DNA from: Flavobacterium gelatinilyticum
GTDB lineage: Bacteria > Bacteroidota > Bacteroidia > Flavobacteriales > Flavobacteriaceae
Direction: 5' to 3'
DNA length: 64,000 nucleotides
Assembly (NCBI RefSeq): GCF_027111295.1
Contig: NZ_CP114287.1
Location: forward strand, 3,596,001-3,660,000
Below, in pieces: positions 1-64,000 of this stretch. Made by a program: the position numbers and the translations under genes. Position 1 is the first letter of the stretch, and each line of letters begins with the position of its first letter. The notes beneath the pieces are model-generated. The model was not told where the DNA came from. It worked only from the letters and a program-made list of their open reading frames with translations, and made no database searches.

Positions 1-94
1 TGAATTTTATTGAGTGCAAAAATAAGCAATAGAATTGAGATTTTATTGACATGAATATTTTTACCGTTGAGATTGGCAAAGTTTTTCGCATTTT

Positions 95-323
95 TTACCA
101 CAGAGATGCGCAGAGGTTTTTCGCGGAGTTTCGCAAAGAGATTTTATTTGAGAGAAGAAATAATCTCTCAGAGCCGCAAAGGCGCAGAGTTGCAAAGGAA
201 TTTTTCAGCCGGCTTTAGCCAAAAAATAAGTTTGGCTAAAGCCTTTTTAAAAATTAATTTCTATGATAACCTCCAGCTAAAACTGGAGGCAATTGAAAAT
301 CTCTTTGAGGATCTCTGTGGTAA
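95..323. repeat. MITE-like palindromic intergenic element with 13-bp terminal inverted repeats
   Basis: The 13 bases at 95-107 (TTACCACAGAGAT) are the exact reverse complement of 311-323, so the element is about 229 bp with perfect terminal inverted repeats. Inside are a perfect 13-bp-stem hairpin at 211-243 followed by a T run, and a 7-bp-stem hairpin at 270-289 (CCTCCAG/CTGGAGG). The stretch 100-200 contains CGCAGAG and GCAAAGG words that recur in other intergenic gaps of this window. An open frame at 67-333 crosses the element, but its product is low-complexity and has no plausible fold, so I treat it as non-coding. No transposase is present. The rest of 1-441 shows nothing else that I recognise. 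Confidence 0.6.
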
Positions 324-441
324 AAACGAATAGCAGAACCAAAACATAAAATAGAACCAGTTTAAACTAGCCCATCATATAAAATCTTCAAAATATATTT
401 CGCAATCTTTGCCATCCAAAAAAACAGCAAAAACAAATTTT

Positions 442-669
442 ATGAGCAAGACAAAATTAATAATCAACAAAAACGGGTCGATAAAAATCGAAGGCGATTT
501 TGAAATCATGGACCCTGAAGGAGCACTTTACGGTTTACAGGGAAGATCTGCACTTGGTCTTTGCCGCTGCGGATTATCTGCAAACAAACCATTTTGCGAT
601 GGCGGACACAGAAATAACTTCGAACACGATTCTGTTGCGTTTGATTTACCGCCAATGAAAACGAATTAA
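442..669 (+). CDS. CDGSH-type iron-sulfur domain protein
   Basis: This 75-residue protein carries the signature CRCGLSANKPFCDGGH near residues 41-56. It gives the three Cys and one His ligands (Cys41, Cys43, Cys52, His56) that hold a labile [2Fe-2S] cluster in CDGSH/mitoNEET-family proteins. The family takes part in iron-sulfur or redox handling; the exact role of small bacterial members is unclear. No signal peptide is seen, so it is probably cytoplasmic. I use the ATG at 442. An in-frame TTG at 409 would add 11 residues rich in Lys and Thr that add nothing to the domain. A hairpin terminator follows at once, so it looks monocistronic. Confidence 0.85.
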   Translation: MSKTKLIINKNGSIKIEGDFEIMDPEGALYGLQGRSALGLCRCGLSANKPFCDGGHRNNFEHDSVAFDLPPMKTN

Positions 670-689
670 GTGTTTTTAGTTTCGATATA

Positions 690-724
690 AAAAAACTGCA
701 TTTTCAGGATGCAGTTTTTTTTTG
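690..724. terminator. Bidirectional hairpin terminator between the CDGSH and PhzF genes
   Basis: An A run and AAACTGCA are matched by TGCAGTTT and a long T run around a short loop. The two flanking genes converge here, so the hairpin can serve both strands. Confidence 0.75.
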
Positions 725-726
725 TT

Positions 727-1629
727 TTATAAATAAAGTTCCCCTTTCATGGTTATAATCGAAGAACCTCCAACCAAGATATCATTTTCACGGTTCATGA
801 CTTCGATAATTGAGGGCTGATTTAACTTAACGCCTTGGAGAATTTTATATTCCTGATTTAGTTTTGTGTATTTTTTTTGGGTTAGAAATCCAATCAGTGG
901 ACCTGCTGCAGTTCCGGTTGCGGGATCTTCATTGATTCCTATTATGGGATTGAAAAATCGGGCTTCGGCAATGTTGCCCTGATTTTGGTCTGAAATAGTA
1001 AAACAATAAAAACCTTCAGACTGGTATTCTTTCGAAATTTCAATCAGCAGTTTGTTATCGGGAACGAAATCGTTCAGGATACTGCTGTTTTTAATAGGAA
1101 CCATCATGTGTGCCGCTTCGGTTTTTACAATTGTGGGCACAAAGTCGCTGCTGTCTAAGTCTTCAATTTTAAGACCCAGTGCTACAGCCAGTTTATAAGT
1201 TGGGATTTCTTGTTTGATAACAGCTGTTTTTTGATGCATTTGTACAACCGGATATTGTGTAACGGGATCAAAACTAACCGTTACCGGAATTGGCGAATGG
1301 TTCATTATTACAAAAGTGCTGTCCTTGGATTGTTCGTCAAAAATGGGCATTTTTTTTAGCAGTGCGCCGCAAACAGCCCCCAGTAAATTGTGTCCTGCGC
1401 CGTCGATTTCGATTCCGGTTGGGGTAAACGAACGTACTTTTAAAGCTTTTTGTTCTTTTGAGTAGTAAATGAAAGAAGTTTCGGAATAGCCAAATTCTTT
1501 TGAGATGTCCTGATAGATTTCTAAATCCAGGTTACCATCTGTAAAAACTACAGACAAAGGGTTGCCTTTGTAACTTTCGTTTGAGAAGACGTCTAAAACG
1601 TAATATTCTAATGCTTTTCTTTCCTTCAT
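727..1629 (-). CDS. PhzF family isomerase/epimerase
   Basis: This 300-residue protein has the length and motifs of the PhzF superfamily (diaminopimelate-epimerase fold). They are an N-terminal YVLDVF...GNPLSVV strand region, the catalytic Glu in GYSETSF (about Glu50), DGAGHNLLGA (the family's GHPTLG position) and EDPATGTAAGPL in the C-terminal half (family EDPVTGSA). PhzF itself isomerises dihydro-hydroxyanthranilate in phenazine synthesis. No other phenazine gene is nearby, so this is a stand-alone PhzF-like enzyme of unknown substrate, as in many genomes. It is cytoplasmic. The GHP motif reads GHN here, a small departure from the consensus. Confidence 0.85.
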   Translation of the reverse strand: MKERKALEYYVLDVFSNESYKGNPLSVVFTDGNLDLEIYQDISKEFGYSETSFIYYSKEQKALKVRSFTPTGIEIDGAGHNLLGAVCGALLKKMPIFDEQSKDSTFVIMNHSPIPVTVSFDPVTQYPVVQMHQKTAVIKQEIPTYKLAVALGLKIEDLDSSDFVPTIVKTEAAHMMVPIKNSSILNDFVPDNKLLIEISKEYQSEGFYCFTISDQNQGNIAEARFFNPIIGINEDPATGTAAGPLIGFLTQKKYTKLNQEYKILQGVKLNQPSIIEVMNRENDILVGGSSIITMKGELYL

Positions 1630-1728
1630 TCTTTCCTGTTTTGGCGCTAAACACTTTTTGAAGGAATAAAATTACGGTTTATTCTTGTATTTACTTGTAG
1701 GATTTATTTTTTATAGGTTATTTTAGTA

Positions 1729-2145
1729 TTACTTTATGATTAAAAGCAGGCTTTCAGAATCAAAGGTTTCAGGATCAGTGGTTTTTAAAATAAGTTTTTC
1801 GCCACTCTCAAATGCAATGGTTATTCTGCTGTTGTTTTGCTCGGGTTCGCACCAGATTTTGGCGATTGTTCTTTCGAAAAGATTAAACTCGGAGGTTTTG
1901 TCGATATAACTAAAACTGTCATCTTCTTCAATTTCAAGTTCGTCAAAATTCCAGTCTTCCCAAAAACCAATACCGATATCAAGAAAATACTGATGCCAGT
2001 TATGATTCTCAACTTTTAAATAAACAATAACGGGTTCTTTGGTTTCCGGATTTTCACAAACGACCAGTTTCTGTAATTTTAGACCGTCAAATTCAGTAAA
2101 TAAGAAAGTATCATCCTGAAAAATTCTTCCTCGTTCTTCTTCCAT
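1729..2145 (-). CDS. Hypothetical acidic cytoplasmic protein
   Basis: I do not recognise a family for this 138-residue protein. It is rich in Glu, Asp, Trp and Phe, has no signal peptide or membrane segment, and shows alternating beta-type stretches (for example SRITIAFESGEKLILKTTD near the C-terminus). It starts 2 nt after the stop of the upstream YdeI-like gene and is almost certainly co-transcribed with it. Overlapping open frames on both strands at 1821-2019 are shadows. Confidence 0.6.
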   Translation of the reverse strand: MEEERGRIFQDDTFLFTEFDGLKLQKLVVCENPETKEPVIVYLKVENHNWHQYFLDIGIGFWEDWNFDELEIEEDDSFSYIDKTSEFNLFERTIAKIWCEPEQNNSRITIAFESGEKLILKTTDPETFDSESLLLIIK

Positions 2146-2147
2146 AT

Positions 2148-2705
2148 TTATACTATTCGTTTTTGTTCTGCGCTGAACTTTATTACTTTCTCTAATCTCG
2201 AAATTCTGGTTTTTTCCTGTTTGGCACTCATAATAATATGAATTACTACTTTTCTGTAGGATGGTGCCTGATTACTAAAATATTCCCACGCTGTTTTATT
2301 GGCTTTAAATTGTTTTTCGAGTTCCGGATCAAGAATATAAGCTTCGTTTTCGTGCGAATAAATTTTGGATCTTTCTTCAGATCTTAATTCGAAAGCCTTT
2401 ATACCTTCGGGTTTCATTAATCCGGCTTTGGTAAGATTTTCGATTTTTTTGATATTGATGGCACTCCAGATGCTGGTTTTTTTTCTGGGAGTAAACCTGA
2501 TAGAATAACTTTCTTCATCAATAGATCTTCGGATACCATCGATCCAGCCAAAACAAAGTGCCTGATCTACAGATTCTGACCACGACATAGATGGTTTTTT
2601 GCTCTTCACTTTATAAAACCCCACTAAAAGTTCGGTTTCGTTTTGGTGATGCTTTTCTAACCATGCTCTGAACTTTTCCTGGTTTGAGAAGAAAGTTGGA
2701 TTCAT
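2148..2705 (-). CDS. YdeI/OmpD-associated family protein
   Basis: The 185-residue product matches the bacterial YdeI/OmdA family. It has an N-terminal FRAWLEKHH region, then SWSESVDQALCFGWIDG and a basic RFTPRKKTSIWSAIN segment, which form the family core. The C-terminal part (SYRKVVIHIIMSAKQEKTR) is the usual helical tail that ends this family. Members are cytoplasmic, have been linked to antimicrobial peptide or bacteriocin resistance, and have no known enzymatic activity. It is the first gene of a two-gene unit with the hypothetical gene 2 nt downstream. Confidence 0.8.
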   Translation of the reverse strand: MNPTFFSNQEKFRAWLEKHHQNETELLVGFYKVKSKKPSMSWSESVDQALCFGWIDGIRRSIDEESYSIRFTPRKKTSIWSAINIKKIENLTKAGLMKPEGIKAFELRSEERSKIYSHENEAYILDPELEKQFKANKTAWEYFSNQAPSYRKVVIHIIMSAKQEKTRISRLEKVIKFSAEQKRIV

Positions 2706-2745
2706 TAATAATGACGTTTCGATTTCATTGTATAAAAATATAATA

Positions 2746-2780
2746 AAACAGCAGTAAACAAAAGTGTACTGCTGTTTTTT
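2746..2780. terminator. Hairpin terminator between the PrcB-like and YdeI-like genes
   Basis: AAAACAGCAGTA and TACTGCTGTTTT form a 12-bp stem around a loop of about 10 nt, with T runs on both strands. On the minus strand it lies just downstream of the PrcB-like lipoprotein gene. Confidence 0.7.
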
Positions 2781-2803
2781 ACGACTTTATATATTTTGAC
2801 ATT

Positions 2804-3250
2804 CTATTCGAAAACCACTTTTTTATTGCTTTTGGGCATTTGAACAATATGATACGGCTGTGTAATTACAGTTCCTAAACCTCCGGGTTTTAATTGTTTT
2901 ACTTGAACAAATATGCGGTTATTGGTTTGAGTAATTTTGGTAATATCTATAGAATAACCACTATAGTTTCTCACCTGATCAATAACAGCAATAATTTGAT
3001 ATTTTTTAAAATCAATATTTAGAGGCATACTGTTTTCCCAAGATTTAGGCTCCAGCTTGTATTTTTCCATTAAAATATCCAATTGTTTTTGGTTTTTAAC
3101 GACAAGATTTGCTTTTTGATTAGTGTAATCTCCGCTGAAATGATCCCCATAAAAAACACTTGAAAATTCTACGTTTAATGGTTCTGATTCATCACTGCTG
3201 CAACCCGTAAGGATAAATAAAATCGTGAAAATAAATAAAATCTGTTTCAT
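2804..3250 (-). CDS. Lipoprotein with a PrcB-like C-terminal domain
   Basis: This 148-residue protein starts with a lipoprotein signal peptide (ILFIFTILFILTGCSS, lipobox LTGC, Cys17). The mature part contains NLVVKNQKQLDILMEKY, then FKKYQIIAVIDQVRNYSGYSI and a final KPGGLGTVITQPYHIVQMP. That layout matches the PrcB C-terminal domain, named from a Treponema protein that stabilises a protease complex. It is expected in the periplasm or anchored to the outer membrane. Its target is unknown and no protease gene is adjacent. Confidence 0.65.
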   Translation of the reverse strand: MKQILFIFTILFILTGCSSDESEPLNVEFSSVFYGDHFSGDYTNQKANLVVKNQKQLDILMEKYKLEPKSWENSMPLNIDFKKYQIIAVIDQVRNYSGYSIDITKITQTNNRIFVQVKQLKPGGLGTVITQPYHIVQMPKSNKKVVFE

Positions 3251-3360
3251 GGTTTTTGGTTTTTTAGTAATTAGCCTTAATTGTAAAATGCTATTTATTA
3301 AATAGATGTGATTTTTTTTAAAAGTTGCGTGCTATTTTAAAATATTAATATTTGATAAAA

Positions 3361-3795
3361 CTATTCTCCATCATTATCTGAATTTTCAATTAATGCTTTT
3401 TGAGCTTCTAATATTTCTTGATATTTTAAAAAATGTGCTTCTTTGGTTTCTTCGTAGATGCCTTTTATAAAATCAAAACAAATTCTATCTCGAAGTCTTC
3501 GTAATTCAAACAGCAGCAGGTTATTACTTTTACCCTTTTCTTTAAAACTAAATAATCCCTCCATTGCCGCTAAGACTGAAATTGAGGCACTAATTATTAA
3601 AATACAATTTTCGCTGTCAAATGGAAGATCGTTTTTCCAGCCAGTTAGAATTGTAATTACTGCTCCAGCAATAAAAACAACGACTCTTGTTGTTCGAAAA
3701 AGGGTAATGTTAATGTTTTTTTTTGCTTTAATGCTGTCAATTCTGTTTTCAATATCAGAATATAGGATGTCTTTATTTAATTGTTCTATTTTCAT
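3361..3795 (-). CDS. SLATT-like two-transmembrane protein
   Basis: The 144-residue product has a basic amphipathic N-terminal helix, two transmembrane helices (about residues 36-52 and 63-84) with a short loop, and a long C-terminal cytoplasmic helix (LRRLRDRICFDF...KYQEILEAQKAL). This layout resembles SLATT/DUF4231 domains, which have been proposed as membrane effectors next to nucleotide-second-messenger or SLOG genes. No cyclase, SLOG or nuclease gene adjoins it here, so a defence role is not supported by context. A reverse-strand open frame at 3458-3820 is a shadow. The 287 bp after it (to 4082) hold no gene I can see. Confidence 0.5.
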   Translation of the reverse strand: MKIEQLNKDILYSDIENRIDSIKAKKNINITLFRTTRVVVFIAGAVITILTGWKNDLPFDSENCILIISASISVLAAMEGLFSFKEKGKSNNLLLFELRRLRDRICFDFIKGIYEETKEAHFLKYQEILEAQKALIENSDNDGE

Positions 3796-4082
3796 AGTTT
3801 TTAGTTTTGATGTTTTTTAACTGTCAAATAGTTTATTTTCAAGCAAGTATATTGATAATTTGAATTTTTTAAACAAGTATTTGTACGCAATTTTTTGGAA
3901 CAGAAAGCAATTAGTTTTTCATCATTACAACTTTTAATAAGTTTGTTATGAGTATTTCACAAGGCTTTGGTTCTTAGACAGAAACAGCTAAGAAAAACTT
4001 TAACAATAGAATGTGTTCGAAATCAAAAGATAAATCGTCGTTTTTTTACAACTTTGCACATTAAATCTGTAAACAAAACAAA

Positions 4083-4625
4083 ATGGAGGAATTCGGCAGA
4101 ATATTAGTTTCAGAAACGGCATTGAATAGCGAAAATCTTCAAGATGTTATTCATTCCAATATTTCGATTATCAATTTAATGCGCGAAGAAGGTGTCGATG
4201 ATGAATTGATTCACGAAGATGCCCTTACGAGTTATTATCTTGATTATTATTTTTCGCAGTATACCGAGGGGAATTTTTCGCAGTTTGTTTACAACTCAGG
4301 CTGGAATAAGGAATTAAACGAACTTATCGAAGAAGGCTTGGCGCTGATTGGTGCCGAAAAACATCTGGAATTGTTTCAGGAACAAAGCAAAAAAGTAAGG
4401 ATAATGAGTAATATTAAACTGGGGAAATTTCTAAAAGGGAAATTAGATGGCGTAAACCCGGTTCGTGATGCATTAAACAACAATGCTTTTTTTGAATTAG
4501 AAGAAAACCTGATGGAACTTAATGCGGCTTTCTTAAAAAACCATCCCGATTTTCAGGCGCTTCCGGTAGAAGAAATCTTCAGGACATTAGAAGAATTTAC
4601 CGGACATGAAATAAAAAGGGGATAG
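4083..4625 (+). CDS. DMP19-like (DUF4375-type) protein
   Basis: This is a 180-residue cytoplasmic all-helical protein. The segment TSYYLDYYFSQYTEGNFSQF near residues 49-68 resembles the DMP19/DUF4375 core, in which an aromatic-rich helix is followed by a Gly-Asn-Phe-x-Gln-Phe type turn. The known DMP19 of Neisseria is a DNA mimic that binds a transcription regulator. Most bacterial homologues, including this one, have no assigned role. It stands alone: the gene upstream is divergent and a repeat-rich gap lies downstream. Confidence 0.55.
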   Translation: MEEFGRILVSETALNSENLQDVIHSNISIINLMREEGVDDELIHEDALTSYYLDYYFSQYTEGNFSQFVYNSGWNKELNELIEEGLALIGAEKHLELFQEQSKKVRIMSNIKLGKFLKGKLDGVNPVRDALNNNAFFELEENLMELNAAFLKNHPDFQALPVEEIFRTLEEFTGHEIKRG

Positions 4626-4854
4626 TTTCGCTGTGAAAATTGTGCGGAATTAGAGTATAATTGAATATGTTTTAATGAATTATCCGGCAGTATAATTATT
4701 TTGGATTTTTAAATAAAACTTTGCGAATCTCCCTGCGTTTTTGTGAATCTTTGCGAAACAACTCTCACAACTTTCTGATTTTTTTGATTTTATTTAAAAA
4801 GCTTAGACAGAATATTTTATATTTGGATGCCCCTAATTATAAAATATAAACCCA
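4626..4854. repeat. Intergenic gap with CGCAAAG-type repeat and a promoter element
   Basis: Positions 4718-4760 carry degenerate copies of the words CTTTGCGAATCT and CTTTGCGAAAC, the same repeat family seen near 100-200, 7225-7285 and 34093-34196. TATATTTG at 4818-4825 fits the Bacteroidota -7 element and lies 30 nt before the next start codon. Confidence 0.5.
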
Positions 4855-5754
4855 ATGAAAATTAAATCCTACTTAATTATCAGCGGCATTTTTCTTTTTT
4901 TCAGCTCCTGCGGAAAGAATGAAAAACAAAGTTCTGATGAAATAACTCCAACGCTGGCAGTTCAAACCGACTCCAAACCCAAAGCTGTCGAAAAACTGAT
5001 TTTCAAAAAAAGCGAAGACATTGTTCCTTCGGATTTATTGAATCTGAGTCTGCTGCGAAAAACCGCCGAAAACTTAAAAATCAAATATTCCAGTATTAAA
5101 ACAGAAGATGTCAGTTCTGTCAATTACAATGATAAAGTGACTTTTTTTGTAATCTGCACCATCAATAAAACCGAAAAAGCAAAAAAAGGTGAAGAGAATC
5201 TGGGCAATTTTTATGAAAGAAGATACGTTTTTGTAAATAATGAAGACGGTAAAATACTGGCCGAAGAAATCGATGATAATTTAGGTTATTATGAAAATGA
5301 AGGCCTTAGGGTTTCCAAATCTCATATTCTGAAAGATTTATTGCAGCTTAATGAAACTACATCAGCCATTGCTATCAGTACCGAAGTGTATTCGAACAGC
5401 AGGGTAGTAATGTATTCCGAAGAAAAATTTACAATCGTGACTTTTGACGGAAAGCAGATAAAAAAAGTCTTATACGAATACCCAATACGAATGGCGAATG
5501 GCGATTCAAACGGAAGCGGAACCTATCAGATTGAAACTCTGGAAACAGGAATCAGCGTTTCGGATACTCAAACAAATGGGTTTTATGATTTGCTTGTTTC
5601 TAAGGTTTTTACCTATGAGGAAGCGGCAGAAGCAGATCCGGAACATGAGATAGAACAAAAGAACGATTTGAAATTTAAAAAAGAATTTCAAAGATTAAAA
5701 TACGACGGGAACTCATATTCCTTTAAAAAAGATCATGAAAACCGGTTTTTGTAA
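4855..5754 (+). CDS. Hypothetical lipoprotein
   Basis: This 299-residue protein has a lipoprotein signal peptide (YLIISGIFLFFSSCGKN, lipobox FSSC). A polar linker (about residues 25-50) is followed by a mature domain of mixed alpha/beta type that I cannot assign. It includes KVTFFVICTINKT and RRYVFVNNEDGKILAEEI, which look like consecutive beta strands. It is probably anchored in the outer or inner membrane facing the periplasm. A TAnnTTTG promoter sits 30 nt upstream. The next gene starts 30 nt downstream after a short inverted repeat of AACCGGTTT, so partial co-transcription is possible. Confidence 0.65.
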   Translation: MKIKSYLIISGIFLFFSSCGKNEKQSSDEITPTLAVQTDSKPKAVEKLIFKKSEDIVPSDLLNLSLLRKTAENLKIKYSSIKTEDVSSVNYNDKVTFFVICTINKTEKAKKGEENLGNFYERRYVFVNNEDGKILAEEIDDNLGYYENEGLRVSKSHILKDLLQLNETTSAIAISTEVYSNSRVVMYSEEKFTIVTFDGKQIKKVLYEYPIRMANGDSNGSGTYQIETLETGISVSDTQTNGFYDLLVSKVFTYEEAAEADPEHEIEQKNDLKFKKEFQRLKYDGNSYSFKKDHENRFL

Positions 5755-5784
5755 TCCAGAAACCGGTTTAAATTAAAATTACAA

Positions 5785-7194
5785 ATGTTTAGAATAACGG
5801 CTTTTATGGTTTTTCTTTTTCCTGTTTTCCTTACAGCGCAGGAAAAAGAAGAAACAGCCTCTGAAAATGTTACACGCTATTTTTATGATCACAAAGCGGT
5901 TTCGGTTGCGATTTGGTTCGGTGAAGACAAAAAGCCGGACAGCTCGAAAACGTATTATTCTAACGGAAAACTAAATGAAGTTTTTTATTTTGATAAAGAC
6001 GGATTAAAAGACGGCGATTGTTTTCAGTACAATCCTCAGGGTGAAAAACTCGTTACGTGGAATTTCCTCCACGGAAAAATGACCGGCAGGACAGATCATA
6101 AACTTCCTTTTAATAAAGACAGGGAAGAATCGGTTAAAAAAGCTTTAAAGCTTTTGCGGGACATTAATACCAAAACCAATTTTAATCCAGCCAGCATTAA
6201 TGATCTTTACAATCGTGGTGTTCTGGGGGTGAGTCTGGGAAATAATACACTTGCAATTGAAGATTTAAAGAAGGTTGAATTTGCGATAGACAAAGATCCT
6301 GAAAACAAAAAAATGGTTTTGTCTGATTCGGCTCAAAAGAAAACTGCTGCTTTTAGGAGTAAGCTTTATGACCGTATGGCAAGTGTATATGCTGTACTCG
6401 AAATGGAAGGCTCTGCTTTTCACTATTATTACAAAGCCATATCGAATGCGCCCAATGATTACCGCATTTTATACAATTTTGCAACATTATTGCAACAAAG
6501 AAAATCCTATGATTTAGCGCGTTATTATCTGGAAAAAATTGTAATCGAAAACCCAGATCATGCTCATGCTTATTGGGCATTGGCCAGATTGTACAGCGAC
6601 ACGGGCGAATATCAAAAAGCATTCGAAAATATCGAAAAAGCATTTAAGTATGAAAAGTCGATTAAGGAAAGAACATCTGCAAATGGCGGCAGGGATTTAC
6701 GAACAACCCGTGGTCTGATTTATCATAAACTGGGCGAATCTAAAAAAGGGATTGCTGATTTGAAAGCAGCATTAGAAACAGATAAAAATAATTCGTTTGC
6801 TATGAAAAATCTCGGAATCATTTATCTCGATCAAAAGAAATATGATGATGCCTGCGCCTTATTCCAAAAAGCAAAAGAACTCCATTATACTTTAGTTTAC
6901 GATCAGTTTGACTTAGAGAATCTTCTTGAAAGCGCCTGCAATAAACGACAGCTGGAAAAACAAGCCGAAACGAAGGCTTTTGTTTCTCCAAATCCGGCAA
7001 AGACTCAGATTTCGGTTGAAAATTTTATTTCCAAAACCTTCGACTTTGAGTTTTTCGATTTCGAATCCAAATCGGTTTTAAAAGGAAAATCAAGTGATGG
7101 ATCAATAAACGTCATCGGATTAAATTCCGGATTTTATGTTTTGAAAGTAACTTCAGGTGAAAAAAACGCTGTTTTTAAATTGATAAAAGAATAG
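5785..7194 (+). CDS. Secreted TPR protein with N-terminal YwqK/MORN-like repeats and T9SS type A tag
   Basis: This 469-residue protein begins with a Sec signal peptide (ending FLTAQ). Residues 55-105 contain two repeats of the YYSNGKLNEVFYFDKDG type, as in YwqK/MORN-like proteins. About six tetratricopeptide repeats follow at residues 130-380 (for example ALARLYSDTGEYQKAFENIE and NLGIIYLDQKKYDDACALF). The end (residues 393-469, SPNPAKTQISVEN to FKLIKE) is a T9SS type A sorting domain, so the TPR scaffold should be exported across the outer membrane or displayed on the cell surface. TPRs on a T9SS substrate are less usual than beta-rich folds. Reverse-strand frames inside it are shadows. Confidence 0.75.
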   Translation: MFRITAFMVFLFPVFLTAQEKEETASENVTRYFYDHKAVSVAIWFGEDKKPDSSKTYYSNGKLNEVFYFDKDGLKDGDCFQYNPQGEKLVTWNFLHGKMTGRTDHKLPFNKDREESVKKALKLLRDINTKTNFNPASINDLYNRGVLGVSLGNNTLAIEDLKKVEFAIDKDPENKKMVLSDSAQKKTAAFRSKLYDRMASVYAVLEMEGSAFHYYYKAISNAPNDYRILYNFATLLQQRKSYDLARYYLEKIVIENPDHAHAYWALARLYSDTGEYQKAFENIEKAFKYEKSIKERTSANGGRDLRTTRGLIYHKLGESKKGIADLKAALETDKNNSFAMKNLGIIYLDQKKYDDACALFQKAKELHYTLVYDQFDLENLLESACNKRQLEKQAETKAFVSPNPAKTQISVENFISKTFDFEFFDFESKSVLKGKSSDGSINVIGLNSGFYVLKVTSGEKNAVFKLIKE

Positions 7195-7369
7195 GATTCT
7201 ACATAATTTGAATATAGTTTGTTCTAAAATAATTCTTTGTGAATCTTGGTGTATTCTTAGAGAATCTCTGCGAAATAACTTTAAGAATAAACTTTGTCTC
7301 AATCTTCTAAAACATTTCCTTAAATTTGCTTCCGTTATAAAAAAATACAATAGTTATAAAAATCAAGCT

Positions 7370-8641
7370 ATGTTACAAATTGCATTTATTAGAGAAAATC
7401 AGGAGAAAGTAATCAAGGCTTTAGCAAAACGAAATATCGATGCTAAAAGCGTTGTTGAAGAGGTGGTTAAATTAGACGAAAATCGTCGTGCAGCACAAGT
7501 AGAGCTGGACAACACTTTGTCTGAATCTAATAAATTGTCCAAAGATATTGGCGAATTGATGAAAGCAGGCGAAAAAGCCAAAGCCGAAATCTTAAAAGAA
7601 AAAACAGCTTCATTAAAAGAAAAAAGTAAAGAACTTAACGAAAAAGCAGAAGCTCTGGCAGTTGAGTTAACCAATAAATTATACACTTTGCCAAATCTTC
7701 CGGCAGATATTGTTCCTGAAGGAAAAACTCCGGATGATAACCTGAATGTTTTTCAGGAAGGCGATATTCCGGTTCTGAACGAAGACGCACAGCCTCACTG
7801 GGAATTGGTAAAAAAATACGATATTATCGATTTTGAACTGGGTGTAAAAATAACAGGTGCAGGATTTCCTGTTTATAAAGGAAAAGGAGCCCGTTTACAG
7901 CGTGCTTTAATCAATTACTTTTTAGATAAAAATACTGCTGCCGGATACAACGAAGTTCAGGTGCCGCATTTGGTAAACGAAGCTTCAGGTTACGGAACAG
8001 GACAATTGCCGGATAAAGAAGGGCAGATGTACCACGCAGGTCTTGACGATTTATATTTAATTCCAACAGCTGAGGTTCCGGTTACGAATTTATTCCGTGA
8101 CGTTATTTTAAACGAAAGTGAACTTCCTGTTTTGCAAACTGCTTATACGCCATGTTTCCGTCGTGAAGCGGGTTCATACGGAGCACACGTTCGCGGGTTA
8201 AACCGTCTGCACCAGTTTGATAAAGTAGAAATCGTTCGTATCGAGCATCCGGATAATTCTTATGCAGCATTAGACGGAATGGTAGAACACGTAAAAAACA
8301 TTCTTCAGGAATTGAAATTACCATACAGAATATTACGTCTTTGCGGCGGCGATATGGGATTCACTTCGGCTTTAACTTATGACTTCGAAGTGTTTTCAAC
8401 AGCTCAGGACCGCTGGTTAGAAATTAGTTCTGTTTCTAACTTCGAAACTTTCCAGGCAAACCGTTTAAAATTGCGTTTCAAAGACAAAGACGGAAAAAAC
8501 CAATTGGCACATACGCTAAACGGAAGTTCATTGGCACTGCCACGTGTTCTGGCAGGAATTTTAGAAAACTACCAGACTCCGGAAGGAATCGTAATCCCGG
8601 AAGTTTTACGTCCTTATTGCGGATTTGATATTATAAACTAG
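7370..8641 (+). CDS. serS: Serine--tRNA ligase
   Basis: The 423-residue product is a full-length seryl-tRNA synthetase. It charges tRNA-Ser with serine. It has the N-terminal antiparallel coiled coil that binds the long variable arm (about residues 25-100), then the class II catalytic core with motif 2 (FRREAGSYGAHVRGLNRLHQF), SSVSNFETFQANR and motif 3 (LNGSSLALPRVLAGILEN). The ATG at 7370 starts the canonical MLQIAFIREN. An upstream in-frame ATG at 7208 would add 54 residues read from repeat DNA (7225-7285, ATCTCTGCGAAATAAC type) and is rejected. Confidence 0.97.
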   Translation: MLQIAFIRENQEKVIKALAKRNIDAKSVVEEVVKLDENRRAAQVELDNTLSESNKLSKDIGELMKAGEKAKAEILKEKTASLKEKSKELNEKAEALAVELTNKLYTLPNLPADIVPEGKTPDDNLNVFQEGDIPVLNEDAQPHWELVKKYDIIDFELGVKITGAGFPVYKGKGARLQRALINYFLDKNTAAGYNEVQVPHLVNEASGYGTGQLPDKEGQMYHAGLDDLYLIPTAEVPVTNLFRDVILNESELPVLQTAYTPCFRREAGSYGAHVRGLNRLHQFDKVEIVRIEHPDNSYAALDGMVEHVKNILQELKLPYRILRLCGGDMGFTSALTYDFEVFSTAQDRWLEISSVSNFETFQANRLKLRFKDKDGKNQLAHTLNGSSLALPRVLAGILENYQTPEGIVIPEVLRPYCGFDIIN

Positions 8642-8649
8642 TTTTTAGT

Positions 8650-8731
8650 TCCAGTCACAGTTTTCAGTTTTCAGTCTCGGTTCAAAGACTAACTGAAAAC
8701 TGAGACTGAACTGAAAACCGAAAACTGTTAC
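8650..8731. repeat. Imperfect palindromic CAGTTTTCAGT-type intergenic repeat
   Basis: The gap between serS and lgt consists of the words CAGTTTTCAGTTTTCAGTCT and their complement-like copies AACTGAAAACTGAGACTGAA. Together they form a long imperfect hairpin. Related words (CTGAAAACAACAGCTGAAACC) fill the lgt-TPR gap at 9565-9645. It may attenuate readthrough or be a mobile palindrome. Confidence 0.5.
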
Positions 8732-8733
8732 AA

Positions 8734-9561
8734 ATGAAGAATGGAGTAGTATATTGGAACGTTGATCCTGTAATTTTTTGGATCACAAATAGTTTTCCTC
8801 TCAAGTATTATGGGGCACTTTTTGCCTGCGGACTTCTTCTTGGGTTTTATATCGTCAGAAATATTTACAAAAAAGAAAATCTTTCCTTAGACAATCTCGA
8901 TACATTACTTATTTATGTAATTGTTGGAACCGTTTTAGGTGCCAGACTCGGACATTGTATCTTTTATGAACCGGGTTATTTTTTACAGCATCCTGTAGAA
9001 ATCCTTTTACCCATTCAGAAAATAAATGGTGCTTACGAATTTGTAGGGTATCAGGGACTCGCAAGTCACGGCGGATCGATTGGTGTTTTAACGGCTATGA
9101 TTTTGTACTGCCGTAAATACAAAGTGAAATTCTTTTCACTTCTGGATAAAATGTCAGTTGCCGTTCCGGTTACGGGAGCTTTTATCAGATTTGGGAATTT
9201 TATGAATTCTGAAATCTACGGAAAACCGACTAACGGAAGCTGGGGAGTTGTTTTTGAAAGAGACGATTTAATCCCGAGACATCCCACTCAATTATACGAA
9301 GCCTTTGCGTATTTATTGATCTTCGGAATATTATTTTACATGTATAAATCAGAAACTATTCGTAAAGCACACGGATTAATCTTTGGAAGTTTCTTAACTT
9401 TATTGTTCCTTGCCCGGTTTATAATTGAATTTTTCAAAGAAAATCAGGAAGCTTTCGAGAATAATATGCTGATTAATATGGGGCAAATCCTGAGTATTCC
9501 GTTTATCATTATTGGATTGATTTTGATTATCTGGAAATCAAAAAAAGAAGTAACAATTTAA
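8734..9561 (+). CDS. lgt: Prolipoprotein diacylglyceryl transferase
   Basis: The 275-residue integral membrane enzyme transfers diacylglycerol from phosphatidylglycerol to the lipobox Cys of prolipoproteins. Visible features are seven or so hydrophobic segments, the early GARLGHCIFYEP segment, QGLASHGGSIGVL with the essential His, and the Lgt signature GNFMNSEIYG. The C-terminal helix ends in a basic KSKKE tail. It lies between serS and a TPR gene, in the same direction, separated by repeat-filled gaps of 80-90 nt. Many putative lipoproteins in this window would be its substrates. Confidence 0.96.
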   Translation: MKNGVVYWNVDPVIFWITNSFPLKYYGALFACGLLLGFYIVRNIYKKENLSLDNLDTLLIYVIVGTVLGARLGHCIFYEPGYFLQHPVEILLPIQKINGAYEFVGYQGLASHGGSIGVLTAMILYCRKYKVKFFSLLDKMSVAVPVTGAFIRFGNFMNSEIYGKPTNGSWGVVFERDDLIPRHPTQLYEAFAYLLIFGILFYMYKSETIRKAHGLIFGSFLTLLFLARFIIEFFKENQEAFENNMLINMGQILSIPFIIIGLILIIWKSKKEVTI

Positions 9562-9646
9562 GTTCCGGTTTTCATTGACCGTTTTTAAGATCAGATTCTG
9601 ACTGAAAACAACAGCTGAAACCGAAAATTAATTGAAAGACTGAAAT

Positions 9647-11428
9647 ATGAAAAATATCTTTAGCTATATCATTTTGTTGTGGGCCGGTTTTGCATTTTCG
9701 CAGAACGAACAATTAGCGAACAATTATTATGATAAAGGTGATTTTGAGAAAGCCAAAATTATCTACGAAGACCTTCTAAAAAGTTCGCCGTCTAATACAC
9801 AGTATTTTTTAAGAACGATCGATTGTTATCAGCAGTTACAGCAATTTGATATTGCCGAAAAAACAATTCAGGAACGGTACAATAGATACAAACAAGGAGT
9901 TTTTCTGGTTGAATTAGGGTATAATTACCAATTGCAGAAAAACGAATCCAAAGCAAGGAACTATTACGAACAGGCTATAGAAAAAATAAAAACCAATCCG
10001 AATGATGTTTACGGAGTTGGAAATGCTTTCGAAAAAAAGGTTTTGCTGGAATATGCTTTAAAGGCATATCAAACTGCAATGCAGGTACAGCCCAATTACA
10101 ATTTCAATTTTCAGATTGGGATGCTGTACGGGCAGTTGGGTAAAACCGATTTAATGATTGATCTTCTGCTTACAGAATCATATACAAATCAGCAGAATGC
10201 CAATTTGATCCAGACGCAGTTATCCCGTTTTATGAACGGTGAAACCGATAACACGACTTTTAAAGATGCCATGAGAAAAGCGCTGATCCTGAAAACACAA
10301 AAAGATCAGGACGTTTTCTGGAATCGTTACTTAAGCTGGTTTTATGTACAGCAGAAAGAGTTTGGAAAAGCCTTTATTCAGGAAAAAGCGATTTACAAAC
10401 GCGAACCCGAATCTTTAATGAGTATTGTAAATTTGAGTCAGTTTGCACTCAATGAAGATGATACCGAAACGGCTTCGGAGATTTTGAATTTTATTCTTCA
10501 AAATACAAAAGACCGTGATCTGCTCATTAAAACAAATGCGAGTTTAATGCAGATAAAGATCGATAAGGCGCAAGAAAAAGATTATCCTGCCATTACAGCC
10601 GAATTACAGCAATTACTGGCAACGTATGAAATAAATCCTTTTACCTTATCTTTACAGTTAATTCAGGCGCATTTTCTGGGCTTTAATTTAAAAAAGACTG
10701 AAGAGGCCAAAACGATAGTTAAAAAGGCTTTAGAATTAAATTTAAATGCCTATCAGCAGGCAGATGCCAAAATGGAACTGGCGGATATTCTGCTTCTGGA
10801 AGAAAAGTTCAATCAGGCGTTAATTTATTATTCGCAGATTCAGCTGGATTTAAAAAATGATGTCATGTCCCACGAAGCCAGTTTAAAAGCAGCGAAGACG
10901 AGTTATTTCAAAACTGATTTTGAATGGGCTTTAAAACAATTTAAAGAATTAAAATCGGCGAACACACAATTAATTGCCAATGACGCTCTTGAATATTTTC
11001 TGTTGATTAATGATAACACCGCCGCCGATTCGACACAAACGGCTCTGAAACAGTTTGCCAAAGGTGACTTTTTACTCTATCAGAATAAAAAACCGGAGGC
11101 GATAACGCAGTTTCAAAATATTCTAAAGAACTTTAAAGGACAGGAAATTGAAGCGGTAACTTTGCTGCGATTAGGTAAAATTTATGAAGGACAGAAGGAT
11201 TTTACTTCGGCTTTAACCCAATACCAGCAGATCATTGACAATCACAGTGACGGAATTTATGTAGATGAAGCGTTATTCTTTTCGGCAGAAATTTACAATG
11301 ATGAACTAAAAGATACAGAAAAGGCCAAGCCATTATACGAAAAGGTAATTTTTAACCATCAGGACAGTATTTACTTTGTCGATGCCAGAAAAAAATACCG
11401 CGAACTGAGAGGAGATAAGAATTTGTAG
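9647..11428 (+). CDS. Exported tetratricopeptide-repeat protein
   Basis: This 593-residue protein has a Sec signal peptide (YIILLWAGFAFSQ) and no other membrane segment. It is built of TPR-type helices along its whole length, clearest at residues 20-55 (NNYYDKGDFEKAKIIYEDLL) and at the C-terminus (LLRLGKIYEGQKDFTSALTQ, then YDKV-type repeats). It is probably a periplasmic or lipidless outer-membrane-associated scaffold. It lies in the serS-lgt-TPR-DUF4286-rsmA-mgtE order. I cannot name a specific partner. Confidence 0.8.
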   Translation: MKNIFSYIILLWAGFAFSQNEQLANNYYDKGDFEKAKIIYEDLLKSSPSNTQYFLRTIDCYQQLQQFDIAEKTIQERYNRYKQGVFLVELGYNYQLQKNESKARNYYEQAIEKIKTNPNDVYGVGNAFEKKVLLEYALKAYQTAMQVQPNYNFNFQIGMLYGQLGKTDLMIDLLLTESYTNQQNANLIQTQLSRFMNGETDNTTFKDAMRKALILKTQKDQDVFWNRYLSWFYVQQKEFGKAFIQEKAIYKREPESLMSIVNLSQFALNEDDTETASEILNFILQNTKDRDLLIKTNASLMQIKIDKAQEKDYPAITAELQQLLATYEINPFTLSLQLIQAHFLGFNLKKTEEAKTIVKKALELNLNAYQQADAKMELADILLLEEKFNQALIYYSQIQLDLKNDVMSHEASLKAAKTSYFKTDFEWALKQFKELKSANTQLIANDALEYFLLINDNTAADSTQTALKQFAKGDFLLYQNKKPEAITQFQNILKNFKGQEIEAVTLLRLGKIYEGQKDFTSALTQYQQIIDNHSDGIYVDEALFFSAEIYNDELKDTEKAKPLYEKVIFNHQDSIYFVDARKKYRELRGDKNL

Positions 11429-11434
11429 TTTGGT

Positions 11435-11462
11435 TTAAGCGGTTAATCGATTAACCGCTTAA
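11435..11462. repeat. Perfect 28-bp palindrome
   Basis: The DNA at 11435-11462, centred on TCGA at 11447-11450, is a perfect self-complementary palindrome (half-site TTAAGCGGTTAATC). With one mismatch it extends to 11433-11464. It lies 7 nt after the TPR gene stop. There is no loop or T run, so it is a poor terminator. Confidence 0.75.
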
Positions 11463-11487
11463 CCGAAAAACGATTAAACAAGAAAAC

Positions 11488-11799
11488 ATGATTATTTACA
11501 ACGTTACCACTAATATACACGAAAGCGTTCATGACCAATGGCTAAAATGGATGCAGGAAAAACATATTCCTGAAATTCTGGCAACAGAAAAATTCTCTTC
11601 GGCACGAATCGTAAAAGTTTTGATTGAAGAAGAAATGGGAGGCGTAACATATTCGGTTCAATATACAACCGACAGCAAAGAGACTCTGGAAAAATATTAT
11701 CTGGAAGATCAGCCAAAATTTGACAAGGAAGCTCTGGAATTATTTGCAGATAAGATGCTTTCTTTCAGAACAGAACTGGAGGTAATTTCGGAACACTAG
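11488..11799 (+). CDS. DUF4286 family protein
   Basis: This 103-residue protein matches DUF4286. It starts MIIYNVTTNIHESVHDQWLKWM, continues HIPEILATEKFSSARI, and has a ferredoxin-like alternation of strands and helices ending in KMLSFRTELEVI. The family is common in Bacteroidota, usually upstream of rsmA as here, and its function is not known. It is cytoplasmic, with no signal peptide or transmembrane segment. Confidence 0.85.
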   Translation: MIIYNVTTNIHESVHDQWLKWMQEKHIPEILATEKFSSARIVKVLIEEEMGGVTYSVQYTTDSKETLEKYYLEDQPKFDKEALELFADKMLSFRTELEVISEH

Positions 11800-11891
11800 T
11801 TTTTAGTTGTGTTTTTAATTAGAAAAGAATAGAATCTGTTGCAAGGATAACTTTTACAAGACAGGGATATCTGCTTAATACCTAAAAAGGG

Positions 11892-11899
11892 TATATTTG
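11892..11899 (+). promoter_or_regulatory. TAnnTTTG -7 element
   Basis: TATATTTG fits the Bacteroidota housekeeping -7 consensus and lies 50 nt before the next ATG. No good -33 TTTG is visible. Confidence 0.55.
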
Positions 11900-11949
11900 C
11901 AAAAAAATAATTTCTAACTAAAAATTGTGCTTATCCACTCATCTTGTTT

Positions 11950-12603
11950 ATGAAAAACCTGCAAATGAAACTTGTTTTATTTTTATTACTAAGTCTTAAT
12001 GTTTGTTGTCAAATTAAAAACGAGGTGCTGAATCAAGAAGAAACGACAAAACCTATTGTTTTACAGCTTAATGAGTTTAGGGAAATTGAAGGTGTTTCGA
12101 AAGAAATCTTGCAAAATGTAGTCTTTTCTAAATATGAAGTGTTAAAAATAAAAAATGAAGAGTCGCCTAAATCATTTGGAGAAATGACAGGATTTGCAAC
12201 GCAGATTTATTCTACGGGTAATGAAATTAATGACTACATTAATGAAATTAAAGCTGAAATTTCTGAAGAGGACTGTTTTGTAACAAACGAAACAATACTT
12301 TATGATGCATTTGTTAAGCAAGAATATGCTGTTTTAAAAAACAAAATAGACAAGTTTTACAAACAAAATAAAGTAATTATAGCGTCTTCAAGAGTTTATG
12401 ATTCTTTGAAAGAAAACAATGAAAAAGCGTTTAATACTAATAAAACCTTCACAAATAAAGAAAATAAAAGTGTAGATTTTTTAAACTATAAATTCGGTTA
12501 TAAAGCCAATATTGGACTGCTGACAAGTTTAGAAAAAATTCAATTTGAAATTGTTCATTTTCAATATATGTTCATGAATACGATTATGGGGTCTGCTCAT
12601 TAA
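11950..12603 (+). CDS. Hypothetical lipoprotein
   Basis: I do not recognise a family for this 217-residue protein. It opens with a lipoprotein-type signal peptide (LVLFLLLSLNVCCQ; candidate lipid-bearing Cys near residue 18). The rest is Lys/Glu/Asn-rich and helical, with a heptad-like stretch around VLKNKIDKFYKQNKV. The start could be the ATG at 11950 or at 11965. A TTG at 11944 is less likely. It is inserted between DUF4286 and rsmA, which are often neighbours, and has its own upstream promoter element. Confidence 0.55.
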   Translation: MKNLQMKLVLFLLLSLNVCCQIKNEVLNQEETTKPIVLQLNEFREIEGVSKEILQNVVFSKYEVLKIKNEESPKSFGEMTGFATQIYSTGNEINDYINEIKAEISEEDCFVTNETILYDAFVKQEYAVLKNKIDKFYKQNKVIIASSRVYDSLKENNEKAFNTNKTFTNKENKSVDFLNYKFGYKANIGLLTSLEKIQFEIVHFQYMFMNTIMGSAH

Positions 12604-12648
12604 AAATTACATCAGTAAATTAATAAAAGCAGAAAGCAAACAACAAAT

Positions 12649-13434
12649 ATGGAAAAAGTAAAAGCCAAAAAACATTTAGGGCAGCATTTTCTTAAAGACG
12701 AAAGTATCGCAAAAGCAATTGCCGATACTTTGAGCCTGAAAGGATACGAGGAGGTTTTAGAAATAGGACCGGGGATGGGTGTGCTTACTAAATATTTACT
12801 TGACAAGCCGATTATAACCCGAGTAATCGAGATTGATACGGAATCTGTTGCGTATTTGGATGCCAACTATCCAAAATTAAAAGACAAAATTATTTCAGAA
12901 GACTTCCTGAAATACAATATAAACAAGGTTTACGAAAACAAACAATTTGCCATAATTGGCAACTTCCCTTATAACATTTCATCTCAAATTGTATTTAGAA
13001 CATTAGAGTTTAGAGATCAGATCCCGGAATTCTCCGGAATGTTCCAAAAGGAAGTAGCAGAGCGAATTTGTGAAAAAAAAGGATCAAAAACCTACGGAAT
13101 CCTGTCTGTCCTGGCACAGGCTTTCTATGATACTGAGTATTTGTTTACTGTAGACGAAAATGTTTTTATTCCTCCGCCCAAGGTTAAATCGGGTGTGATG
13201 AAAATGACCCGAAAGGAAGATTACAGCCTTCCTTGTGGTGAAAAGTTATTTTTTACGGTTGTAAAAACGGCTTTTCAGCAGAGACGAAAAACATTACGTA
13301 ACAGTTTGAAAACATTAAATTTATCTGATAAACTGCGAGAAGACACTATCTTTGATAAACGTCCCGAACAGCTTAGCGTTGACGAATTTATCGTTTTGAC
13401 TCAAAAAATAGAAGCCGATGGAGTTCAAAGTTAG
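12649..13434 (+). CDS. rsmA: 16S rRNA (adenine1518-N6/adenine1519-N6)-dimethyltransferase
   Basis: The 261-residue product is RsmA/KsgA, which dimethylates two adjacent adenines in the 3'-terminal hairpin of 16S rRNA in late 30S assembly. It has the N-terminal [15 protein letters not shown], the SAM-binding loop [12 protein letters not shown] and the catalytic motif [11 protein letters not shown] (family NLPY, here NFPY, as in many Bacteroidota). The C-terminal [12 protein letters not shown] is the usual rRNA-binding helix. Its last 17 nt overlap the start of mgtE in another frame, implying translational coupling. Confidence 0.97.
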
Positions 13435-14767
13435 CAGAGAATTTATACAGCAGTTAGAGGAGCTGATCGTTAAGAAAAATGATAATGAACTTGAAATTTT
13501 ACTTAATGATCTTCACCATGCCGATATCGCCGAAATTCTTGAAGAATTAGATTTTGACGAAGCAACTTACATTTTTAAGGTTTTAGATAGTGATAAAACC
13601 GCAGAAATCCTTCTTGAATTAGAAGATGACCTGCGCGAAAATATCTTAAGCCGACTTTCGCCAAAGGAAATCGCGGAAGAGCTTGACGAGCTTGAAACAA
13701 ATGACGCCGCCGATATTATCGCTGAACTTTCGCAGGAAATCAAAGAAGAGGTAATTTCTGAGTTAGTCGATGTTGAACACGCAAAAGACATTGTCGAATT
13801 ATTGCGCTATGACGAAAACACGGCGGGTGGTTTGATGGGTAAAGAGCTTGTAAAAGTAAACGAAAACTGGAATGTTCTGACCTGTGTAAAAGAAATGCGG
13901 ATTCAGGCCGAAAATGTTTCAAGAGTACACTCCATTTATGTTGTCGATGATGAAAACCGATTAAAGGGGCGTTTGTCTTTAAAAGATTTACTGACTTCAT
14001 CGACCAAAACCCAGATTGGGGATGTCTATATCCGAAAATTAAATTTTGTAAAGGTAGATACCGAAGATGTCGAAGTCGCACGTATCATGCAAAAGTACGA
14101 CTTAGAGGCAATTCCGGTTGTAGATGAGCTGGGTCGTTTGGTAGGAAGAATTACGATCGACGATATCGTAGACGTAATCAAGGAAGAAGCCGATAAAGAT
14201 TACCAGTTAGCGGCGGGTATTACACAAGACGTTGAGTCGAATGACAGTGTTCTCGAGCTCACAAAAGCCCGTATACCATGGCTGTTGATTGGAATGGTGA
14301 TTGAAATTGTAGCTTCTTTTGTTTTGAAAGATAATGAAACCGCTTTTCAGAAATATTCAACTTTAATTATTTTCGTACCCTTACTTTCGGCTACAGCAGG
14401 AAATATTGGAGTTCAGGCATCGGCAATCGTAGTTCAGGGTCTGGCAAACGGAACACTGAAAGAATTCAGCCGAAGTTATTTCAGCAAAGAAATTACCGTT
14501 TCGATGATTTCAGGAAGTATTATTTCGTTGCTGCTTTTGGGGTATCATTCACTTATGTATCAACAGTATCTGGTGGGAGTGGCTATTTCAATTTCGATGA
14601 TTGTGGTTATTATGTTTGCAGCGACTTTGGGAACTTTAGTACCGCTTTTTCTTCATAAAAATAAAATCGATCCGGCAATTGCCACAGGACCGTTTATCAC
14701 AACAACCAATGATGTATTTGGAATTATGCTTTATTTTGGCGTAGCCAAAATGATTCTTGGGTTTTAA
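13418..14767 (+). CDS. mgtE: Magnesium transporter MgtE
   Basis: The 449-residue protein has the full MgtE architecture: an acidic alpha-solenoid N-domain (residues 1-130, repeats of the type [13 protein letters not shown]), paired CBS domains (about 135-255) that sense cytosolic Mg2+, a connecting helix, and five transmembrane helices (about 285-449) forming the channel. The TM pore motif region includes [17 protein letters not shown], typical of MgtE. The start ATG at 13418 lies inside the end of rsmA. Reverse-strand open frames across the acidic region are shadows. Confidence 0.95.
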
Positions 14768-14879
14768 ATTTTTGCCACAAAATAATAGATTACAGTGATT
14801 TAAAATCTCCAAAATCTGTGTAATTTGTGAGGCGAAAAATCTACTGTAAAACAGCTGCTATAAATTAAAACCAGGAAGA

Positions 14880-15656
14880 ATGAAAGTACATATTATTGGA
14901 GGAGGAAACCTTGGCGTTTCTATTGCCCTGGGAATTGCTAAATTCTCAAAAAACAATCAGGTAACCGTTACAAGAAGAAATACAGCCTCGATTCAGTATT
15001 TGTCAGAATACGGAATTACGGTTTCTAATGATAACAAACATAATATTCAGGAAGCCGATGTGGTGATTCTTACTATAAAACCGTATCAGGTTGATACTGT
15101 TTTAGGCGAAATACTTCCGGTTATTCAAAATAAAACCATTGCTTCGGCTGTAAGCGGTTTGTCGCTTGACATGCTTAAGTCCAAAACAAACAATGCGTAT
15201 CCGGTTGTGCGTATTATGCCCAATATTGCAGCACAGTTTGGAGAATCGGCAACTTGTATTTCTTTTCCTGAAAAATATAAAGAAAATGCTGCGCCAATTG
15301 TAGACTTGTTTCAGGATTTAGGAACAGCTCCTGTAATCGACGAAAAGTTAATGGATGCGGCGACTGTTTTAGGCGCATGCGGAACAGCTTATGCATTACG
15401 CTATATTCGTGCTTCTATGCAGGCCGGAATCGAAATAGGATTCGATTCTAATACCGCTCTTGCCATTGCGGCGCAAACAGTAAAAGGGGCAGCAAAAATG
15501 CTGTTGGAAGAACGAGTGCACCCGGAACAGTTAATTGATCGTGTAACAACGCCTCAAGGCTGTACAATTGTTGGTTTAAATGAAATGGAACACAATGGTT
15601 TCAGTTCATCTTTAATAAAAGGGATAAAGACTTCTTTGAAACAAATCAAAGGTTAA
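14880..15656 (+). CDS. proC: Pyrroline-5-carboxylate reductase family protein
   Basis: The 258-residue enzyme has an N-terminal Rossmann motif (VHIIGGGNLGVSIALGI), a central VVILTIKPYQV strand and a helical C-terminal dimer domain with the ProC signature region (AAQTVKGAAKMLL, then TTPQGCTIVGLNEME). It would reduce pyrroline-5-carboxylate to proline with NAD(P)H in the cytoplasm. The signature reads PQGCT where PGGTT is usual, so a paralogue with a related imine substrate cannot be ruled out. The 112-nt gap before it holds a short degenerate repeat (TCTGTGTAATTTGTGAGGCG). Confidence 0.85.
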   Translation: MKVHIIGGGNLGVSIALGIAKFSKNNQVTVTRRNTASIQYLSEYGITVSNDNKHNIQEADVVILTIKPYQVDTVLGEILPVIQNKTIASAVSGLSLDMLKSKTNNAYPVVRIMPNIAAQFGESATCISFPEKYKENAAPIVDLFQDLGTAPVIDEKLMDAATVLGACGTAYALRYIRASMQAGIEIGFDSNTALAIAAQTVKGAAKMLLEERVHPEQLIDRVTTPQGCTIVGLNEMEHNGFSSSLIKGIKTSLKQIKG

Positions 15657-15662
15657 GATTAT

Positions 15663-15789
15663 AAATTTCAATATTTAAATTCCAAATTCCAATTCTTATT
15701 GGGCTTTGGAATTTTTTTGTTTAAAGATTTGTGACCGAGTTATTTTTATTAATTAGAATTCGATATTTGGAATTTAAATATTGAGATTT
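15663..15789. repeat. Inverted repeat with 25-bp arms between proC and nhaA
   Basis: The arm 15663-15687 and the reverse complement of 15765-15789 match at 24 of 25 positions. The inner part also has TTCCAAATTCCAA / TTTGGAATTTT words. The right arm touches the first base of the nhaA stop codon. Similar TTCCAAATTCCAA DNA occurs at 24645-24715 and 23540-23600. It separates two convergent genes and may work as a bidirectional terminator. Confidence 0.65.
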
Positions 15790-16937
15790 TACAACTTAAC
15801 CATTTTCTTAGATAAAATAAACTTTAAGTAAACGAATCCAATAATTCCGGAAATCAAAGACGCAATTAGAATGGCAATTTTAGAGTACAGAATAATCTCA
15901 GGAGTTTTAAATGCCAGAAGCGTTATAAAAATCGACATAGTAAAACCAATACCCGCCAGCATTCCGGCGCCAAGAATATGTGCCCACCTTAAGTTTTTTG
16001 GCAATGCGCATAATCCCGCACTTACCCCGATAGATGAAAACAGAATAATTCCTAAAGGTTTGCCTACAACGAGACCTAAAAAAATGCCGTAAACATTTGT
16101 ATTGTTTAACCCCGAGTACCAGTCAGAATCAATTGCAATGCAGGTGTTAGCTATGGCAAACAGCGGGAGAATAAAAAAAGCAGCGGGCTGATGTAAAAAA
16201 TGCTGCAGCCTGTATGATGATGTTTTTTCGCCTCCATCACCAAACGGAATCACAAATGCCAGGATTACTCCTGTTATGGTAGCATGAACACCCGAATTCA
16301 GCATAAAATACCACATAATAATCCCCCCAATTAAATACGGAATGAGATTATGAATTTTCATTCGGTTTAAAATAAAAAGCAGAATCCAGATTCCTAAAGC
16401 GATTCCGAGATTTAGAAAAGAAATAGAAGTAGTATAAAAAATGGCAATTACAATTATGGCGCCCAAATCATCAATGACAGCCAGTGCGGTTAAGAATACT
16501 TTGAGAGATGCCGGGACTTTATTTCCTAAAAGCGATAATATTCCAATTGCAAAAGCAATGTCCGTTGCCATAGGAATTCCTGCTCCGTTTTGAGTTCCTG
16601 TACCAAAGTTTAAAGCCAGAAAGAACCCCGCCGGTACCAGCATACCTCCAAATGCGGCTATAATAGGAAGTGATGCATTTTTGATATTCGACAATTCACC
16701 GTGGTATATTTCGCGTTCCAGTTCCAGACCAATCAGTAAAAAGAAAATAGTCATTAAACCATCGTTTATCCAGTGCGTAATCGAATGTCCGGCGATGTCT
16801 TTTTGCCAAAAAGCAATATAAGGATCTGCGATAGAAGAGTTCGCCAGATATAATGAGATAATCGTAACAAATAATAAGAGTAATCCCCCTGATTTTTCGT
16901 TTTCAAAAAAGGCTTTAAAAGTCTTGGTTAGTTTCAT
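15789..16937 (-). CDS. nhaA: Na+/H+ antiporter NhaA
   Basis: The 382-residue inner-membrane antiporter expels Na+ in exchange for protons. It has about 12 transmembrane segments. Key signatures are present: LLIGLELEREIYHGEL, MATDIAFAIGILSLLG (TM IV unwound segment) and LTALAVIDDLGAIIVIA, which holds the adjacent Asp-Asp pair essential for ion binding. Length fits the family. The minus-strand promoter CAAAGTTA (TAACTTTG on the coding strand) is 52 nt upstream. A plus-strand frame at 15871-16092 is a shadow. Confidence 0.96.
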   Translation of the reverse strand: MKLTKTFKAFFENEKSGGLLLLFVTIISLYLANSSIADPYIAFWQKDIAGHSITHWINDGLMTIFFLLIGLELEREIYHGELSNIKNASLPIIAAFGGMLVPAGFFLALNFGTGTQNGAGIPMATDIAFAIGILSLLGNKVPASLKVFLTALAVIDDLGAIIVIAIFYTTSISFLNLGIALGIWILLFILNRMKIHNLIPYLIGGIIMWYFMLNSGVHATITGVILAFVIPFGDGGEKTSSYRLQHFLHQPAAFFILPLFAIANTCIAIDSDWYSGLNNTNVYGIFLGLVVGKPLGIILFSSIGVSAGLCALPKNLRWAHILGAGMLAGIGFTMSIFITLLAFKTPEIILYSKIAILIASLISGIIGFVYLKFILSKKMVKL

Positions 16938-16988
16938 TTTGGAGGGTTATGAAGATTTAATACAGAGTTACATAATTCCTTGCACTTT

Positions 16989-16996
16989 CAAAGTTA
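16989..16996 (-). promoter_or_regulatory. TAnnTTTG -7 element for nhaA
   Basis: On the minus strand the sequence reads TAACTTTG, a full match to the consensus, with the nhaA ATG 52 nt downstream. Confidence 0.6.
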
Positions 16997-17185
16997 AAAA
17001 AAATCTGACCAATAAAAAATTTTGACTTGTTGGAGGTTGTTTGCTGCTAAACCGGAAAGACATGAGGTTTTTGTTTTTTGAGTCTGATTCACCAAAATGT
17101 GATTTGAGTTTGAGGAGTTTCTTTTTTTAACGATTATTTAGCCCGCCGGTGTGTTTTTTAAAAACTTTTAATGAAGAATATGATG

Positions 17186-17193
17186 TATTTTTG
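17186..17193 (+). promoter_or_regulatory. TAnnTTTG -7 element that fixes the start of the dehydrogenase gene
   Basis: TATTTTTG lies 23 nt before the ATG at 17216. An upstream in-frame ATG at 17171 would lie before this promoter, so the internal ATG is preferred. Confidence 0.6.
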
Positions 17194-17215
17194 TTTGATA
17201 TTAAACACAATAAAA

Positions 17216-18166
17216 ATGAGCATAAAAATTCTTCATATCGACAGCAATCATCCGGTTCTTTGGAATCAGCTTGAAGAAGCCGGTTTTGAAAACCACGCCG
17301 ATTTTAAATCTTCTAAAGAAGAAATAGAAGCCAAAATTCAGGACTATAACGGAATCGTAATTCGCAGCCGTTTCAAAATCGACAAGACTTTTTTAGATAA
17401 AGCTGTAAATCTGCAGTTTATTGCAAGAGTAGGTGCAGGTCTCGAAAGTATTGATTGCGACTATGCTTCGGCAAAAGGAATTCATTTAATTGCGGCGCCT
17501 GAAGGAAACCGAAATGCAGTTGCAGAACATTCGCTTGGCGTAATCCTGTCGCTTTTTAATAATCTGAATAAGGCAGATATGGAGGTAAAAGCAGGACAGT
17601 GGAACCGCGAAAGCAACCGTGGTCATGAGCTGGACGGGAAAACGGTTGGAATAATTGGTTACGGAAATATGGGGAAAGCCTTTGCTAAAAAACTCCGTGG
17701 TTTTGATGTTGAGGTTTTGTTTCACGATATTTTGGATGGAATAGGAGATGAAAATGCCAGACAGGTTCCGCTTAGTGAATTACAAAAGAAAGCAGATGTT
17801 TTAAGTCTGCATCTTCCATGGACGCCGGAGACCGATAAAATGGTAAATGTCGATTTTATCAATGCATTTGAAAAACCATTCTGGATTATAAATACTTCGC
17901 GAGGTAAAAATATCGTAACAGCCGATCTAGTTGAAGCGATGAAATCAAAAAAGGTTTTAGGTGCAGGTCTTGATGTTTTGGAATACGAAAAACTATCATT
18001 TGAGACACTTTTTCAGGATAAAAACACACCCGAAGCATTTCAGTATTTATTAGAAGCGGATAATGCTTTACTAACACCTCATATTGCAGGCTGGACTTTC
18101 GAAAGTCATGAACGTCTTGCGCAGGTAATAGTCGATAAAATCAAGGCTGTGTATGCTTCAAACTAG
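17216..18166 (+). CDS. D-2-hydroxyacid dehydrogenase (3-phosphoglycerate dehydrogenase-like)
   Basis: This 316-residue enzyme belongs to the D-isomer-specific 2-hydroxyacid dehydrogenases. It has a substrate domain (IVIRSRFKIDKTFL), the NAD-binding VGIIGYGNMGKAFAKKL, and the catalytic residues in their usual places: Arg in INTSRGKNIV, Glu in AGLDVLEYEK and His in LLTPHIAGWTFES. It lacks the C-terminal ACT domain of longer SerA proteins, so it is the short type. The substrate could be phosphoglycerate, glycerate or another 2-oxoacid. No serC neighbour is present. Confidence 0.88.
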   Translation: MSIKILHIDSNHPVLWNQLEEAGFENHADFKSSKEEIEAKIQDYNGIVIRSRFKIDKTFLDKAVNLQFIARVGAGLESIDCDYASAKGIHLIAAPEGNRNAVAEHSLGVILSLFNNLNKADMEVKAGQWNRESNRGHELDGKTVGIIGYGNMGKAFAKKLRGFDVEVLFHDILDGIGDENARQVPLSELQKKADVLSLHLPWTPETDKMVNVDFINAFEKPFWIINTSRGKNIVTADLVEAMKSKKVLGAGLDVLEYEKLSFETLFQDKNTPEAFQYLLEADNALLTPHIAGWTFESHERLAQVIVDKIKAVYASN

Positions 18167-18361
18167 GTTTTAGCCTTCAATTTTAAATAACGAGTCTTTT
18201 CCTGTAAATTTTTCGTTACCGATTAGTTTTATTTGTTAATTTTTAATAATATTGTTGCCGTTTTAAAAGAATTGGTCTAAATAAAGCAATTTTTTTAAAC
18301 GGGGAGAAACCGAAAATCCTTTTAAAGAGTAGGTATTTTAACAAATTTAATTTTAACGATT

Positions 18362-18736
18362 ATGATTGAATGGTACAAAAAAGTAGTTTTTCAAAACTAT
18401 GCGAATTTTAATGGAAGAGCCAGAAGAAAAGAATATTGGATGTTTGTTTTGGTTAATATGATCATTAGCATTCCTTTAAATTATATCCTTCCTTTGGCAG
18501 TAACTCCTTCACTTGCTTTTCTTGGAACAATTTACAGTTTAGCAGTATTAGTACCTTCTATCGCTGTTGGTGTACGAAGAATGCATGATGTGGGTAAAAG
18601 CGGATGGTTTATTCTAATTCCTATCTACAACTTAATATTAGCTTGTACAGAAGGAGAAAGAGGAGCAAATGCTTATGGTCCGGATCCTAAAAATGAGTTT
18701 GAAGAAATGAACGAAATTGGTAAAGCTGAATTATAA
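18362..18736 (+). CDS. DUF805 membrane protein
   Basis: The 124-residue protein has the DUF805 hallmarks: FNGRARRKEYWMF near the N-terminus, three to four transmembrane helices, VRRMHDVGKSGW before the last helix, and a C-terminal NAYGPDPKNEF. Members are inner-membrane proteins of unknown function. It is 11 nt upstream of a TM2-domain gene and likely co-transcribed with it. The 195 bp before it are AT-rich, without an obvious TAnnTTTG element. Confidence 0.88.
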   Translation: MIEWYKKVVFQNYANFNGRARRKEYWMFVLVNMIISIPLNYILPLAVTPSLAFLGTIYSLAVLVPSIAVGVRRMHDVGKSGWFILIPIYNLILACTEGERGANAYGPDPKNEFEEMNEIGKAEL

Positions 18737-18747
18737 TCTTTATTAAA

Positions 18748-19026
18748 ATGGAAACTACAAAACAAGAAAGCTGGAATACACCATCTCAGCCATCACAAGA
18801 AAATAAAAAAGTACTTGCAGGAGTACTTGGAATCTTATTCGGAGGATTTGGAGTGCACAAATTTGTATTAGGATACACACAGGAAGGAATTATTCAGTTA
18901 GTTATTTCTGTTGTTACCTGCGGAATAGGAAGTTTCATAGGTCTTATTGAAGGAATTATTTACCTGACAAAATCAGATGAAGAATTCTATCAGACTTACC
19001 AGGTAGGTAAAAAAGGCTGGTTCTAA
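18748..19026 (+). CDS. TM2 domain protein
   Basis: This 92-residue protein has a polar Gln/Ser-rich N-terminus and two hydrophobic helices separated by a short turn, with the TM2 motif KVLAGVLGILFGGFGVHKF, LGYTQEGIIQL and IGLIEGIIYL. TM2 domains are small membrane units of unknown function. It is one of two tandem paralogues: the gene at 19121 shares the core and the identical YLTKSDE(E/D)FYQTYQVG ending. Confidence 0.88.
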   Translation: METTKQESWNTPSQPSQENKKVLAGVLGILFGGFGVHKFVLGYTQEGIIQLVISVVTCGIGSFIGLIEGIIYLTKSDEEFYQTYQVGKKGWF

Positions 19027-19034
19027 AAAACGTA

Positions 19035-19067
19035 TAAATCCCATTTGTTATTCAAATGGGATTTTTT
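19035..19067 (+). terminator. Hairpin terminator between the two TM2 genes
   Basis: AAATCCCATTTG pairs with CAAATGGGATTT around a short loop and is followed by a T run. It should end the DUF805-TM2 transcript. Confidence 0.8.
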
Positions 19068-19120
19068 GATTATACATACATACAGATTTTAAACTATTAC
19101 TAATTTTTAAAGGAAAAGCT

Positions 19121-19381
19121 ATGAGTGCAGAATCAGAATTTGGAAGTTCAAAACCAGAAAACAAAAAAGTGACAGCCGGAATTCTTGCCATCCTGTTAGG
19201 AGGATTTGGAGTTCATAAGTTTTATTTAGGATACAGCAAAGAAGGTATTATTCAGCTTATTCTGGGGCTTTTGTGCGGAGTAGGTGCTGTTATCGCCCTG
19301 ATCGAAGGAATCATCTATCTGACTAAATCAGATGAAGATTTTTATCAAACATATCAGGTTGGCCAGAAAGGCTGGTTCTAA
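19121..19381 (+). CDS. TM2 domain protein (second tandem copy)
   Basis: The 86-residue paralogue of the preceding gene has KVTAGILAILLGGFGVHKF, LGYSKEGIIQLILG and the same C-terminal YQTYQVGQKGWF. It has two predicted transmembrane helices, a short polar N-terminus and no signal peptide. The tandem arrangement points to a local duplication. A terminator separates it from the first copy and another follows it, so it is probably expressed on its own. Confidence 0.88.
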   Translation: MSAESEFGSSKPENKKVTAGILAILLGGFGVHKFYLGYSKEGIIQLILGLLCGVGAVIALIEGIIYLTKSDEDFYQTYQVGQKGWF

Positions 19382-19417
19382 TGTAGGAATCAAATTAGGT
19401 TTAAAAAAAATTGTAAT

Positions 19418-19457
19418 GAAAAAGTCCCGCTTGTTCTTCATGCGGGATTTTGTTTTT
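19418..19457 (+). terminator. Hairpin terminator after the second TM2 gene
   Basis: TCCCGC at 19425-19430 pairs with GCGGGA at 19442-19447, flanked by A-rich and T-rich runs. The remaining gap to 19616 shows no other feature. Confidence 0.75.
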
Positions 19458-19616
19458 TAAGATTAATACCAGTAAAAATTAGGTAAAGCTAAGGAGAGAA
19501 AAAGTAAAAGTTAATAGAATTTTGTTTTTAAAATCGGATTTTATCCCGAATTTAGTAAAAGAATTAACAGTACTTCGAAATAGCTAACGATTTCAGATGT
19601 GCAAAAAATATGATTT

Positions 19617-20717
19617 GTGGGATTTTTTAAAAGTAACAAAAGTAAAATTGAAGAGCCAAAGGTTCTTTTAACAGTAAGAAGCCATAGCTGTCCGATTACT
19701 GCATTCGTAGAACAGGATAACAGAACAGCATATTTCTATCTCCAGGGAGACCATGAAGATTTTGGTGTCAAAAGCTGCTGGATTAGAAATCTTTCCGAAG
19801 CACCGCAGGAAATAGAAGAAAAATTGATGGAGCAAGGTGTCGCGCCTATGTTAACCAGAGAGTTTTGTAAATTTCCGGAAGGACAGGAAGCTCTTAATGA
19901 AGATAATCTTGAAATTATCTGGCTGGAAGAAGGCGATGGAGCTGCATTGCTGGAAAACGGAGAAATCTTGTGTGTAATACCGAGCTGGAGTGGTAGCGAA
20001 GGTTTTCACGGATATGCCCGCGATTGTATTGGAACAGGTTATTTTGCATGGGAACTTTCGGAAGAAAATGAAATGCGTAAGCGTGTTGCTGATACTGCCG
20101 CATTTTTTGAAGCATGGACTAAAGAACCGAATCCTTTTGGATTGCAGCAGCCAGAAATTTTAAATTATTATGACGAAATATTCGGGCAAAGCGATAAGTA
20201 CTTCGCAATCGATGAACCAGACGGTATTCCAAAAGGTTTATATGTGCTTGAAGGAAGCGAAAAATGCGTCTTTGCAACTGTGGCAGTATCCTTGCGTCCG
20301 CAGCCAAAAGTAGAAATGTATTATGAAAATCCTGCTCAGGCTAATCGAATTGAACTTGGGACTATTTTAAAATCAGGATTAACAAATGAACAGGTAAACA
20401 ATGTTGCGAGTCTTATAAGCGGGATTACAGCAATTCCCTGGGAGTATATTACTTTTTTGGCAGAAGGGCATACGGTAGAATTTCAAACTAATATTAGCGA
20501 GAAATATAAATATGCAGTTCTAACAAGTAAATTAAAAGTGCTGCCAAAAATGAGCCTGACTGGTTTTAATAATACAAATGTCTGCTTTCTATGGATTGTT
20601 CCTGTTTCAGAAAGAGAATGGGAAGTCATGAAAGAATCCGGTTCGCAGGCTATTCTGGGTAAATTAGACGATATAGGAGAAGAAATCTTCAATTTGGACA
20701 GGGAAGAAGTTGTTTAA
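19617..20717 (+). CDS. Suppressor-of-fused (SUFU)-type domain protein
   Basis: This 366-residue protein most resembles bacterial SUFU-domain proteins: an N-terminal region with LLENGEILCVIPSWSG, and a C-terminal domain ending FLWIVPVSEREWEVMKESG, the usual end of the fold. Bacterial members often occur near polymorphic-toxin immunity genes, but no toxin gene adjoins here. It starts with GTG at 19617: the in-frame codon two positions upstream is a stop, and an ATG at 19610 is in a frame that stops after six codons. No signal peptide or transmembrane segment is seen, so it is cytoplasmic. Confidence 0.55.
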   Translation: MGFFKSNKSKIEEPKVLLTVRSHSCPITAFVEQDNRTAYFYLQGDHEDFGVKSCWIRNLSEAPQEIEEKLMEQGVAPMLTREFCKFPEGQEALNEDNLEIIWLEEGDGAALLENGEILCVIPSWSGSEGFHGYARDCIGTGYFAWELSEENEMRKRVADTAAFFEAWTKEPNPFGLQQPEILNYYDEIFGQSDKYFAIDEPDGIPKGLYVLEGSEKCVFATVAVSLRPQPKVEMYYENPAQANRIELGTILKSGLTNEQVNNVASLISGITAIPWEYITFLAEGHTVEFQTNISEKYKYAVLTSKLKVLPKMSLTGFNNTNVCFLWIVPVSEREWEVMKESGSQAILGKLDDIGEEIFNLDREEVV

Positions 20718-20753
20718 AAAAAGCAAGCTAAAACAAGCTGGTTTCGAACATAA

Positions 20754-20787
20754 AAAAAACTCATAAGTTTTAAGCTTATGAGTTTTT
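20754..20787. terminator. Bidirectional terminator between the SUFU and acyltransferase genes
   Basis: AAAACTCATAAG and CTTATGAGTTTT form a perfect stem with A/T runs on both sides. It lies between convergent genes. Confidence 0.85.
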
Positions 20788-20811
20788 GATTTTATATAGA
20801 AACGGAGATTG

Positions 20812-22614
20812 TTAATCTTCTTTTTCAGAAAGTTTTCTTTCCAGTTCAATCTGAAATTCTTCAATAACCGGTTTCATAGTGCTTTCCGGAATATCGGCTA
20901 TTCTAATGTACATCAAACCGTCGATTGCATTGTTGAATAGCGGGTCAACATTAAAAGCAACTACACGCGCATTCTGTTTGATGTATTTCTTAATTAAAAC
21001 CGGAAGGCGTAAGTTTCCTGGTTCCAGTTCGTCGATGATTTTGTCAAACTTGTTTAAATCAGATTCGGCTTCATCAAAAATAAAGTCTTTATCAGCATCT
21101 TTCAGTTTTACTTTATATGCTTTTTTTGGATGAATGTACTGTGCAATATACGGATCGTAATAGTTTGATTTCATAAACTCAATCATCAATGATTTAGAGA
21201 AATCAGAGAACTGGTTACTGATACTTACACCGCCTACCAGATATTTATGCTCAGGATGGCGTAAAGTAGTATGAATAATCCCTTTCCATAACAAAAATAA
21301 CGGCATTGGTTTTTGCTGATATTCACGAGTGATAAAAGCTCGTCCCATTTCGATAGATTTGTGCATCATATCGTGAAGTTCCGGTTCAAATCTGAATAAA
21401 TCTGTCAGATAAAAACCTTCAATGCCATATTTCGGATAAATCTCAGAACCTAACCCCATACGGTAAGCTCCGGCGATTCTTTTGGTTTCATCATCCCATA
21501 AAAACATGTGGTGATAATATTGGTCGTATTCGTCTATATCAATAGATTCATTGGTTCCTTCGCCCACTTCACGGAAAGTAATTTCGCGAAGGCGCCCGAT
21601 TTCATGAAGGATATTCGGAATTGATTTTGCTCTGGCAAAGAAAACTTCATAATTTTTACTCTGAAGGAATCTGCAGTCGCTGTTTCGTAACGCCTGAACT
21701 TCATCAATCATTTTTGATTCGTTTGCCGGTGTAACGATTTTTTTTGGTGTTTTTGTAATTTTAAGACTTGCCGTATCAATCAGTTTTGTGTCTTTTTCAA
21801 ACGGATTGGCCAGCATATAGGTTTTTCTTCGTAAGAATTCTGAGTATTCTTCAAACGATTCGATTTCGTTTTGCTCACTTACAGAAATTGGTTTTCCAAT
21901 ACGAACTTTAATAACACGGTCTTTCTGTGTAAGCAGTTCAGAAGGCAGTTTTGCTGTACGCAGTGTATCATCTATTTTAGAAAGCCAGTAAAAAAGTTTA
22001 CTGTTCTTGGCATGAAAATAAATAGGCACAACCGGTACTTTGGCTTTTCGGATCAGTTTAATGGCACCTTCTTCCCAAGGTTTGTCTACTACTAATTTTC
22101 CGTCTTTATAAGTAGAAACTTCACCGGCAGGGAAAATTCCCAACGGTTTTCCATCGCTCAAATGACGAAGCGTTTCTTTAATTCCCACCACGCTTGATTT
22201 GGCATCCTTATGATTTTCAAAAGGATTAACCGGCATGATGTATTTTTTAAGCGGCACGATTCTGTGCAGTAAAAAATTAGCAATGATTTTGAAATTCGGC
22301 TCTCTTTCAAGCATTAATTTCAATAATAAAATCCCATCAATTCCCCCAAGCGGGTGATTTGAAATGGTAATGTAAGCGCCATCTTTAGGCAGACGTTTTA
22401 AATCTTCTTCCGGAATTTCAAATTTGATTTCCATCTCATCCAAAATTCCATTCAAAAACGCAACATCTTCCAGATGTTTATTATGATCGTAAATTTTATT
22501 AAGGGTAGAGATCTTAAGGACCTTCATAAGAATCCAGCCGGAAAATGTACCGAAAACTCCGTACTTCTCAACATTTATTGCTTTTGCAACTTCTTTCGCG
22601 GTAACTAAACCCAT
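20812..22614 (-). CDS. olsF: OlsF-like bifunctional acyltransferase (ornithine lipid synthesis)
   Basis: The 600-residue protein fuses two acyltransferase domains. The N-terminal half (residues 75-290) is PlsC/OlsA-like, with NHPLGGIDG (His87 and Asp93; five residues between them, where HX4D is classical) and GIFPAGEVSTYKDG. The C-terminal half (about 310-530) is a GNAT-like OlsB-type domain with GRLREITFREVGEGTN and RIAGAYRMGLGSE. This order matches OlsF of Serratia and Flavobacterium johnsoniae, which N-acylates ornithine and then O-acylates it, giving a membrane ornithine lipid. The alternative is a hemolysin-like acyltransferase with a different acceptor. A promoter (CAAAGATA on the plus strand) lies 31 nt upstream. 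Confidence 0.75.
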   Translation of the reverse strand: MGLVTAKEVAKAINVEKYGVFGTFSGWILMKVLKISTLNKIYDHNKHLEDVAFLNGILDEMEIKFEIPEEDLKRLPKDGAYITISNHPLGGIDGILLLKLMLEREPNFKIIANFLLHRIVPLKKYIMPVNPFENHKDAKSSVVGIKETLRHLSDGKPLGIFPAGEVSTYKDGKLVVDKPWEEGAIKLIRKAKVPVVPIYFHAKNSKLFYWLSKIDDTLRTAKLPSELLTQKDRVIKVRIGKPISVSEQNEIESFEEYSEFLRRKTYMLANPFEKDTKLIDTASLKITKTPKKIVTPANESKMIDEVQALRNSDCRFLQSKNYEVFFARAKSIPNILHEIGRLREITFREVGEGTNESIDIDEYDQYYHHMFLWDDETKRIAGAYRMGLGSEIYPKYGIEGFYLTDLFRFEPELHDMMHKSIEMGRAFITREYQQKPMPLFLLWKGIIHTTLRHPEHKYLVGGVSISNQFSDFSKSLMIEFMKSNYYDPYIAQYIHPKKAYKVKLKDADKDFIFDEAESDLNKFDKIIDELEPGNLRLPVLIKKYIKQNARVVAFNVDPLFNNAIDGLMYIRIADIPESTMKPVIEEFQIELERKLSEKED

Positions 22615-22644
22615 GTACTATTTTTAATTTATTAGAGCAGCGAA

Positions 22645-22652
22645 CAAAGATA
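22645..22652 (-). promoter_or_regulatory. TAnnTTTG -7 element for the olsF-like gene
   Basis: The minus strand reads TATCTTTG, 31 nt upstream of the ATG. Confidence 0.6.
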
Positions 22653-22704
22653 ACAAAAAACTCTACTTTTCGTAGATTCAATCATAAACTTTCCACTTTT
22701 TTAT

Positions 22705-22712
22705 TACATTTG
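22705..22712 (+). promoter_or_regulatory. TAnnTTTG -7 element for xth
   Basis: TACATTTG lies 23 nt before the exonuclease ATG. With the element at 22645-22652 it makes a divergent promoter pair about 50 bp apart. Confidence 0.6.
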
Positions 22713-22734
22713 GAATCCTAAAAAAATTACCCAA

Positions 22735-23496
22735 ATGAAAATTATTTCTTATAATGTAAACGGAATTCGTGCTGCAATTACTAAAGGTTTTATCGAATGG
22801 CTGGAGGCGGCAAGCCCTGATGTGATATGTCTTCAGGAGATTAAAGCCACTCAGGATCAAATTCCTGTAGAAGATATTAAGGCAGCGGGCTACCCATATC
22901 AGTATTACTATCCGGCTACAAAAAAAGGATACAGCGGGGTTGCCATATTATCTAAAATTGAACCTAAAACGGTAGTATACGGAACCGGAATTCACCATAT
23001 GGATTTTGAAGGAAGAAACCTTAGAGTCGATTTTGAAGATGTTTCGGTAATGAGTTTATACCTTCCTTCTGGGACCAATATCGAAAGATTAGACCATAAA
23101 TTTATGTTTATGGACGATTTTCAGAACTACATTAATGAATTAAAAATAGCGATTCCCAACCTTATCATCTGCGGCGATTATAATATTTGTCATGAAGCAA
23201 TTGATATTCACGATCCGGTTCGCAACAAAACCGTTTCGGGATTTTTACCTGCTGAACGTGCCTGGCTTGATGCTTTTATGAAATCAGGATTTATCGACAG
23301 TTTCCGTCATTTCAATAAAGATCCCCATCATTATTCGTGGTGGAGTTATCGCGCCGGAGCAAGAGGAAACAATAAAGGCTGGCGTATCGATTATAATCTG
23401 GTAAGTAATGTAATGGAGCATCGTTTAAAGCGTGCAGTTATTCTTCCGGATGCCGTTCATTCAGACCATTGTCCGGTTTTAGTCGAAATCGAATAA
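22735..23496 (+). CDS. xth: Exodeoxyribonuclease III (AP endonuclease)
   Basis: The 253-residue enzyme is of the ExoIII/endonuclease-exonuclease-phosphatase family. It cleaves abasic sites in base excision repair and degrades duplex DNA from 3' ends. Motifs in order are MKIISYNVNGIRAA (metal-binding Asn), DVICLQEIKA (metal-binding Glu), ICGDYNICHEAIDIH, WWSYRAGARGNNKGWRIDYN and the final VHSDHCPV (catalytic Asp-His). Length and spacing are normal. It is cytoplasmic and apparently monocistronic. Confidence 0.95.
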   Translation: MKIISYNVNGIRAAITKGFIEWLEAASPDVICLQEIKATQDQIPVEDIKAAGYPYQYYYPATKKGYSGVAILSKIEPKTVVYGTGIHHMDFEGRNLRVDFEDVSVMSLYLPSGTNIERLDHKFMFMDDFQNYINELKIAIPNLIICGDYNICHEAIDIHDPVRNKTVSGFLPAERAWLDAFMKSGFIDSFRHFNKDPHHYSWWSYRAGARGNNKGWRIDYNLVSNVMEHRLKRAVILPDAVHSDHCPVLVEIE

Positions 23497-23635
23497 AGTT
23501 TGGTATTGTTCTTGTTGAAGGAAATGCTGTTTGAATTTTTAGAATTCAGATTTCTGGAATTTTAGATTTTAGTCATCAGGATTGGAATTTTGAATAATTG
23601 AATTATTAATACGCCCCTTATAAAACCCAAAAGAA

Positions 23636-24580
23636 ATGATTAAAAAAGCCTCTATCGGATTAGTAGTTTTAGCATTGTCTGCAACTTCATGTGTATCCAA
23701 AAAGATTTACAATGATCTTGAAACAAAGTATTCAGATCTAAAAAAAGAAAACCGCTCAATTGCAGACGAAAATGCTGATTTGAAAAAAGCGAAAAACCAA
23801 TTAGAGTTAGATCGTGATAAATTAACAAAAGACCTTGCGAGTACAAAAGACGATTTAGCAAAACAAAAAGCCGATCTTGCCGCAGAGCAGAAAAAATACA
23901 AAGTATTACAGGATTCTTATAATGCATTAGAGAAAAACAGCAACGATGCATTAGAGAAAAACATGGCTAAAAACCGTGAATTGCTGGCACAGTTAGAAGC
24001 AAAAGGAAAAGCTCTTGCCGATGAACAAGCCCGTTTAGACAAAACTGCAGGCCGTTTGAAAGAACTTGAAGATATGATTGCGGCTAAAGAAGAAGCAATG
24101 CGAAAACTGAAAGAAACGTTATCTAAAGCCTTAACAGGTTTTGAAGGCAAAGGTTTAACAGTTGAACACAAAAACGGAAAAGTATATGTTTCTATGGAGA
24201 ACAAATTACTTTTTAACTCAGGAAGCTGGGCTGTTGGTTCAGAAGGAAGAAGAGCCGTTGTAGAACTTGGAAAAGTTTTAGGTGATAATCCGGATCTTTC
24301 TGTTCTTATCGAAGGTCATACAGATGATGATCCATATGCAGGTTCAGGTCCTATTGCCAACAACTGGGATTTATCGACTAAAAGAGCAACTGCAATTGTG
24401 GCTATTTTAATTGAAAACAGTAAAATTGACAAACAAAAATTAACAGCAGCAGGAAGAAGCGAATTCTCTCCTTTGGCAAGTAACGCAACTCCAGAAGGAA
24501 AAGCCAAAAACCGAAGAATCGAAATTATCTTAACTCCAAGATTGGATGAGATTGCTGAGATGTTGAATAGCATAAACTAA
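23636..24580 (+). CDS. OmpA-family lipoprotein with long coiled coil
   Basis: The 314-residue protein has a lipoprotein signal peptide (VVLALSATSCVSKK, lipobox ATSC), then a long coiled coil (about residues 25-165, repeated ADLKKAKNQLELDRDKL type heptads), then an OmpA C-terminal peptidoglycan-binding domain (VLIEGHTDDDPY, RATAIVAILIENSKID, GKAKNRRIEIILTP). It would be anchored in the outer membrane and tether it to peptidoglycan across the periplasm. Its stop codon lies inside the first copy of the 62-bp terminator repeat. Reverse-strand frames within the coiled coil are shadows. Confidence 0.9.
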   Translation: MIKKASIGLVVLALSATSCVSKKIYNDLETKYSDLKKENRSIADENADLKKAKNQLELDRDKLTKDLASTKDDLAKQKADLAAEQKKYKVLQDSYNALEKNSNDALEKNMAKNRELLAQLEAKGKALADEQARLDKTAGRLKELEDMIAAKEEAMRKLKETLSKALTGFEGKGLTVEHKNGKVYVSMENKLLFNSGSWAVGSEGRRAVVELGKVLGDNPDLSVLIEGHTDDDPYAGSGPIANNWDLSTKRATAIVAILIENSKIDKQKLTAAGRSEFSPLASNATPEGKAKNRRIEIILTPRLDEIAEMLNSIN

Positions 24581-24636
24581 GGGACAAAGGTTCTAAGGTG
24601 CAAAGGCTCAAAGGTTTTTACTTTTGAGCCTTTTTT
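24575..24636 (+). repeat. 62-bp direct repeat containing a terminator, copy 1
   Basis: Positions 24575-24636 are identical to 25284-25345. The repeat starts with AACTAAGGG, overlaps the stop codon of the OmpA-like gene, and contains the hairpin AAAGGCTCAAA...TTTTGAGCCTT followed by T residues. This is a rho-independent terminator for the OmpA-like gene. Confidence 0.9.
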
Positions 24637-24718
24637 TTAATTTCAATTCTCAAGTTCCAAATTCCAATTTTGAAAGTACTTGGAATTTTGGATTTTATTA
24701 TTGGAATTTAAAATTTTG

Positions 24719-24726
24719 TAACTTTG
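24719..24726 (+). promoter_or_regulatory. TAnnTTTG -7 element for the toxin-antitoxin pair
   Basis: TAACTTTG lies 20 nt before the antitoxin ATG at 24747. It supports that start over an in-frame ATG at 24624, which lies inside the terminator repeat. The DNA between (24640-24715) is made of TTCCAAATTCCAA-type repeats. Confidence 0.6.
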
Positions 24727-24746
24727 GTTTCTATAAATTAAAAATT

Positions 24747-24998
24747 ATGGGACTTCCAGAATTAAAAGAGAAAATAAAAAATCAATTAGATTTAGCTGAT
24801 GAAAGAGTTCTTCGAATTGTTTCTTCCGTATTTGATAATTATTTAAATGAAGTAGTTTCGTATGATGCGAAAGGAAATCCTGTGACATTAACTAATTATC
24901 ATAACAAAGTAGAAGAAGGTTTAGACGATATTAAATACAATCGAATAATTTCAAGTGAAGATTTGTCGAGAGAAATGAAAGATTGGGATAATGAATAA
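24747..24998 (+). CDS. Antitoxin of a ParE/RelE-type module
   Basis: The 83-residue acidic helical protein lies directly upstream of a RelE/ParE-type toxin and overlaps it by 8 nt. The C-terminal half (YNRIISSEDLSREMKDWDNE) is acidic and probably unfolded when free, as expected for the toxin-neutralising tail. The N-terminal half (LPELKEKIKNQLDLADERVLRIV) would form the dimer/DNA-binding part. I infer the role mainly from position and size; the family is not a classical one I can name with certainty. Confidence 0.7.
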   Translation: MGLPELKEKIKNQLDLADERVLRIVSSVFDNYLNEVVSYDAKGNPVTLTNYHNKVEEGLDDIKYNRIISSEDLSREMKDWDNE

Positions 24999-25284
24999 AC
25001 TAACAGTTTTTTGGACAGAAAATGCAAAATTGGATTTGAAGGAAATTTATTTTGAGCTTAAAAATAAATATTCGAAAGAAACCGCTTTAAAAGTTAGAGA
25101 TGAATTGTTTAATAGTGCAAATAATATCGTTTTTGCTGAACAATTTCAGCTTGATGAATATAGAATTGATTGTCGTCGAATTGTGGTAAGAAATTTTAAA
25201 ATTCTATATCAAATCAAAGATGATTCTGTTTTCATTGTTAGGATTTTTAATACGTTTCAAAATCCATTAAAAAGCTTAAAATGA
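24991..25284 (+). CDS. ParE/RelE-family toxin
   Basis: The 97-residue basic protein has the RelE/ParE fold pattern: FWTENAKLDLKEIYFEL at the N-terminus, a helix pair, then YRIDCRRIVVRNFKILYQI and SVFIVRIFNTFQNP. ParE proteins poison DNA gyrase and RelE proteins cut mRNA on ribosomes; which applies here cannot be read from the sequence. It is translated from an ATG overlapping the antitoxin stop. The stop codon touches copy 2 of the terminator repeat. The pair looks inserted as one unit behind the OmpA-like gene. Confidence 0.82.
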   Translation: MNKLTVFWTENAKLDLKEIYFELKNKYSKETALKVRDELFNSANNIVFAEQFQLDEYRIDCRRIVVRNFKILYQIKDDSVFIVRIFNTFQNPLKSLK

Positions 25285-25345
25285 ACTAAGGGACAAAGGT
25301 TCTAAGGTGCAAAGGCTCAAAGGTTTTTACTTTTGAGCCTTTTTT
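25284..25345 (+). repeat. 62-bp direct repeat containing a terminator, copy 2
   Basis: This copy is identical to 24575-24636, 709 bp away. It starts at the last base of the toxin stop codon and supplies the terminator for the toxin-antitoxin operon. Confidence 0.9.
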
Positions 25346-25436
25346 ATTCTGCAAGGTTTGACAAACCTTGCAGAAGACGTAAAAATCTTGTACTTTTTTT
25401 AACCTTTCTCATTTTTCTATTTGAAAAATCACTTTG

Positions 25437-25444
25437 TACCTTTG
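25437..25444 (+). promoter_or_regulatory. TAnnTTTG -7 element for the aldo/keto reductase
   Basis: TACCTTTG lies 31 nt before the ATG at 25476. It overlaps the possible upstream start at 25434, so that start is rejected. Confidence 0.55.
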
Positions 25445-25475
25445 CCTCTTTGCAACTTTGAACCTAAAGAAAAAA

Positions 25476-26513
25476 ATGAAATACACTACATTACCTAATA
25501 CCGATATAAAAGTTAGTAAAATTTGTCTTGGAACGATGACTTTCGGGCAGCAGAATACAGAAGACGAAGGGCATGAACAAATGGATTATGCTCTTGATAG
25601 AGGAGTAAATTTCTTCGATACAGCCGAAATGTATTCAGTTCCTGCGAGCGAAGCAACTTACGGAAGTACAGAAAAAATTATAGGAACCTGGTTTAAGAAA
25701 TCAGGAAACAGAGATAAAGTTATTTTAGCTTCAAAAATTGCGGGCCCAAATCCGAATTTTGGATACATGCGCGAAAAACTGGATTTTTCTCCTGCAAGTA
25801 TTAAATATGCTGTTGAAAATAGTTTAAAAAGACTTCAGACTGATTATATCGATTTGTACCAAATGCATTGGCCGGAAAGAAAAACCAATAATTTTGGACA
25901 GCGCGCTTTTCATGGGCATGATGATGTTTGGGAAGATAATTTTAGAGAAATCTTAGAAACTTTCGACGGATTAATAAAAGAAGGGAAAATCAAGCACATT
26001 GGAGTTTCAAATGAAAATGCTTGGGGAATGATGCGCCTTTTAGAAGAAAGTAAATACAACAATCTGCCAAGAATCAAAACCGTTCAAAATCCGTATTCTT
26101 TATTGAACCGTTTGTTTGAAGTGAATTCTGCCGAAGTTTCAAAATACGAAAATGTTGGTTTGTTAGGATATTCGCCTTTAGCGTTTGGAGTTTTGACTGG
26201 AAAATTCTTAACTGGCGAAAGTCATCCGAAAGCCAGAGTAAACCTTTTTCCGCAATATAAACGTTACAATAGTGACCAATGTACCCAAGCTACAAAATTG
26301 TATCAGGAAATTGCTAAAAAACACGGTTTAACGCTAACGCAGCTAGCAATGGGATTTGTACTGCAGCAACCATTTTTGACAAGTTCTATTATTGGCGCAA
26401 CCACTTTGGAACAATTAAAAGAAAACATAGACACAATTGATGTGGTTCTTTCGAAACAAATTTTAGCCGAAATTGATGCGGTTCAGGCTATAATTCCTGA
26501 TCCGGCACCTTAA
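25476..26513 (+). CDS. Aldo/keto reductase (Tas-like)
   Basis: The 345-residue protein is an NADP(H)-dependent aldo/keto reductase of the Tas/YghZ branch. The catalytic tetrad is visible: Asp and Tyr in FFDTAEMYSVP, Lys in VILASKIAGP and His in LYQMHWPERKTNN. The cofactor-binding end includes GFVLQQPFLTSSIIGATTLE. The long insertion around WPERKTNNFGQRAFHGHDD is typical of Tas-type members. It is cytoplasmic and monocistronic between a promoter and two terminators. Substrate unknown. Confidence 0.9.
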   Translation: MKYTTLPNTDIKVSKICLGTMTFGQQNTEDEGHEQMDYALDRGVNFFDTAEMYSVPASEATYGSTEKIIGTWFKKSGNRDKVILASKIAGPNPNFGYMREKLDFSPASIKYAVENSLKRLQTDYIDLYQMHWPERKTNNFGQRAFHGHDDVWEDNFREILETFDGLIKEGKIKHIGVSNENAWGMMRLLEESKYNNLPRIKTVQNPYSLLNRLFEVNSAEVSKYENVGLLGYSPLAFGVLTGKFLTGESHPKARVNLFPQYKRYNSDQCTQATKLYQEIAKKHGLTLTQLAMGFVLQQPFLTSSIIGATTLEQLKENIDTIDVVLSKQILAEIDAVQAIIPDPAP

Positions 26514-26523
26514 AAAGTAAAAG

Positions 26524-26560
26524 AAACCTAACAGGTTTTTAAAACCTGTTAGGTTTCTTT
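26524..26560 (+). terminator. Hairpin terminator after the aldo/keto reductase
   Basis: AAACCTAACAGGTTTT pairs with AAAACCTGTTAGGTTT, making a long perfect stem. Confidence 0.8.
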
Positions 26561-26582
26561 CACGTCAAACACTTCAAAAAAC

Positions 26583-26621
26583 AAATCCCGATAGCTTTAA
26601 AACTATCGGGATTTGTTTTTT
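26583..26621. terminator. Hairpin terminator downstream of the DUF4139 gene
   Basis: AAATCCCGATAG and CTATCGGGATTT form a perfect stem with flanking A/T. It serves the minus-strand gene ending at 26630. Confidence 0.8.
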
Positions 26622-26629
26622 GAAAGACT

Positions 26630-28258
26630 TTATAAATTCAAAACCTGATCTTTAGGATATTTTACTCGGTAACTTATTCTGATTTTCTTGGTTTCATTTG
26701 GCTTTAGTTTTAACTGCCAGGTCAAAATTCCTGTTTCTGAATTTACTTTTGCGCTGTCACTTTGCAGTAATTCAACCTCAATATCTTTATTGGTTGTCAA
26801 CGGATATTGATCTTTCAGCAAAAGTTCGACCAATTCTTTTTTGTTATTTCGAACGGTAATGTCGTACGTAAAAGTCTGTTCTTTTTTAGAAGATAAAAAC
26901 TTAGTTCCGGATTTATCTGCTGCTTTTTCGCGTTTGATAGAAACCTTTTTATCGCGTCCCATACTTAAGTTCAAAGTATCGCTGGTTTGATTTGGTTCAA
27001 TAAATGTTTTCCCTACATACATACCTTCAAAAATAATATTTGCTTCGCCTTGTAATAAATTGAATTTGCTGTAATCGGCAATTTCGGCAAGAAGGAAAGC
27101 ATCACTTTCTACCTTTGGAACGGCATAATATTTATACGTTGCCGGAAGTTTAATTTCCTTTAATGAAACACTGTGTATTTTTCCATTAGAAAGAATATCA
27201 TACGGGATATCAATGTCAAAAGCAATATTAAGCTGGTTTTCTGCAACAGTTGTAAAATCAGAAATTGTAGATTCGGCCATAACTGGCGCCGCAACTTCCA
27301 TCTCGTTACTACTTTTCTTGCTCTTCATGGTTCCATAAGCACTTTGTAACTGGTTCATTGCGGCTCTTTGGTTATAGCCATAATTAGCATTGTTTCTCAA
27401 AAACCAAGAACTTAATATCGGTGCCTGATTGTTTTGGTTTGGATAACCGCTGGACAAAGTCAGTTTTACTTTTTTCCAATCAACTCCCGTGTTTTGAATG
27501 ACCTGCGCTTTGTATACCATATTGATTGGTTCATTTACGCTTTCGGTCCTTAAATCGTAAAAAGGCGTCCATGATGCACTTTGTGTTAAATACGAAACCT
27601 CTAAAGGAACCAAACCTGCGGCACTATTCATAACCTGAACAATTAATTTTCCGGATGAAGTTCGTTCTTCTTTATTTGTATCAACTTCAAGTTTATTATT
27701 TAATTTCTGGAGTGTTTCGTTTAGTTTTTTCTGTTTATCGGTTAATGCATTGATATTATTGGCAATTTCGATTTGTTTGCTCTTGTAATAATCCACCATT
27801 TTTATCAATTCGGCTACATTCAATCCTGAATTTGCTCCGGAAATCTGCTGATTTTTATCGAGCAATTGCATGGTTTTGTTTTCAGAATTAATGGTATTGG
27901 TTACTTTTTGGATTTCTTTCTGTACCAAAACAATACTATCATTCACTCTTTTGATTAAAGGCGATTTTGAATCTGTTTCGTATTCAGAAATATAATTATT
28001 CGTAAACTGAACCGAAAGAACCGTCACATTTGCCGGCGCGCCAATCTGAACTGAGCTTTCATTTAAATTAGACGCCACATTTTTTATCACAATTTCGCTT
28101 GTACCTGCCGGCATGGTTATACTGGCTGTCTGGGAAATTTCTGCAGCGTTAAAATATACGGTTGCGGCTTTTACTTTTGCAGTTGTAAATATTGGTTTTT
28201 GTGCATTTGCAAAAGCGCAGATAAAAAATACGATGAATAGAATTGCTTTTTTATTCAT
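26630..28258 (-). CDS. Mucoidy-inhibitor-like (MuiA) DUF4139 protein
   Basis: The 542-residue exported protein has a Sec signal peptide (FIVFFICAFANAQK). A DUF4140 domain follows (residues 25-100, KAATVYFNAAEISQTASI), then a coiled coil (about 105-210) and the DUF4139 beta-rich domain (about 215-542, SYLTQSASWTPFYDLRTES through VELLLKDQYPLTTNKDIEV). The family is named after a regulator of mucoidy but its biochemical role is unknown. It is last in a minus-strand series with the L,D-transpeptidase (59 nt gap) and VWA genes, suggesting envelope-related work in the same transcript. Confidence 0.85.
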   Translation of the reverse strand: MNKKAILFIVFFICAFANAQKPIFTTAKVKAATVYFNAAEISQTASITMPAGTSEIVIKNVASNLNESSVQIGAPANVTVLSVQFTNNYISEYETDSKSPLIKRVNDSIVLVQKEIQKVTNTINSENKTMQLLDKNQQISGANSGLNVAELIKMVDYYKSKQIEIANNINALTDKQKKLNETLQKLNNKLEVDTNKEERTSSGKLIVQVMNSAAGLVPLEVSYLTQSASWTPFYDLRTESVNEPINMVYKAQVIQNTGVDWKKVKLTLSSGYPNQNNQAPILSSWFLRNNANYGYNQRAAMNQLQSAYGTMKSKKSSNEMEVAAPVMAESTISDFTTVAENQLNIAFDIDIPYDILSNGKIHSVSLKEIKLPATYKYYAVPKVESDAFLLAEIADYSKFNLLQGEANIIFEGMYVGKTFIEPNQTSDTLNLSMGRDKKVSIKREKAADKSGTKFLSSKKEQTFTYDITVRNNKKELVELLLKDQYPLTTNKDIEVELLQSDSAKVNSETGILTWQLKLKPNETKKIRISYRVKYPKDQVLNL

Positions 28259-28317
28259 GAGATTGAATTTAAATTATTGGGAAAGATACCGATTATTACT
28301 GTTAAAAAAAGAGCGAA

Positions 28318-28941
28318 TCAATAATACATAACCAAAATGATTTTCTTTTTAGATTTATCGATTAGTTTTTCAAGTACACCAAAAAATTTGTCGTTTACCA
28401 TAGGGCATCCAAGACTGTTGCAGATTGGATAAGGCTGTTCGTCAAACGGAACTTCGGAGTATTTATGAAGGACTATATTTCGGTCAAAAGCATTACTGTT
28501 TGTTTTGTCCAGTCCGTATAATTTGTAAGCTTTTCCAAATGTTCCAAAATAAGAACCTCCAACAGCATATCTGCCCAACGAACTGCAATTTGAATTTTTG
28601 ACATTGCTAAATTTCAGTTTTCCCTGAATTCCTGTTTCGGATCCAGAACCATGCCCGACTAAGCCTTTGTTTAAAAGCTTATTATGTTTTAAATCATAAA
28701 CAAAAAACCGATTTTTTCCAGAATCCATTTTCATATCTAAAAATAACGCAACATCTGAATTGTATTTTGGAGATTTCCCCAAGAATCTCCTGATTTCAGT
28801 GATTTCGCTTTTTAGTTTCTCTTCATAGGAATAAATCGGTTTTGAGGTTTTAGTTTTTATCGTTTTCTCTTTTTTATTTTCGCAGCTTAAGCAGATAAGC
28901 GGAATCGCAGTAAACAGCAGAAAGAAGATTTTCTTTTTCAT
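28318..28941 (-). CDS. L,D-transpeptidase-like lipoprotein
   Basis: The 207-residue protein has a lipoprotein signal peptide (FTAIPLICLSCENKK). Its C-terminal half matches the murein L,D-transpeptidase catalytic family: RNIVLHKYS (His159) and SLGCPMV (Cys179) supply the catalytic dyad, and GRYAVGGSYFGTFGKAYKL precedes them. It would form or edit peptidoglycan or lipoprotein cross-links in the periplasm. It starts 8 nt after the VWA gene and is surely co-transcribed with it. Confidence 0.85.
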   Translation of the reverse strand: MKKKIFFLLFTAIPLICLSCENKKEKTIKTKTSKPIYSYEEKLKSEITEIRRFLGKSPKYNSDVALFLDMKMDSGKNRFFVYDLKHNKLLNKGLVGHGSGSETGIQGKLKFSNVKNSNCSSLGRYAVGGSYFGTFGKAYKLYGLDKTNSNAFDRNIVLHKYSEVPFDEQPYPICNSLGCPMVNDKFFGVLEKLIDKSKKKIILVMYY

Positions 28942-28949
28942 TTAGATTC

Positions 28950-30110
28950 TTATTTTTCAACAGTATAACCTTTCACTTTTGCAAAAGCCATAATCGAAGA
29001 ATTGATCGTGTTTCCTAAATCGTCCTGAGTTTTGGTTTTTTTAGCTTCGGTATCAATATATTGCTGACGTTTTTTTGCCAAAACGCTGATTTCTTTCTGA
29101 ATCGTTTCTCTTTCTTTTTTCTTTTCAGTTACAATTGCCTGAATTTCGGCTGTAGATTTATCTTTAAGTTCTGCAGGTAATTCTTCTTTTTGAATTTTTG
29201 CAATTGCATTGGCATCATTTTTTACTTTATCGACCAAGTCCCAGCTTTCGTTTTTGTAAACAGCTTTCGATTTACTCACGGCGCGATCTGTATAATTAGA
29301 AGCCGAAACTCTTTTGGCATTTTGATCCTGTACAGCCTGATTTCTTTTCTTTTCCAAACCTTTTGAGCCGTAATTTATGTACGTTTTGTTTATTTTTTCA
29401 TCGCATTTAGCGATTTCATCGTCATATGGCGTTGCGATATATTGGACAGCTCGGTCAGAATCAATATTGAAATATTTACCTTTTCCACGATCAGCGCCAT
29501 CTTTCCAGAAAATATTAATTCCTTCAGTTTTGTTGCCGCAGAAAATAGTATTGACATAAATATCATTTTTAAGGGCATCGCTGATGGCTTCTTTGTAATT
29601 AATTTTTCCCTGATTGAATCCTTCATTTTCGGCAATGTAAATCAGTTTCATACTATTGTTTTCTGATGACCATTTTAATTCTTTGGTCGCATCCTGAATT
29701 ACAGCGCCGCAATATTCGCTTCCGCCGTTGGTTCTAAGGGCAAATAATTTCTCTGATATCAAATCGAGATCTTGCGATAATGCCGTTACCTGTCTGATGT
29801 AATTGGATTTTTCAGATAAACCGTCATTTCCGTATTCGTACAAAGAAATTTCGATGTCCGGCGTTTTTCCATCGTATTTTAAAGTAGTCAAAGTATTGAC
29901 AATATTCCACAATCTCGATTTTGCCTGATCGATTAATCCGTCCATACTATTGGAAGTATCCAGCAAAAGTGCCACCTGAATTTTGGTTGTGGCAGCAGAA
30001 TCTGGTTTTTCGGTCTCCACTTTTTTTTGAGGTTTTGCATTCGATGAATTACAACTTGCCAATGATATTGTAAGGGCAAAAAGTGCTGAGATAAAAAGAT
30101 TTGATTTCAT
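28950..30110 (-). CDS. VWA-domain lipoprotein
   Basis: The 386-residue protein has a lipoprotein signal peptide (ALTISLASCNSSN). A von Willebrand factor A domain follows (about residues 45-240) with the MIDAS motif DTSNSMDGL and a later TNGGSEYCGAV, then a Lys/Glu-rich coiled coil to the C-terminus (KKKERETIQKEISVLAKKRQ). It probably mediates metal-dependent protein contacts in the periplasm. The ATG at 30110 gives a proper signal peptide; an upstream ATG at 30143 would overlap the promoter. It carries a -7 element at 30141-30148 and a candidate LytTR operator at 30180-30210. Confidence 0.82.
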   Translation of the reverse strand: MKSNLFISALFALTISLASCNSSNAKPQKKVETEKPDSAATTKIQVALLLDTSNSMDGLIDQAKSRLWNIVNTLTTLKYDGKTPDIEISLYEYGNDGLSEKSNYIRQVTALSQDLDLISEKLFALRTNGGSEYCGAVIQDATKELKWSSENNSMKLIYIAENEGFNQGKINYKEAISDALKNDIYVNTIFCGNKTEGINIFWKDGADRGKGKYFNIDSDRAVQYIATPYDDEIAKCDEKINKTYINYGSKGLEKKRNQAVQDQNAKRVSASNYTDRAVSKSKAVYKNESWDLVDKVKNDANAIAKIQKEELPAELKDKSTAEIQAIVTEKKKERETIQKEISVLAKKRQQYIDTEAKKTKTQDDLGNTINSSIMAFAKVKGYTVEK

Positions 30111-30140
30111 AATTCTAGTTTTTAATTGGTGATTACAGAT

Positions 30141-30148
30141 CAAACTTA
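30141..30148 (-). promoter_or_regulatory. TAnnTTTG -7 element for the VWA operon
   Basis: The minus strand reads TAAGTTTG, 31 nt before the VWA ATG. No clear -33 TTTG at normal spacing is seen, as expected of an activator-dependent promoter. Confidence 0.65.
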
Positions 30149-30179
30149 AAAACTAAAAAAGCTCGTTTTTTGGACAAAT

Positions 30180-30210
30180 GGTGAAACGGTCTTTTGACTT
30201 GGTGAAACAG
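30180..30210 (-). promoter_or_regulatory. Candidate LytTR-family operator, site 1
   Basis: GGTGAAACGG at 30180-30189 and GGTGAAACAG at 30201-30210 form a direct repeat with 21-bp start-to-start spacing, two helical turns, as in known LytTR-regulator sites. It aligns at 23 of 31 positions with the site at 31436-31466 and shares the 15-mer TTTGACTTGGTGAAA. Its near edge is 32 bp from the -7 element, identical to the other site. The likely binder is the LytTR regulator encoded at 33337-34086. Confidence 0.7.
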
Positions 30211-30287
30211 TTCCCGGATTAACTAGTTGGGCTTGTTATTTGTAAAAATCTATAGAACATTGATGAAACGGATTTACTATCGCAAAA

Positions 30288-30361
30288 ACGCAGATAAAAA
30301 CTGATTTAAAGAATCTGTATAAATCCGCGTCTTCGTGATAACGAATCTGATTTATCTGCGT
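30288..30361. repeat. Palindromic intergenic element downstream of the SIMPL gene
   Basis: ACGCAGATAAA at 30288-30298 is the exact reverse complement of 30351-30361. The interior holds further CGCAAAA / TCCGCGTCTTCG words of the intergenic repeat family. It is just after the SIMPL gene on the minus strand and may end its transcript. Confidence 0.55.
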
Positions 30362-30399
30362 CAAAATATTGTGTTTTTAATCATGCCCAAGAGATAAGA

Positions 30400-31371
30400 T
30401 TAATAGGTTGGCTTTGGTGAGTTGATATTTAACGGTTTCAGATCACCATTTGGCGTTATCAAAATATACTCTCTATCAGTTTTTGCACCTTGTTTCTTTT
30501 CTTTTTGTCTGTTAATGAAAATCTTAACTTCATACTGCACCTGAATAACGGGCTCTAAAACAGCGGGATTAATAATAAAATCAAATTCTTTGTTGAATAT
30601 TGGCTGGTAATAAAGCGTAGTCGATTTGCTGACCTGATTAACATTAGCTGATTTTTTTAAGTTTAAAGAAGAGCTGTTGTAAGCTTCATACGATTTGTAC
30701 ATCTCTACAGGAAGGTTTACAATGTAATCGTCGGCAATTCTTTTTTCGGCGTTTGTAAATGTTTCGCCCAAAAGAACTTCATAATTTTTAATTTTTTCCT
30801 GAATGAGCAGTCTGGCTTTGTTCATCATTTCTTTTTTGATGGTTTCCAGTGCATTAGAGAAATAATCAACACGAACTAAATCGTAAATTTCATTGTTGCT
30901 TAAAATCGAAATAAAGTCATTCAGCTGGTTAGGATCAGTGAATTTTATATGAATGTTTTTCTTTAGTTCAAATCCTGCGGGAACTTCATTATAGGTTTTT
31001 CGGCTGAAAACTTTTTTCTCAGCTTCATATTCATAAACCGGAACAAACGAAATCATATCGACAAAAGTTTCAACGCCTTTTTTAAGTTTAATTTCACTAA
31101 GAACTTTATCTATCCTCTGATCTAGTAATTCATTAACTTCTTTGGTTGTTTTACCGGTTTGTGTTGTACTGAAAATGGCGGTATAGGTATCTGCTTTTAC
31201 ATTGGCAAGTCCTTTCACACTTGCTAGAATACCTTCTTCAGACGGAAAATTGACGTTGATTGTGTTTTTGGCATAATACGGCTGATTCTGATAATTGACA
31301 TTTCCCGAAGCTTGTGCCATTATAAATTGAGAAAACATCAGGATTAAAAATGAGAAGGATAATTTTTTCAT
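30400..31371 (-). CDS. SIMPL-domain (DUF541-like) exported protein
   Basis: The 323-residue protein has a Sec signal peptide (SFLILMFSQFIMAQAS). The mature part contains ANVKADTYTAIFSTTQTGKT, EVNELLDQRIDKVLSEIKL and FTDPNQLNDFISIL, matching the SIMPL/DUF541 pattern of an N-terminal beta strand then paired alpha/beta units. SIMPL proteins are periplasmic, form multimers and have no settled function. It has its own promoter (-7 at 31397-31404) and a candidate LytTR operator at 31436-31466, and is divergent from the histidine kinase gene. Confidence 0.65.
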   Translation of the reverse strand: MKKLSFSFLILMFSQFIMAQASGNVNYQNQPYYAKNTINVNFPSEEGILASVKGLANVKADTYTAIFSTTQTGKTTKEVNELLDQRIDKVLSEIKLKKGVETFVDMISFVPVYEYEAEKKVFSRKTYNEVPAGFELKKNIHIKFTDPNQLNDFISILSNNEIYDLVRVDYFSNALETIKKEMMNKARLLIQEKIKNYEVLLGETFTNAEKRIADDYIVNLPVEMYKSYEAYNSSSLNLKKSANVNQVSKSTTLYYQPIFNKEFDFIINPAVLEPVIQVQYEVKIFINRQKEKKQGAKTDREYILITPNGDLKPLNINSPKPTY

Positions 31372-31396
31372 GATTTTGGTTTTTAAGATTATGAGG

Positions 31397-31404
31397 CAAA
31401 TGTA
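31397..31404 (-). promoter_or_regulatory. TAnnTTTG -7 element for the SIMPL gene
   Basis: The minus strand reads TACATTTG, 26 nt before the ATG, without a clear -33 box. It is exactly 32 bp from the candidate operator, as at the VWA promoter. Confidence 0.65.
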
Positions 31405-31435
31405 TCGATCGAAAAAACGTATTTTTGAGAGAATG

Positions 31436-31466
31436 GGTCAACGGGCTGTTTGACTTGGTGAAAGAT
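31436..31466 (-). promoter_or_regulatory. Candidate LytTR-family operator, site 2
   Basis: GGTCAACGGG at 31436-31445 and GGTGAAAGAT at 31457-31466 repeat with 21-bp spacing. The core TTTGACTTGGTGAAA is identical to site 1. It lies in the gap between the divergent SIMPL and kinase genes, so it could also autoregulate the kinase-regulator operon, whose GTG start is 54 nt away. Confidence 0.7.
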
Positions 31467-31519
31467 ATAGGATAGGAATCTGAAATTAAGTTACTTTACA
31501 CTTTCTAAATAACAGAGTT

Positions 31520-33340
31520 GTGAAACATTATTTATCAATTATTTTCGGTTTGGTTTTTTTAGCGTTTTTGTCTCCGCAGAGAATAACTGCGCAGGCATTG
31601 CCGGAAAAAAGCGAAAAAAAGAGTAACGCCAAAATCAGTAAAGCGGCTGATGAATTGTCGAAATCATTAAATGAAAATGATGAAAGCCAAATTGCACGAA
31701 ACTATGAAAAGCTGGCAAATGAATTTTTGAATAAAGGAGAGAATGCAAAAGCCGAAGAATATTATAAAAGGGCTTTAAATAGTTACACCAAATTAAAACT
31801 AACCGAAGATAAAACCCGTGTAACGCGAAGTTTGGCGCAAGCGCAGGAAAATCAGAAAAAGTTTGACTCGGCGATTTCTAATTATGAAACGGCGGGTTCA
31901 TTGACAAAAGATGCTGTTGAAGAAAAAATAAATCTGAACGACGCAAACCGACTTAAGAATCAAGCCAATCCGGCGAGTCAGACCAATTATGTCGATTCGA
32001 ATATTGAATTACTCAAAAAAGAAAAGAAATCCGAAGAAATAAGCAAAGCATATGTACAAAAAGCACAAAATTCTTTGGACTTAAAAGACAAAGAAGTCGC
32101 GATAGAAAGCTATAAAAAAGCGCTAAAATATTCGAAAGACAAACCGGAAGAAGTCATAAAAATCAAAAATGAAATCGCAAAAGTTTACGTTGAAGACAAT
32201 CAGTTTGATAAAGCACTTGCGATTAACGAAAAACTACTTGCCGAAGCGAAAACAAATAATGATTATACAACCGAAATAAAACAGCTTCAGTCTTTGGCTT
32301 CGCTTTATTTTGAAAAAAAAGAAGCCGAAAAAGCCATTTCATCTCTAAAAGAAGCGTACGATTTATCATTTCAAAAAGGAAATTCGGCAGAAGCCAAAAA
32401 GAGTTTGTCTTCCTTGATTAAATATTATAAAACTAAAGGCGAAGACAAAGAAAGCATGGCTTTGTACGAACAGTTTTTTGATAATTTTGAAAAGTTAATC
32501 AAATCTGACACGACTTTGATTGATGCCAAAACGTTCCAAATTACCGAAGATAAAATTCGTCAGCTTGAAAAAGAAAAAGATCTGAAAGACGAATTGATCT
32601 CAAAGAAAAACTCATTTAATTATTTTCTTTTAGGATCAATTGGTTTGTTGCTGCTTTTGTTTTTCTTTATTGTGAAGGCGTTGTATTCTATCAGAATCAA
32701 AAACAAAGAAATCGCTTTGCAGTCTTTGCGTCGTGAAATGAATCCGCATTTTATTTTTAATAGTTTAAACAGCGTCAATCAGTTTATTGCAGAAAATAAA
32801 GAACTCGAAGCCAATAAATATCTGACTTCATATTCGAATTTGATGCGAAATATGATGGAAAACTCCAATAAAGATTTTATTTCGCTCGATAAAGAAGTAG
32901 AACAATTAAAAAAATATCTTGATTTGGAACATCTTCGCTTTCAGGATAAATTCGACTTTGAAATTGTCGTCGATGAGGTTCTTGATACTGAAAGAGTTTT
33001 TGTTCCGAATATGATTATGCAGCCGCACTTGGAAAACTCAATTTGGCACGGACTGCGTTATCTGGACAAAAAAGGATTTTTATCTTTAAGATTCGAATAC
33101 AAAAACGGAAAAATAAACGTCGTTATCGAAGACAACGGAATTGGTTTGACCAAAAGCCGTGAGCTTAAAACCGCAAATCAAAAAATCTACGAATCACGCG
33201 GTTTGAACAATACAAAAGAACGAATTGATCTTTTGAACGAATTGTATAAAAAAGAAATCTCATTTACAATTTCAGAAAAAGAAGTACCGGAATCCGGTAC
33301 AATTGTTCAAATTGTTTTTCCATTAATTGATACAATATGA
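31520..33340 (+). CDS. TPR-sensor histidine kinase (LytS/YehU-type His_kinase)
   Basis: The 606-residue protein has a cleavable-type signal peptide (LVFLAFLSPQRITAQA), a sensor region made of TPR-like helix pairs (about residues 40-330), a coiled coil, one transmembrane helix (about 367-392, LLGSIGLLLLLFFFIVKAL) and a cytoplasmic kinase. The phospho-acceptor His410 is in REMNPHFIFNSLNSVNQF and the ATP lid is VVIEDNGIGL. The sensor should be periplasmic. The GTG at 31520 is the start: no ATG gives the signal peptide. Its stop overlaps the LytTR gene start by 4 nt (ATGA), so the pair is translationally coupled. Confidence 0.88.
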   Translation: MKHYLSIIFGLVFLAFLSPQRITAQALPEKSEKKSNAKISKAADELSKSLNENDESQIARNYEKLANEFLNKGENAKAEEYYKRALNSYTKLKLTEDKTRVTRSLAQAQENQKKFDSAISNYETAGSLTKDAVEEKINLNDANRLKNQANPASQTNYVDSNIELLKKEKKSEEISKAYVQKAQNSLDLKDKEVAIESYKKALKYSKDKPEEVIKIKNEIAKVYVEDNQFDKALAINEKLLAEAKTNNDYTTEIKQLQSLASLYFEKKEAEKAISSLKEAYDLSFQKGNSAEAKKSLSSLIKYYKTKGEDKESMALYEQFFDNFEKLIKSDTTLIDAKTFQITEDKIRQLEKEKDLKDELISKKNSFNYFLLGSIGLLLLLFFFIVKALYSIRIKNKEIALQSLRREMNPHFIFNSLNSVNQFIAENKELEANKYLTSYSNLMRNMMENSNKDFISLDKEVEQLKKYLDLEHLRFQDKFDFEIVVDEVLDTERVFVPNMIMQPHLENSIWHGLRYLDKKGFLSLRFEYKNGKINVVIEDNGIGLTKSRELKTANQKIYESRGLNNTKERIDLLNELYKKEISFTISEKEVPESGTIVQIVFPLIDTI

Positions 33341-34086
33341 TGACTTTACAGAAAATAAAAAGCGTAATTGTCGAAGACGAATTGGCCGCGCGCGAAGTGC
33401 TTAAAAATTATTTGAGCAAATATTGTCCGCAGGTTGAGGTTGTGGGCGAGGCGCAAAACATTAAAGAAGCCGTTCCGTTGTTGCACGAAATTAAACCGCA
33501 ATTGGTTTTTCTGGATGTCGAAATGCCTTTTGGGAATGCTTTTGATGTTCTCGAAGCTTGCAAAGATTTGCAATTTGAAACCATTTTTGTAACCGCTTTT
33601 TCTGAATATTCGCTTCGGGCTTTAAACCAGAGTGCGGCGTATTATCTTTTAAAACCAATAAGTATAGAAGAATTGATTATTGCGGTAAATAAGGTGCAGC
33701 ACCAGATTATGAATCATGAAATCTTTAACCGAAATAAAATCATCGTCGAAAATTTTCATGAACAAAAACCAGAAAAACAAAAGGTGATTCTGCCCACTTT
33801 GGAAGGTTTTGAAGTTGTAAAAATGGAAGATATTGTACGCTTGCGCGGAAACGGGAATTTTACTGATTTATATCTGAATAATGGAAACAAAAAAATGGTC
33901 TGTCGATTTTTAAAACACTTTTCAGAAATTCTGCCATTGCCTTTTATTCGGGTTCATAAATCGCATATCATTAATTTGAATTGCGTAAAAGCGTATAACA
34001 AAGGCGGCATCGTTACACTAAATGACGGAATTGAAATTGAAGTCTCTCCAACTTATAAAGAAGAGTTTTTGAAGAATTTTAAATAA
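33337..34086 (+). CDS. LytTR-family response regulator
   Basis: The 249-residue protein has a receiver domain (residues 8-125; VEDE acidic pair, phospho-acceptor Asp60 in VFLDVEMPFG, Lys in YYLLKPISI) and a C-terminal LytTR DNA-binding domain (about 145-249, with VRLRGNGNFTDLYL and FIRVHKSHIINLN). LytTR proteins bind imperfect direct repeats about two helical turns apart. Its cognate kinase is the overlapping upstream gene. The nearest matching DNA sites are those at 30180-30210 and 31436-31466. Confidence 0.93.
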   Translation: MMTLQKIKSVIVEDELAAREVLKNYLSKYCPQVEVVGEAQNIKEAVPLLHEIKPQLVFLDVEMPFGNAFDVLEACKDLQFETIFVTAFSEYSLRALNQSAAYYLLKPISIEELIIAVNKVQHQIMNHEIFNRNKIIVENFHEQKPEKQKVILPTLEGFEVVKMEDIVRLRGNGNFTDLYLNNGNKKMVCRFLKHFSEILPLPFIRVHKSHIINLNCVKAYNKGGIVTLNDGIEIEVSPTYKEEFLKNFK

Positions 34087-34092
34087 TGTTTT

Positions 34093-34196
34093 TTAACCGC
34101 AAAGGACGCAAGGTTTTACGCAAGGCACGCTAAAGATTTTTCTCAAATAAAAAACTTTGCGCCCTTTGCGTAAAACCTTGCGTCCTTTGCGGTTAA
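34093..34196. repeat. Palindromic intergenic element with perfect 31-bp arms
   Basis: Positions 34093-34123 are the exact reverse complement of 34166-34196; the arms contain CGCAAAGGACGCAAGG. The inner part continues the pairing imperfectly. It lies between two convergent genes and may act as a terminator. It is the strongest member of the CGCAAAG repeat family in this window. Confidence 0.9.
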
Positions 34197-34206
34197 GCGT
34201 AATTAT

Positions 34207-36171
34207 TTACAAATCAAATTCATCATCAACTGCCAAAGAATCCGCTTTGATTGCTGTAGAATCCGGAACTTTAATTCGTAATAACGAACGCGCGTTTCCA
34301 GAAATATAAACCGGAAGTTGTCCAATTGTATCTTCAGGAACTAAAAGTCCTCTTCTAAACATTAAATTCTTTAAAAATTTCTGATTCCTGATGGCATAAT
34401 CTTTCAAATTTCCTTGATCATTAAACTGATACATAAATTTTCTTGGTTTCGGGATAATTGTCGCCAAATACAAGCATTCATCGACATTTAGCGATGATGG
34501 ACTTTTCTGGAAATAAAAGTGACTTGCTTCGCCAATTCCGTATACATTTGGTCCCCATTCGATAATATTGAAATAAACCTCCAGCATTCTTTCTTTGCTT
34601 ACAATTCGGTTATTTTCAAGAATATAAACCAATAAGATTTCTTCCAGCTTTCGCGAAAGCGTTTTTTCTCTGGTTAGAAAAACATTTTTAATCAACTGCA
34701 TGCTGATTGTACTTGCACCGCGGGAGAATTTTTTAGTTCGAATGTTTTTAAGGATAGATTGTTTGAAAGCTTCATTTATAAATCCGCGATGCGAAAAGAA
34801 CGACGGATCTTCGGTAGTAAGCACAGATTTTCTTAAAAATGGAGACATTTGATCCAAAGACGTATAATTTGGATTGGCATTTCCAACTAAAACCGGACGC
34901 TGCAATACATTCTGAATAATCGCACGATAGACAAATTCGCCGTTAAGTTTATTTAAATCGGCTTCGCCGTATTTTGTAATTCGTAAATCCTCTTTTTTTA
35001 GTTTGCTGTCAAAAACAAGTGTATTAGGTTTGTTTTTGTTGAATTTGAAATCAAGTTTATAATCAAAATTTCCCGTTGCCTGCATTCCCTGAAAATGCGT
35101 AAACAAACCATCAGGAAGCGAAACAATAAAATCCTGTGCCTGCATTTTCGGGATATCCACTTTTAGTGTATAAATCGTATCTTTTTCGGTATCATACGAA
35201 ACATACGGACGTACTTTTATTTTATTTAGCTGCATGGTTGAAGTGCTGTCGATAGAGATAAAACTGTCGCCCAGTAAAAACCGGTAATCAAAACGGGCAT
35301 TTTTGATTACAACATCTTTACTCGCAATTTTGGGATGATTAAGTTTTAAGTTCACGATCGAAGTATAACCATCAATATGAAGTTCACTGCCGCTTTTGTC
35401 GATATTTTCAACATTTAAACGAATAGAATCAAAACTGGCTTTAAGATTGTAGCGCTCGTCAAGATAAGGAACGCGGATGGCTCCGGTGTCTAAATTAAAA
35501 AAACGAATATCGGCTTTTTGATTTCTTGGGTCGGCAAGTCCTTTTAGGTTCCAGCGCTGATCAAAGTCTTTGCTGACAACATGAATACTTGTTTCGAGCT
35601 GTTTGTTGCTTAAAACTAATTTATTTACCGCAATTGAGGTCTTTTTTCCGTTGTCGTCAATCCTAAACTGAAAATTCTCCAGATTCATGTCTGTCGGAAC
35701 CAGATTGAGCAGTTTAGAAATGATTCGATAAGCAAAAGCGCCGTATTTGCGTTTTTCACTTTTTCCAGAATCATCGCGGTCTCTTTTCAGAAAAGCATCA
35801 AAATTTCTGATTTTCCCTTTTTTTACAAGCTGAATATAACCGTTATCAACTTTTAAAGTGCCAACCTGAACATCACCAATAAGTAAACTGCTTAAACTTA
35901 CGCTGGTTTCAAGGTTTTTGATTCTTAAAAGCGTATCGGCATTTTTTGGAACCAGAACAACATCCGTCAGTTTAATTTTTGATAAACCTTCAAACGATGC
36001 GTCTTTAACAGAAAAATCACTGTTGTAACTAACGGCCATTTTGTGGGTTACTTTGGCAATAGCCTGATTAAGAAGTGAATTTCTGAAAAAATACAATCCA
36101 ATGGCGAGTAAAACCACCAAAACGGTCAGTACTTTTAAAGCTGTGAATATTTTTTGTTTTGGAAAATTCAT
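34207..36171 (-). CDS. AsmA-like/GT51 peptidoglycan glycosyltransferase fusion
   Basis: This 654-residue protein has one N-terminal membrane anchor (residues 12-30). A long beta-rich AsmA-like region follows (about 40-430, with VSLSSLLIGDVQVGTLKVDN), then a complete GT51 transglycosylase domain (about 440-610). GT51 motifs are TTEDPSFFSHRG (catalytic Glu), RGASTISMQLIKNVFL, RKLEEILLVYILE and YFNIIEWGPNVYGIGEA. No transpeptidase domain is present. The enzyme would polymerise lipid II outside the inner membrane. The usual monofunctional MtgA has no AsmA-like part, which may guide lipid substrate or bridge the periplasm. Confidence 0.8.
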   Translation of the reverse strand: MNFPKQKIFTALKVLTVLVVLLAIGLYFFRNSLLNQAIAKVTHKMAVSYNSDFSVKDASFEGLSKIKLTDVVLVPKNADTLLRIKNLETSVSLSSLLIGDVQVGTLKVDNGYIQLVKKGKIRNFDAFLKRDRDDSGKSEKRKYGAFAYRIISKLLNLVPTDMNLENFQFRIDDNGKKTSIAVNKLVLSNKQLETSIHVVSKDFDQRWNLKGLADPRNQKADIRFFNLDTGAIRVPYLDERYNLKASFDSIRLNVENIDKSGSELHIDGYTSIVNLKLNHPKIASKDVVIKNARFDYRFLLGDSFISIDSTSTMQLNKIKVRPYVSYDTEKDTIYTLKVDIPKMQAQDFIVSLPDGLFTHFQGMQATGNFDYKLDFKFNKNKPNTLVFDSKLKKEDLRITKYGEADLNKLNGEFVYRAIIQNVLQRPVLVGNANPNYTSLDQMSPFLRKSVLTTEDPSFFSHRGFINEAFKQSILKNIRTKKFSRGASTISMQLIKNVFLTREKTLSRKLEEILLVYILENNRIVSKERMLEVYFNIIEWGPNVYGIGEASHFYFQKSPSSLNVDECLYLATIIPKPRKFMYQFNDQGNLKDYAIRNQKFLKNLMFRRGLLVPEDTIGQLPVYISGNARSLLRIKVPDSTAIKADSLAVDDEFDL

Positions 36172-36301
36172 AGAATTGAATTTACAGTATTTAATGTTTT
36201 GAGGATAGTTTTTCCGTCACGAATTCACGAATTATATTTAATGTATAAATTTGTGTAATTGCTTCGCCCCTTTGCTGTCGCCCGAGTCATGGCGGAAAAA
36301 A

Positions 36302-37663
36302 TCAGCCAAAAAGAATACTCGCAACATCTTCAATTTTTGCTACAAGCTCAATTTTGATTCCGGTATTTTTTAAAGCAATTTTATTGTATTTTGAAACAAA
36401 AATCGTGTCGAAACCTAATTTTTCGGCTTCCTGAATGCGCTGGTCTACACGGTTTACCGGACGAATTTCGCCTGAAAGTCCAACTTCGCCGGCAAAACAA
36501 AAACCTTTTCCAACCGGAATATCTTCGTTTGATGATAAAATAGCGGCCACAACAGCAAGGTCAATGGCAGGATCATCCACAGAAATTCCTCCCGTTACGT
36601 TTAGAAAGACGTCTTTGGCTCCTAAGCGGAATCCGGCTCTTTTTTCCAAAACAGCCAAAATCATGTTTAACCTTTTGGCATTGTAACCTGTGGTGCTTCT
36701 TTGCGGTGTTCCGTAAACTGCTGTGCTTACCAAAGACTGGATTTCAATCATCAGCGGGCGCATGCCTTCCAGCGTAGTCGCAATGGCAGTTCCGGATAAT
36801 TCTTCGTCTTTGTGTGAGATCAATATTTCTGACGGATTGCTGACTTCGCGCAAACCGCTTCCGAGCATTTCGTAAATTCCAAGTTCAGATGTGGATCCGA
36901 AACGGTTTTTAAGCGAACGTAAAATTCGGTAAATATGATTTCTATCGCCTTCAAACTGAAGAACGGTATCGACCATGTGTTCCAGAATTTTTGGCCCGGC
37001 GATGTTTCCGTCTTTTGTAATATGTCCGATTAAAATAACCGGAATATTGGTTTCTTTGGCGAATTTAATCAACTCGGCGGTTGTTTCCCTGATTTGAGAA
37101 ATACTTCCGGCTGTAGATTCGATGTAATCCGTATGAAGGGTCTGAATCGAATCGATGATTACGATTTCAGGCTGGATAGTTTCAATTTGTTTAAAGATAT
37201 TTTGCGTTTTAGTTTCCGTCAAAATATAGCAGTTATCGCTATTTGGGGTTATTCTTTCGGCACGCATTTTTATTTGTTTCTGACTTTCTTCTCCAGAAAC
37301 GTATAAAGTTTTATAAGGTAATTTTAATGAGATTTGAAGTAAAAGCGTACTTTTTCCGATTCCCGGTTCACCGCCCAAAAGCGTAAGCGACCCCGGAACG
37401 ATGCCACCTCCTAAAACGCGGTTCAACTCACCGTCGGTAGTGTCCATTCGGATTTCTTGTGCCGAATCGATTTCGTTGATTTTTAAAGGTCTTGGCGCCT
37501 TGTTTGCTGGAGTTGGTTCGCTTTTCCAGGCTGTTTTTTCCGGTTTCTGAATAATTTCTTCCGCAATTGTATTCCATTCTTTGCACGCGTTGCACTGTCC
37601 CTGCCATTTAGAATACTGGGTACCGCAGTTTTGACAAAAAAAGGAAGTTTTAACTTTTGACAT
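36302..37663 (-). CDS. radA: DNA repair protein RadA
   Basis: The 453-residue protein has the RadA architecture: a four-Cys zinc finger (CQNCGTQYSKWQGQCNAC), a RecA-like ATPase (Walker A GGEPGIGKST), the RadA-specific KNRFGSTSELG motif and a C-terminal Lon-like domain. It is a branch-migration helicase that aids recombination intermediates. It is cytoplasmic. Its start codon shares one base with the stop of the upstream esterase-like gene (TAATG arrangement), so the two are coupled. The 130 bp between it and the GT51 gene show no clear feature. Confidence 0.97.
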   Translation of the reverse strand: MSKVKTSFFCQNCGTQYSKWQGQCNACKEWNTIAEEIIQKPEKTAWKSEPTPANKAPRPLKINEIDSAQEIRMDTTDGELNRVLGGGIVPGSLTLLGGEPGIGKSTLLLQISLKLPYKTLYVSGEESQKQIKMRAERITPNSDNCYILTETKTQNIFKQIETIQPEIVIIDSIQTLHTDYIESTAGSISQIRETTAELIKFAKETNIPVILIGHITKDGNIAGPKILEHMVDTVLQFEGDRNHIYRILRSLKNRFGSTSELGIYEMLGSGLREVSNPSEILISHKDEELSGTAIATTLEGMRPLMIEIQSLVSTAVYGTPQRSTTGYNAKRLNMILAVLEKRAGFRLGAKDVFLNVTGGISVDDPAIDLAVVAAILSSNEDIPVGKGFCFAGEVGLSGEIRPVNRVDQRIQEAEKLGFDTIFVSKYNKIALKNTGIKIELVAKIEDVASILFG

Positions 37664-38817
37664 TATTTACTTTTTTTAGCAAGCGTATTCATTTCGTCAA
37701 TTTTCTCATACATCAAATCCTTATTCAAATCGCCGATAGGTTCCATCTGCGAAGCATTTTGGTATTTTTTTGCTGCATGTTTAGGATCGCCCATTTTTTC
37801 ATACATCAAGCCTAATTCATATTCACCCAGCATGGCTTTTGGATAATGTACATTTCCAATCTCGGCCATTTTGCCTAATTCATCGTAAGCATTTCTTTTT
37901 AAGATAAGATTTTCAACTACCTTAAAATCGTTCATTCGAACAGGAATCTGAACGCCTAAAATTTCAGACATAATGCTGTATTTTTTCTCAAGATAATCCG
38001 CATAACCAGTTTCAAGCACTGCAATTTTATCATTGTACTCCGCAGAATTTATTGGTCGGTAAGCTTCAAAAATCTGGTACAATGCACCCGGAATTGAGTG
38101 CAGTACTTCTGTATAATGCGTTGCGCCTTTAAATACTTCGTATTTATAATTCACTAACGGATTATTTGCGATTTTAATATTACTGTTCAATTTTTCTATC
38201 GGCTCTTTTATTTTCTTAATATCACCTTCTCCGGCTGAAAGGTAATAGTATATCGGTTTTTGAATTTTGGCAAACTTTTCAGCAACACGAACTTCCATTT
38301 TTGGGGCAAGTTCCGGACTTAAGCAGATGTAAGCGCTAAAAAGCGGATTTTCTTTATAAAGATAGAAATTTGCAAAACTTGCTGTTACATCATGACCGGC
38401 AATAATTCTGAAAGGGGACGTTCTGTATTTTTTTTCTACATACGGAATTAATTCTGAACCAATAAATTCGAAAAACTTCGCTCCTTTTTCAAAAGGCAAA
38501 CCTTCGTTTTGATCAATAGTGGTGTCGTCATAACGTTCTTCGTCTTTATTTTGATGAACGCCAATGATAATCATTTCCGGAATATCATCCCAGTATGATC
38601 CATAACTTACCGCTCCGGAAAAAGGATCGAATAAATAATCGCCGTCCAGTAAATAGAGAACAGGATATTTTTTATCGGATTTTGCATCGTATGAAGGCGG
38701 AAGTCCGATTGTGATTCTTCTTTCTTCTCCCAGTTTTTCAGATTTGATGTTGTCGAATTTTTTCTGAGAAAAAACAGAAATAGAAAATAAGGTAAGCAGC
38801 AGGTAAACTTTTTTCAT
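37663..38817 (-). CDS. Esterase-like alpha/beta-hydrolase-fold protein with Asp at the nucleophile position
   Basis: The 384-residue exported protein has a signal peptide (VYLLLTLFSISVFSQK), then an esterase-D/enterochelin-esterase-like domain (about residues 25-280, with YPVLYLLDGDYLFDPF and MIIIGVHQNKDEERYDD), then TPR-like helices (about 310-384). At the nucleophile elbow, where the family has GHSxGG, it reads GHDVTA with Asp143 (codon GAT at 38389-38391). A candidate His is in GATHYTEVL. It may be a non-hydrolytic binder or use Asp as nucleophile. The ATG at 38817 gives the signal peptide; one at 38829 is also possible. Confidence 0.75.
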   Translation of the reverse strand: MKKVYLLLTLFSISVFSQKKFDNIKSEKLGEERRITIGLPPSYDAKSDKKYPVLYLLDGDYLFDPFSGAVSYGSYWDDIPEMIIIGVHQNKDEERYDDTTIDQNEGLPFEKGAKFFEFIGSELIPYVEKKYRTSPFRIIAGHDVTASFANFYLYKENPLFSAYICLSPELAPKMEVRVAEKFAKIQKPIYYYLSAGEGDIKKIKEPIEKLNSNIKIANNPLVNYKYEVFKGATHYTEVLHSIPGALYQIFEAYRPINSAEYNDKIAVLETGYADYLEKKYSIMSEILGVQIPVRMNDFKVVENLILKRNAYDELGKMAEIGNVHYPKAMLGEYELGLMYEKMGDPKHAAKKYQNASQMEPIGDLNKDLMYEKIDEMNTLAKKSK

Positions 38818-38952
38818 GATTTGTGGCATTTCAGTGAATTAAAAAGTATTGAAAATTGTGCAGCAATATAATACTTTATTTGCTTTTTGTTATTGGGATT
38901 CAAAAAAAGCAATGATTTCTTACGCTGACTGTTTTTCGATTTAGACAAAAGA

Positions 38953-38990
38953 AAATCTGTTTGTCAAAAATAGTTCTGACAAATAGATTT
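38953..38990 (-). terminator. Probable terminator downstream of panD
   Basis: AAATCTGTTTGTCA and TGACAAATAGATTT form a stem with one mismatch, downstream of the minus-strand panD stop at 39013. Confidence 0.55.
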
Positions 38991-39012
38991 AAAAGTAAAA
39001 CTTAAAATAAGA

Positions 39013-39363
39013 TTATGTTAACGAATTGTCGTTTTCATTTGGGAAAATGATCCATGGTTTGAAGGTCTTTGCCTCTTCAAAATCCAGGGTCGCATACGAA
39101 ATGATAATGATAATATCATCTTTTTGAACTTTCCTTGCCGCAGGACCGTTCAGGGTTATTTCGCCTGAATTTTTTTCGCCTTTAATGGCGTAAGTTTCAA
39201 AACGTTCTCCATTATTAATGTTAACGATAGATACTTTTTCGCCTTCAATAATATTGGAGGCTTCCAGTAAAGTTTCATCGATAGTAATGCTGCCAATATA
39301 ATTTAAATCGGCTCCGGTTACTTTAACTCGATGAATTTTTGATTTTATAACTTGAATTTGCAT
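39013..39363 (-). CDS. panD: Aspartate 1-decarboxylase
   Basis: The 116-residue proenzyme makes beta-alanine from L-aspartate for pantothenate and CoA synthesis. The self-cleavage site Gly24-Ser25 is present in NYIGSITID; cleavage produces the pyruvoyl cofactor on the new N-terminus. Other family motifs are KIHRVKVT and GEITLNGPAARKVQ with the DDIIIIISYA strand. It follows panC by 14 nt, so it can be read as panC-panD, but it also has a consensus TAnnTTTG element 4 nt before its ATG. Confidence 0.96.
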   Translation of the reverse strand: MQIQVIKSKIHRVKVTGADLNYIGSITIDETLLEASNIIEGEKVSIVNINNGERFETYAIKGEKNSGEITLNGPAARKVQKDDIIIIISYATLDFEEAKTFKPWIIFPNENDNSLT

Positions 39364-39367
39364 GATG

Positions 39368-39375
39368 CAAAGGTA
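39368..39375 (-). promoter_or_regulatory. TAnnTTTG element just before panD (possible leaderless start)
   Basis: The minus strand reads TACCTTTGCATCATG, with panD's ATG 4 nt after the element. If used, transcription would start at or near the ATG. Confidence 0.45.
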
Positions 39376-39377
39376 AT

Positions 39378-40226
39378 TTAATTTAATGAAATGGTGTCGA
39401 TTAACCTTATAGAATTAACAAATACGGCTATAAAGGCACGGTACTTTTTATCTTTAATTTTATGATCAGCCGATAATAATGTAGATTCGTCAGCAATTAC
39501 GAAATATTCAAGCTCAAATCGCGCATTGTCTTTAAAAGCATCTTCGACAAATTTTATAGTTTCTGCCGGAGTGCTGTCTTTAAAAATTTCTTTGGCTTCG
39601 GTTAAAACCTTATATATAATCGAAGCTTCTTTTCTTTCTTCGGGAGTAAGGCGTTCGTTTCTTGAGCTCATTGCCAGAAAATTGTCTTCCCTGAAAATAG
39701 GACAGCCGATAATGTTTACAGGTAAATCGTTCTTTTCGACCAGTTTTTTTACTATTTGCAGCTGCTGGAAATCTTTTTCGCCAAAATAAGCATTTGTTGG
39801 TGTTACAATTTCGAATAATCGTTTTACAATTGTTCCAACGCCGTTAAAGTGACCCGGCCTGAATTTTCCTTCCATCTGATTTTCGAGGCCGTCAAAATCA
39901 AATGCTTGCGAAACGGTGTTTCCTTCGTAAATATCGTCTACAGAAGGGGCATAAACTATTATTTTATCGCTTAGACCTCTCATTTTCTTTACATCTTCTT
40001 CAAGAGTCCGAGGGTATTTTTCAAGATCTTCAGGATTGTTAAACTGTGTTGGATTAACAAAAATACTCACAACGGTATCGTCGTTTTCTTTAAGTGATCG
40101 CTGCATTAGGGCTAGGTGTCCCTGGTGTAAAGCTCCCATGGTTGGGACAAATCCGATGGTTGAATTTGCTGTTTTGATAGTTTTTAAATAGGCTATCAGA
40201 GCTACTTTACCGTAGAAAATATGCAT
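39378..40226 (-). CDS. panC: Pantothenate synthetase
   Basis: The 282-residue enzyme joins pantoate and beta-alanine using ATP. It has the nucleotidyltransferase signature GFVPTMGALHQGHLAL (HIGH-like HQGH), VSIFVNPTQFN, RPGHFNGVGTIVKRLF and CPIFREDNFLAMSSRNERL. I use the ATG at 40226; one at 40256 would add ten residues. It forms a two-gene pantothenate unit with panD. A glycogen-synthase-like gene lies divergently upstream, a common neighbour in Bacteroidota. Confidence 0.96.
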   Translation of the reverse strand: MHIFYGKVALIAYLKTIKTANSTIGFVPTMGALHQGHLALMQRSLKENDDTVVSIFVNPTQFNNPEDLEKYPRTLEEDVKKMRGLSDKIIVYAPSVDDIYEGNTVSQAFDFDGLENQMEGKFRPGHFNGVGTIVKRLFEIVTPTNAYFGEKDFQQLQIVKKLVEKNDLPVNIIGCPIFREDNFLAMSSRNERLTPEERKEASIIYKVLTEAKEIFKDSTPAETIKFVEDAFKDNARFELEYFVIADESTLLSADHKIKDKKYRAFIAVFVNSIRLIDTISLN

Positions 40227-40288
40227 GGCGGTATTATTAAAATTTACTGCAAACATAATATATTAGTTATAAACTGCATAAAATTTTG

Positions 40289-40296
40289 TAATTTTG
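40289..40296 (+). promoter_or_regulatory. TAnnTTTG -7 element for the glycogen-synthase-like gene
   Basis: TAATTTTG lies 38 nt before the ATG at 40335. Confidence 0.55.
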
Positions 40297-40334
40297 CAAC
40301 GTTTTTATTACCAAAAATTAAGTAAAATACTATT

Positions 40335-41141
40335 ATGAAAGATAAGAGGATATTATATGTATCATCTGAAGTCGTGCCTTATTTGGCTGAAAACGAGGTT
40401 TCTTTAATGTCTTATGACGTTCCCAAAATGATTAACGATCAGGGTGGACAGATAAGAATTTTCATGCCTAGATATGGGAATATCAATGAGAGAAGACATC
40501 AATTACATGAGGTAATCAGGCTTTCAGGAATGAATTTGGTAGTGAATGATTTAGATATGCCGTTGATTATCAAGGTTGCTTCGATTCCTAAAGAAAGAAT
40601 TCAGGTTTATTTTATTGATAATGATGAATATTTTAAACGTAAAGCCACTTTTGCAGACGAAGAAGGGGCTTTATATCCTGACAATGACGAGCGAGCGATA
40701 TTTTTTGCAAAAGGCGTTGTTGAAACTGTAAAAAAATTAAACTGGGTTCCGGATATTATACATGTTCACGGGTGGCTTGCTGCTATGCTTCCAGTTTATA
40801 TGAAGCATTATTATAAAAATGAAGCCTTGTTTAACGATACTAAAATTATCACTTCAGTTTATGGCCAGTCTTTCGATGAAAATCTGGACATGGAAATGAT
40901 TAACAAAGTGAAATTTGACGGTGTTCCTCATGACTCAGTAGCTGATCTGGAGACTCCAAATTATGAAAATATCTTAAAAGCGAGTATATTGCATTCAGAC
41001 GGTGTTATCATAGCATCGCCGCATGTTTCTTCAAGTTTAACAAAATTTATAGAATCTTCGGGAAAACCTTTTTTACCTTTCGCCACGAAAGATGCATTCG
41101 CAGAGGCGTATACAAATTTCTACAGAACGTTTGGACTTTAA
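40335..41141 (+). CDS. Glycogen/starch-synthase-like N-terminal domain protein
   Basis: The 268-residue protein corresponds to the N-terminal (GT5) half of glycogen synthase only: ILYVSSEVVPYLAENEVS, IRIFMPRYG, IIHVHGWLAAMLPVYMKHYY and KASILHSDGVIIASP. The ADP-glucose binding KxGGL motif near residue 15 is absent, and the whole C-terminal GT-B half is missing. It is therefore unlikely to make glycogen. Short homologues next to panC and a DUF4270 gene are usual in Bacteroidota, suggesting a conserved non-catalytic role. The next gene starts 21 nt downstream. Confidence 0.8.
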   Translation: MKDKRILYVSSEVVPYLAENEVSLMSYDVPKMINDQGGQIRIFMPRYGNINERRHQLHEVIRLSGMNLVVNDLDMPLIIKVASIPKERIQVYFIDNDEYFKRKATFADEEGALYPDNDERAIFFAKGVVETVKKLNWVPDIIHVHGWLAAMLPVYMKHYYKNEALFNDTKIITSVYGQSFDENLDMEMINKVKFDGVPHDSVADLETPNYENILKASILHSDGVIIASPHVSSSLTKFIESSGKPFLPFATKDAFAEAYTNFYRTFGL

Positions 41142-41162
41142 AAATTAACTTTATTATTAAAT

Positions 41163-42800
41163 ATGTATAATACTTCTTTTATTAAGAAAACTCTATTAGC
41201 GGCAACTGTTGTTCTTTTCTGTTCATGCGACAAAGATTTTAATGCGATTGGTGATGATTTGATAAGTGATGATCATTTTGGGCTTGACAGTACATACTAT
41301 GATGTAGTAGCTTATAATCAAGAAGTAACTCCGGTACAGTCGAATCTTCTGCCAATTAATGCATTAGGTATTTATGACAGCCCTGTTTTTGGTTCTACAA
41401 AAGCTGATTTTGTGACGCAGCTTTCACTGGAAAGTTATGCACCTACTATTGGTGAAGAACCGGAAATTGTAGAGGTTCAGCTTTCTGTTCCTTATTTTAG
41501 CCATATAATCAGCAGTAAGACAGATGGCGGAAATTATAATTATGCATTAGATTCAATCTATGGGCCTAAGGATGGCAGGATAAAGTTGAGTGTTTATGAG
41601 TCTAATTATCAAATGCGTACTTCTTATCCGAGTAATGGGACTCAGTTGCCTCAATACTATTATACAGATGAAGGTTCTGCTTTTCTTGCGAATCTGCAGG
41701 GAGACCGATTAAATAATGGAATTGAATCAGAAAATATAAGATTCTTTTTTAGCTCAGATGAGAAAAAAAATGAAACAAGAGATGCTGCCGGGGTAGTAAC
41801 AGGAACAACTTATGTGGCTCCAGAGATGCGTTTAAATTTGGATAAAGCTTTTTTTGAAACTAAAATATTAAAAGCGGCTGCTTCAAAATTATCAACACCG
41901 GATGTTTTTCAGGAATATTTTAGGGGCTTATATTTTAAGGTTGAAAAAGCAGATGGATTTCCTAATAGTCAAATAGGACTGCTTGATTTTTCTAAAGGGA
42001 AAATAACTATTACGTATAAAGCAAAAGCAACAAGTAGCGCCACTACAAAAGATCAAAAAACACTTGTTATCAATTTTGTGTCTCCAGCCAGTTCAGGTGG
42101 AACGGCAAATTTATTAACAGATGTTAAAGAAACTAACTATGAAAACGCTATTAAATCGCCTAACAGAGCAACAGGTGATGAAAAATTGTATGTAAGAGGA
42201 GGTCAGGGATCTGTTGCTGTTATAGAACTTAAAGATTTTGCTTCTAAATTACAAAGTGTTAAAGATAGCGGCTGGAAAGTAAATGAAGCCAATTTGGTTT
42301 TTCATATTGATGCACAACAGATGGCTTCAAAATTGTCAGACGGCGATTATATTAAAGAACCAAAAAGAGTGTATTTGTATGATCTAGATAATAACACACC
42401 TTTGTTAGATTATAGTGCTGATGGAACTGCAAGTGTAACTTCGGATGCCAGAATGTCTAAATTAGTTTTTGGAGGTATTATTAATTTAGATGCAACTACG
42501 AAAAGAGGAAGTACTTATAAAATAAGAATTACAAGTCACATTCGTAATCTTATAAAAAATGCAAGTGCAAAGAATGTGAGATTAGGTTTGGTTGTTACAG
42601 ATAATGTAAGTATTGCAACATCAAACCAGCTGAAAAATAGATTTCCATTTCCCGGAACCAGCCCGGTTGAATATTTTTCAGCAGTACCAAGAGTGTCAGT
42701 TATGAATCCGTTGGGAACAGTATTATATGGAGGAGCAGCTTCAGTTCCCGAGGCTAACCGTTTAAGACTCGAGGTTTACTACACGAAACCAAATAAATAA
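41163..42800 (+). CDS. DUF4270 lipoprotein
   Basis: The 545-residue protein has a lipoprotein signal peptide (LLAATVVLFCSCDKDF, lipobox CSC) and a beta-rich mature part that fits DUF4270: NAIGDDLISDDHFGLDSTYY, ALGIYDSPVFGSTKADFVTQ, and repeated AEAL-type strand segments to ANRLRLEVYYTKPNK. It is an outer-membrane or surface lipoprotein typical of Bacteroidota, role unknown. It sits between the GT5-like gene and glmS with gaps of only 21 and 7 nt, so the three probably form an operon. Confidence 0.85.
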   Translation: MYNTSFIKKTLLAATVVLFCSCDKDFNAIGDDLISDDHFGLDSTYYDVVAYNQEVTPVQSNLLPINALGIYDSPVFGSTKADFVTQLSLESYAPTIGEEPEIVEVQLSVPYFSHIISSKTDGGNYNYALDSIYGPKDGRIKLSVYESNYQMRTSYPSNGTQLPQYYYTDEGSAFLANLQGDRLNNGIESENIRFFFSSDEKKNETRDAAGVVTGTTYVAPEMRLNLDKAFFETKILKAAASKLSTPDVFQEYFRGLYFKVEKADGFPNSQIGLLDFSKGKITITYKAKATSSATTKDQKTLVINFVSPASSGGTANLLTDVKETNYENAIKSPNRATGDEKLYVRGGQGSVAVIELKDFASKLQSVKDSGWKVNEANLVFHIDAQQMASKLSDGDYIKEPKRVYLYDLDNNTPLLDYSADGTASVTSDARMSKLVFGGIINLDATTKRGSTYKIRITSHIRNLIKNASAKNVRLGLVVTDNVSIATSNQLKNRFPFPGTSPVEYFSAVPRVSVMNPLGTVLYGGAASVPEANRLRLEVYYTKPNK

Positions 42801-42807
42801 TAAATAT

Positions 42808-44658
42808 ATGTGTGGAATTGTTGGGTATATCGGTCATCGAGAGGCCTATCCTATTGTTATTAAAGGGTTAAAACGACTCGAATACAGAGGATACGATAGT
42901 GCCGGCGTTATGTTGTATGATGACGAATCTGGTATAAAACTTTGTAAAACCAAAGGAAAAGTTTCTGATCTAGAAGCTAAAGCTCAGGAAGGCTTTACAA
43001 CAAATGGGAATATAGGAATTGGGCACACGCGTTGGGCAACGCACGGTGTTCCAAACGATGTAAACTCGCACCCCCATCTTTCTAATTCAGGTGATTTGGT
43101 AATTATCCATAACGGAATTATCGAAAACTACGCACCGCTTAAGGAAGAATTGATTAAAAGAGGCTATACTTTTAAATCTGATACAGATACAGAAGTTTTG
43201 GTTAATTTAATTGAAGAGGTTCAAAAGAAAGAAAACATTAAGTTAGGTAAAGCGGTTCAGGTTGCTTTAAACCAGGTTGTAGGGGCATACGCAATCGCGG
43301 TTTTTGACAAAAAGAACCCTAACGAAATTGTAGCGGCAAGATTAGGAAGTCCGTTGGCAATTGGTGTAGGTGAAGGTGAGTACTTCATTGCATCTGATGC
43401 GTCTCCGTTTATTGAGTATACTTCAAATGCGGTGTATCTTGAAGATGGTGAAATGGCTAATATCAGGCTGCACAAGCCTCTTAAGATCAGAAAAATTAAA
43501 GATGACTCTTTAGTAGATCCTTATATTCAGGAACTTCAAATGAATTTGGAGCAGATTGAAAAAGGAGGTTACGACCACTTCATGCTAAAGGAAATCTACG
43601 AGCAGCCAAGTGTAATTAAAGACACCTACAGAGGAAGACTTCATGCAAATGAAGGAATCGTTCAGATGGCAGGAGTTGAGGATAATATCGAAAAATTCTT
43701 AAACGCTCACAGAATCTTAATCGTAGCCTGTGGTACTTCATGGCATGCAGGATTAGTAGCCGAGTATATTTTTGAAGAGTTTACCCGTATTCCGGTTGAA
43801 GTAGAATATGCTTCGGAATTTAGATACAGAAACCCGATCATCAATAAAAATGATGTTGTAATTGCGATTTCACAGTCAGGAGAAACAGCAGACACAATGG
43901 CGGCTATTAAACTGGCAAAAGAAAACGGTGCTTTTGTTTTTGGAGTTTGTAATGTGGTAGGATCTTCTATTTCAAGAGAAAGCCATGCGGGTGCTTATAC
44001 ACATGCAGGTCCGGAAATTGGAGTGGCGTCTACAAAAGCATTTACAACGCAGATCACAGTTTTAACCATGATTGCGTTGCGATTAGGAAAAGCAAAAGGG
44101 ACGTTATCTAATACAGATTATCATACATATCTGCAAGAGCTGGAAATAATCCCGGAGAAAGTATCTGAAGCTCTTGAAACAAATGACAGAGCAAAAGAAA
44201 TTGCTGCGGCTTTTAAAGATGCGCCAAACTGTCTTTACTTAGGACGCGGATACAATTTCCCGGTTGCTTTAGAAGGAGCTTTAAAATTAAAAGAGATCTC
44301 GTATATTCACGCTGAAGGATATCCTGCAGCTGAGATGAAACACGGTCCGATCGCTTTAATCGACGAACACATGCCGGTTATTGTAATTGCTCCTAAGCAA
44401 GGTCATTATGATAAAATTGTAAGTAACATTCAGGAAATCAAATCACGAAGCGGTAAAATTATCGCCGTTGTGACAAAAGGAGATATTCAGGTTCGTGAAT
44501 TAGCCGATTATGTTATCGAAATTCCGGAAACATCTGATGCTTTATCACCGCTTATTACGACAATTCCGTTACAATTACTTTCGTACTATATTGCAGTTAT
44601 GAGAGGTTGTAATGTAGATCAGCCGCGTAATTTGGCAAAATCTGTTACGGTGGAATAG
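42808..44658 (+). CDS. glmS: Glutamine--fructose-6-phosphate aminotransferase (isomerizing)
   Basis: The 616-residue enzyme makes glucosamine-6-phosphate, the entry point to peptidoglycan and LPS amino sugars. It has the N-terminal glutaminase domain (nucleophile Cys2 in MCGIVGYIG, GHTRWATHG, HNGIIENY) and two SIS domains (IVACGTSWHAGL, AISQSGETADTMAA, GRGYNFPVALEGALKLKEIS), ending in NLAKSVTVE. Length is normal. I see no glmS ribozyme, which is expected only in Firmicutes-type genomes. It starts 7 nt after the DUF4270 gene. Confidence 0.98.
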   Translation: MCGIVGYIGHREAYPIVIKGLKRLEYRGYDSAGVMLYDDESGIKLCKTKGKVSDLEAKAQEGFTTNGNIGIGHTRWATHGVPNDVNSHPHLSNSGDLVIIHNGIIENYAPLKEELIKRGYTFKSDTDTEVLVNLIEEVQKKENIKLGKAVQVALNQVVGAYAIAVFDKKNPNEIVAARLGSPLAIGVGEGEYFIASDASPFIEYTSNAVYLEDGEMANIRLHKPLKIRKIKDDSLVDPYIQELQMNLEQIEKGGYDHFMLKEIYEQPSVIKDTYRGRLHANEGIVQMAGVEDNIEKFLNAHRILIVACGTSWHAGLVAEYIFEEFTRIPVEVEYASEFRYRNPIINKNDVVIAISQSGETADTMAAIKLAKENGAFVFGVCNVVGSSISRESHAGAYTHAGPEIGVASTKAFTTQITVLTMIALRLGKAKGTLSNTDYHTYLQELEIIPEKVSEALETNDRAKEIAAAFKDAPNCLYLGRGYNFPVALEGALKLKEISYIHAEGYPAAEMKHGPIALIDEHMPVIVIAPKQGHYDKIVSNIQEIKSRSGKIIAVVTKGDIQVRELADYVIEIPETSDALSPLITTIPLQLLSYYIAVMRGCNVDQPRNLAKSVTVE

Positions 44659-44682
44659 TACATAAAACTATATAAATTACTG

Positions 44683-44709
44683 AAAGCGAGACGAAAGTCT
44701 CGCTTTTTT
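44683..44709 (+). terminator. Strong rho-independent terminator after glmS
   Basis: AAAGCGAGAC and GTCTCGCTTT form a perfect stem with a GAAA tetraloop and a T run. Confidence 0.9.
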
Positions 44710-44712
44710 TTT

Positions 44713-45134
44713 ACAAAAAATGTAATTTCTGCAGAAACGGGTATCGATAAAATAAGTTTTACATACAACGACAAAAACCAGCGCGGTACCATGTAGTACA
44801 GCATCCTCGATGATAAACTGCTTCGCCCTGTGCGAAAGCATTATTCTATGGATGGCACGATGGAAATTAAAGAAAAGCTCACGACAGGAAAGATAGAATT
44901 TATAACCTATATCGGCAGCGATGGTTACTCGGCACCAGTAGTGTTGAAAAGCGATGTGGTAAACACGCCAAATTACTTATATTTACATCGCGACTATCAG
45001 GAAACTATTCTTGCCATAACAGATGCCAATCGAAAAACGATTATTTGATGCCTGGGGGCAGCATTATAAAAGTGCAGGACGGAGCTGGCAGAACACTCGC
45101 AGGATTAAATAATGTTTTTAATTTAGTTAAATAA
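44713..45134 (+). pseudogene. RHS-repeat protein fragment, decayed
   Basis: Reading from 44713 gives RHS core text (ISFTYNDKNQRGTM), an in-frame TAG at 44794-44796, then KHYSMDGTMEIKEK, YLYLHRDYQETILAITDAN and a stop near 45047. The next RHS words appear in shifted frames: EKRLFDAWG from 45032, then GSIIKVQDGAGRTLAGLN from 45057 to a stop at 45132-45134. One stop and two frameshifts thus break a sequence that otherwise follows the YD-repeat/RHS pattern YLHRDYQGSI...EKRLFDAWG. It is the 3' remnant of a large polymorphic-toxin or cell-surface RHS gene, and no toxin tip domain is left. Confidence 0.8.
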
Positions 45135-45150
45135 TCTAAATATTTTAATA

Positions 45151-46149
45151 ATGAATAGAATTGTAATTTTAGTAGTTTTTTTAATTACACAGTCAAATTT
45201 TGCACAAAATAAATTCGAGAGCAGCGGCAACGCAGGTATTGGAATAACTTCTCCAATTTCGCCATTACATATTAAAAGTCCTAATGATGTTATTCTGGCA
45301 TTACAAACTACAGATGACAGATGGTTGTATACTTCGTATTTTAATAGTACATCAGTTAGAAAAGCCTGGGTTGGTTTGGGATATGATTTAAATAGCTTTA
45401 ATATTACAGTAGAAAATGGTGCAGACAAAATTCTGTTTAAAGGAGGTAAAGTAGGAATAGGTACTGCAGTTCCTAGTGCAGATCTTGAAGTTATGAGTCC
45501 TGCTGTAACAGGTGCTGAAACAGTATTGAAGTTAAGTGTTAGTGACGCTGCCCAAGATTATCTGAAAATTGCCAACGGTACAAACACAGACGGACAATTT
45601 ATTCCAACTGTTGAAGGATATCGTACAACAGACAACAGAGCAGCTCTTTATTTAACCGGAAGTATCGATGCAAAAAGTGATAATGGAACGAATCCAATCG
45701 TTGTGTTTGATTCCAGAATTGGTACTTCTGCAGTTACAACCAGACCTTTGTTTTCATGGGACTCATACGGCAGCAGAAAAATGCTGCTTACTTCTAATGG
45801 CAGTTTAGGTATTGGTACCAATACAACAGGAACTCACAAACTCGCTGTTGAAGGATCAATTGGAGCAAGGGAAATAAAAGTGATGGCAACAGGCTGGGCT
45901 GATTTTGTATTTAAAAACGATTACAATCTGCCAACGCTGCAAGAGGTCGAAAAACATATAAAAGAGAATGGACATTTAGCCAATATACCAAGTGAAAAAG
46001 AAGTGTTAGAAAACGGAGTTAATCTGGGAGAGATGAATGCCAAGTTACTCCAGAAAATAGAAGAGATGACTTTGTATATGATTGAGCAGAATAAAGAGAT
46101 AATAGATTTAAAAAACAGACTTAATAAGGTCGAGTTAAATGCTAAATAA
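45151..46149 (+). CDS. Secreted fibre-like protein with C-terminal coiled coil
   Basis: The 332-residue protein has a Sec signal peptide (IVILVVFLITQSNFAQN). Its beta-rich body has fibre-type repeats (NAGIGITSPISPLHIKS, GKVGIGTAVPSADLEV, GSLGIGTNTTGTHKLAVEG), and the C-terminus reads NYNLPTLQEVEKHIKENG-like text, then a coiled coil (EEMTLYMIEQNKEIIDLKN). This resembles phage-tail-fibre/trimeric-adhesin stalks and the ends of proteins often found beside RHS genes in Flavobacterium. It probably trimerises at the cell surface; no T9SS tag is visible. It follows the RHS remnant by 16 nt, so the pair may once have been one locus. Confidence 0.7.
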   Translation: MNRIVILVVFLITQSNFAQNKFESSGNAGIGITSPISPLHIKSPNDVILALQTTDDRWLYTSYFNSTSVRKAWVGLGYDLNSFNITVENGADKILFKGGKVGIGTAVPSADLEVMSPAVTGAETVLKLSVSDAAQDYLKIANGTNTDGQFIPTVEGYRTTDNRAALYLTGSIDAKSDNGTNPIVVFDSRIGTSAVTTRPLFSWDSYGSRKMLLTSNGSLGIGTNTTGTHKLAVEGSIGAREIKVMATGWADFVFKNDYNLPTLQEVEKHIKENGHLANIPSEKEVLENGVNLGEMNAKLLQKIEEMTLYMIEQNKEIIDLKNRLNKVELNAK

Positions 46150-46164
46150 ATCGAACTGAATAGT

Positions 46165-46203
46165 TTAAAAAAAGCGGGACATTTTATGTCCCGCTTTTTT
46201 TTT
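46165..46203 (+). terminator. Rho-independent terminator after the fibre-like gene
   Basis: AAAGCGGGAC and GTCCCGCTTT form a perfect stem followed by a run of T. Confidence 0.88.
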
Positions 46204-46462
46204 GTTTAGAACTTTTTTCTTACAACTTGCATTTTTATTGAATCCGTAAAAAGTTGAAAATAATTATATGTATGCATAGTATTGTTGTGAATATTTTATT
46301 AATATACTGATTTTAATCTAATAAATTTAATTACATAATAATTCTATAACTTCGAAAAATTATAATAAATATTAGTTTTTTTTAACGTTTTTTTATTGAT
46401 ATTAAAAATATTTGTACTTTGGCTATAGAAACTAGTAATAAACTAACCAAAAACTAACCCTA
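46204..46462. other. AT-rich intergenic gap before the TonB-dependent receptor
   Basis: This stretch (313 bp between genes if the terminator is included) is very AT-rich and holds no gene. A near-consensus promoter (ATTTGTACTTTGG at about 46409-46422) lies roughly 45 nt before the receptor ATG. I see nothing else. Confidence 0.5.
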
Positions 46463-49255
46463 ATGAGAGTCTATGTGCTAATTATGTTGTTTTTCAGCGG
46501 AATATCGTTTGCGCAGAATACAATTACAGGTTCTGTTACCGATGGTAACAAACAATCTATTCCAGGTGCCAATGTTGTTGTGCTCGGCAGCAACAGCGGT
46601 GTGTCTACAGATTTTGATGGTACATTTAAATTAACCACAAATGCTAAACTTCCTTTTTCGGTTAAAGTTTCAGCAGTGGGATTTGAATCCAAAACAATCA
46701 GTATTACATCGGCGAATCAAAAAGTTAATGTGATTTTAAAAGATGAAGAAACGAAATTGGATGAAATAGTGGTTTCGGCTTCCAGAACTCCGGAAAGGGT
46801 AATTGAATCTCCCGTTACCATTGAGAGAATGGGTATTCAGGAAATTAAGAATACCACAGCGCCGTCTTTTTATGACGGATTGGAAAATTTAAAAGAAGTG
46901 CATTTTAATACAAGCAGTATTTCTTTTAAATCCATTAACACCCGTGGTTTTGCTACTGTTGCCAATACCCGTTTTATGCAGCTGGTAGACGGGATGGATA
47001 ATTCCTCTCCGGCGCTGAATTTCGTTTTAGGAAACCTGATTGGGGTTTCGGATATAGACGTGGCCAGCGTGGAGCTTTTGCCTGGGGCGTCTTCTGCGCT
47101 TTACGGAGCGAACGCTTTTAACGGTATTATGTTTATGAATAGTAAAAGTCCTTTTACAAATGAAGGAATTAGTGTTTACTACAAATACGGGCAGACCTCA
47201 CAAGATGTTGCCGGAACAAATGATTACAATGATTTCGGGATTAGAGCGGCAAAAGCTTTTACACAGCATTTTGCAATGAAAGCCAATTTTACGTACATGA
47301 CAGCAACCGAGTGGATTGCAGCTGATACCAGAAGTATGACCGGAGGTTCTGTAGGGCATGCGATGAATCAAAATTATGATGGATTAAATCTTTATGGTGA
47401 CGAGGTGACCACTTTTATTCCGAATGTGGGGCAGGTGAGCAGAACGGGTTACCGCGAACAGGATTTAACAGATAATAAGGTTAAAAGTATGAAAGCCGAC
47501 TTTAGTGCGCATATTAAGCCATGGGCAGATGATACGGAATTTATACTGCAATACAAAGTAGGTACAGGAAGTACCATTTATCAGGGAGCAAACCGATATG
47601 CTTTAAAAGATTTCTTAATGCAGCAAGGTAAGTTTGAGGTAAAGGGGAAAAACTTCTTTGCGCGTGTTTATTTTACCAGTGAAGACGCCGGAGATTCTTA
47701 TGATATGAGATTTGCTGCATGGAATGTTAACAGAGCCGCAAAGTCCGATCAGGAATGGTTTACGAACTATGCAACAGCGTATCAGTTGTCAGGAGCTGTT
47801 ATGGGAACAAATGCGGCAGAATCTGCTGCAATTGCTAGAAATTTTGCTGATTATAATGTGCTGCCTGCTGCAATTTCTTTTATTCCAAAACCAACAGGTT
47901 CTGCTAGATTTGAACCAGGTTCTTCTCAATTCAAAAACGCGTTGAATACCGTTATTGCAAATCCAGATTTAACTCAGGGAGCTAAATTCATTGATCATTC
48001 AAAATTATATCATTCAGATGTCAATTATAACTTTAAAGATATGATCGACTGGGCTGAAATTCAGGTTGGGGGTTCATGGAGAAAATACATTATGAATTCT
48101 GAGGGTTCTATCTTTACAGATTACGATGGGCCTATAGAGTATAAAGAATATGGTGCTTATGCACAGTTACAGAAAAAATTCCTGGATGACAGACTGAAAT
48201 TTACAGGTTCATTGCGTTATGACAAAAGTCAAAACTTTGATGGAAATGTTTCGCCAAGAATTTCATTTGTATATTCTGCAGGAGAATCTAAGAGACATAA
48301 CTTCAGAGTGTCTTATCAAACCGGTTTCCGTAACCCTACTACACAAGATCAGTACATTGGTTTAGATTTAGGGCCTTTTGCTTTAATTGGTTCTGCGGCT
48401 GAAAATCTGGATCGTTTTAGAGAAATAGTAAATGTCAGTACAGCGGGGCAGACAATTGCGGGCCAGCCGGCAACAAAAGAATTGACCGGGCAAAGTGCGT
48501 ATCATAATGCGTATACAGTAGCTTCTGTTCAGGCATTCGGAGCTTCTGGTAATGTGGCAGATCTTCAGGTTGCTAATATCGGATTGGTTAAACCGGAACA
48601 GGTGCAGGCTTTTGAGGCCGGTTATCGTACAGTGGTTCAGAATGATTTGTCTATTGATATTAACGGATATTACAATATTTATAATGATTTCATGAACACG
48701 GCGAGAGTTATATCTCCTTATTATGGAACGGTAGGAACAGATCCTGCTAATGGTGCTGTGCAGTTAAGTTATCAGGCTTTGGCTTTTGGAGACAGAAGAG
48801 TGTATCAGGTGTATACCAATACAACGGCTCAGATCTCTTCTTTAGGATTTGGTGTTGGTTTGTCTAAAAAAGTATATAAAGATTTTGAATTAGGAGCAAA
48901 TTACAACTATGCTCAGTTTAATTTTGATCAGCAGGATGATCCGGATTTCGTGGCCGGATTTAATACTCCAAAACACAGAATTAAGGCTTCTTTAGGGAAT
49001 TCAAAAGTGACCAAGAATTTAGGATTTAATGTGAATGTAAGATGGAACAGCGAATATTTATGGGAATCTTCATTTGGAGATGGAATGATTCCTGAAAATA
49101 CAGTTGTTGATGCTCAGATAAATTACGCACTGCCAAAACTAAAATCGGTTATTAAACTAGGGGCAACAAACCTTTTTGGTTCTGACTATCTTCAGGTAAT
49201 TGGTGCCGGTATGATCGGACAGCAGTGGTTTGCTTCGTTAACTATTAATCCTTAA
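46463..49255 (+). CDS. TonB-dependent receptor with carboxypeptidase-regulatory-like domain
   Basis: The 930-residue outer-membrane receptor has a signal peptide (LIMLFFSGISFAQN), a carboxypeptidase-D-regulatory-like domain (residues 20-90, ITGSVTDGNKQSIPGANV), a plug domain (about 105-230, with VASVELLPGASSALYGANAF) and a 22-strand-type barrel to the end (final residues GQQWFASLTINP). It would import a ligand using TonB energy. There is no SusD partner; the gene downstream is an SGNH-hydrolase lipoprotein, suggesting a lipid- or ester-containing ligand. Confidence 0.92.
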   Translation: MRVYVLIMLFFSGISFAQNTITGSVTDGNKQSIPGANVVVLGSNSGVSTDFDGTFKLTTNAKLPFSVKVSAVGFESKTISITSANQKVNVILKDEETKLDEIVVSASRTPERVIESPVTIERMGIQEIKNTTAPSFYDGLENLKEVHFNTSSISFKSINTRGFATVANTRFMQLVDGMDNSSPALNFVLGNLIGVSDIDVASVELLPGASSALYGANAFNGIMFMNSKSPFTNEGISVYYKYGQTSQDVAGTNDYNDFGIRAAKAFTQHFAMKANFTYMTATEWIAADTRSMTGGSVGHAMNQNYDGLNLYGDEVTTFIPNVGQVSRTGYREQDLTDNKVKSMKADFSAHIKPWADDTEFILQYKVGTGSTIYQGANRYALKDFLMQQGKFEVKGKNFFARVYFTSEDAGDSYDMRFAAWNVNRAAKSDQEWFTNYATAYQLSGAVMGTNAAESAAIARNFADYNVLPAAISFIPKPTGSARFEPGSSQFKNALNTVIANPDLTQGAKFIDHSKLYHSDVNYNFKDMIDWAEIQVGGSWRKYIMNSEGSIFTDYDGPIEYKEYGAYAQLQKKFLDDRLKFTGSLRYDKSQNFDGNVSPRISFVYSAGESKRHNFRVSYQTGFRNPTTQDQYIGLDLGPFALIGSAAENLDRFREIVNVSTAGQTIAGQPATKELTGQSAYHNAYTVASVQAFGASGNVADLQVANIGLVKPEQVQAFEAGYRTVVQNDLSIDINGYYNIYNDFMNTARVISPYYGTVGTDPANGAVQLSYQALAFGDRRVYQVYTNTTAQISSLGFGVGLSKKVYKDFELGANYNYAQFNFDQQDDPDFVAGFNTPKHRIKASLGNSKVTKNLGFNVNVRWNSEYLWESSFGDGMIPENTVVDAQINYALPKLKSVIKLGATNLFGSDYLQVIGAGMIGQQWFASLTINP

Positions 49256-49306
49256 ATGATCTTGTTGGTGAAAATTGAAGAGGTACTAATTTAAAAATGA
49301 TTAAAA

Positions 49307-50776
49307 ATGAAAAAAAATATAAAATGGCTGTTTTTGGTTTCTTTAACTTTTATGGCCGCGTGTAACAGTGATGATAATAACGATACTCCCGAAGAGGTTC
49401 CGGTAACTCCCGGTTCAGCGGTTTTTACAAAGTATATAGCTCTTGGAGATTCTTTTGCAGCGGGTTATAGCGATAACGCGTTGTTTAAAAAAGGGCAGGA
49501 AAATGCCTATCCGAATATCTTGGCACAGCAGTTTGCGGCAGCCGGAGGAGGAAGTTTTGCAACTCCCTTTATGAATGATAATGTTGGAGGTCTTTTATTG
49601 GGAGGTAATGTTATTTTTGGCGGAAGATTGTATTTTAATGGTAAAGCACCAGTAAGTATAACCGGAAAACCAACAACCGAAGTTACGTCGCATCTTAACG
49701 GCTCATTTAATAATTTAGGAATACCGGGGGCTAAAAGTTATCATTTAGCGGCTCCTGGTTACGGAAATGTTGCTGGTGTTGCAACAGGTCAGGCGAATCC
49801 ATATTTTGCCAGATTTGCCAGCTCGCCTTCTACATCGGTTATTGCTGATGCGGTAGGACAGGCTCCAACATTTTTCTCTTTATTTATTGGTGGGAATGAT
49901 GTATTGGGTTATGCTATTTCTGGCGGTGTTGGAAAAGATCAGACTGGAAATATGAATCCGGCAACCTATGGCAGTAGTGACATTACAGATCCAACTGTTT
50001 TTAAAACGGTTTATTCCAGTTTGATTACAGCTCTTACTGCTAATGGGGCGAAAGGAGTTGTGGCCAATCTGCCTTTTATAACTACGCTTCCTTATTTTAC
50101 AACAGTTCCTTATAATCCTGTTGCTTTAACAAAAGAAGCTGCGGATCAATTAAATGCTGGATATGCTGTTTATAATGGAGGATTGAAAAAACTGGTTGAG
50201 GCTCAGATGTTGACTCAGGCAGAGGCTGACAAAAGAAAAATCGAATTTAAAGCAGGAAATAATGCTGTGGTTATTGTAGATAGTTATTTGACTAACCTGT
50301 CTGCGGCGGGTCTTCCTTCTTATCGCCATGCAACCAAAGATGATTTAATTGTTTTGACAGCGAGTAGCTTTATAGGAACTAAAATAGGAGATGATCCAAC
50401 AAAAGTAAATGGTGTTTCTGTTCCGCTGGCTGATAATTGGGTTTTAAGTAAAGATGAAGTAGATGAAGTTAAAAAAGCTACAGTTGCTTACAATGCAGTC
50501 ATTTCGGCAATTGCAGAAGAAAAAGGACTTGCATTTGTAGATACAGGAGCAATAATGACGCAGTTGTCAAGCGGTGGTGTTCGTTTTGGTAATTATGTAA
50601 TGTCGTCTACTTTTGTAACAGGCGGTGCTTTTTCTTTAGACGGAGTTCATCCAAGTGCAAGGGGATATGGTTTAATTGCAAATATTTTTATAGATGCAAT
50701 CAATAAAAAGTACGGATCTACACTTCGACATGTCGATTTAGGTGCATATCCTATACAATATCCTGCCTCATTATGA
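49307..50776 (+). CDS. SGNH/GDSL-hydrolase-like lipoprotein
   Basis: The 489-residue protein has a lipoprotein signal peptide (FLVSLTFMAACNSDD, lipobox MAAC). It is an SGNH hydrolase: block I ALGDSFAAGYSDN (nucleophile Ser), block III FIGGNDVLGYA (Gly-Asn) and block V DGVHPSARGYGLIAN (Asp and His). Blocks are unusually far apart, so it is a long family variant. It would act on lipids or acetylated glycans at the cell surface. It follows the TonB receptor by 51 nt, with which it probably works. A terminator follows. Confidence 0.88.
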   Translation: MKKNIKWLFLVSLTFMAACNSDDNNDTPEEVPVTPGSAVFTKYIALGDSFAAGYSDNALFKKGQENAYPNILAQQFAAAGGGSFATPFMNDNVGGLLLGGNVIFGGRLYFNGKAPVSITGKPTTEVTSHLNGSFNNLGIPGAKSYHLAAPGYGNVAGVATGQANPYFARFASSPSTSVIADAVGQAPTFFSLFIGGNDVLGYAISGGVGKDQTGNMNPATYGSSDITDPTVFKTVYSSLITALTANGAKGVVANLPFITTLPYFTTVPYNPVALTKEAADQLNAGYAVYNGGLKKLVEAQMLTQAEADKRKIEFKAGNNAVVIVDSYLTNLSAAGLPSYRHATKDDLIVLTASSFIGTKIGDDPTKVNGVSVPLADNWVLSKDEVDEVKKATVAYNAVISAIAEEKGLAFVDTGAIMTQLSSGGVRFGNYVMSSTFVTGGAFSLDGVHPSARGYGLIANIFIDAINKKYGSTLRHVDLGAYPIQYPASL

Positions 50777-50800
50777 TAAAAATCATTTTTTAAGAGTTAT

Positions 50801-50834
50801 AAAAGCCGCTAATTTGCATAAAAATAGCGGCTTT
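50801..50834 (+). terminator. Rho-independent terminator after the SGNH gene
   Basis: AAAAGCCGCTA pairs with TAGCGGCTTT around a 13-nt loop, followed by a T-rich stretch. Confidence 0.8.
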
Positions 50835-50945
50835 ATTGTTTTATTGTAAAATGCGTTTTTTGTTATTTAAGAGTTCAGTTTTATGAATCAAACAAAATGG
50901 TGCTATTTTTTATGAAAAAAAAATTGATTTTATATTTTAAAAATT

Positions 50946-50953
50946 TATCTTTG
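50946..50953 (+). promoter_or_regulatory. TAnnTTTG promoter of atpD-atpC
   Basis: TATCTTTG at 50946-50953 with TTG at 50924-50926 gives a -7 and -33 pair 19 bp apart. The atpD ATG lies 61 nt downstream. Confidence 0.7.
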
Positions 50954-51011
50954 CGCTCTGAAAAAAGAGGTATTTTCGATAAACCTAAATAGCTATTTAA
51001 TAAATACATAA

Positions 51012-52526
<1,515 letters not shown>

Positions 52527-52608
52527 AAATAAAGTTAAAAGTTAGAAGTTAAAGGTTGTTCGTTTCGTAACTTTTAACTTTTAACAAATAACTTCTAACT
52601 TAAAAAAT

Positions 52609-52890
52609 ATGATTTTAGAAATAGTATCACCAGAAGCAAAATTATTTTCAGGAGAAGTAACATCTGTTACATTGCCTGGAGTTGATGGAAGCTTTCAAAT
52701 TTTGAATAATCACGCTCCTATTGTTTCTATTCTAGAGAAAGGAACTGTAAAAATTGCAGCGCCAAGCTTTAATTTTTCTAAAGAAGTAGCGGATAAATTT
52801 ACGAGAGTTAACGACCAAAACTATACATTAGAGATTACGTCAGGTACAATCGAAATGAAAGACAATAAAGTAATTGTTTTAGTTGACTAA
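52609..52890 (+). CDS. atpC: ATP synthase F1 epsilon subunit (short form)
   Basis: The 93-residue protein is the epsilon subunit N-terminal beta-sandwich only (ILEIVSPEAKLFSGEVTSVT, ILNNHAPIVSILEKGT, EITSGTIEMKDNKVIVLVD). The C-terminal helical hairpin that in E. coli (about 139 residues) can inhibit the enzyme is missing; short forms are usual in this phylum. It follows atpD by 82 nt filled with short repeats (AGTTAAAAGTTAGAAGTTAAAGG and its complement) that may form a hairpin between the genes. They form one unit. Confidence 0.93.
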   Translation: MILEIVSPEAKLFSGEVTSVTLPGVDGSFQILNNHAPIVSILEKGTVKIAAPSFNFSKEVADKFTRVNDQNYTLEITSGTIEMKDNKVIVLVD

Positions 52891-52908
52891 AATAATTTCA
52901 GAATAAAG

Positions 52909-52940
52909 AAAAGCCAAACAGAAATGTTTGGCTTTTTGTT
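52909..52940 (+). terminator. Rho-independent terminator after atpC
   Basis: AAAAGCCAAACA pairs with TGTTTGGCTTTT around a GAAA loop, followed by T residues. Confidence 0.88.
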
Positions 52941-52980
52941 TTTTAGTCTTTTGCAGCTTATAAAAGTGTTATTCTTAATT

Positions 52981-53202
52981 TTATTGAGAAGAACTATCAT
53001 CCTCTACATATTCCATAATATCACCCGGCTGGCATTCCAGAATTTGGCAGATCAATTCTAACGTAGAAAACCGGATTGCCTTTGCTTTTCCTGTTTTTAG
53101 AATCGAAAGGTTTGCTGTAGTAATGCCAATTCGTTCTGCCAGTTCATTAGAACGCATTTTTCTTTTTGCAAGCATTACGTCAAGATTTACAATTATTGGC
53201 AT
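52981..53202 (-). CDS. XRE-family regulator (YozG-like)
   Basis: The 73-residue helix-turn-helix protein reads NLDVMLAKRKMRSNELAERI then TTANLSILKTGKAKAIRF and ECQPGDIMEYV, the short YozG/Cro-C1 type. It starts 3 nt after the stop of the DUF2975 membrane protein gene, the standard pairing for this family. It probably autoregulates the pair. It is cytoplasmic and likely a dimer. Confidence 0.9.
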   Translation of the reverse strand: MPIIVNLDVMLAKRKMRSNELAERIGITTANLSILKTGKAKAIRFSTLELICQILECQPGDIMEYVEDDSSSQ

Positions 53203-53205
53203 AAG

Positions 53206-54030
53206 TTATATAGTTAGTTCGTTTTCGTTTTGAAGATCAGATCCGTATTTTAATAGTCTGGCCAAAACCAGACAGCACAATCCGAGAAAAAGAATGGTGA
53301 TGTTGTATTCTGGAGTGCTGGTTAAGTTCATGAAATTAAACGTTGAATATGCAATATTAGGTAAGTAATGATAATATTTAATGATGGATAAATATTGCAT
53401 AGTAATTAAACTTGCGATAAAGTTTACAATCTGATAAGCTATTAGAGAATAGCCAATGTTTTTAATTCTCTTTTTTAATAAATCATTAAAAACAAAGTTA
53501 GTTCTTAATTCTTTAAATAAGCGCATAAATTGCAAGCTGACAAACATTATAAGAATTAATGAAAGATAATTTTTTAGTATTAGAATACATTTGAAGAACG
53601 AGTCTTTAGGATTTAAAATTATTTCAATTTCTGAATTTTTGTATTGTACCGTGGGTCTAACTATTTCTTTTTTGATTTCATGATATTTATTGTCGTAAAC
53701 CTCGAAACGATTTATCTGAAAAGTTTTGGAATATAAGGTGTCTGTTTTGATTTTATTAAAACGTTCTTGTAAGTCTTGGTTATTGGATTTTATTATTAAT
53801 CCGTTTTCGTTATTGTTTCTATAATTAATTAATGTATCGGGAATGTTTAATTGAATTTTAACATCAACTGGATAGCCTTTTGAATGATGCATAGTGGAAG
53901 AGAAATGGCCTAAACCGCCTTTTGGCGTAAATTCGAAGAATACAGCTAATAAAAAAATTAGCTGAGTTATGCGTAAACTTATTCGAGAAATAATGTAGAG
54001 AGTTGTTAGTAGTCTTTTATTGGTTTTCAT
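53206..54030 (-). CDS. DUF2975 membrane protein
   Basis: The 274-residue protein fits DUF2975: an N-terminal transmembrane helix after a basic start, a large extracytoplasmic region (about residues 45-150, beta-rich), then three transmembrane helices (about 160-270, with LSLILIMFVSLQFMRLFKEL and ILFLGLCCLVLARLLKYGSD). Its C-terminal LKYGSDLQNENELTI is the usual end. The promoter CAAATATA on the plus strand at 54052-54059 lies 21 nt upstream of the ATG at 54030, which rules out an ATG at 54054. It is paired with the XRE regulator. Confidence 0.82.
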   Translation of the reverse strand: MKTNKRLLTTLYIISRISLRITQLIFLLAVFFEFTPKGGLGHFSSTMHHSKGYPVDVKIQLNIPDTLINYRNNNENGLIIKSNNQDLQERFNKIKTDTLYSKTFQINRFEVYDNKYHEIKKEIVRPTVQYKNSEIEIILNPKDSFFKCILILKNYLSLILIMFVSLQFMRLFKELRTNFVFNDLLKKRIKNIGYSLIAYQIVNFIASLITMQYLSIIKYYHYLPNIAYSTFNFMNLTSTPEYNITILFLGLCCLVLARLLKYGSDLQNENELTI

Positions 54031-54051
54031 GGTTTTGGAATTTAGTTTAAG

Positions 54052-54059
54052 CAAATATA
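54052..54059 (-). promoter_or_regulatory. TAnnTTTG -7 element for the DUF2975-XRE pair
   Basis: The minus strand reads TATATTTG, just upstream of the ATG at 54030. Confidence 0.6.
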
Positions 54060-54284
54060 TTAAAATTATCGAAAAACAATAATTAATAATTTAAAAACAA
54101 TATTTATCTGTTGTTTTATTTTGTTTTGATTTTTTAATTTGAATCTTTTTTTGCATTTTAAGTTAAATCCGGTATTAAGCTCTTGTTTTTATCAGAAACA
54201 TGTTCTTGTATTCTTTTTTAGGTTTTGTTGTTTTAATGGGGTGTAAATGATGTTATCAGCTTTGTTTGTAGATGTTTCAATAAA

Positions 54285-54320
54285 AAAATCCATCTGCTTG
54301 TATTAAAACAGATGGATTTT
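54285..54320 (-). terminator. Terminator downstream of the 1407-residue adhesin gene
   Basis: AAAATCCATCTG pairs with CAGATGGATTTT, followed on the minus strand by a T run. Confidence 0.85.
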
Positions 54321-54343
54321 ATATGTATTGAAAATACAATTTT

Positions 54344-57300
54344 CTAATTGAAAATGATTTTTCGTGTTACCTGAGCATCATTCTCCAGTGTTACTTTTAC
54401 CAGAAGCACCTGATTGCTGGACTGCAGGTTTGAAATTGATAATTCGGCTGAATCTACTTTGTTCTTGCTGTAAAGCAGTCTTCCTGAAATATCATAAATG
54501 TTCACTTCTTTTATATTCTCTTTTGCAGAAGTTACGCCGATAACTTTGTTTTTCACAGAAACTAAAAGTCCTCCTTCGATAGTTTCAAAATCATCGTTTC
54601 CTAATGTTTTATTGGTGTATCGAATTGTAAAACGATCTGAGAAAGTTCCGATTACGGTACTGAAGGTATAATTTCCGGCTTTCAGATCCTGAATTTTTCC
54701 CGTTAGTTTGTCTTCCAGATAAACATTTTGATCGTTGAATATTCCGTCAACGTGATCAATTGCTATGGTAAATTCTCCGGTAATTGTGGTTCTGTATCCA
54801 AGAGGTACGATATCACTTTCTTCAAACGGAAGGGCGCGTCCCTGAATGGTTAGTTTTTTAGCTTCGTTAATACTATAGAAATCTATAAAGTTGTTTCCGT
54901 TTAGCGTAACTGCATCGTAATTAACGTCCCAGCTGTCTGAAGCTCCTTCGATATACCCAACTAATGCCTGTTTGAAAGCCCCTTCGGTGTTGGTAAAGTT
55001 CAGCCATAAACGGTTTCTTTCAAGTTCTGCTGTCTGTGCTGTTTTGTAAAAATTAGAATTGCTTCCTGCAACTCTCATATCATTTGTAAATACGATAGGG
55101 TTTCCTGAAGGTGATTTTACAAAAAATCCCTGTCCGGCACCAATGTTTCCTGTTGGGGTAACAGATCCCGGGAAGTCCGGTCCTGCAGTTCCTGTCAGGT
55201 TAAAAGTGGTATAATCTGTAGTAGCATATTTGTAAGTGTTACTGTCTGGATTATAAACCGGTTTATTGGCGTGTGTCCAGAAATATACCGCTCCGACATC
55301 AGTGTTTTGTATAAACTTCACCCCATCGATTGCCGAAGGATAAGGATTTCCAACTATATTCCATTTGCCTCCCACAGGATTAACCGTAACGTTTCCGTTA
55401 GTAGGAACTCCCACAAAAGATGCCTGATAAATTGCTGTTGAATTGATATCAAAAGTCTGAGGCGCTCTTACATTATAACCTTCTCCCGGTACCATTTTTG
55501 TTGATGTACCGCCATAATCAATTACCCATCCTGAAGAAGGATTGTAGATAAAGTATTTATCTGCTAATGTATCCGGAGATAAATCATGCAGTGTAAAGTT
55601 AGACGCCAAAGTTACAGGCGATGACCAGAATGTAAAATCATAACGGTTTACAGGGGTGGTGTTTCTTTTGTAAGTTATATTTCCTGTATTTGTAGCAAGA
55701 GGGTTAGATTGGTACAAGCTTGAGTTGTTTTCGAAAGTGAGCTGGCCGTCAGTATGAACACTGACTTCATTTGTTACATTTAAAGTATTTGTTCCATTTA
55801 CAGTCAGTTCACCTCTATCCCCAACTGAAAGAGTATAGGCGTTAAAACTGTTATTAGTTCCTGAAATAACAGGTTTGTTAGTTGTGTTTGGTATTTCTAC
55901 ACAATCTGCGGCTGTTGGTACCAGATTAGAAGACCAGTTTGCGGCTGTGTTCCAGTTAGTGTTTACAGATCCATTCCATACTACTGATACCGCAGGGTTA
56001 ATTACTATTGTTGCTGCCGGAGATATACATCCGGTACTGTTATTTCTAACCGTTATAGTGTACGATGCAGGGGCAAGTCCTGAGAAAACTCCGGAAGTAT
56101 TAGTATAAGCTGATCCGTTGATGCTGTAATTATACCCGCTTGCCGGTGCCGGATTTGAAACCGTGATGGTTCCGGTGTTAACTGCACATGTTGCTGGTGT
56201 GGTTACAGAGGCTATTGGTGCAGCTGGAGCAGGTGTTACTGTTAATTGAACGGCATCTGATGCAGTGCTGCAAGTATTGCTCGTGACAACGCAATGAACA
56301 TAATATCCGGAATAACCGGCTGGTACATTAGTAATATCTAATCTTGATGTATTATCCCCGCTTACTCCCGTTGTTCCATTTGTTACAATCCATGGTCCTG
56401 CAGGATTTGTTGAATACTCCCACTGATAAGATGGACTTGCTGCAGATGTGGCAACTGTAAAGCTAGCATTCAGACCTTCGCAGATAGATACAGGTTGCGG
56501 CTGTGTTGTTATTGTTGGTGATGTGCTAACCGTAATTGCTGCATTTCCGGTCATGTTAACTGCCTGAGCGGTACAATTAGCATCGCTTAAGGCAGTTATT
56601 GTATAAGTTCTTGTTGAAGCCGGAGACACTGTAAATGTGTACGGACTTGAAGTAATATTAGTGCTAATTGTACTTGTTGTTCCATCAGTATAGGTTAAAT
56701 TCCATGGACTTGTTCCTGTTAATGCAATCGAAATTGTTGTTCCATTTCCTGCGCAGATAGAAGTTGTTCCGCTAATAACTGAAGTCGGTTTTGGATTCAC
56801 TTTAATTAAAACAACAGCAGATGTATTCGAGCACGTTCCTGGACCAGAAGTAACAATTCTTCTAAACCATGTATTTCGTGTTAACTCTGTTGTTGGAATA
56901 TAGTTTATCATGTTATTTGTCCCAGGCGCATTTGTAAAGCCAGCAGTACTGCTTGTTGAGCTCATTTGCCATAAGTAAGTGTAATTTCCATTTCCGCTAG
57001 GGGGCGATCCCGTAATTGTACCGGGAATGGTTCCTTCGCAAATTGCCTGAGAGTAAGATGCTGTTACATATAATCGCTTTTGAATTGTACTGCATGGATC
57101 TCCGAAAATTGCATTACTTGCATCAATTGTTATTGTATTTGAATTTCCTAAAAGCGCATTTTCAACAGCTGACTGGCTGGTGGATGAATGGCAAGAAGGG
57201 TTTATGGCAAAGGTGCCGCAATTTCCCGTAGGAGTTCCGTAGCTGGCAAAACTTACATTATTGAAGTATGTGCCTGCAGGTGCTGTAAGACTTCCTGTTG

Positions 57301-58567
57301 TATATTCTTCCGGATTCATACAGATTGTTCCTGATGTTCCGTTAGTGTAGGTTATAACATTGTTTCCAATTCCGACATAAATGATGCCGCTTGTAGTTGC
57401 AGCAGTGCAAGTATTTCCTGTTGTGGTAACCGTGTAATTGAATTGTCCGGTAACAATTGGTGTACCGCTAATTCTTAGAGTATTTCCGGTAACTGAACTG
57501 GTAACGCCATCCGGTAAACCGGTAACATTTGCTCCTGTTGCGCCGCCGCCTAAAGTCATTGTAATATTGGTCATTGCAGTATTTTGACAGGCGTTTTGAT
57601 TGCTTGCGGCAGTAATAGTATGTGACGGATTAACTGTTATTGCTTGTTGTGCAGAAGCAGTTCCTCCGCAACCTCCGCTGATGGTATAAATAATATTAGC
57701 AGTACCGGCTGAAACAGCTGTTACTACACCAGATGCATTTACGGTTGCAATATTTGTATTACTGCTGCTCCATGCTCCTGTGCCATTGCCTAAAACAACT
57801 CCATTAGCAGAATATGTTGTTGTGTTTCCAATGCATATCGGAGAAGATCCTGTAACAGAAGTAACAGATGAGCGAACGCAGCCACTAATAACAACGCGCC
57901 CATTAGCTCCGTTTCCTCCAGATGTAGCATATCCTCCCCACCACCAAACATATCCGTATTCGCCTCCTCCTCCGCCTCCGCCAGGACTATTTCCTGGATT
58001 GCCATCATCGCTTAGCTGTCCTGCTCCTCCAGTGTTTAGAGTATTACCTGCATTACCTCCATTACCTCCTCTTGTTCCTCCGTTAACCCCTGAGTCTCCC
58101 GTTATATTTGGTGAGCCATTAGAAGCTGTGCCTCCAGCACCTCCTAGCGCAGCATTGTTTCCGTTTCCATTTCCTCTCCTCATATTACCGCCAGAACCGC
58201 CATTGGCTGTTATATTTATTCCTGATTGTGTGTGTCTCAAAGCAGATGCTGTTCCGTCTCCGCCGTCACCAGTACTTCCGGTACCGCCTCTTCCAACTGA
58301 ATAAGTGATATTTTGACCAGGTAAAACAGAAAATGTAGTGTATGAATATCCGCCGCCGCCGCCACCGCCGCCGCCTCGGGTATCTGTTTGTGAACCGCCT
58401 CCTGCACCACCCGCTCCCCATATCTCGACAGTAACAGCAGTTACACCAGCAGGAACTGTCCAGGTTTTGTTATTTCCAGCAGTATTATCTGTTAATAATG
58501 TCTGTGCAAAAGAAAATGTAGAGAATAGAAATAAGAAGACAGATGTTAAGAGTAGTTTTTTAATCAT
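54344..58567 (-). CDS. Large secreted adhesin-like protein: Gly-rich, BIG2/Ig-like, SUEL-lectin-like domains, T9SS type C tail
   Basis: The 1407-residue protein starts at the ATG at 58567, which gives a signal peptide (LTSVFLFLFSTFSFAQ); an upstream ATG at 58663 would not. Domains in order: Gly-rich repeat region (about 40-228), bacterial Ig-like BIG2 (about 230-320), a segment with a lectin signature (about 432-506: ASYGTPTGNCGTF, NPSCHSST, GDPCSTIQKRLYV, resembling SUEL/galactose-binding lectins), Ig-like repeats (about 690-780), then a long C-terminal T9SS sorting region of type C (975-1407). It should be surface-displayed, perhaps binding glycans. A promoter is not obvious. Plus-strand frames at 57780-58304 and 58338-58682 are Pro-rich shadows. 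Confidence 0.8.
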   Translation of the reverse strand: MIKKLLLTSVFLFLFSTFSFAQTLLTDNTAGNNKTWTVPAGVTAVTVEIWGAGGAGGGSQTDTRGGGGGGGGGYSYTTFSVLPGQNITYSVGRGGTGSTGDGGDGTASALRHTQSGINITANGGSGGNMRRGNGNGNNAALGGAGGTASNGSPNITGDSGVNGGTRGGNGGNAGNTLNTGGAGQLSDDGNPGNSPGGGGGGGEYGYVWWWGGYATSGGNGANGRVVISGCVRSSVTSVTGSSPICIGNTTTYSANGVVLGNGTGAWSSSNTNIATVNASGVVTAVSAGTANIIYTISGGCGGTASAQQAITVNPSHTITAASNQNACQNTAMTNITMTLGGGATGANVTGLPDGVTSSVTGNTLRISGTPIVTGQFNYTVTTTGNTCTAATTSGIIYVGIGNNVITYTNGTSGTICMNPEEYTTGSLTAPAGTYFNNVSFASYGTPTGNCGTFAINPSCHSSTSQSAVENALLGNSNTITIDASNAIFGDPCSTIQKRLYVTASYSQAICEGTIPGTITGSPPSGNGNYTYLWQMSSTSSTAGFTNAPGTNNMINYIPTTELTRNTWFRRIVTSGPGTCSNTSAVVLIKVNPKPTSVISGTTSICAGNGTTISIALTGTSPWNLTYTDGTTSTISTNITSSPYTFTVSPASTRTYTITALSDANCTAQAVNMTGNAAITVSTSPTITTQPQPVSICEGLNASFTVATSAASPSYQWEYSTNPAGPWIVTNGTTGVSGDNTSRLDITNVPAGYSGYYVHCVVTSNTCSTASDAVQLTVTPAPAAPIASVTTPATCAVNTGTITVSNPAPASGYNYSINGSAYTNTSGVFSGLAPASYTITVRNNSTGCISPAATIVINPAVSVVWNGSVNTNWNTAANWSSNLVPTAADCVEIPNTTNKPVISGTNNSFNAYTLSVGDRGELTVNGTNTLNVTNEVSVHTDGQLTFENNSSLYQSNPLATNTGNITYKRNTTPVNRYDFTFWSSPVTLASNFTLHDLSPDTLADKYFIYNPSSGWVIDYGGTSTKMVPGEGYNVRAPQTFDINSTAIYQASFVGVPTNGNVTVNPVGGKWNIVGNPYPSAIDGVKFIQNTDVGAVYFWTHANKPVYNPDSNTYKYATTDYTTFNLTGTAGPDFPGSVTPTGNIGAGQGFFVKSPSGNPIVFTNDMRVAGSNSNFYKTAQTAELERNRLWLNFTNTEGAFKQALVGYIEGASDSWDVNYDAVTLNGNNFIDFYSINEAKKLTIQGRALPFEESDIVPLGYRTTITGEFTIAIDHVDGIFNDQNVYLEDKLTGKIQDLKAGNYTFSTVIGTFSDRFTIRYTNKTLGNDDFETIEGGLLVSVKNKVIGVTSAKENIKEVNIYDISGRLLYSKNKVDSAELSISNLQSSNQVLLVKVTLENDAQVTRKIIFN
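54633..55645 (-). repeat. Long inverted repeat, left arm (tail of the first adhesin gene)
   Basis: This 1013-bp stretch matches, base for base in reverse complement without net indels, the DNA at 62988-64000. The two encode T9SS type C tails that differ at about 20 of roughly 338 residues by my reading. The right arm is cut by the window end, so the repeat may be longer. Confidence 0.85.
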
Positions 58568-58865
58568 TTGGCTTTGGGGTATTTGTTTTAATTTTGTTTT
58601 TGGATTTATATTCGCACAATTAATTCTGCTTTTGCAAGCCAAAAAAAATGAATATGCGAACATAGAGTTGTTAAATATCTAGTTAAGAATTGTTTAATGA
58701 ATGGTAAAATTTAACTAACAGATTTTCCGCACAATATTATTACAATTTGGAATAAAAAACAACTTGATAAAATACGGTTTTTAAGAAAAGTGGATTAATT
58801 AACTTAAAATTTAACAGTTAATTGTTTATTTTTCGCATTAATAGTTAAAAAGAAAGAAAATACAT

Positions 58866-59336
58866 ATGAGTTCAATTTACACACCACAACAAGCCTTACA
58901 GAAATTGGAGCACTTTTGTGCCTATCAAGAGCGTTGTCATGACGAAGTTGTAGCTAAACTCTACAGCTTAAAAATGACTTCTGATGAAATTGATTCAATT
59001 GTGGTTCAGTTAATTGAAGGTAATTTTTTGAACGAAACGAGATTTGCCTGCAGCTTTGCCAGGGGCAAACACCGAATCAAAAATTGGGGAAAAATAAGGA
59101 TTACAAATGAGCTTAAACTCAGAAACATTTCTTCGACCAATATAAACCTGGCACTCAAAGAGATTTCACCCGAAGAATATTTTGAGACTTTTGAAAATCT
59201 TTCAGAAAAATGCTGGAATAATCTTCAAGAAAGCAATATTATCAAAAAATGTAAAAAATTTTGCGATTTTATGCTTCGAAGAGGATTTGAAAGCAATTTG
59301 GTTTATGAAAAAGTTAAACAATTAGAAAAACAATAA
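58866..59336 (+). CDS. recX: Regulatory protein RecX
   Basis: The 156-residue protein has the RecX three-helix repeat pattern: ALQKLEHFCAYQERCHDEVV, IVVQLIEGNFLNETRFACSF and WGKIRITNELKLRNIS, ending in MLRRGFESNLVYEKVKQL. RecX modulates RecA filaments. recA is not in this window. It lies between the two oppositely oriented adhesin genes, so it would lie inside any inversion between their repeats. The 298 bp upstream, to the adhesin ATG at 58567, hold no other gene. Confidence 0.93.
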   Translation: MSSIYTPQQALQKLEHFCAYQERCHDEVVAKLYSLKMTSDEIDSIVVQLIEGNFLNETRFACSFARGKHRIKNWGKIRITNELKLRNISSTNINLALKEISPEEYFETFENLSEKCWNNLQESNIIKKCKKFCDFMLRRGFESNLVYEKVKQLEKQ

Positions 59337-59729
59337 ATCTCTCTTTTTAGGACAAAACAATCATTTTTATGTTTACAAAAAATACTGAAAATATCCTATA
59401 TTCCTTACGTATTAAAAAACAACACTAGGTTGTGAAATATTACTTTTCTGCTGATTTTTCAGTAAATCTGACGTTTTTTGGATTATTTGCTTAAAAAAAT
59501 AGACGAAAAACACCTTACATTACCGATTTTTCTTATTTTTAACACTCTTGTTTTATAAGAAATTCCATTGGTTACCCATTTTTACTATGCATTTCATCGA
59601 TTATTTTATCGGTTTGTCGATTATATGCCTGTTCTGAAAACCTCTTCAAAAACCAAAACGTAGATGTATCTATATTTGCTCGGTTCGAAAATTATGCCAG
59701 CATAACAACCTGATAGAAAAACATCTACT
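59337..59729. other. AT-rich intergenic gap before the second adhesin gene
   Basis: No gene is seen in this 393-bp gap. TATATTTG at 59671-59678 fits the -7 element and lies 51 nt before the ATG at 59730. Confidence 0.55.
59671..59678 (+). promoter_or_regulatory. TAnnTTTG -7 element for the second adhesin gene
   Basis: TATATTTG lies 51 nt before the adhesin ATG, in a gap with no other gene-associated signal. Confidence 0.55.
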
Positions 59730-62700
59730 ATGAAAAAAACTTTACTTTTAGTTTTAGTATTATTGCCTTTTTTGGGGATTTCGCAGAACGTTGATTTTGT
59801 TCAATGGAATGGATCTACAGATTTAGTTCCCACCGTTTTGAATAATTATGTGGAAGCAAGTAACGTGACTGGAGCAGGATTTTCGAATGGCAACCCAACT
59901 CCAACTTATGATGGAATTGAAGGAACAAACTGGTCTTCATCTTCTACTATTGATGTAAACAGATATTTCCAGATAACTTTAAATCCAATTTTAAACGGCC
60001 GAATTCTTTTAAACGAAATTCAATTTACATACAAAGGGAATGCATCATCTTATGAGGTTAGATATTCTAAACAGGCGAATTTTTCTTCTCCAGTTACTTT
60101 GACAACTGTTACTAATGCTGCAACTAATAACACACCTACATCCGGAAATTTATCAGGTTTAAATATTGCAGTTAATGCCGGCGAAAAAATTTACATCCGT
60201 TTTTATGCATACAATGGAACAACCTGGAAATTAATGAACAATAATCTTCTAAAATTAAGAGGCTCATTTGTTCAAAATCCATCTCCAATGAATGGCACTT
60301 ACATTATTGGAAGTGCTGCAGGAGCAAGTTTTGCAACTTTAACCAGTGCGGTTAGAGCATTAAACTCAGTAGGTGTATCCGGAGCAGTAAATCTAATGTT
60401 GGATAATACTACATACAACGTATCAACGGGAGAAACTTTTCCATTGGTGATTAATCCTTATACAGGAAATACTTCTTATAAAGTAACTTTTAAACCAAAT
60501 ACAGGAAGAACTGTAACGATAGAATCAAGTAATTCTAACAACAGTACAGAAGCTGTTTTTAAATTAAATGGTGTAGACAATGTAGTTTTCGATGGAAGTA
60601 ATACAACAAATGGTACAACAAAAAATTTAACTATTTACAACAATAACCAATCAAACAATAATAGATCAGTTATTTGGATCGCAAGTCAAAACAATAGTAA
60701 TGGAGCTAATAGTAATGAAATTAAGAATTTGATTTTAAGACAATATGCTCGCGGAACTTACGATTATTCTGTTGGAATATTTGCAGGAGGAACCAGTAGT
60801 GTTACAAGTACAGCGGAGACCGCGAACTCTTCTAATATTATAAACAATGTCACTTTTACAGGTGCTGGATTACCAATTTACTTAGAAGGAAATTCCAATT
60901 CCTTATCAACAGGCTGGAAAATCCAAAATAATACAATTGGAGGAACTACAAATACAAATAAACCTCATGTTGGTATTCGTTTAAATAATGCTAAAGATTA
61001 TGAAGTTTCTCAAAATACAATTTCAGGTATTTTAAGATCAAATTCAAATGGTCCTACTGATCATAATGCCGGTATTTCGATATATGGAACAAGTAATGGA
61101 GCTATTTTTGGCAATAAGATAAGTGATGTTTATGAAACAGTTGGAAATACAGCATATTGTGCCGGGATTTATGTTGACAGTGGAAATAACAGTATTTACA
61201 ACAATTTTATAAATAACATCAGGACTAGCGCAGCTGATGATAATAATTATAATTTTCAGTACAAAGGACATGGTATATATATCAACAGCGGATCTTCTAA
61301 TAAAATCTATCACAATACTATTGTGATGGATAATACATCTGCAGGTGGAAGATCGTCATGTTTATATATTGCAAATGGAAGTAATATTGGTATCAAAAAC
61401 AACATATTTTATAGTTCTCAAACTATCGGAACACAATATCTGATTTTTTCAAATACTGCTCATACAGCGATAACAGAATTTGATAATAATGATTATTTCT
61501 TAAAAAGCTCAGGTACTTTATCAAATAGATTATCAAGTGGAACCTATACAACTCTTGCCCAATGGAAAGCAGTAAGTTCTGCAAAAGAACAAAATTCTAT
61601 CAATGTTGAGCCAAAGTTTATTTCAACAATAGATTTCCATTTAGAACAGAATACAAACAGCTCGGCACTTCATGCAAAAGGGGCTCCTATTGCAAGTATT
61701 ACTACAGATATAGATAATGAAGTAAGAAGCACAACTGCACCGGACATGGGAGCTGATGAAATTATTGTCTGCGAGCAGGGTGATCAGACAGCTTTTGGTA
61801 TCAACAGCTGGATTGGGTATGTATATAAATGGACAGGAACAGTTCCAAATCCGGCAGTTACAGCAGGACCGGCTACAGCAACAAATGTATTTATAGGAAA
61901 CGTAACCGAACCAAGAATTTTTGACCGAAATATTGGGACTGGCACCGTTAGAGGTGTTACTACAAATATATGCGGAAGTGCTCCGGCGGACAATTTTTTT
62001 GTACGTTATAAAATGCAAACTACAACAACAGCAGGAACTTATAATTTCACAATAGGAGGAGATGACGGTGTAAGACTATATATTGATGGTGTTTTGATAA
62101 ATGTTGCTCCGGCTAACTCATATGCTATTCATAGTTATACGACCTATGCTGCGCAAGTAACACTTACTGCGGGAACACATAGTTTTATTTTAGAATATTT
62201 TGAAAATGCCCAGGATTCCAGAGTTTCTTTTTCATATGGAGAAATTAAAGGTGATGTTGCACTTCCATACGGAGAAAATAAATGGAATGTATATGGTTTC
62301 TCTACAGCAGATATCAACTTACCAGCGTATTCATATGCAGGAATGTATGTTGACAACAGTTTGAATGTTAATACACAAACATCTTGGAACAAGAACAGTT
62401 CGCCTTCAACTTATTCCGGATGGCAGGGAGCACCTATCGGAGTAGATCAGTTTACTATCACTTATAAACGTCATGGATTTACTTGTGGAAGCTACCAGAT
62501 ACAATTAGTAAATTGTGATGACGTTGGGGAAATTTATATTGATGAAGTTAAAGTGTATACCCAAAATGGTTATACAAATACTTCAACTCCTATCAGAACA
62601 GCTCCTTACGCACTAAATAAAGATTCTAAGGTAGAAATTCGTTTAAGAGAAGATGGAGGCGATGCGAATATAGCAGTAAGCTTTGTGCCAGTTCCAAATG

Positions 62701-64000
62701 TATATGACGGAACAACAGCTCCTGCTTCTGGCTCACCTATTACTATAACCTCAAATACAACTATAAGTACCGACCTTAATGTATGTTCTTGTACGATCAA
62801 TGCAGGAGTAATACTTACAGTACCAAAAGGCAGAACTTTAAATGTTGAAGAAACAACAATTGTTGGTACTGGAGGAAAACTTCTTATTGAAGACGGAGGT
62901 TCTTTCCTTCAAAAAAGCACAGCTTCAGATGCATATCAGGGAGCTATGAATTCATTTGAACTTAAAAGGAAAACTACTCCTATAAGTCGTTATGATTTTA
63001 CATTCTGGTCATCGCCTGTAACTTTGGCGTCTAACTTTACACTGCATGATTTATCTCCGGATACATTGGCAGATAAATACTATATCTATAATCCTTCTTC
63101 AGGATGGGTAATTGATTATGGCGGTACATCAACAAAAATGGTACCGGGAGAAGGTTACAATGTAAGAGCGCCTCAGACTTTTGATATAAATCTAAACGCA
63201 ATTTATGAAACTACTTTTAAAGGACTTCCAAATAACGGAAACGTTACGGTTAATCCTGTGGGAGGCAAATGGAATATAGTTGGAAATCCTTATCCTTCGG
63301 CAATCGATGGTGTGAAGTTTATACAAAACACTGATGTGGGGGCGGTATATTTCTGGACACACGCCAACAAACCGGTTTATAATTCAGGCAGTAACACTTA
63401 CAAATATGCCACTACAGATTATACCACTTTTAACCTTACAGGAACTGCAGGACCGGACTTCCCGGGATCTGTTACCTCAACAGGAAACATTGGTGCCGGA
63501 CAGGGATTTTTTGTAAAATCACCTTCAGGAAACCCTATCGTATTTACAAACGATATGAGAGTTGCAGGAAACAATTCTAATTTTTACAAAACAGCACAGA
63601 CAGCAGAACTTGAAAGAAACCGTTTATGGCTGAACTTTACCAACACCGAAGGTGCTTTCAAACAGGCGCTGGTTGGTTATGTCGAAGGAGCTTCAGACAG
63701 CTGGGACGTTAATTACGATGCAGTTACGCTAAACGGAAACAACTTTATAGATTTCTATAGTATCAACGAAGCTAAAAAACTAACCATTCAGGGACGCGCC
63801 CTTCCGTTTGAAGAAAGTGATATCGTGCCTCTTGGATACAGAACCACAATTACCGGAGAATTTACCATAGCAATTGATCATGTTGACGGAATATTCACGA
63901 ATCAGAATGTTTATCTGGAAGATAAAGTAACCGGAAAAATTCAGGATTTGAAAGTTGGAAATTATACCTTCAGTACCGCAATCGGAACTTTCTCAGATCG
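59730..64000 (+). CDS. Large secreted adhesin-like protein with beta-helix and PA14-like domains and T9SS type C tail (3' end outside window)
   Basis: The frame stays open from the ATG at 59730 to the window end (over 1,420 codons), so the protein is partial. A signal peptide (LLLVLVLLPFLGISQN) is followed by a beta-rich region (about residues 25-200), a right-handed parallel beta-helix-like region (about 270-590, repeats such as GIYVDSGNNSIYNN), a PA14-like domain (about 754-840, GDDGVRLYIDGVLIN), a second beta-sandwich (about 852-990), and from residue 1087 the same T9SS type C tail as the gene at 54344. It is probably a surface adhesin or glycan-binding protein. The tail is near-identical to the other gene, while the N-terminal two thirds are unrelated. 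Confidence 0.8.
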   Translation, partial: MKKTLLLVLVLLPFLGISQNVDFVQWNGSTDLVPTVLNNYVEASNVTGAGFSNGNPTPTYDGIEGTNWSSSSTIDVNRYFQITLNPILNGRILLNEIQFTYKGNASSYEVRYSKQANFSSPVTLTTVTNAATNNTPTSGNLSGLNIAVNAGEKIYIRFYAYNGTTWKLMNNNLLKLRGSFVQNPSPMNGTYIIGSAAGASFATLTSAVRALNSVGVSGAVNLMLDNTTYNVSTGETFPLVINPYTGNTSYKVTFKPNTGRTVTIESSNSNNSTEAVFKLNGVDNVVFDGSNTTNGTTKNLTIYNNNQSNNNRSVIWIASQNNSNGANSNEIKNLILRQYARGTYDYSVGIFAGGTSSVTSTAETANSSNIINNVTFTGAGLPIYLEGNSNSLSTGWKIQNNTIGGTTNTNKPHVGIRLNNAKDYEVSQNTISGILRSNSNGPTDHNAGISIYGTSNGAIFGNKISDVYETVGNTAYCAGIYVDSGNNSIYNNFINNIRTSAADDNNYNFQYKGHGIYINSGSSNKIYHNTIVMDNTSAGGRSSCLYIANGSNIGIKNNIFYSSQTIGTQYLIFSNTAHTAITEFDNNDYFLKSSGTLSNRLSSGTYTTLAQWKAVSSAKEQNSINVEPKFISTIDFHLEQNTNSSALHAKGAPIASITTDIDNEVRSTTAPDMGADEIIVCEQGDQTAFGINSWIGYVYKWTGTVPNPAVTAGPATATNVFIGNVTEPRIFDRNIGTGTVRGVTTNICGSAPADNFFVRYKMQTTTTAGTYNFTIGGDDGVRLYIDGVLINVAPANSYAIHSYTTYAAQVTLTAGTHSFILEYFENAQDSRVSFSYGEIKGDVALPYGENKWNVYGFSTADINLPAYSYAGMYVDNSLNVNTQTSWNKNSSPSTYSGWQGAPIGVDQFTITYKRHGFTCGSYQIQLVNCDDVGEIYIDEVKVYTQNGYTNTSTPIRTAPYALNKDSKVEIRLREDGGDANIAVSFVPVPNVYDGTTAPASGSPITITSNTTISTDLNVCSCTINAGVILTVPKGRTLNVEETTIVGTGGKLLIEDGGSFLQKSTASDAYQGAMNSFELKRKTTPISRYDFTFWSSPVTLASNFTLHDLSPDTLADKYYIYNPSSGWVIDYGGTSTKMVPGEGYNVRAPQTFDINLNAIYETTFKGLPNNGNVTVNPVGGKWNIVGNPYPSAIDGVKFIQNTDVGAVYFWTHANKPVYNSGSNTYKYATTDYTTFNLTGTAGPDFPGSVTSTGNIGAGQGFFVKSPSGNPIVFTNDMRVAGNNSNFYKTAQTAELERNRLWLNFTNTEGAFKQALVGYVEGASDSWDVNYDAVTLNGNNFIDFYSINEAKKLTIQGRALPFEESDIVPLGYRTTITGEFTIAIDHVDGIFTNQNVYLEDKVTGKIQDLKVGNYTFSTAIGTFSD
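62988..64000 (+). repeat. Long inverted repeat, right arm (tail of the second adhesin gene)
   Basis: This is the partner of 54633-55645 in the opposite orientation, with about 7.3 kb of unique DNA (including recX) between. It probably continues beyond the window. Confidence 0.85.

Follow-up and report, generated by a model that had tools for sequence, protein, structure and literature searches.

The HdrRM and BrsRM systems of Streptococcus mutans have 9-bp direct repeats separated by a 12-bp spacer, located upstream of the promoter, and they are autoregulated; a functional repeat that diverges from the consensus is also described for the LytTR Regulatory Systems (PMC6193735). In Table 3 of the same paper, LRS-like operons of Bacteroides thetaiotaomicron and B. 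ovatus have direct repeats predicted before TATCTTTG-type -7 elements, and these repeats are thought to autoregulate the LytTR operon, a role that is a prediction only (PMC6193735). LytTR repeats predicted in two Bacteroides operons are already in print, and the new part of the locus described here is a candidate operator common to divergent promoters. No published account of this operator was found in a search of the open-access literature.

The two sites described below share with HdrRM and BrsRM the 9-bp repeats, the 12-bp spacer and the place before a promoter; from the repeat to the -10 element there are about 27-33 bp in those systems, as summed here, and 30-33 bp separate the repeat from the -7 element at this locus (PMC6193735). 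The streptococcal systems differ in having a membrane inhibitor protein instead of a kinase-response regulator pair, one promoter per repeat instead of one repeat between two divergent promoters, and -35/-10 promoters instead of the -7 elements of Bacteroidota (PMC6193735). The Bacteroides operons resemble the present locus in that the repeats closely precede a -7 element in Bacteroidia, but their repeats are 11 bp long, with an 11-bp spacer and another sequence, and their LytTR regulators are membrane-bound and accompanied by NfeD/DUF2154 proteins with no kinase; a divergent promoter, present here, is not mentioned in the part of that account dealing with them (PMC6193735). AgrA of Staphylococcus aureus is, like the regulator studied here, a two-component LytTR regulator; it acts on its own operon and on a divergent target, as the present regulator would, and the agr P2 and P3 core promoters are suboptimal as well (PMC4227749). 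In agr each promoter comes with its own binding repeats and the target is a regulatory RNA; here one repeat pair was found between two -7 elements and the candidate targets are envelope genes (PMC4227749). SilA of Streptococcus is also a LytTR response regulator with direct repeats upstream of the promoters that it activates; it differs in its 10-bp repeats, its 11-bp spacer and its role in peptide quorum sensing (PMC2766830). What the analysis of this locus yields is a matrix for the sites, the geometry of their promoters, a candidate regulator and a small predicted local regulon, all testable in a single laboratory strain. It would link little-studied envelope proteins (MuiA, SIMPL and a VWA-like protein together with an L,D-transpeptidase) to a two-component system of their own, and it raises the question by what means a polar operator could act on promoters that point in opposite directions.

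Sites, promoters and genes in the window

The features of the locus are collected in Table 1; the window is the whole stretch of 64,000 nucleotides that was analysed. The first-pass annotation had described two matched 31-bp sites, and these were recovered when the sequence was re-read: the 31-mers at 30180-30210 and 31436-31466 are identical at 23 of 31 bases in direct reading, and both sites have 9-bp direct repeats with a 12-bp spacer, which puts the repeat starts 21 bp from each other, the left half-site of operator 2 being degenerate; relatives keep this geometry. The 15-mer TTTGACTTGGTGAAA is indeed common to both 31-mers, but taken alone it is not significant. Repeated 15-mers are common in the window, with 674 identical pairs at distances above 60 bp (a count that includes overlapping words from longer repeats), and the 15-mer alone was therefore rejected as evidence. 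The generic LytTR half-site consensus is [TA][AC][CA]GTTN[AG][TG]. The LytTR geometry claimed for the sites was found, but their half-sites agree with this consensus at 13-14 of 18 positions, no better than random stretches of the window (background mode 13), and the consensus was rejected as support because the match is at background level. A part of the spacer, TTTTGACT (30192-30200 and its relatives), and the T of the right half that follows it carry more than 1 bit per base, a conservation that exceeds what two repeats explain.

Table 1. Features of the locus and their positions in the window
Feature	Position	Strand	Remarks
MuiA family protein	26630..28258	-	DUF4139/DUF4140, TIGR02231
L,D-transpeptidase (YkuD_2)	28318..28941	-	Pfam; 8 bp after VWA gene
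VWA-like gene	28950..30110	-	ATG at 30110; DxSxS-type motif by eye
-7 element of VWA promoter	30141..30148	-	TAAGTTTG; 32 bp from 30180, start to start
Operator 1 (candidate)	30179..30208	-	direct repeat with identical halves, TGGTGAAAC-N12-TGGTGAAAC (plus-strand reading); precedes VWA-LDT-MuiA series
SIMPL (DUF541) gene	30400..31371	-	Pfam
-7 element of SIMPL promoter	31397..31404	-	TACATTTG; index 32 from operator 2 on minus strand
Operator 2 (candidate)	31435..31464	.	GGGTCAACG-N12-TGGTGAAAG; between SIMPL and kinase gene
-7-like element of kinase-regulator promoter	31491..31498	+	TTACTTTA; 26 nt after operator 2
Sensor kinase	31520..33340	+	TPR repeats and His_kinase (PF06580)
LytTR response regulator	33337..34086	+	Response_reg and LytTR; proposed binder of both operators

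In F. psychrophilum, sigma-A has TAnnTTTG as its consensus -7 box (PMC9723704). Each site had been placed 32 bp before such an element and in the same orientation, and TAAGTTTG and TACATTTG were both found at index 32. Weak -33 elements had been reported before; on inspection by eye, no TTG -33 is visible at the usual distance from the envelope-side -7 element at either site of the window, and promoters of this kind fit activation. Site 2 stands in front of the SIMPL gene as had been said, and the earlier description is corrected in that this site is also placed for the kinase-regulator operon: a TTACTTTAC-type element is located on the plus side, 26 nt after the right repeat. This kinase-side promoter is an addition to the first-pass annotation, which did not report one.

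The family matches YkuD_2, MuiA (DUF4139/TIGR02231), SIMPL, His_kinase and LytTR were confirmed. The VWA-like protein had no match in Pfam or NCBIfam at E <= 1e-3, and its label rests on the motif read by eye; its open reading frame begins in the ORF list at TTG 30143, upstream of the ATG. The kinase gene has a GTG start in the window's ORF list. Elsewhere in the window, a small gene pair occupies 24624-25284; its second member matches ParE_toxin (PF05016), the first has no Pfam match, and the pair is likely a type II toxin-antitoxin module.

The regulator gene, placed earlier at 1.9 kb from the sites, starts 1.87 kb from site 2, and its LytTR assignment is confirmed by Pfam. Its product has a receiver and a LytTR domain (PF00072 and PF04397, both above cut-off). 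In 21 aligned regulators, with a mean column identity of 88%, D60 is invariant and, from its place, is taken as the phospho-acceptor; a receiver with a putative phospho-Asp followed by a C-terminal LytTR domain is the make-up of response regulators of the AgrA/ComE type. The AlphaFold model has a pLDDT of 73 and is weak in parts of the receiver and the linker. Its LytTR part resembles AgrA structures (4xqj, TM 0.83; 3bs1, TM 0.79; on target), while full-length ComE (4cbv) gave the top E-value with a TM of only 0.35-0.38, which indicates that the domain arrangement in the model is not reliable. The equivalogs BtsR (96 bits against an NCBIfam cut-off of 246) and LytR (84 bits against 375) were rejected. 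In a coevolution study of F. johnsoniae, each of five lines had a mutation in FJOH_RS09515, a LytTR regulator (lines 2 and 5), or in FJOH_RS09520, a histidine kinase with the neighbouring gene number (lines 1, 3 and 4) (PMC10197871).

Promoter geometry in related loci

Conservation in related species, which had been proposed as a check, was found in 81 of 81 regulator loci, namely the best 80 of 577 confirmed loci and the window; scored with an operator matrix, every locus has at least one site and the total is 112. The best 80 comprise 77 loci titled Flavobacterium, one from a Flavobacteriales MAG, and those of Bacteroides sp. 519 and Prevotella sp. 10(H). On the envelope side, TAnnTTTG occurs at one offset in 102 of the 112 sites of these 81 loci, TAnnTTTn at this main offset in 8 and TAnnTTTG one base further in 2, and within the 110 nt scanned TAnnTTTG was seen at no other offset. 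The fixed position just upstream of a promoter that is expected of a LytTR operator was thus found at all 112 sites, at two adjacent offsets.

The kinase-side element was searched as T[AT][AT]?CTTT[AG] in a 20-nt stretch. It was present at 80 of the 81 kinase-proximal sites of the same loci (best 80 of 577 and the window), the one exception (L076) reading TTATTTTAC, and at 0 of the 31 sites that are not kinase-proximal. For the calculation of information content in a fixed register, the 81 loci were reduced to 38 non-redundant ones (<85% RR DNA identity). In this set the mean was 1.40 bits per base for the site, 1.28 and 1.39 for the -7 regions of the envelope and kinase sides, 0.62 and 0.73 for the stretches between the site and the -7 elements, and 0.31 and 0.16 for the flanks outside. 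The 31 non-kinase sites, with redundancy kept, had 1.68 bits at the envelope-side -7 element and 0.18 at the corresponding position opposite. Conservation of the kinase-side element is thus confined to sites next to the kinase, which is the geometry of autoregulation.

Occurrence of the sites with the regulator

A whole-genome scan had also been proposed earlier. Allowing at most 2 mismatches, the full operator pattern (GGTSAAMSNNNNNNTTSACTTGGTRAA) matched the own genome of 5.83 Mb only at the two sites of the locus, both with 0 mismatches, and the reversed control gave 0 matches. The 15-mer, also with up to 2 mismatches, had 25 matches in this genome against 50 for its reversed control, and therefore only the full operator is informative.

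The sample of the genus consisted of 299 genomes drawn evenly from a larger group, and the regulator, called at E <= 1e-85, was present in 62 of them. A pattern site with no more than 2 mismatches was located within 6 kb of the regulator in 60 of the 62, and in 57 at no more than 1 mismatch. The other two have weaker copies recognized by the operator matrix, with scores of 15.2 (G078) and 9.2 (G256); the G256 copy lies between VWA and kinase on a different contig from the regulator piece, which is found at the end of its own contig. Among the 237 genomes without the regulator, two (G258 and G146) had one match each at 1 mismatch and none had an exact one. A search for the VWA gene at E <= 1e-60 was positive in 59 of the 299 genomes. 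In the three that have it without the regulator (G090, G166 and G222), the best matrix scores in the 16 kb around VWA were at background level, with -10.7, -8.5 and -10.7. For training, the matrix drew on 60 distinct strong sites from the same loci that were later scored, and the other genus genomes share species with these training loci, whereas the genomes of other families and the three VWA-only genomes were kept out of matrix building. A matrix match at 15659 in L084 (score 7.1) was under the thresholds and was also excluded by its place.

Two off-register control patterns, with spacers one base wrong (N7, N12), were almost without matches: one of them, stricter than the full pattern, had 3 in the 299 genomes, and the second, run on 11 genomes, had none within 6 kb of the regulator. 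Away from the regulator, the full pattern had 8 matches in the 62 regulator genomes, all with 2 mismatches and one of them in G078, and the 237 other genomes had 44 (42 with 2 mismatches and 2 with 1). A looser pattern gave 4 to 12 further scattered matches per genome in 11 genomes, against 0 to 11 for the reversed controls. No further regulon members came to light elsewhere; distant matches are not in excess in regulator genomes, and the predicted regulon looks local.

In the class, the regulator was found in 12 of 395 sampled genomes and is therefore patchy. Three of the 12 are genus members with sites (G000, G060 and G278) and nine are outside the genus. A copy of the operator was found near the regulator in all 12, weak in G526 and G319 and degenerate by eye in G374. 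In six of the nine outside the genus (G515, G403, G607, G526, G319 and G373) the operator precedes the kinase. Its two sides have -7 elements at 27-28 and 25-26, and the matrix scores, highest in G515 (46), fall to 11.5 in G319 and 9.8 in G526. A second operator (score 8.8) precedes the SIMPL gene that comes before VWA in G319; the copy before VWA in G373 has a background score of -14.7, yet it is at the right place and has TAGCTTTG. In G407 and G524 the operator is upstream of a gene for a 556-571-aa protein on the strand of kinase and regulator, with CATCTTTG at the usual offset by eye; 352 bp separate this gene from the kinase in G524, and the degenerate copy of G374 is at the same place. 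The predicted operator thus occurs with the regulator in several families of the class.

Candidate mode of control and its alternatives

The best reading overall, and a very likely one, is that the LytTR response regulator of the locus uses both sites as operators. The earlier claim of LytTR operators before the VWA-LDT-MuiA series and SIMPL is supported by geometry, genome uniqueness, co-occurrence with the regulator gene, lack of the site in the three VWA-only genomes and fixed promoter spacing. Binding of the regulator to both sites is highly probable; activation of the envelope genes by the bound protein is probable, and autoregulation, of either sign, is likely. A regulator dimer would bind each direct repeat, with one LytTR domain per 9-bp repeat. 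As the repeat is located just upstream of the missing -33 box, the bound regulator would recruit RNA polymerase to the TAnnTTTG promoters, operator 1 acting on VWA-LDT-MuiA and operator 2 on SIMPL. Operator 2, at 26 bp from the divergent kinase-regulator -7 element, would allow the system to control itself as well, probably positively. The direct repeat is polar and the dimer would be reversed toward the kinase promoter, so activating both sides would need an extra mechanism.

This polarity is also a reason to consider that the regulator binds but represses at least one side, either because operator 2 represses the kinase while the envelope genes are activated or because everything is repressed until a signal arrives. 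A TTG-like -33 next to the right half was seen by eye on the kinase side of many single-site loci, and the kinase promoter may for this reason not need an activator. However, the envelope promoters have no visible -33, as fits activation, and there is no overlap between the right repeat and the kinase -7 element; repression is a less likely alternative. It is improbable that the sites are used by another DNA-binding protein and not by the neighbouring LytTR regulator. Such a protein would agree with half-sites that do not follow the generic LytTR consensus and with a spacer of which part is conserved about as well as the half-sites, and co-occurrence concerns linked DNA, so that another regulator tied to the cluster fits too. 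Against it, 60 of the 62 regulator genomes have a nearby pattern site and 2 a weaker matrix site, the VWA-only genomes have none (0 of 3), and in G407, G524 and, less clearly, G374 the site heads a same-strand series containing the regulator itself.

That the similarity arose by chance or by a recent duplication without function has a negligible probability. The many repeated 15-mers of the window would favour it, but the spacing is fixed at 112 of 112 sites (81 loci, the best 80 of 577 and the window), conservation is above that of the flanks in the 38 non-redundant loci, and the off-register patterns found almost nothing in the 299 genomes and nothing near the regulator in 11.

Chances are evenly balanced that one polar operator simultaneously drives both divergent promoters, with unequal fixed spacings of 30 and 26 bp from the repeats, as a portable socket. 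Genes for VWA, SIMPL, a 434-aa cyclase-like protein or tiny lipoprotein-like proteins would then have been placed behind the operator, in some cases together with a second operator lacking a promoter on the kinase side. An open frame was found behind 111 of the 112 sites (81 loci, the best 80 of 577 and the window); behind the remaining one, L024:6103, there is none of at least 60 aa. Of these frames, 62 match VWA, 28 SIMPL, one LDT and one MuiA, while 19 have a match to none of the four. The 19 are 8 for proteins of 430-443 aa, 6 lipoprotein-like ones of 67-68 aa, 2 of 246 aa that are SIMPL-like by eye and 3 of 173-184 aa. The first downstream gene varies, and the operator and its spacing are constant.

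The one protein tested of the eight of 430-443 aa, encoded at L067:4725-6029, has 434 aa and a squalene-hopene-cyclase-like, weakly TED-like domain. An extra operator at L087:3774 precedes a MuiA-like paralogue that is 30% identical to the MuiA of the window, and two successive operators in L094 (5697 and 6110) each stand before a closely similar 67-aa lipoprotein-like gene. The VWA gene of G284 (C1:4231348-4232445) has two in-frame stops, and its operator matches at 0 mismatches.
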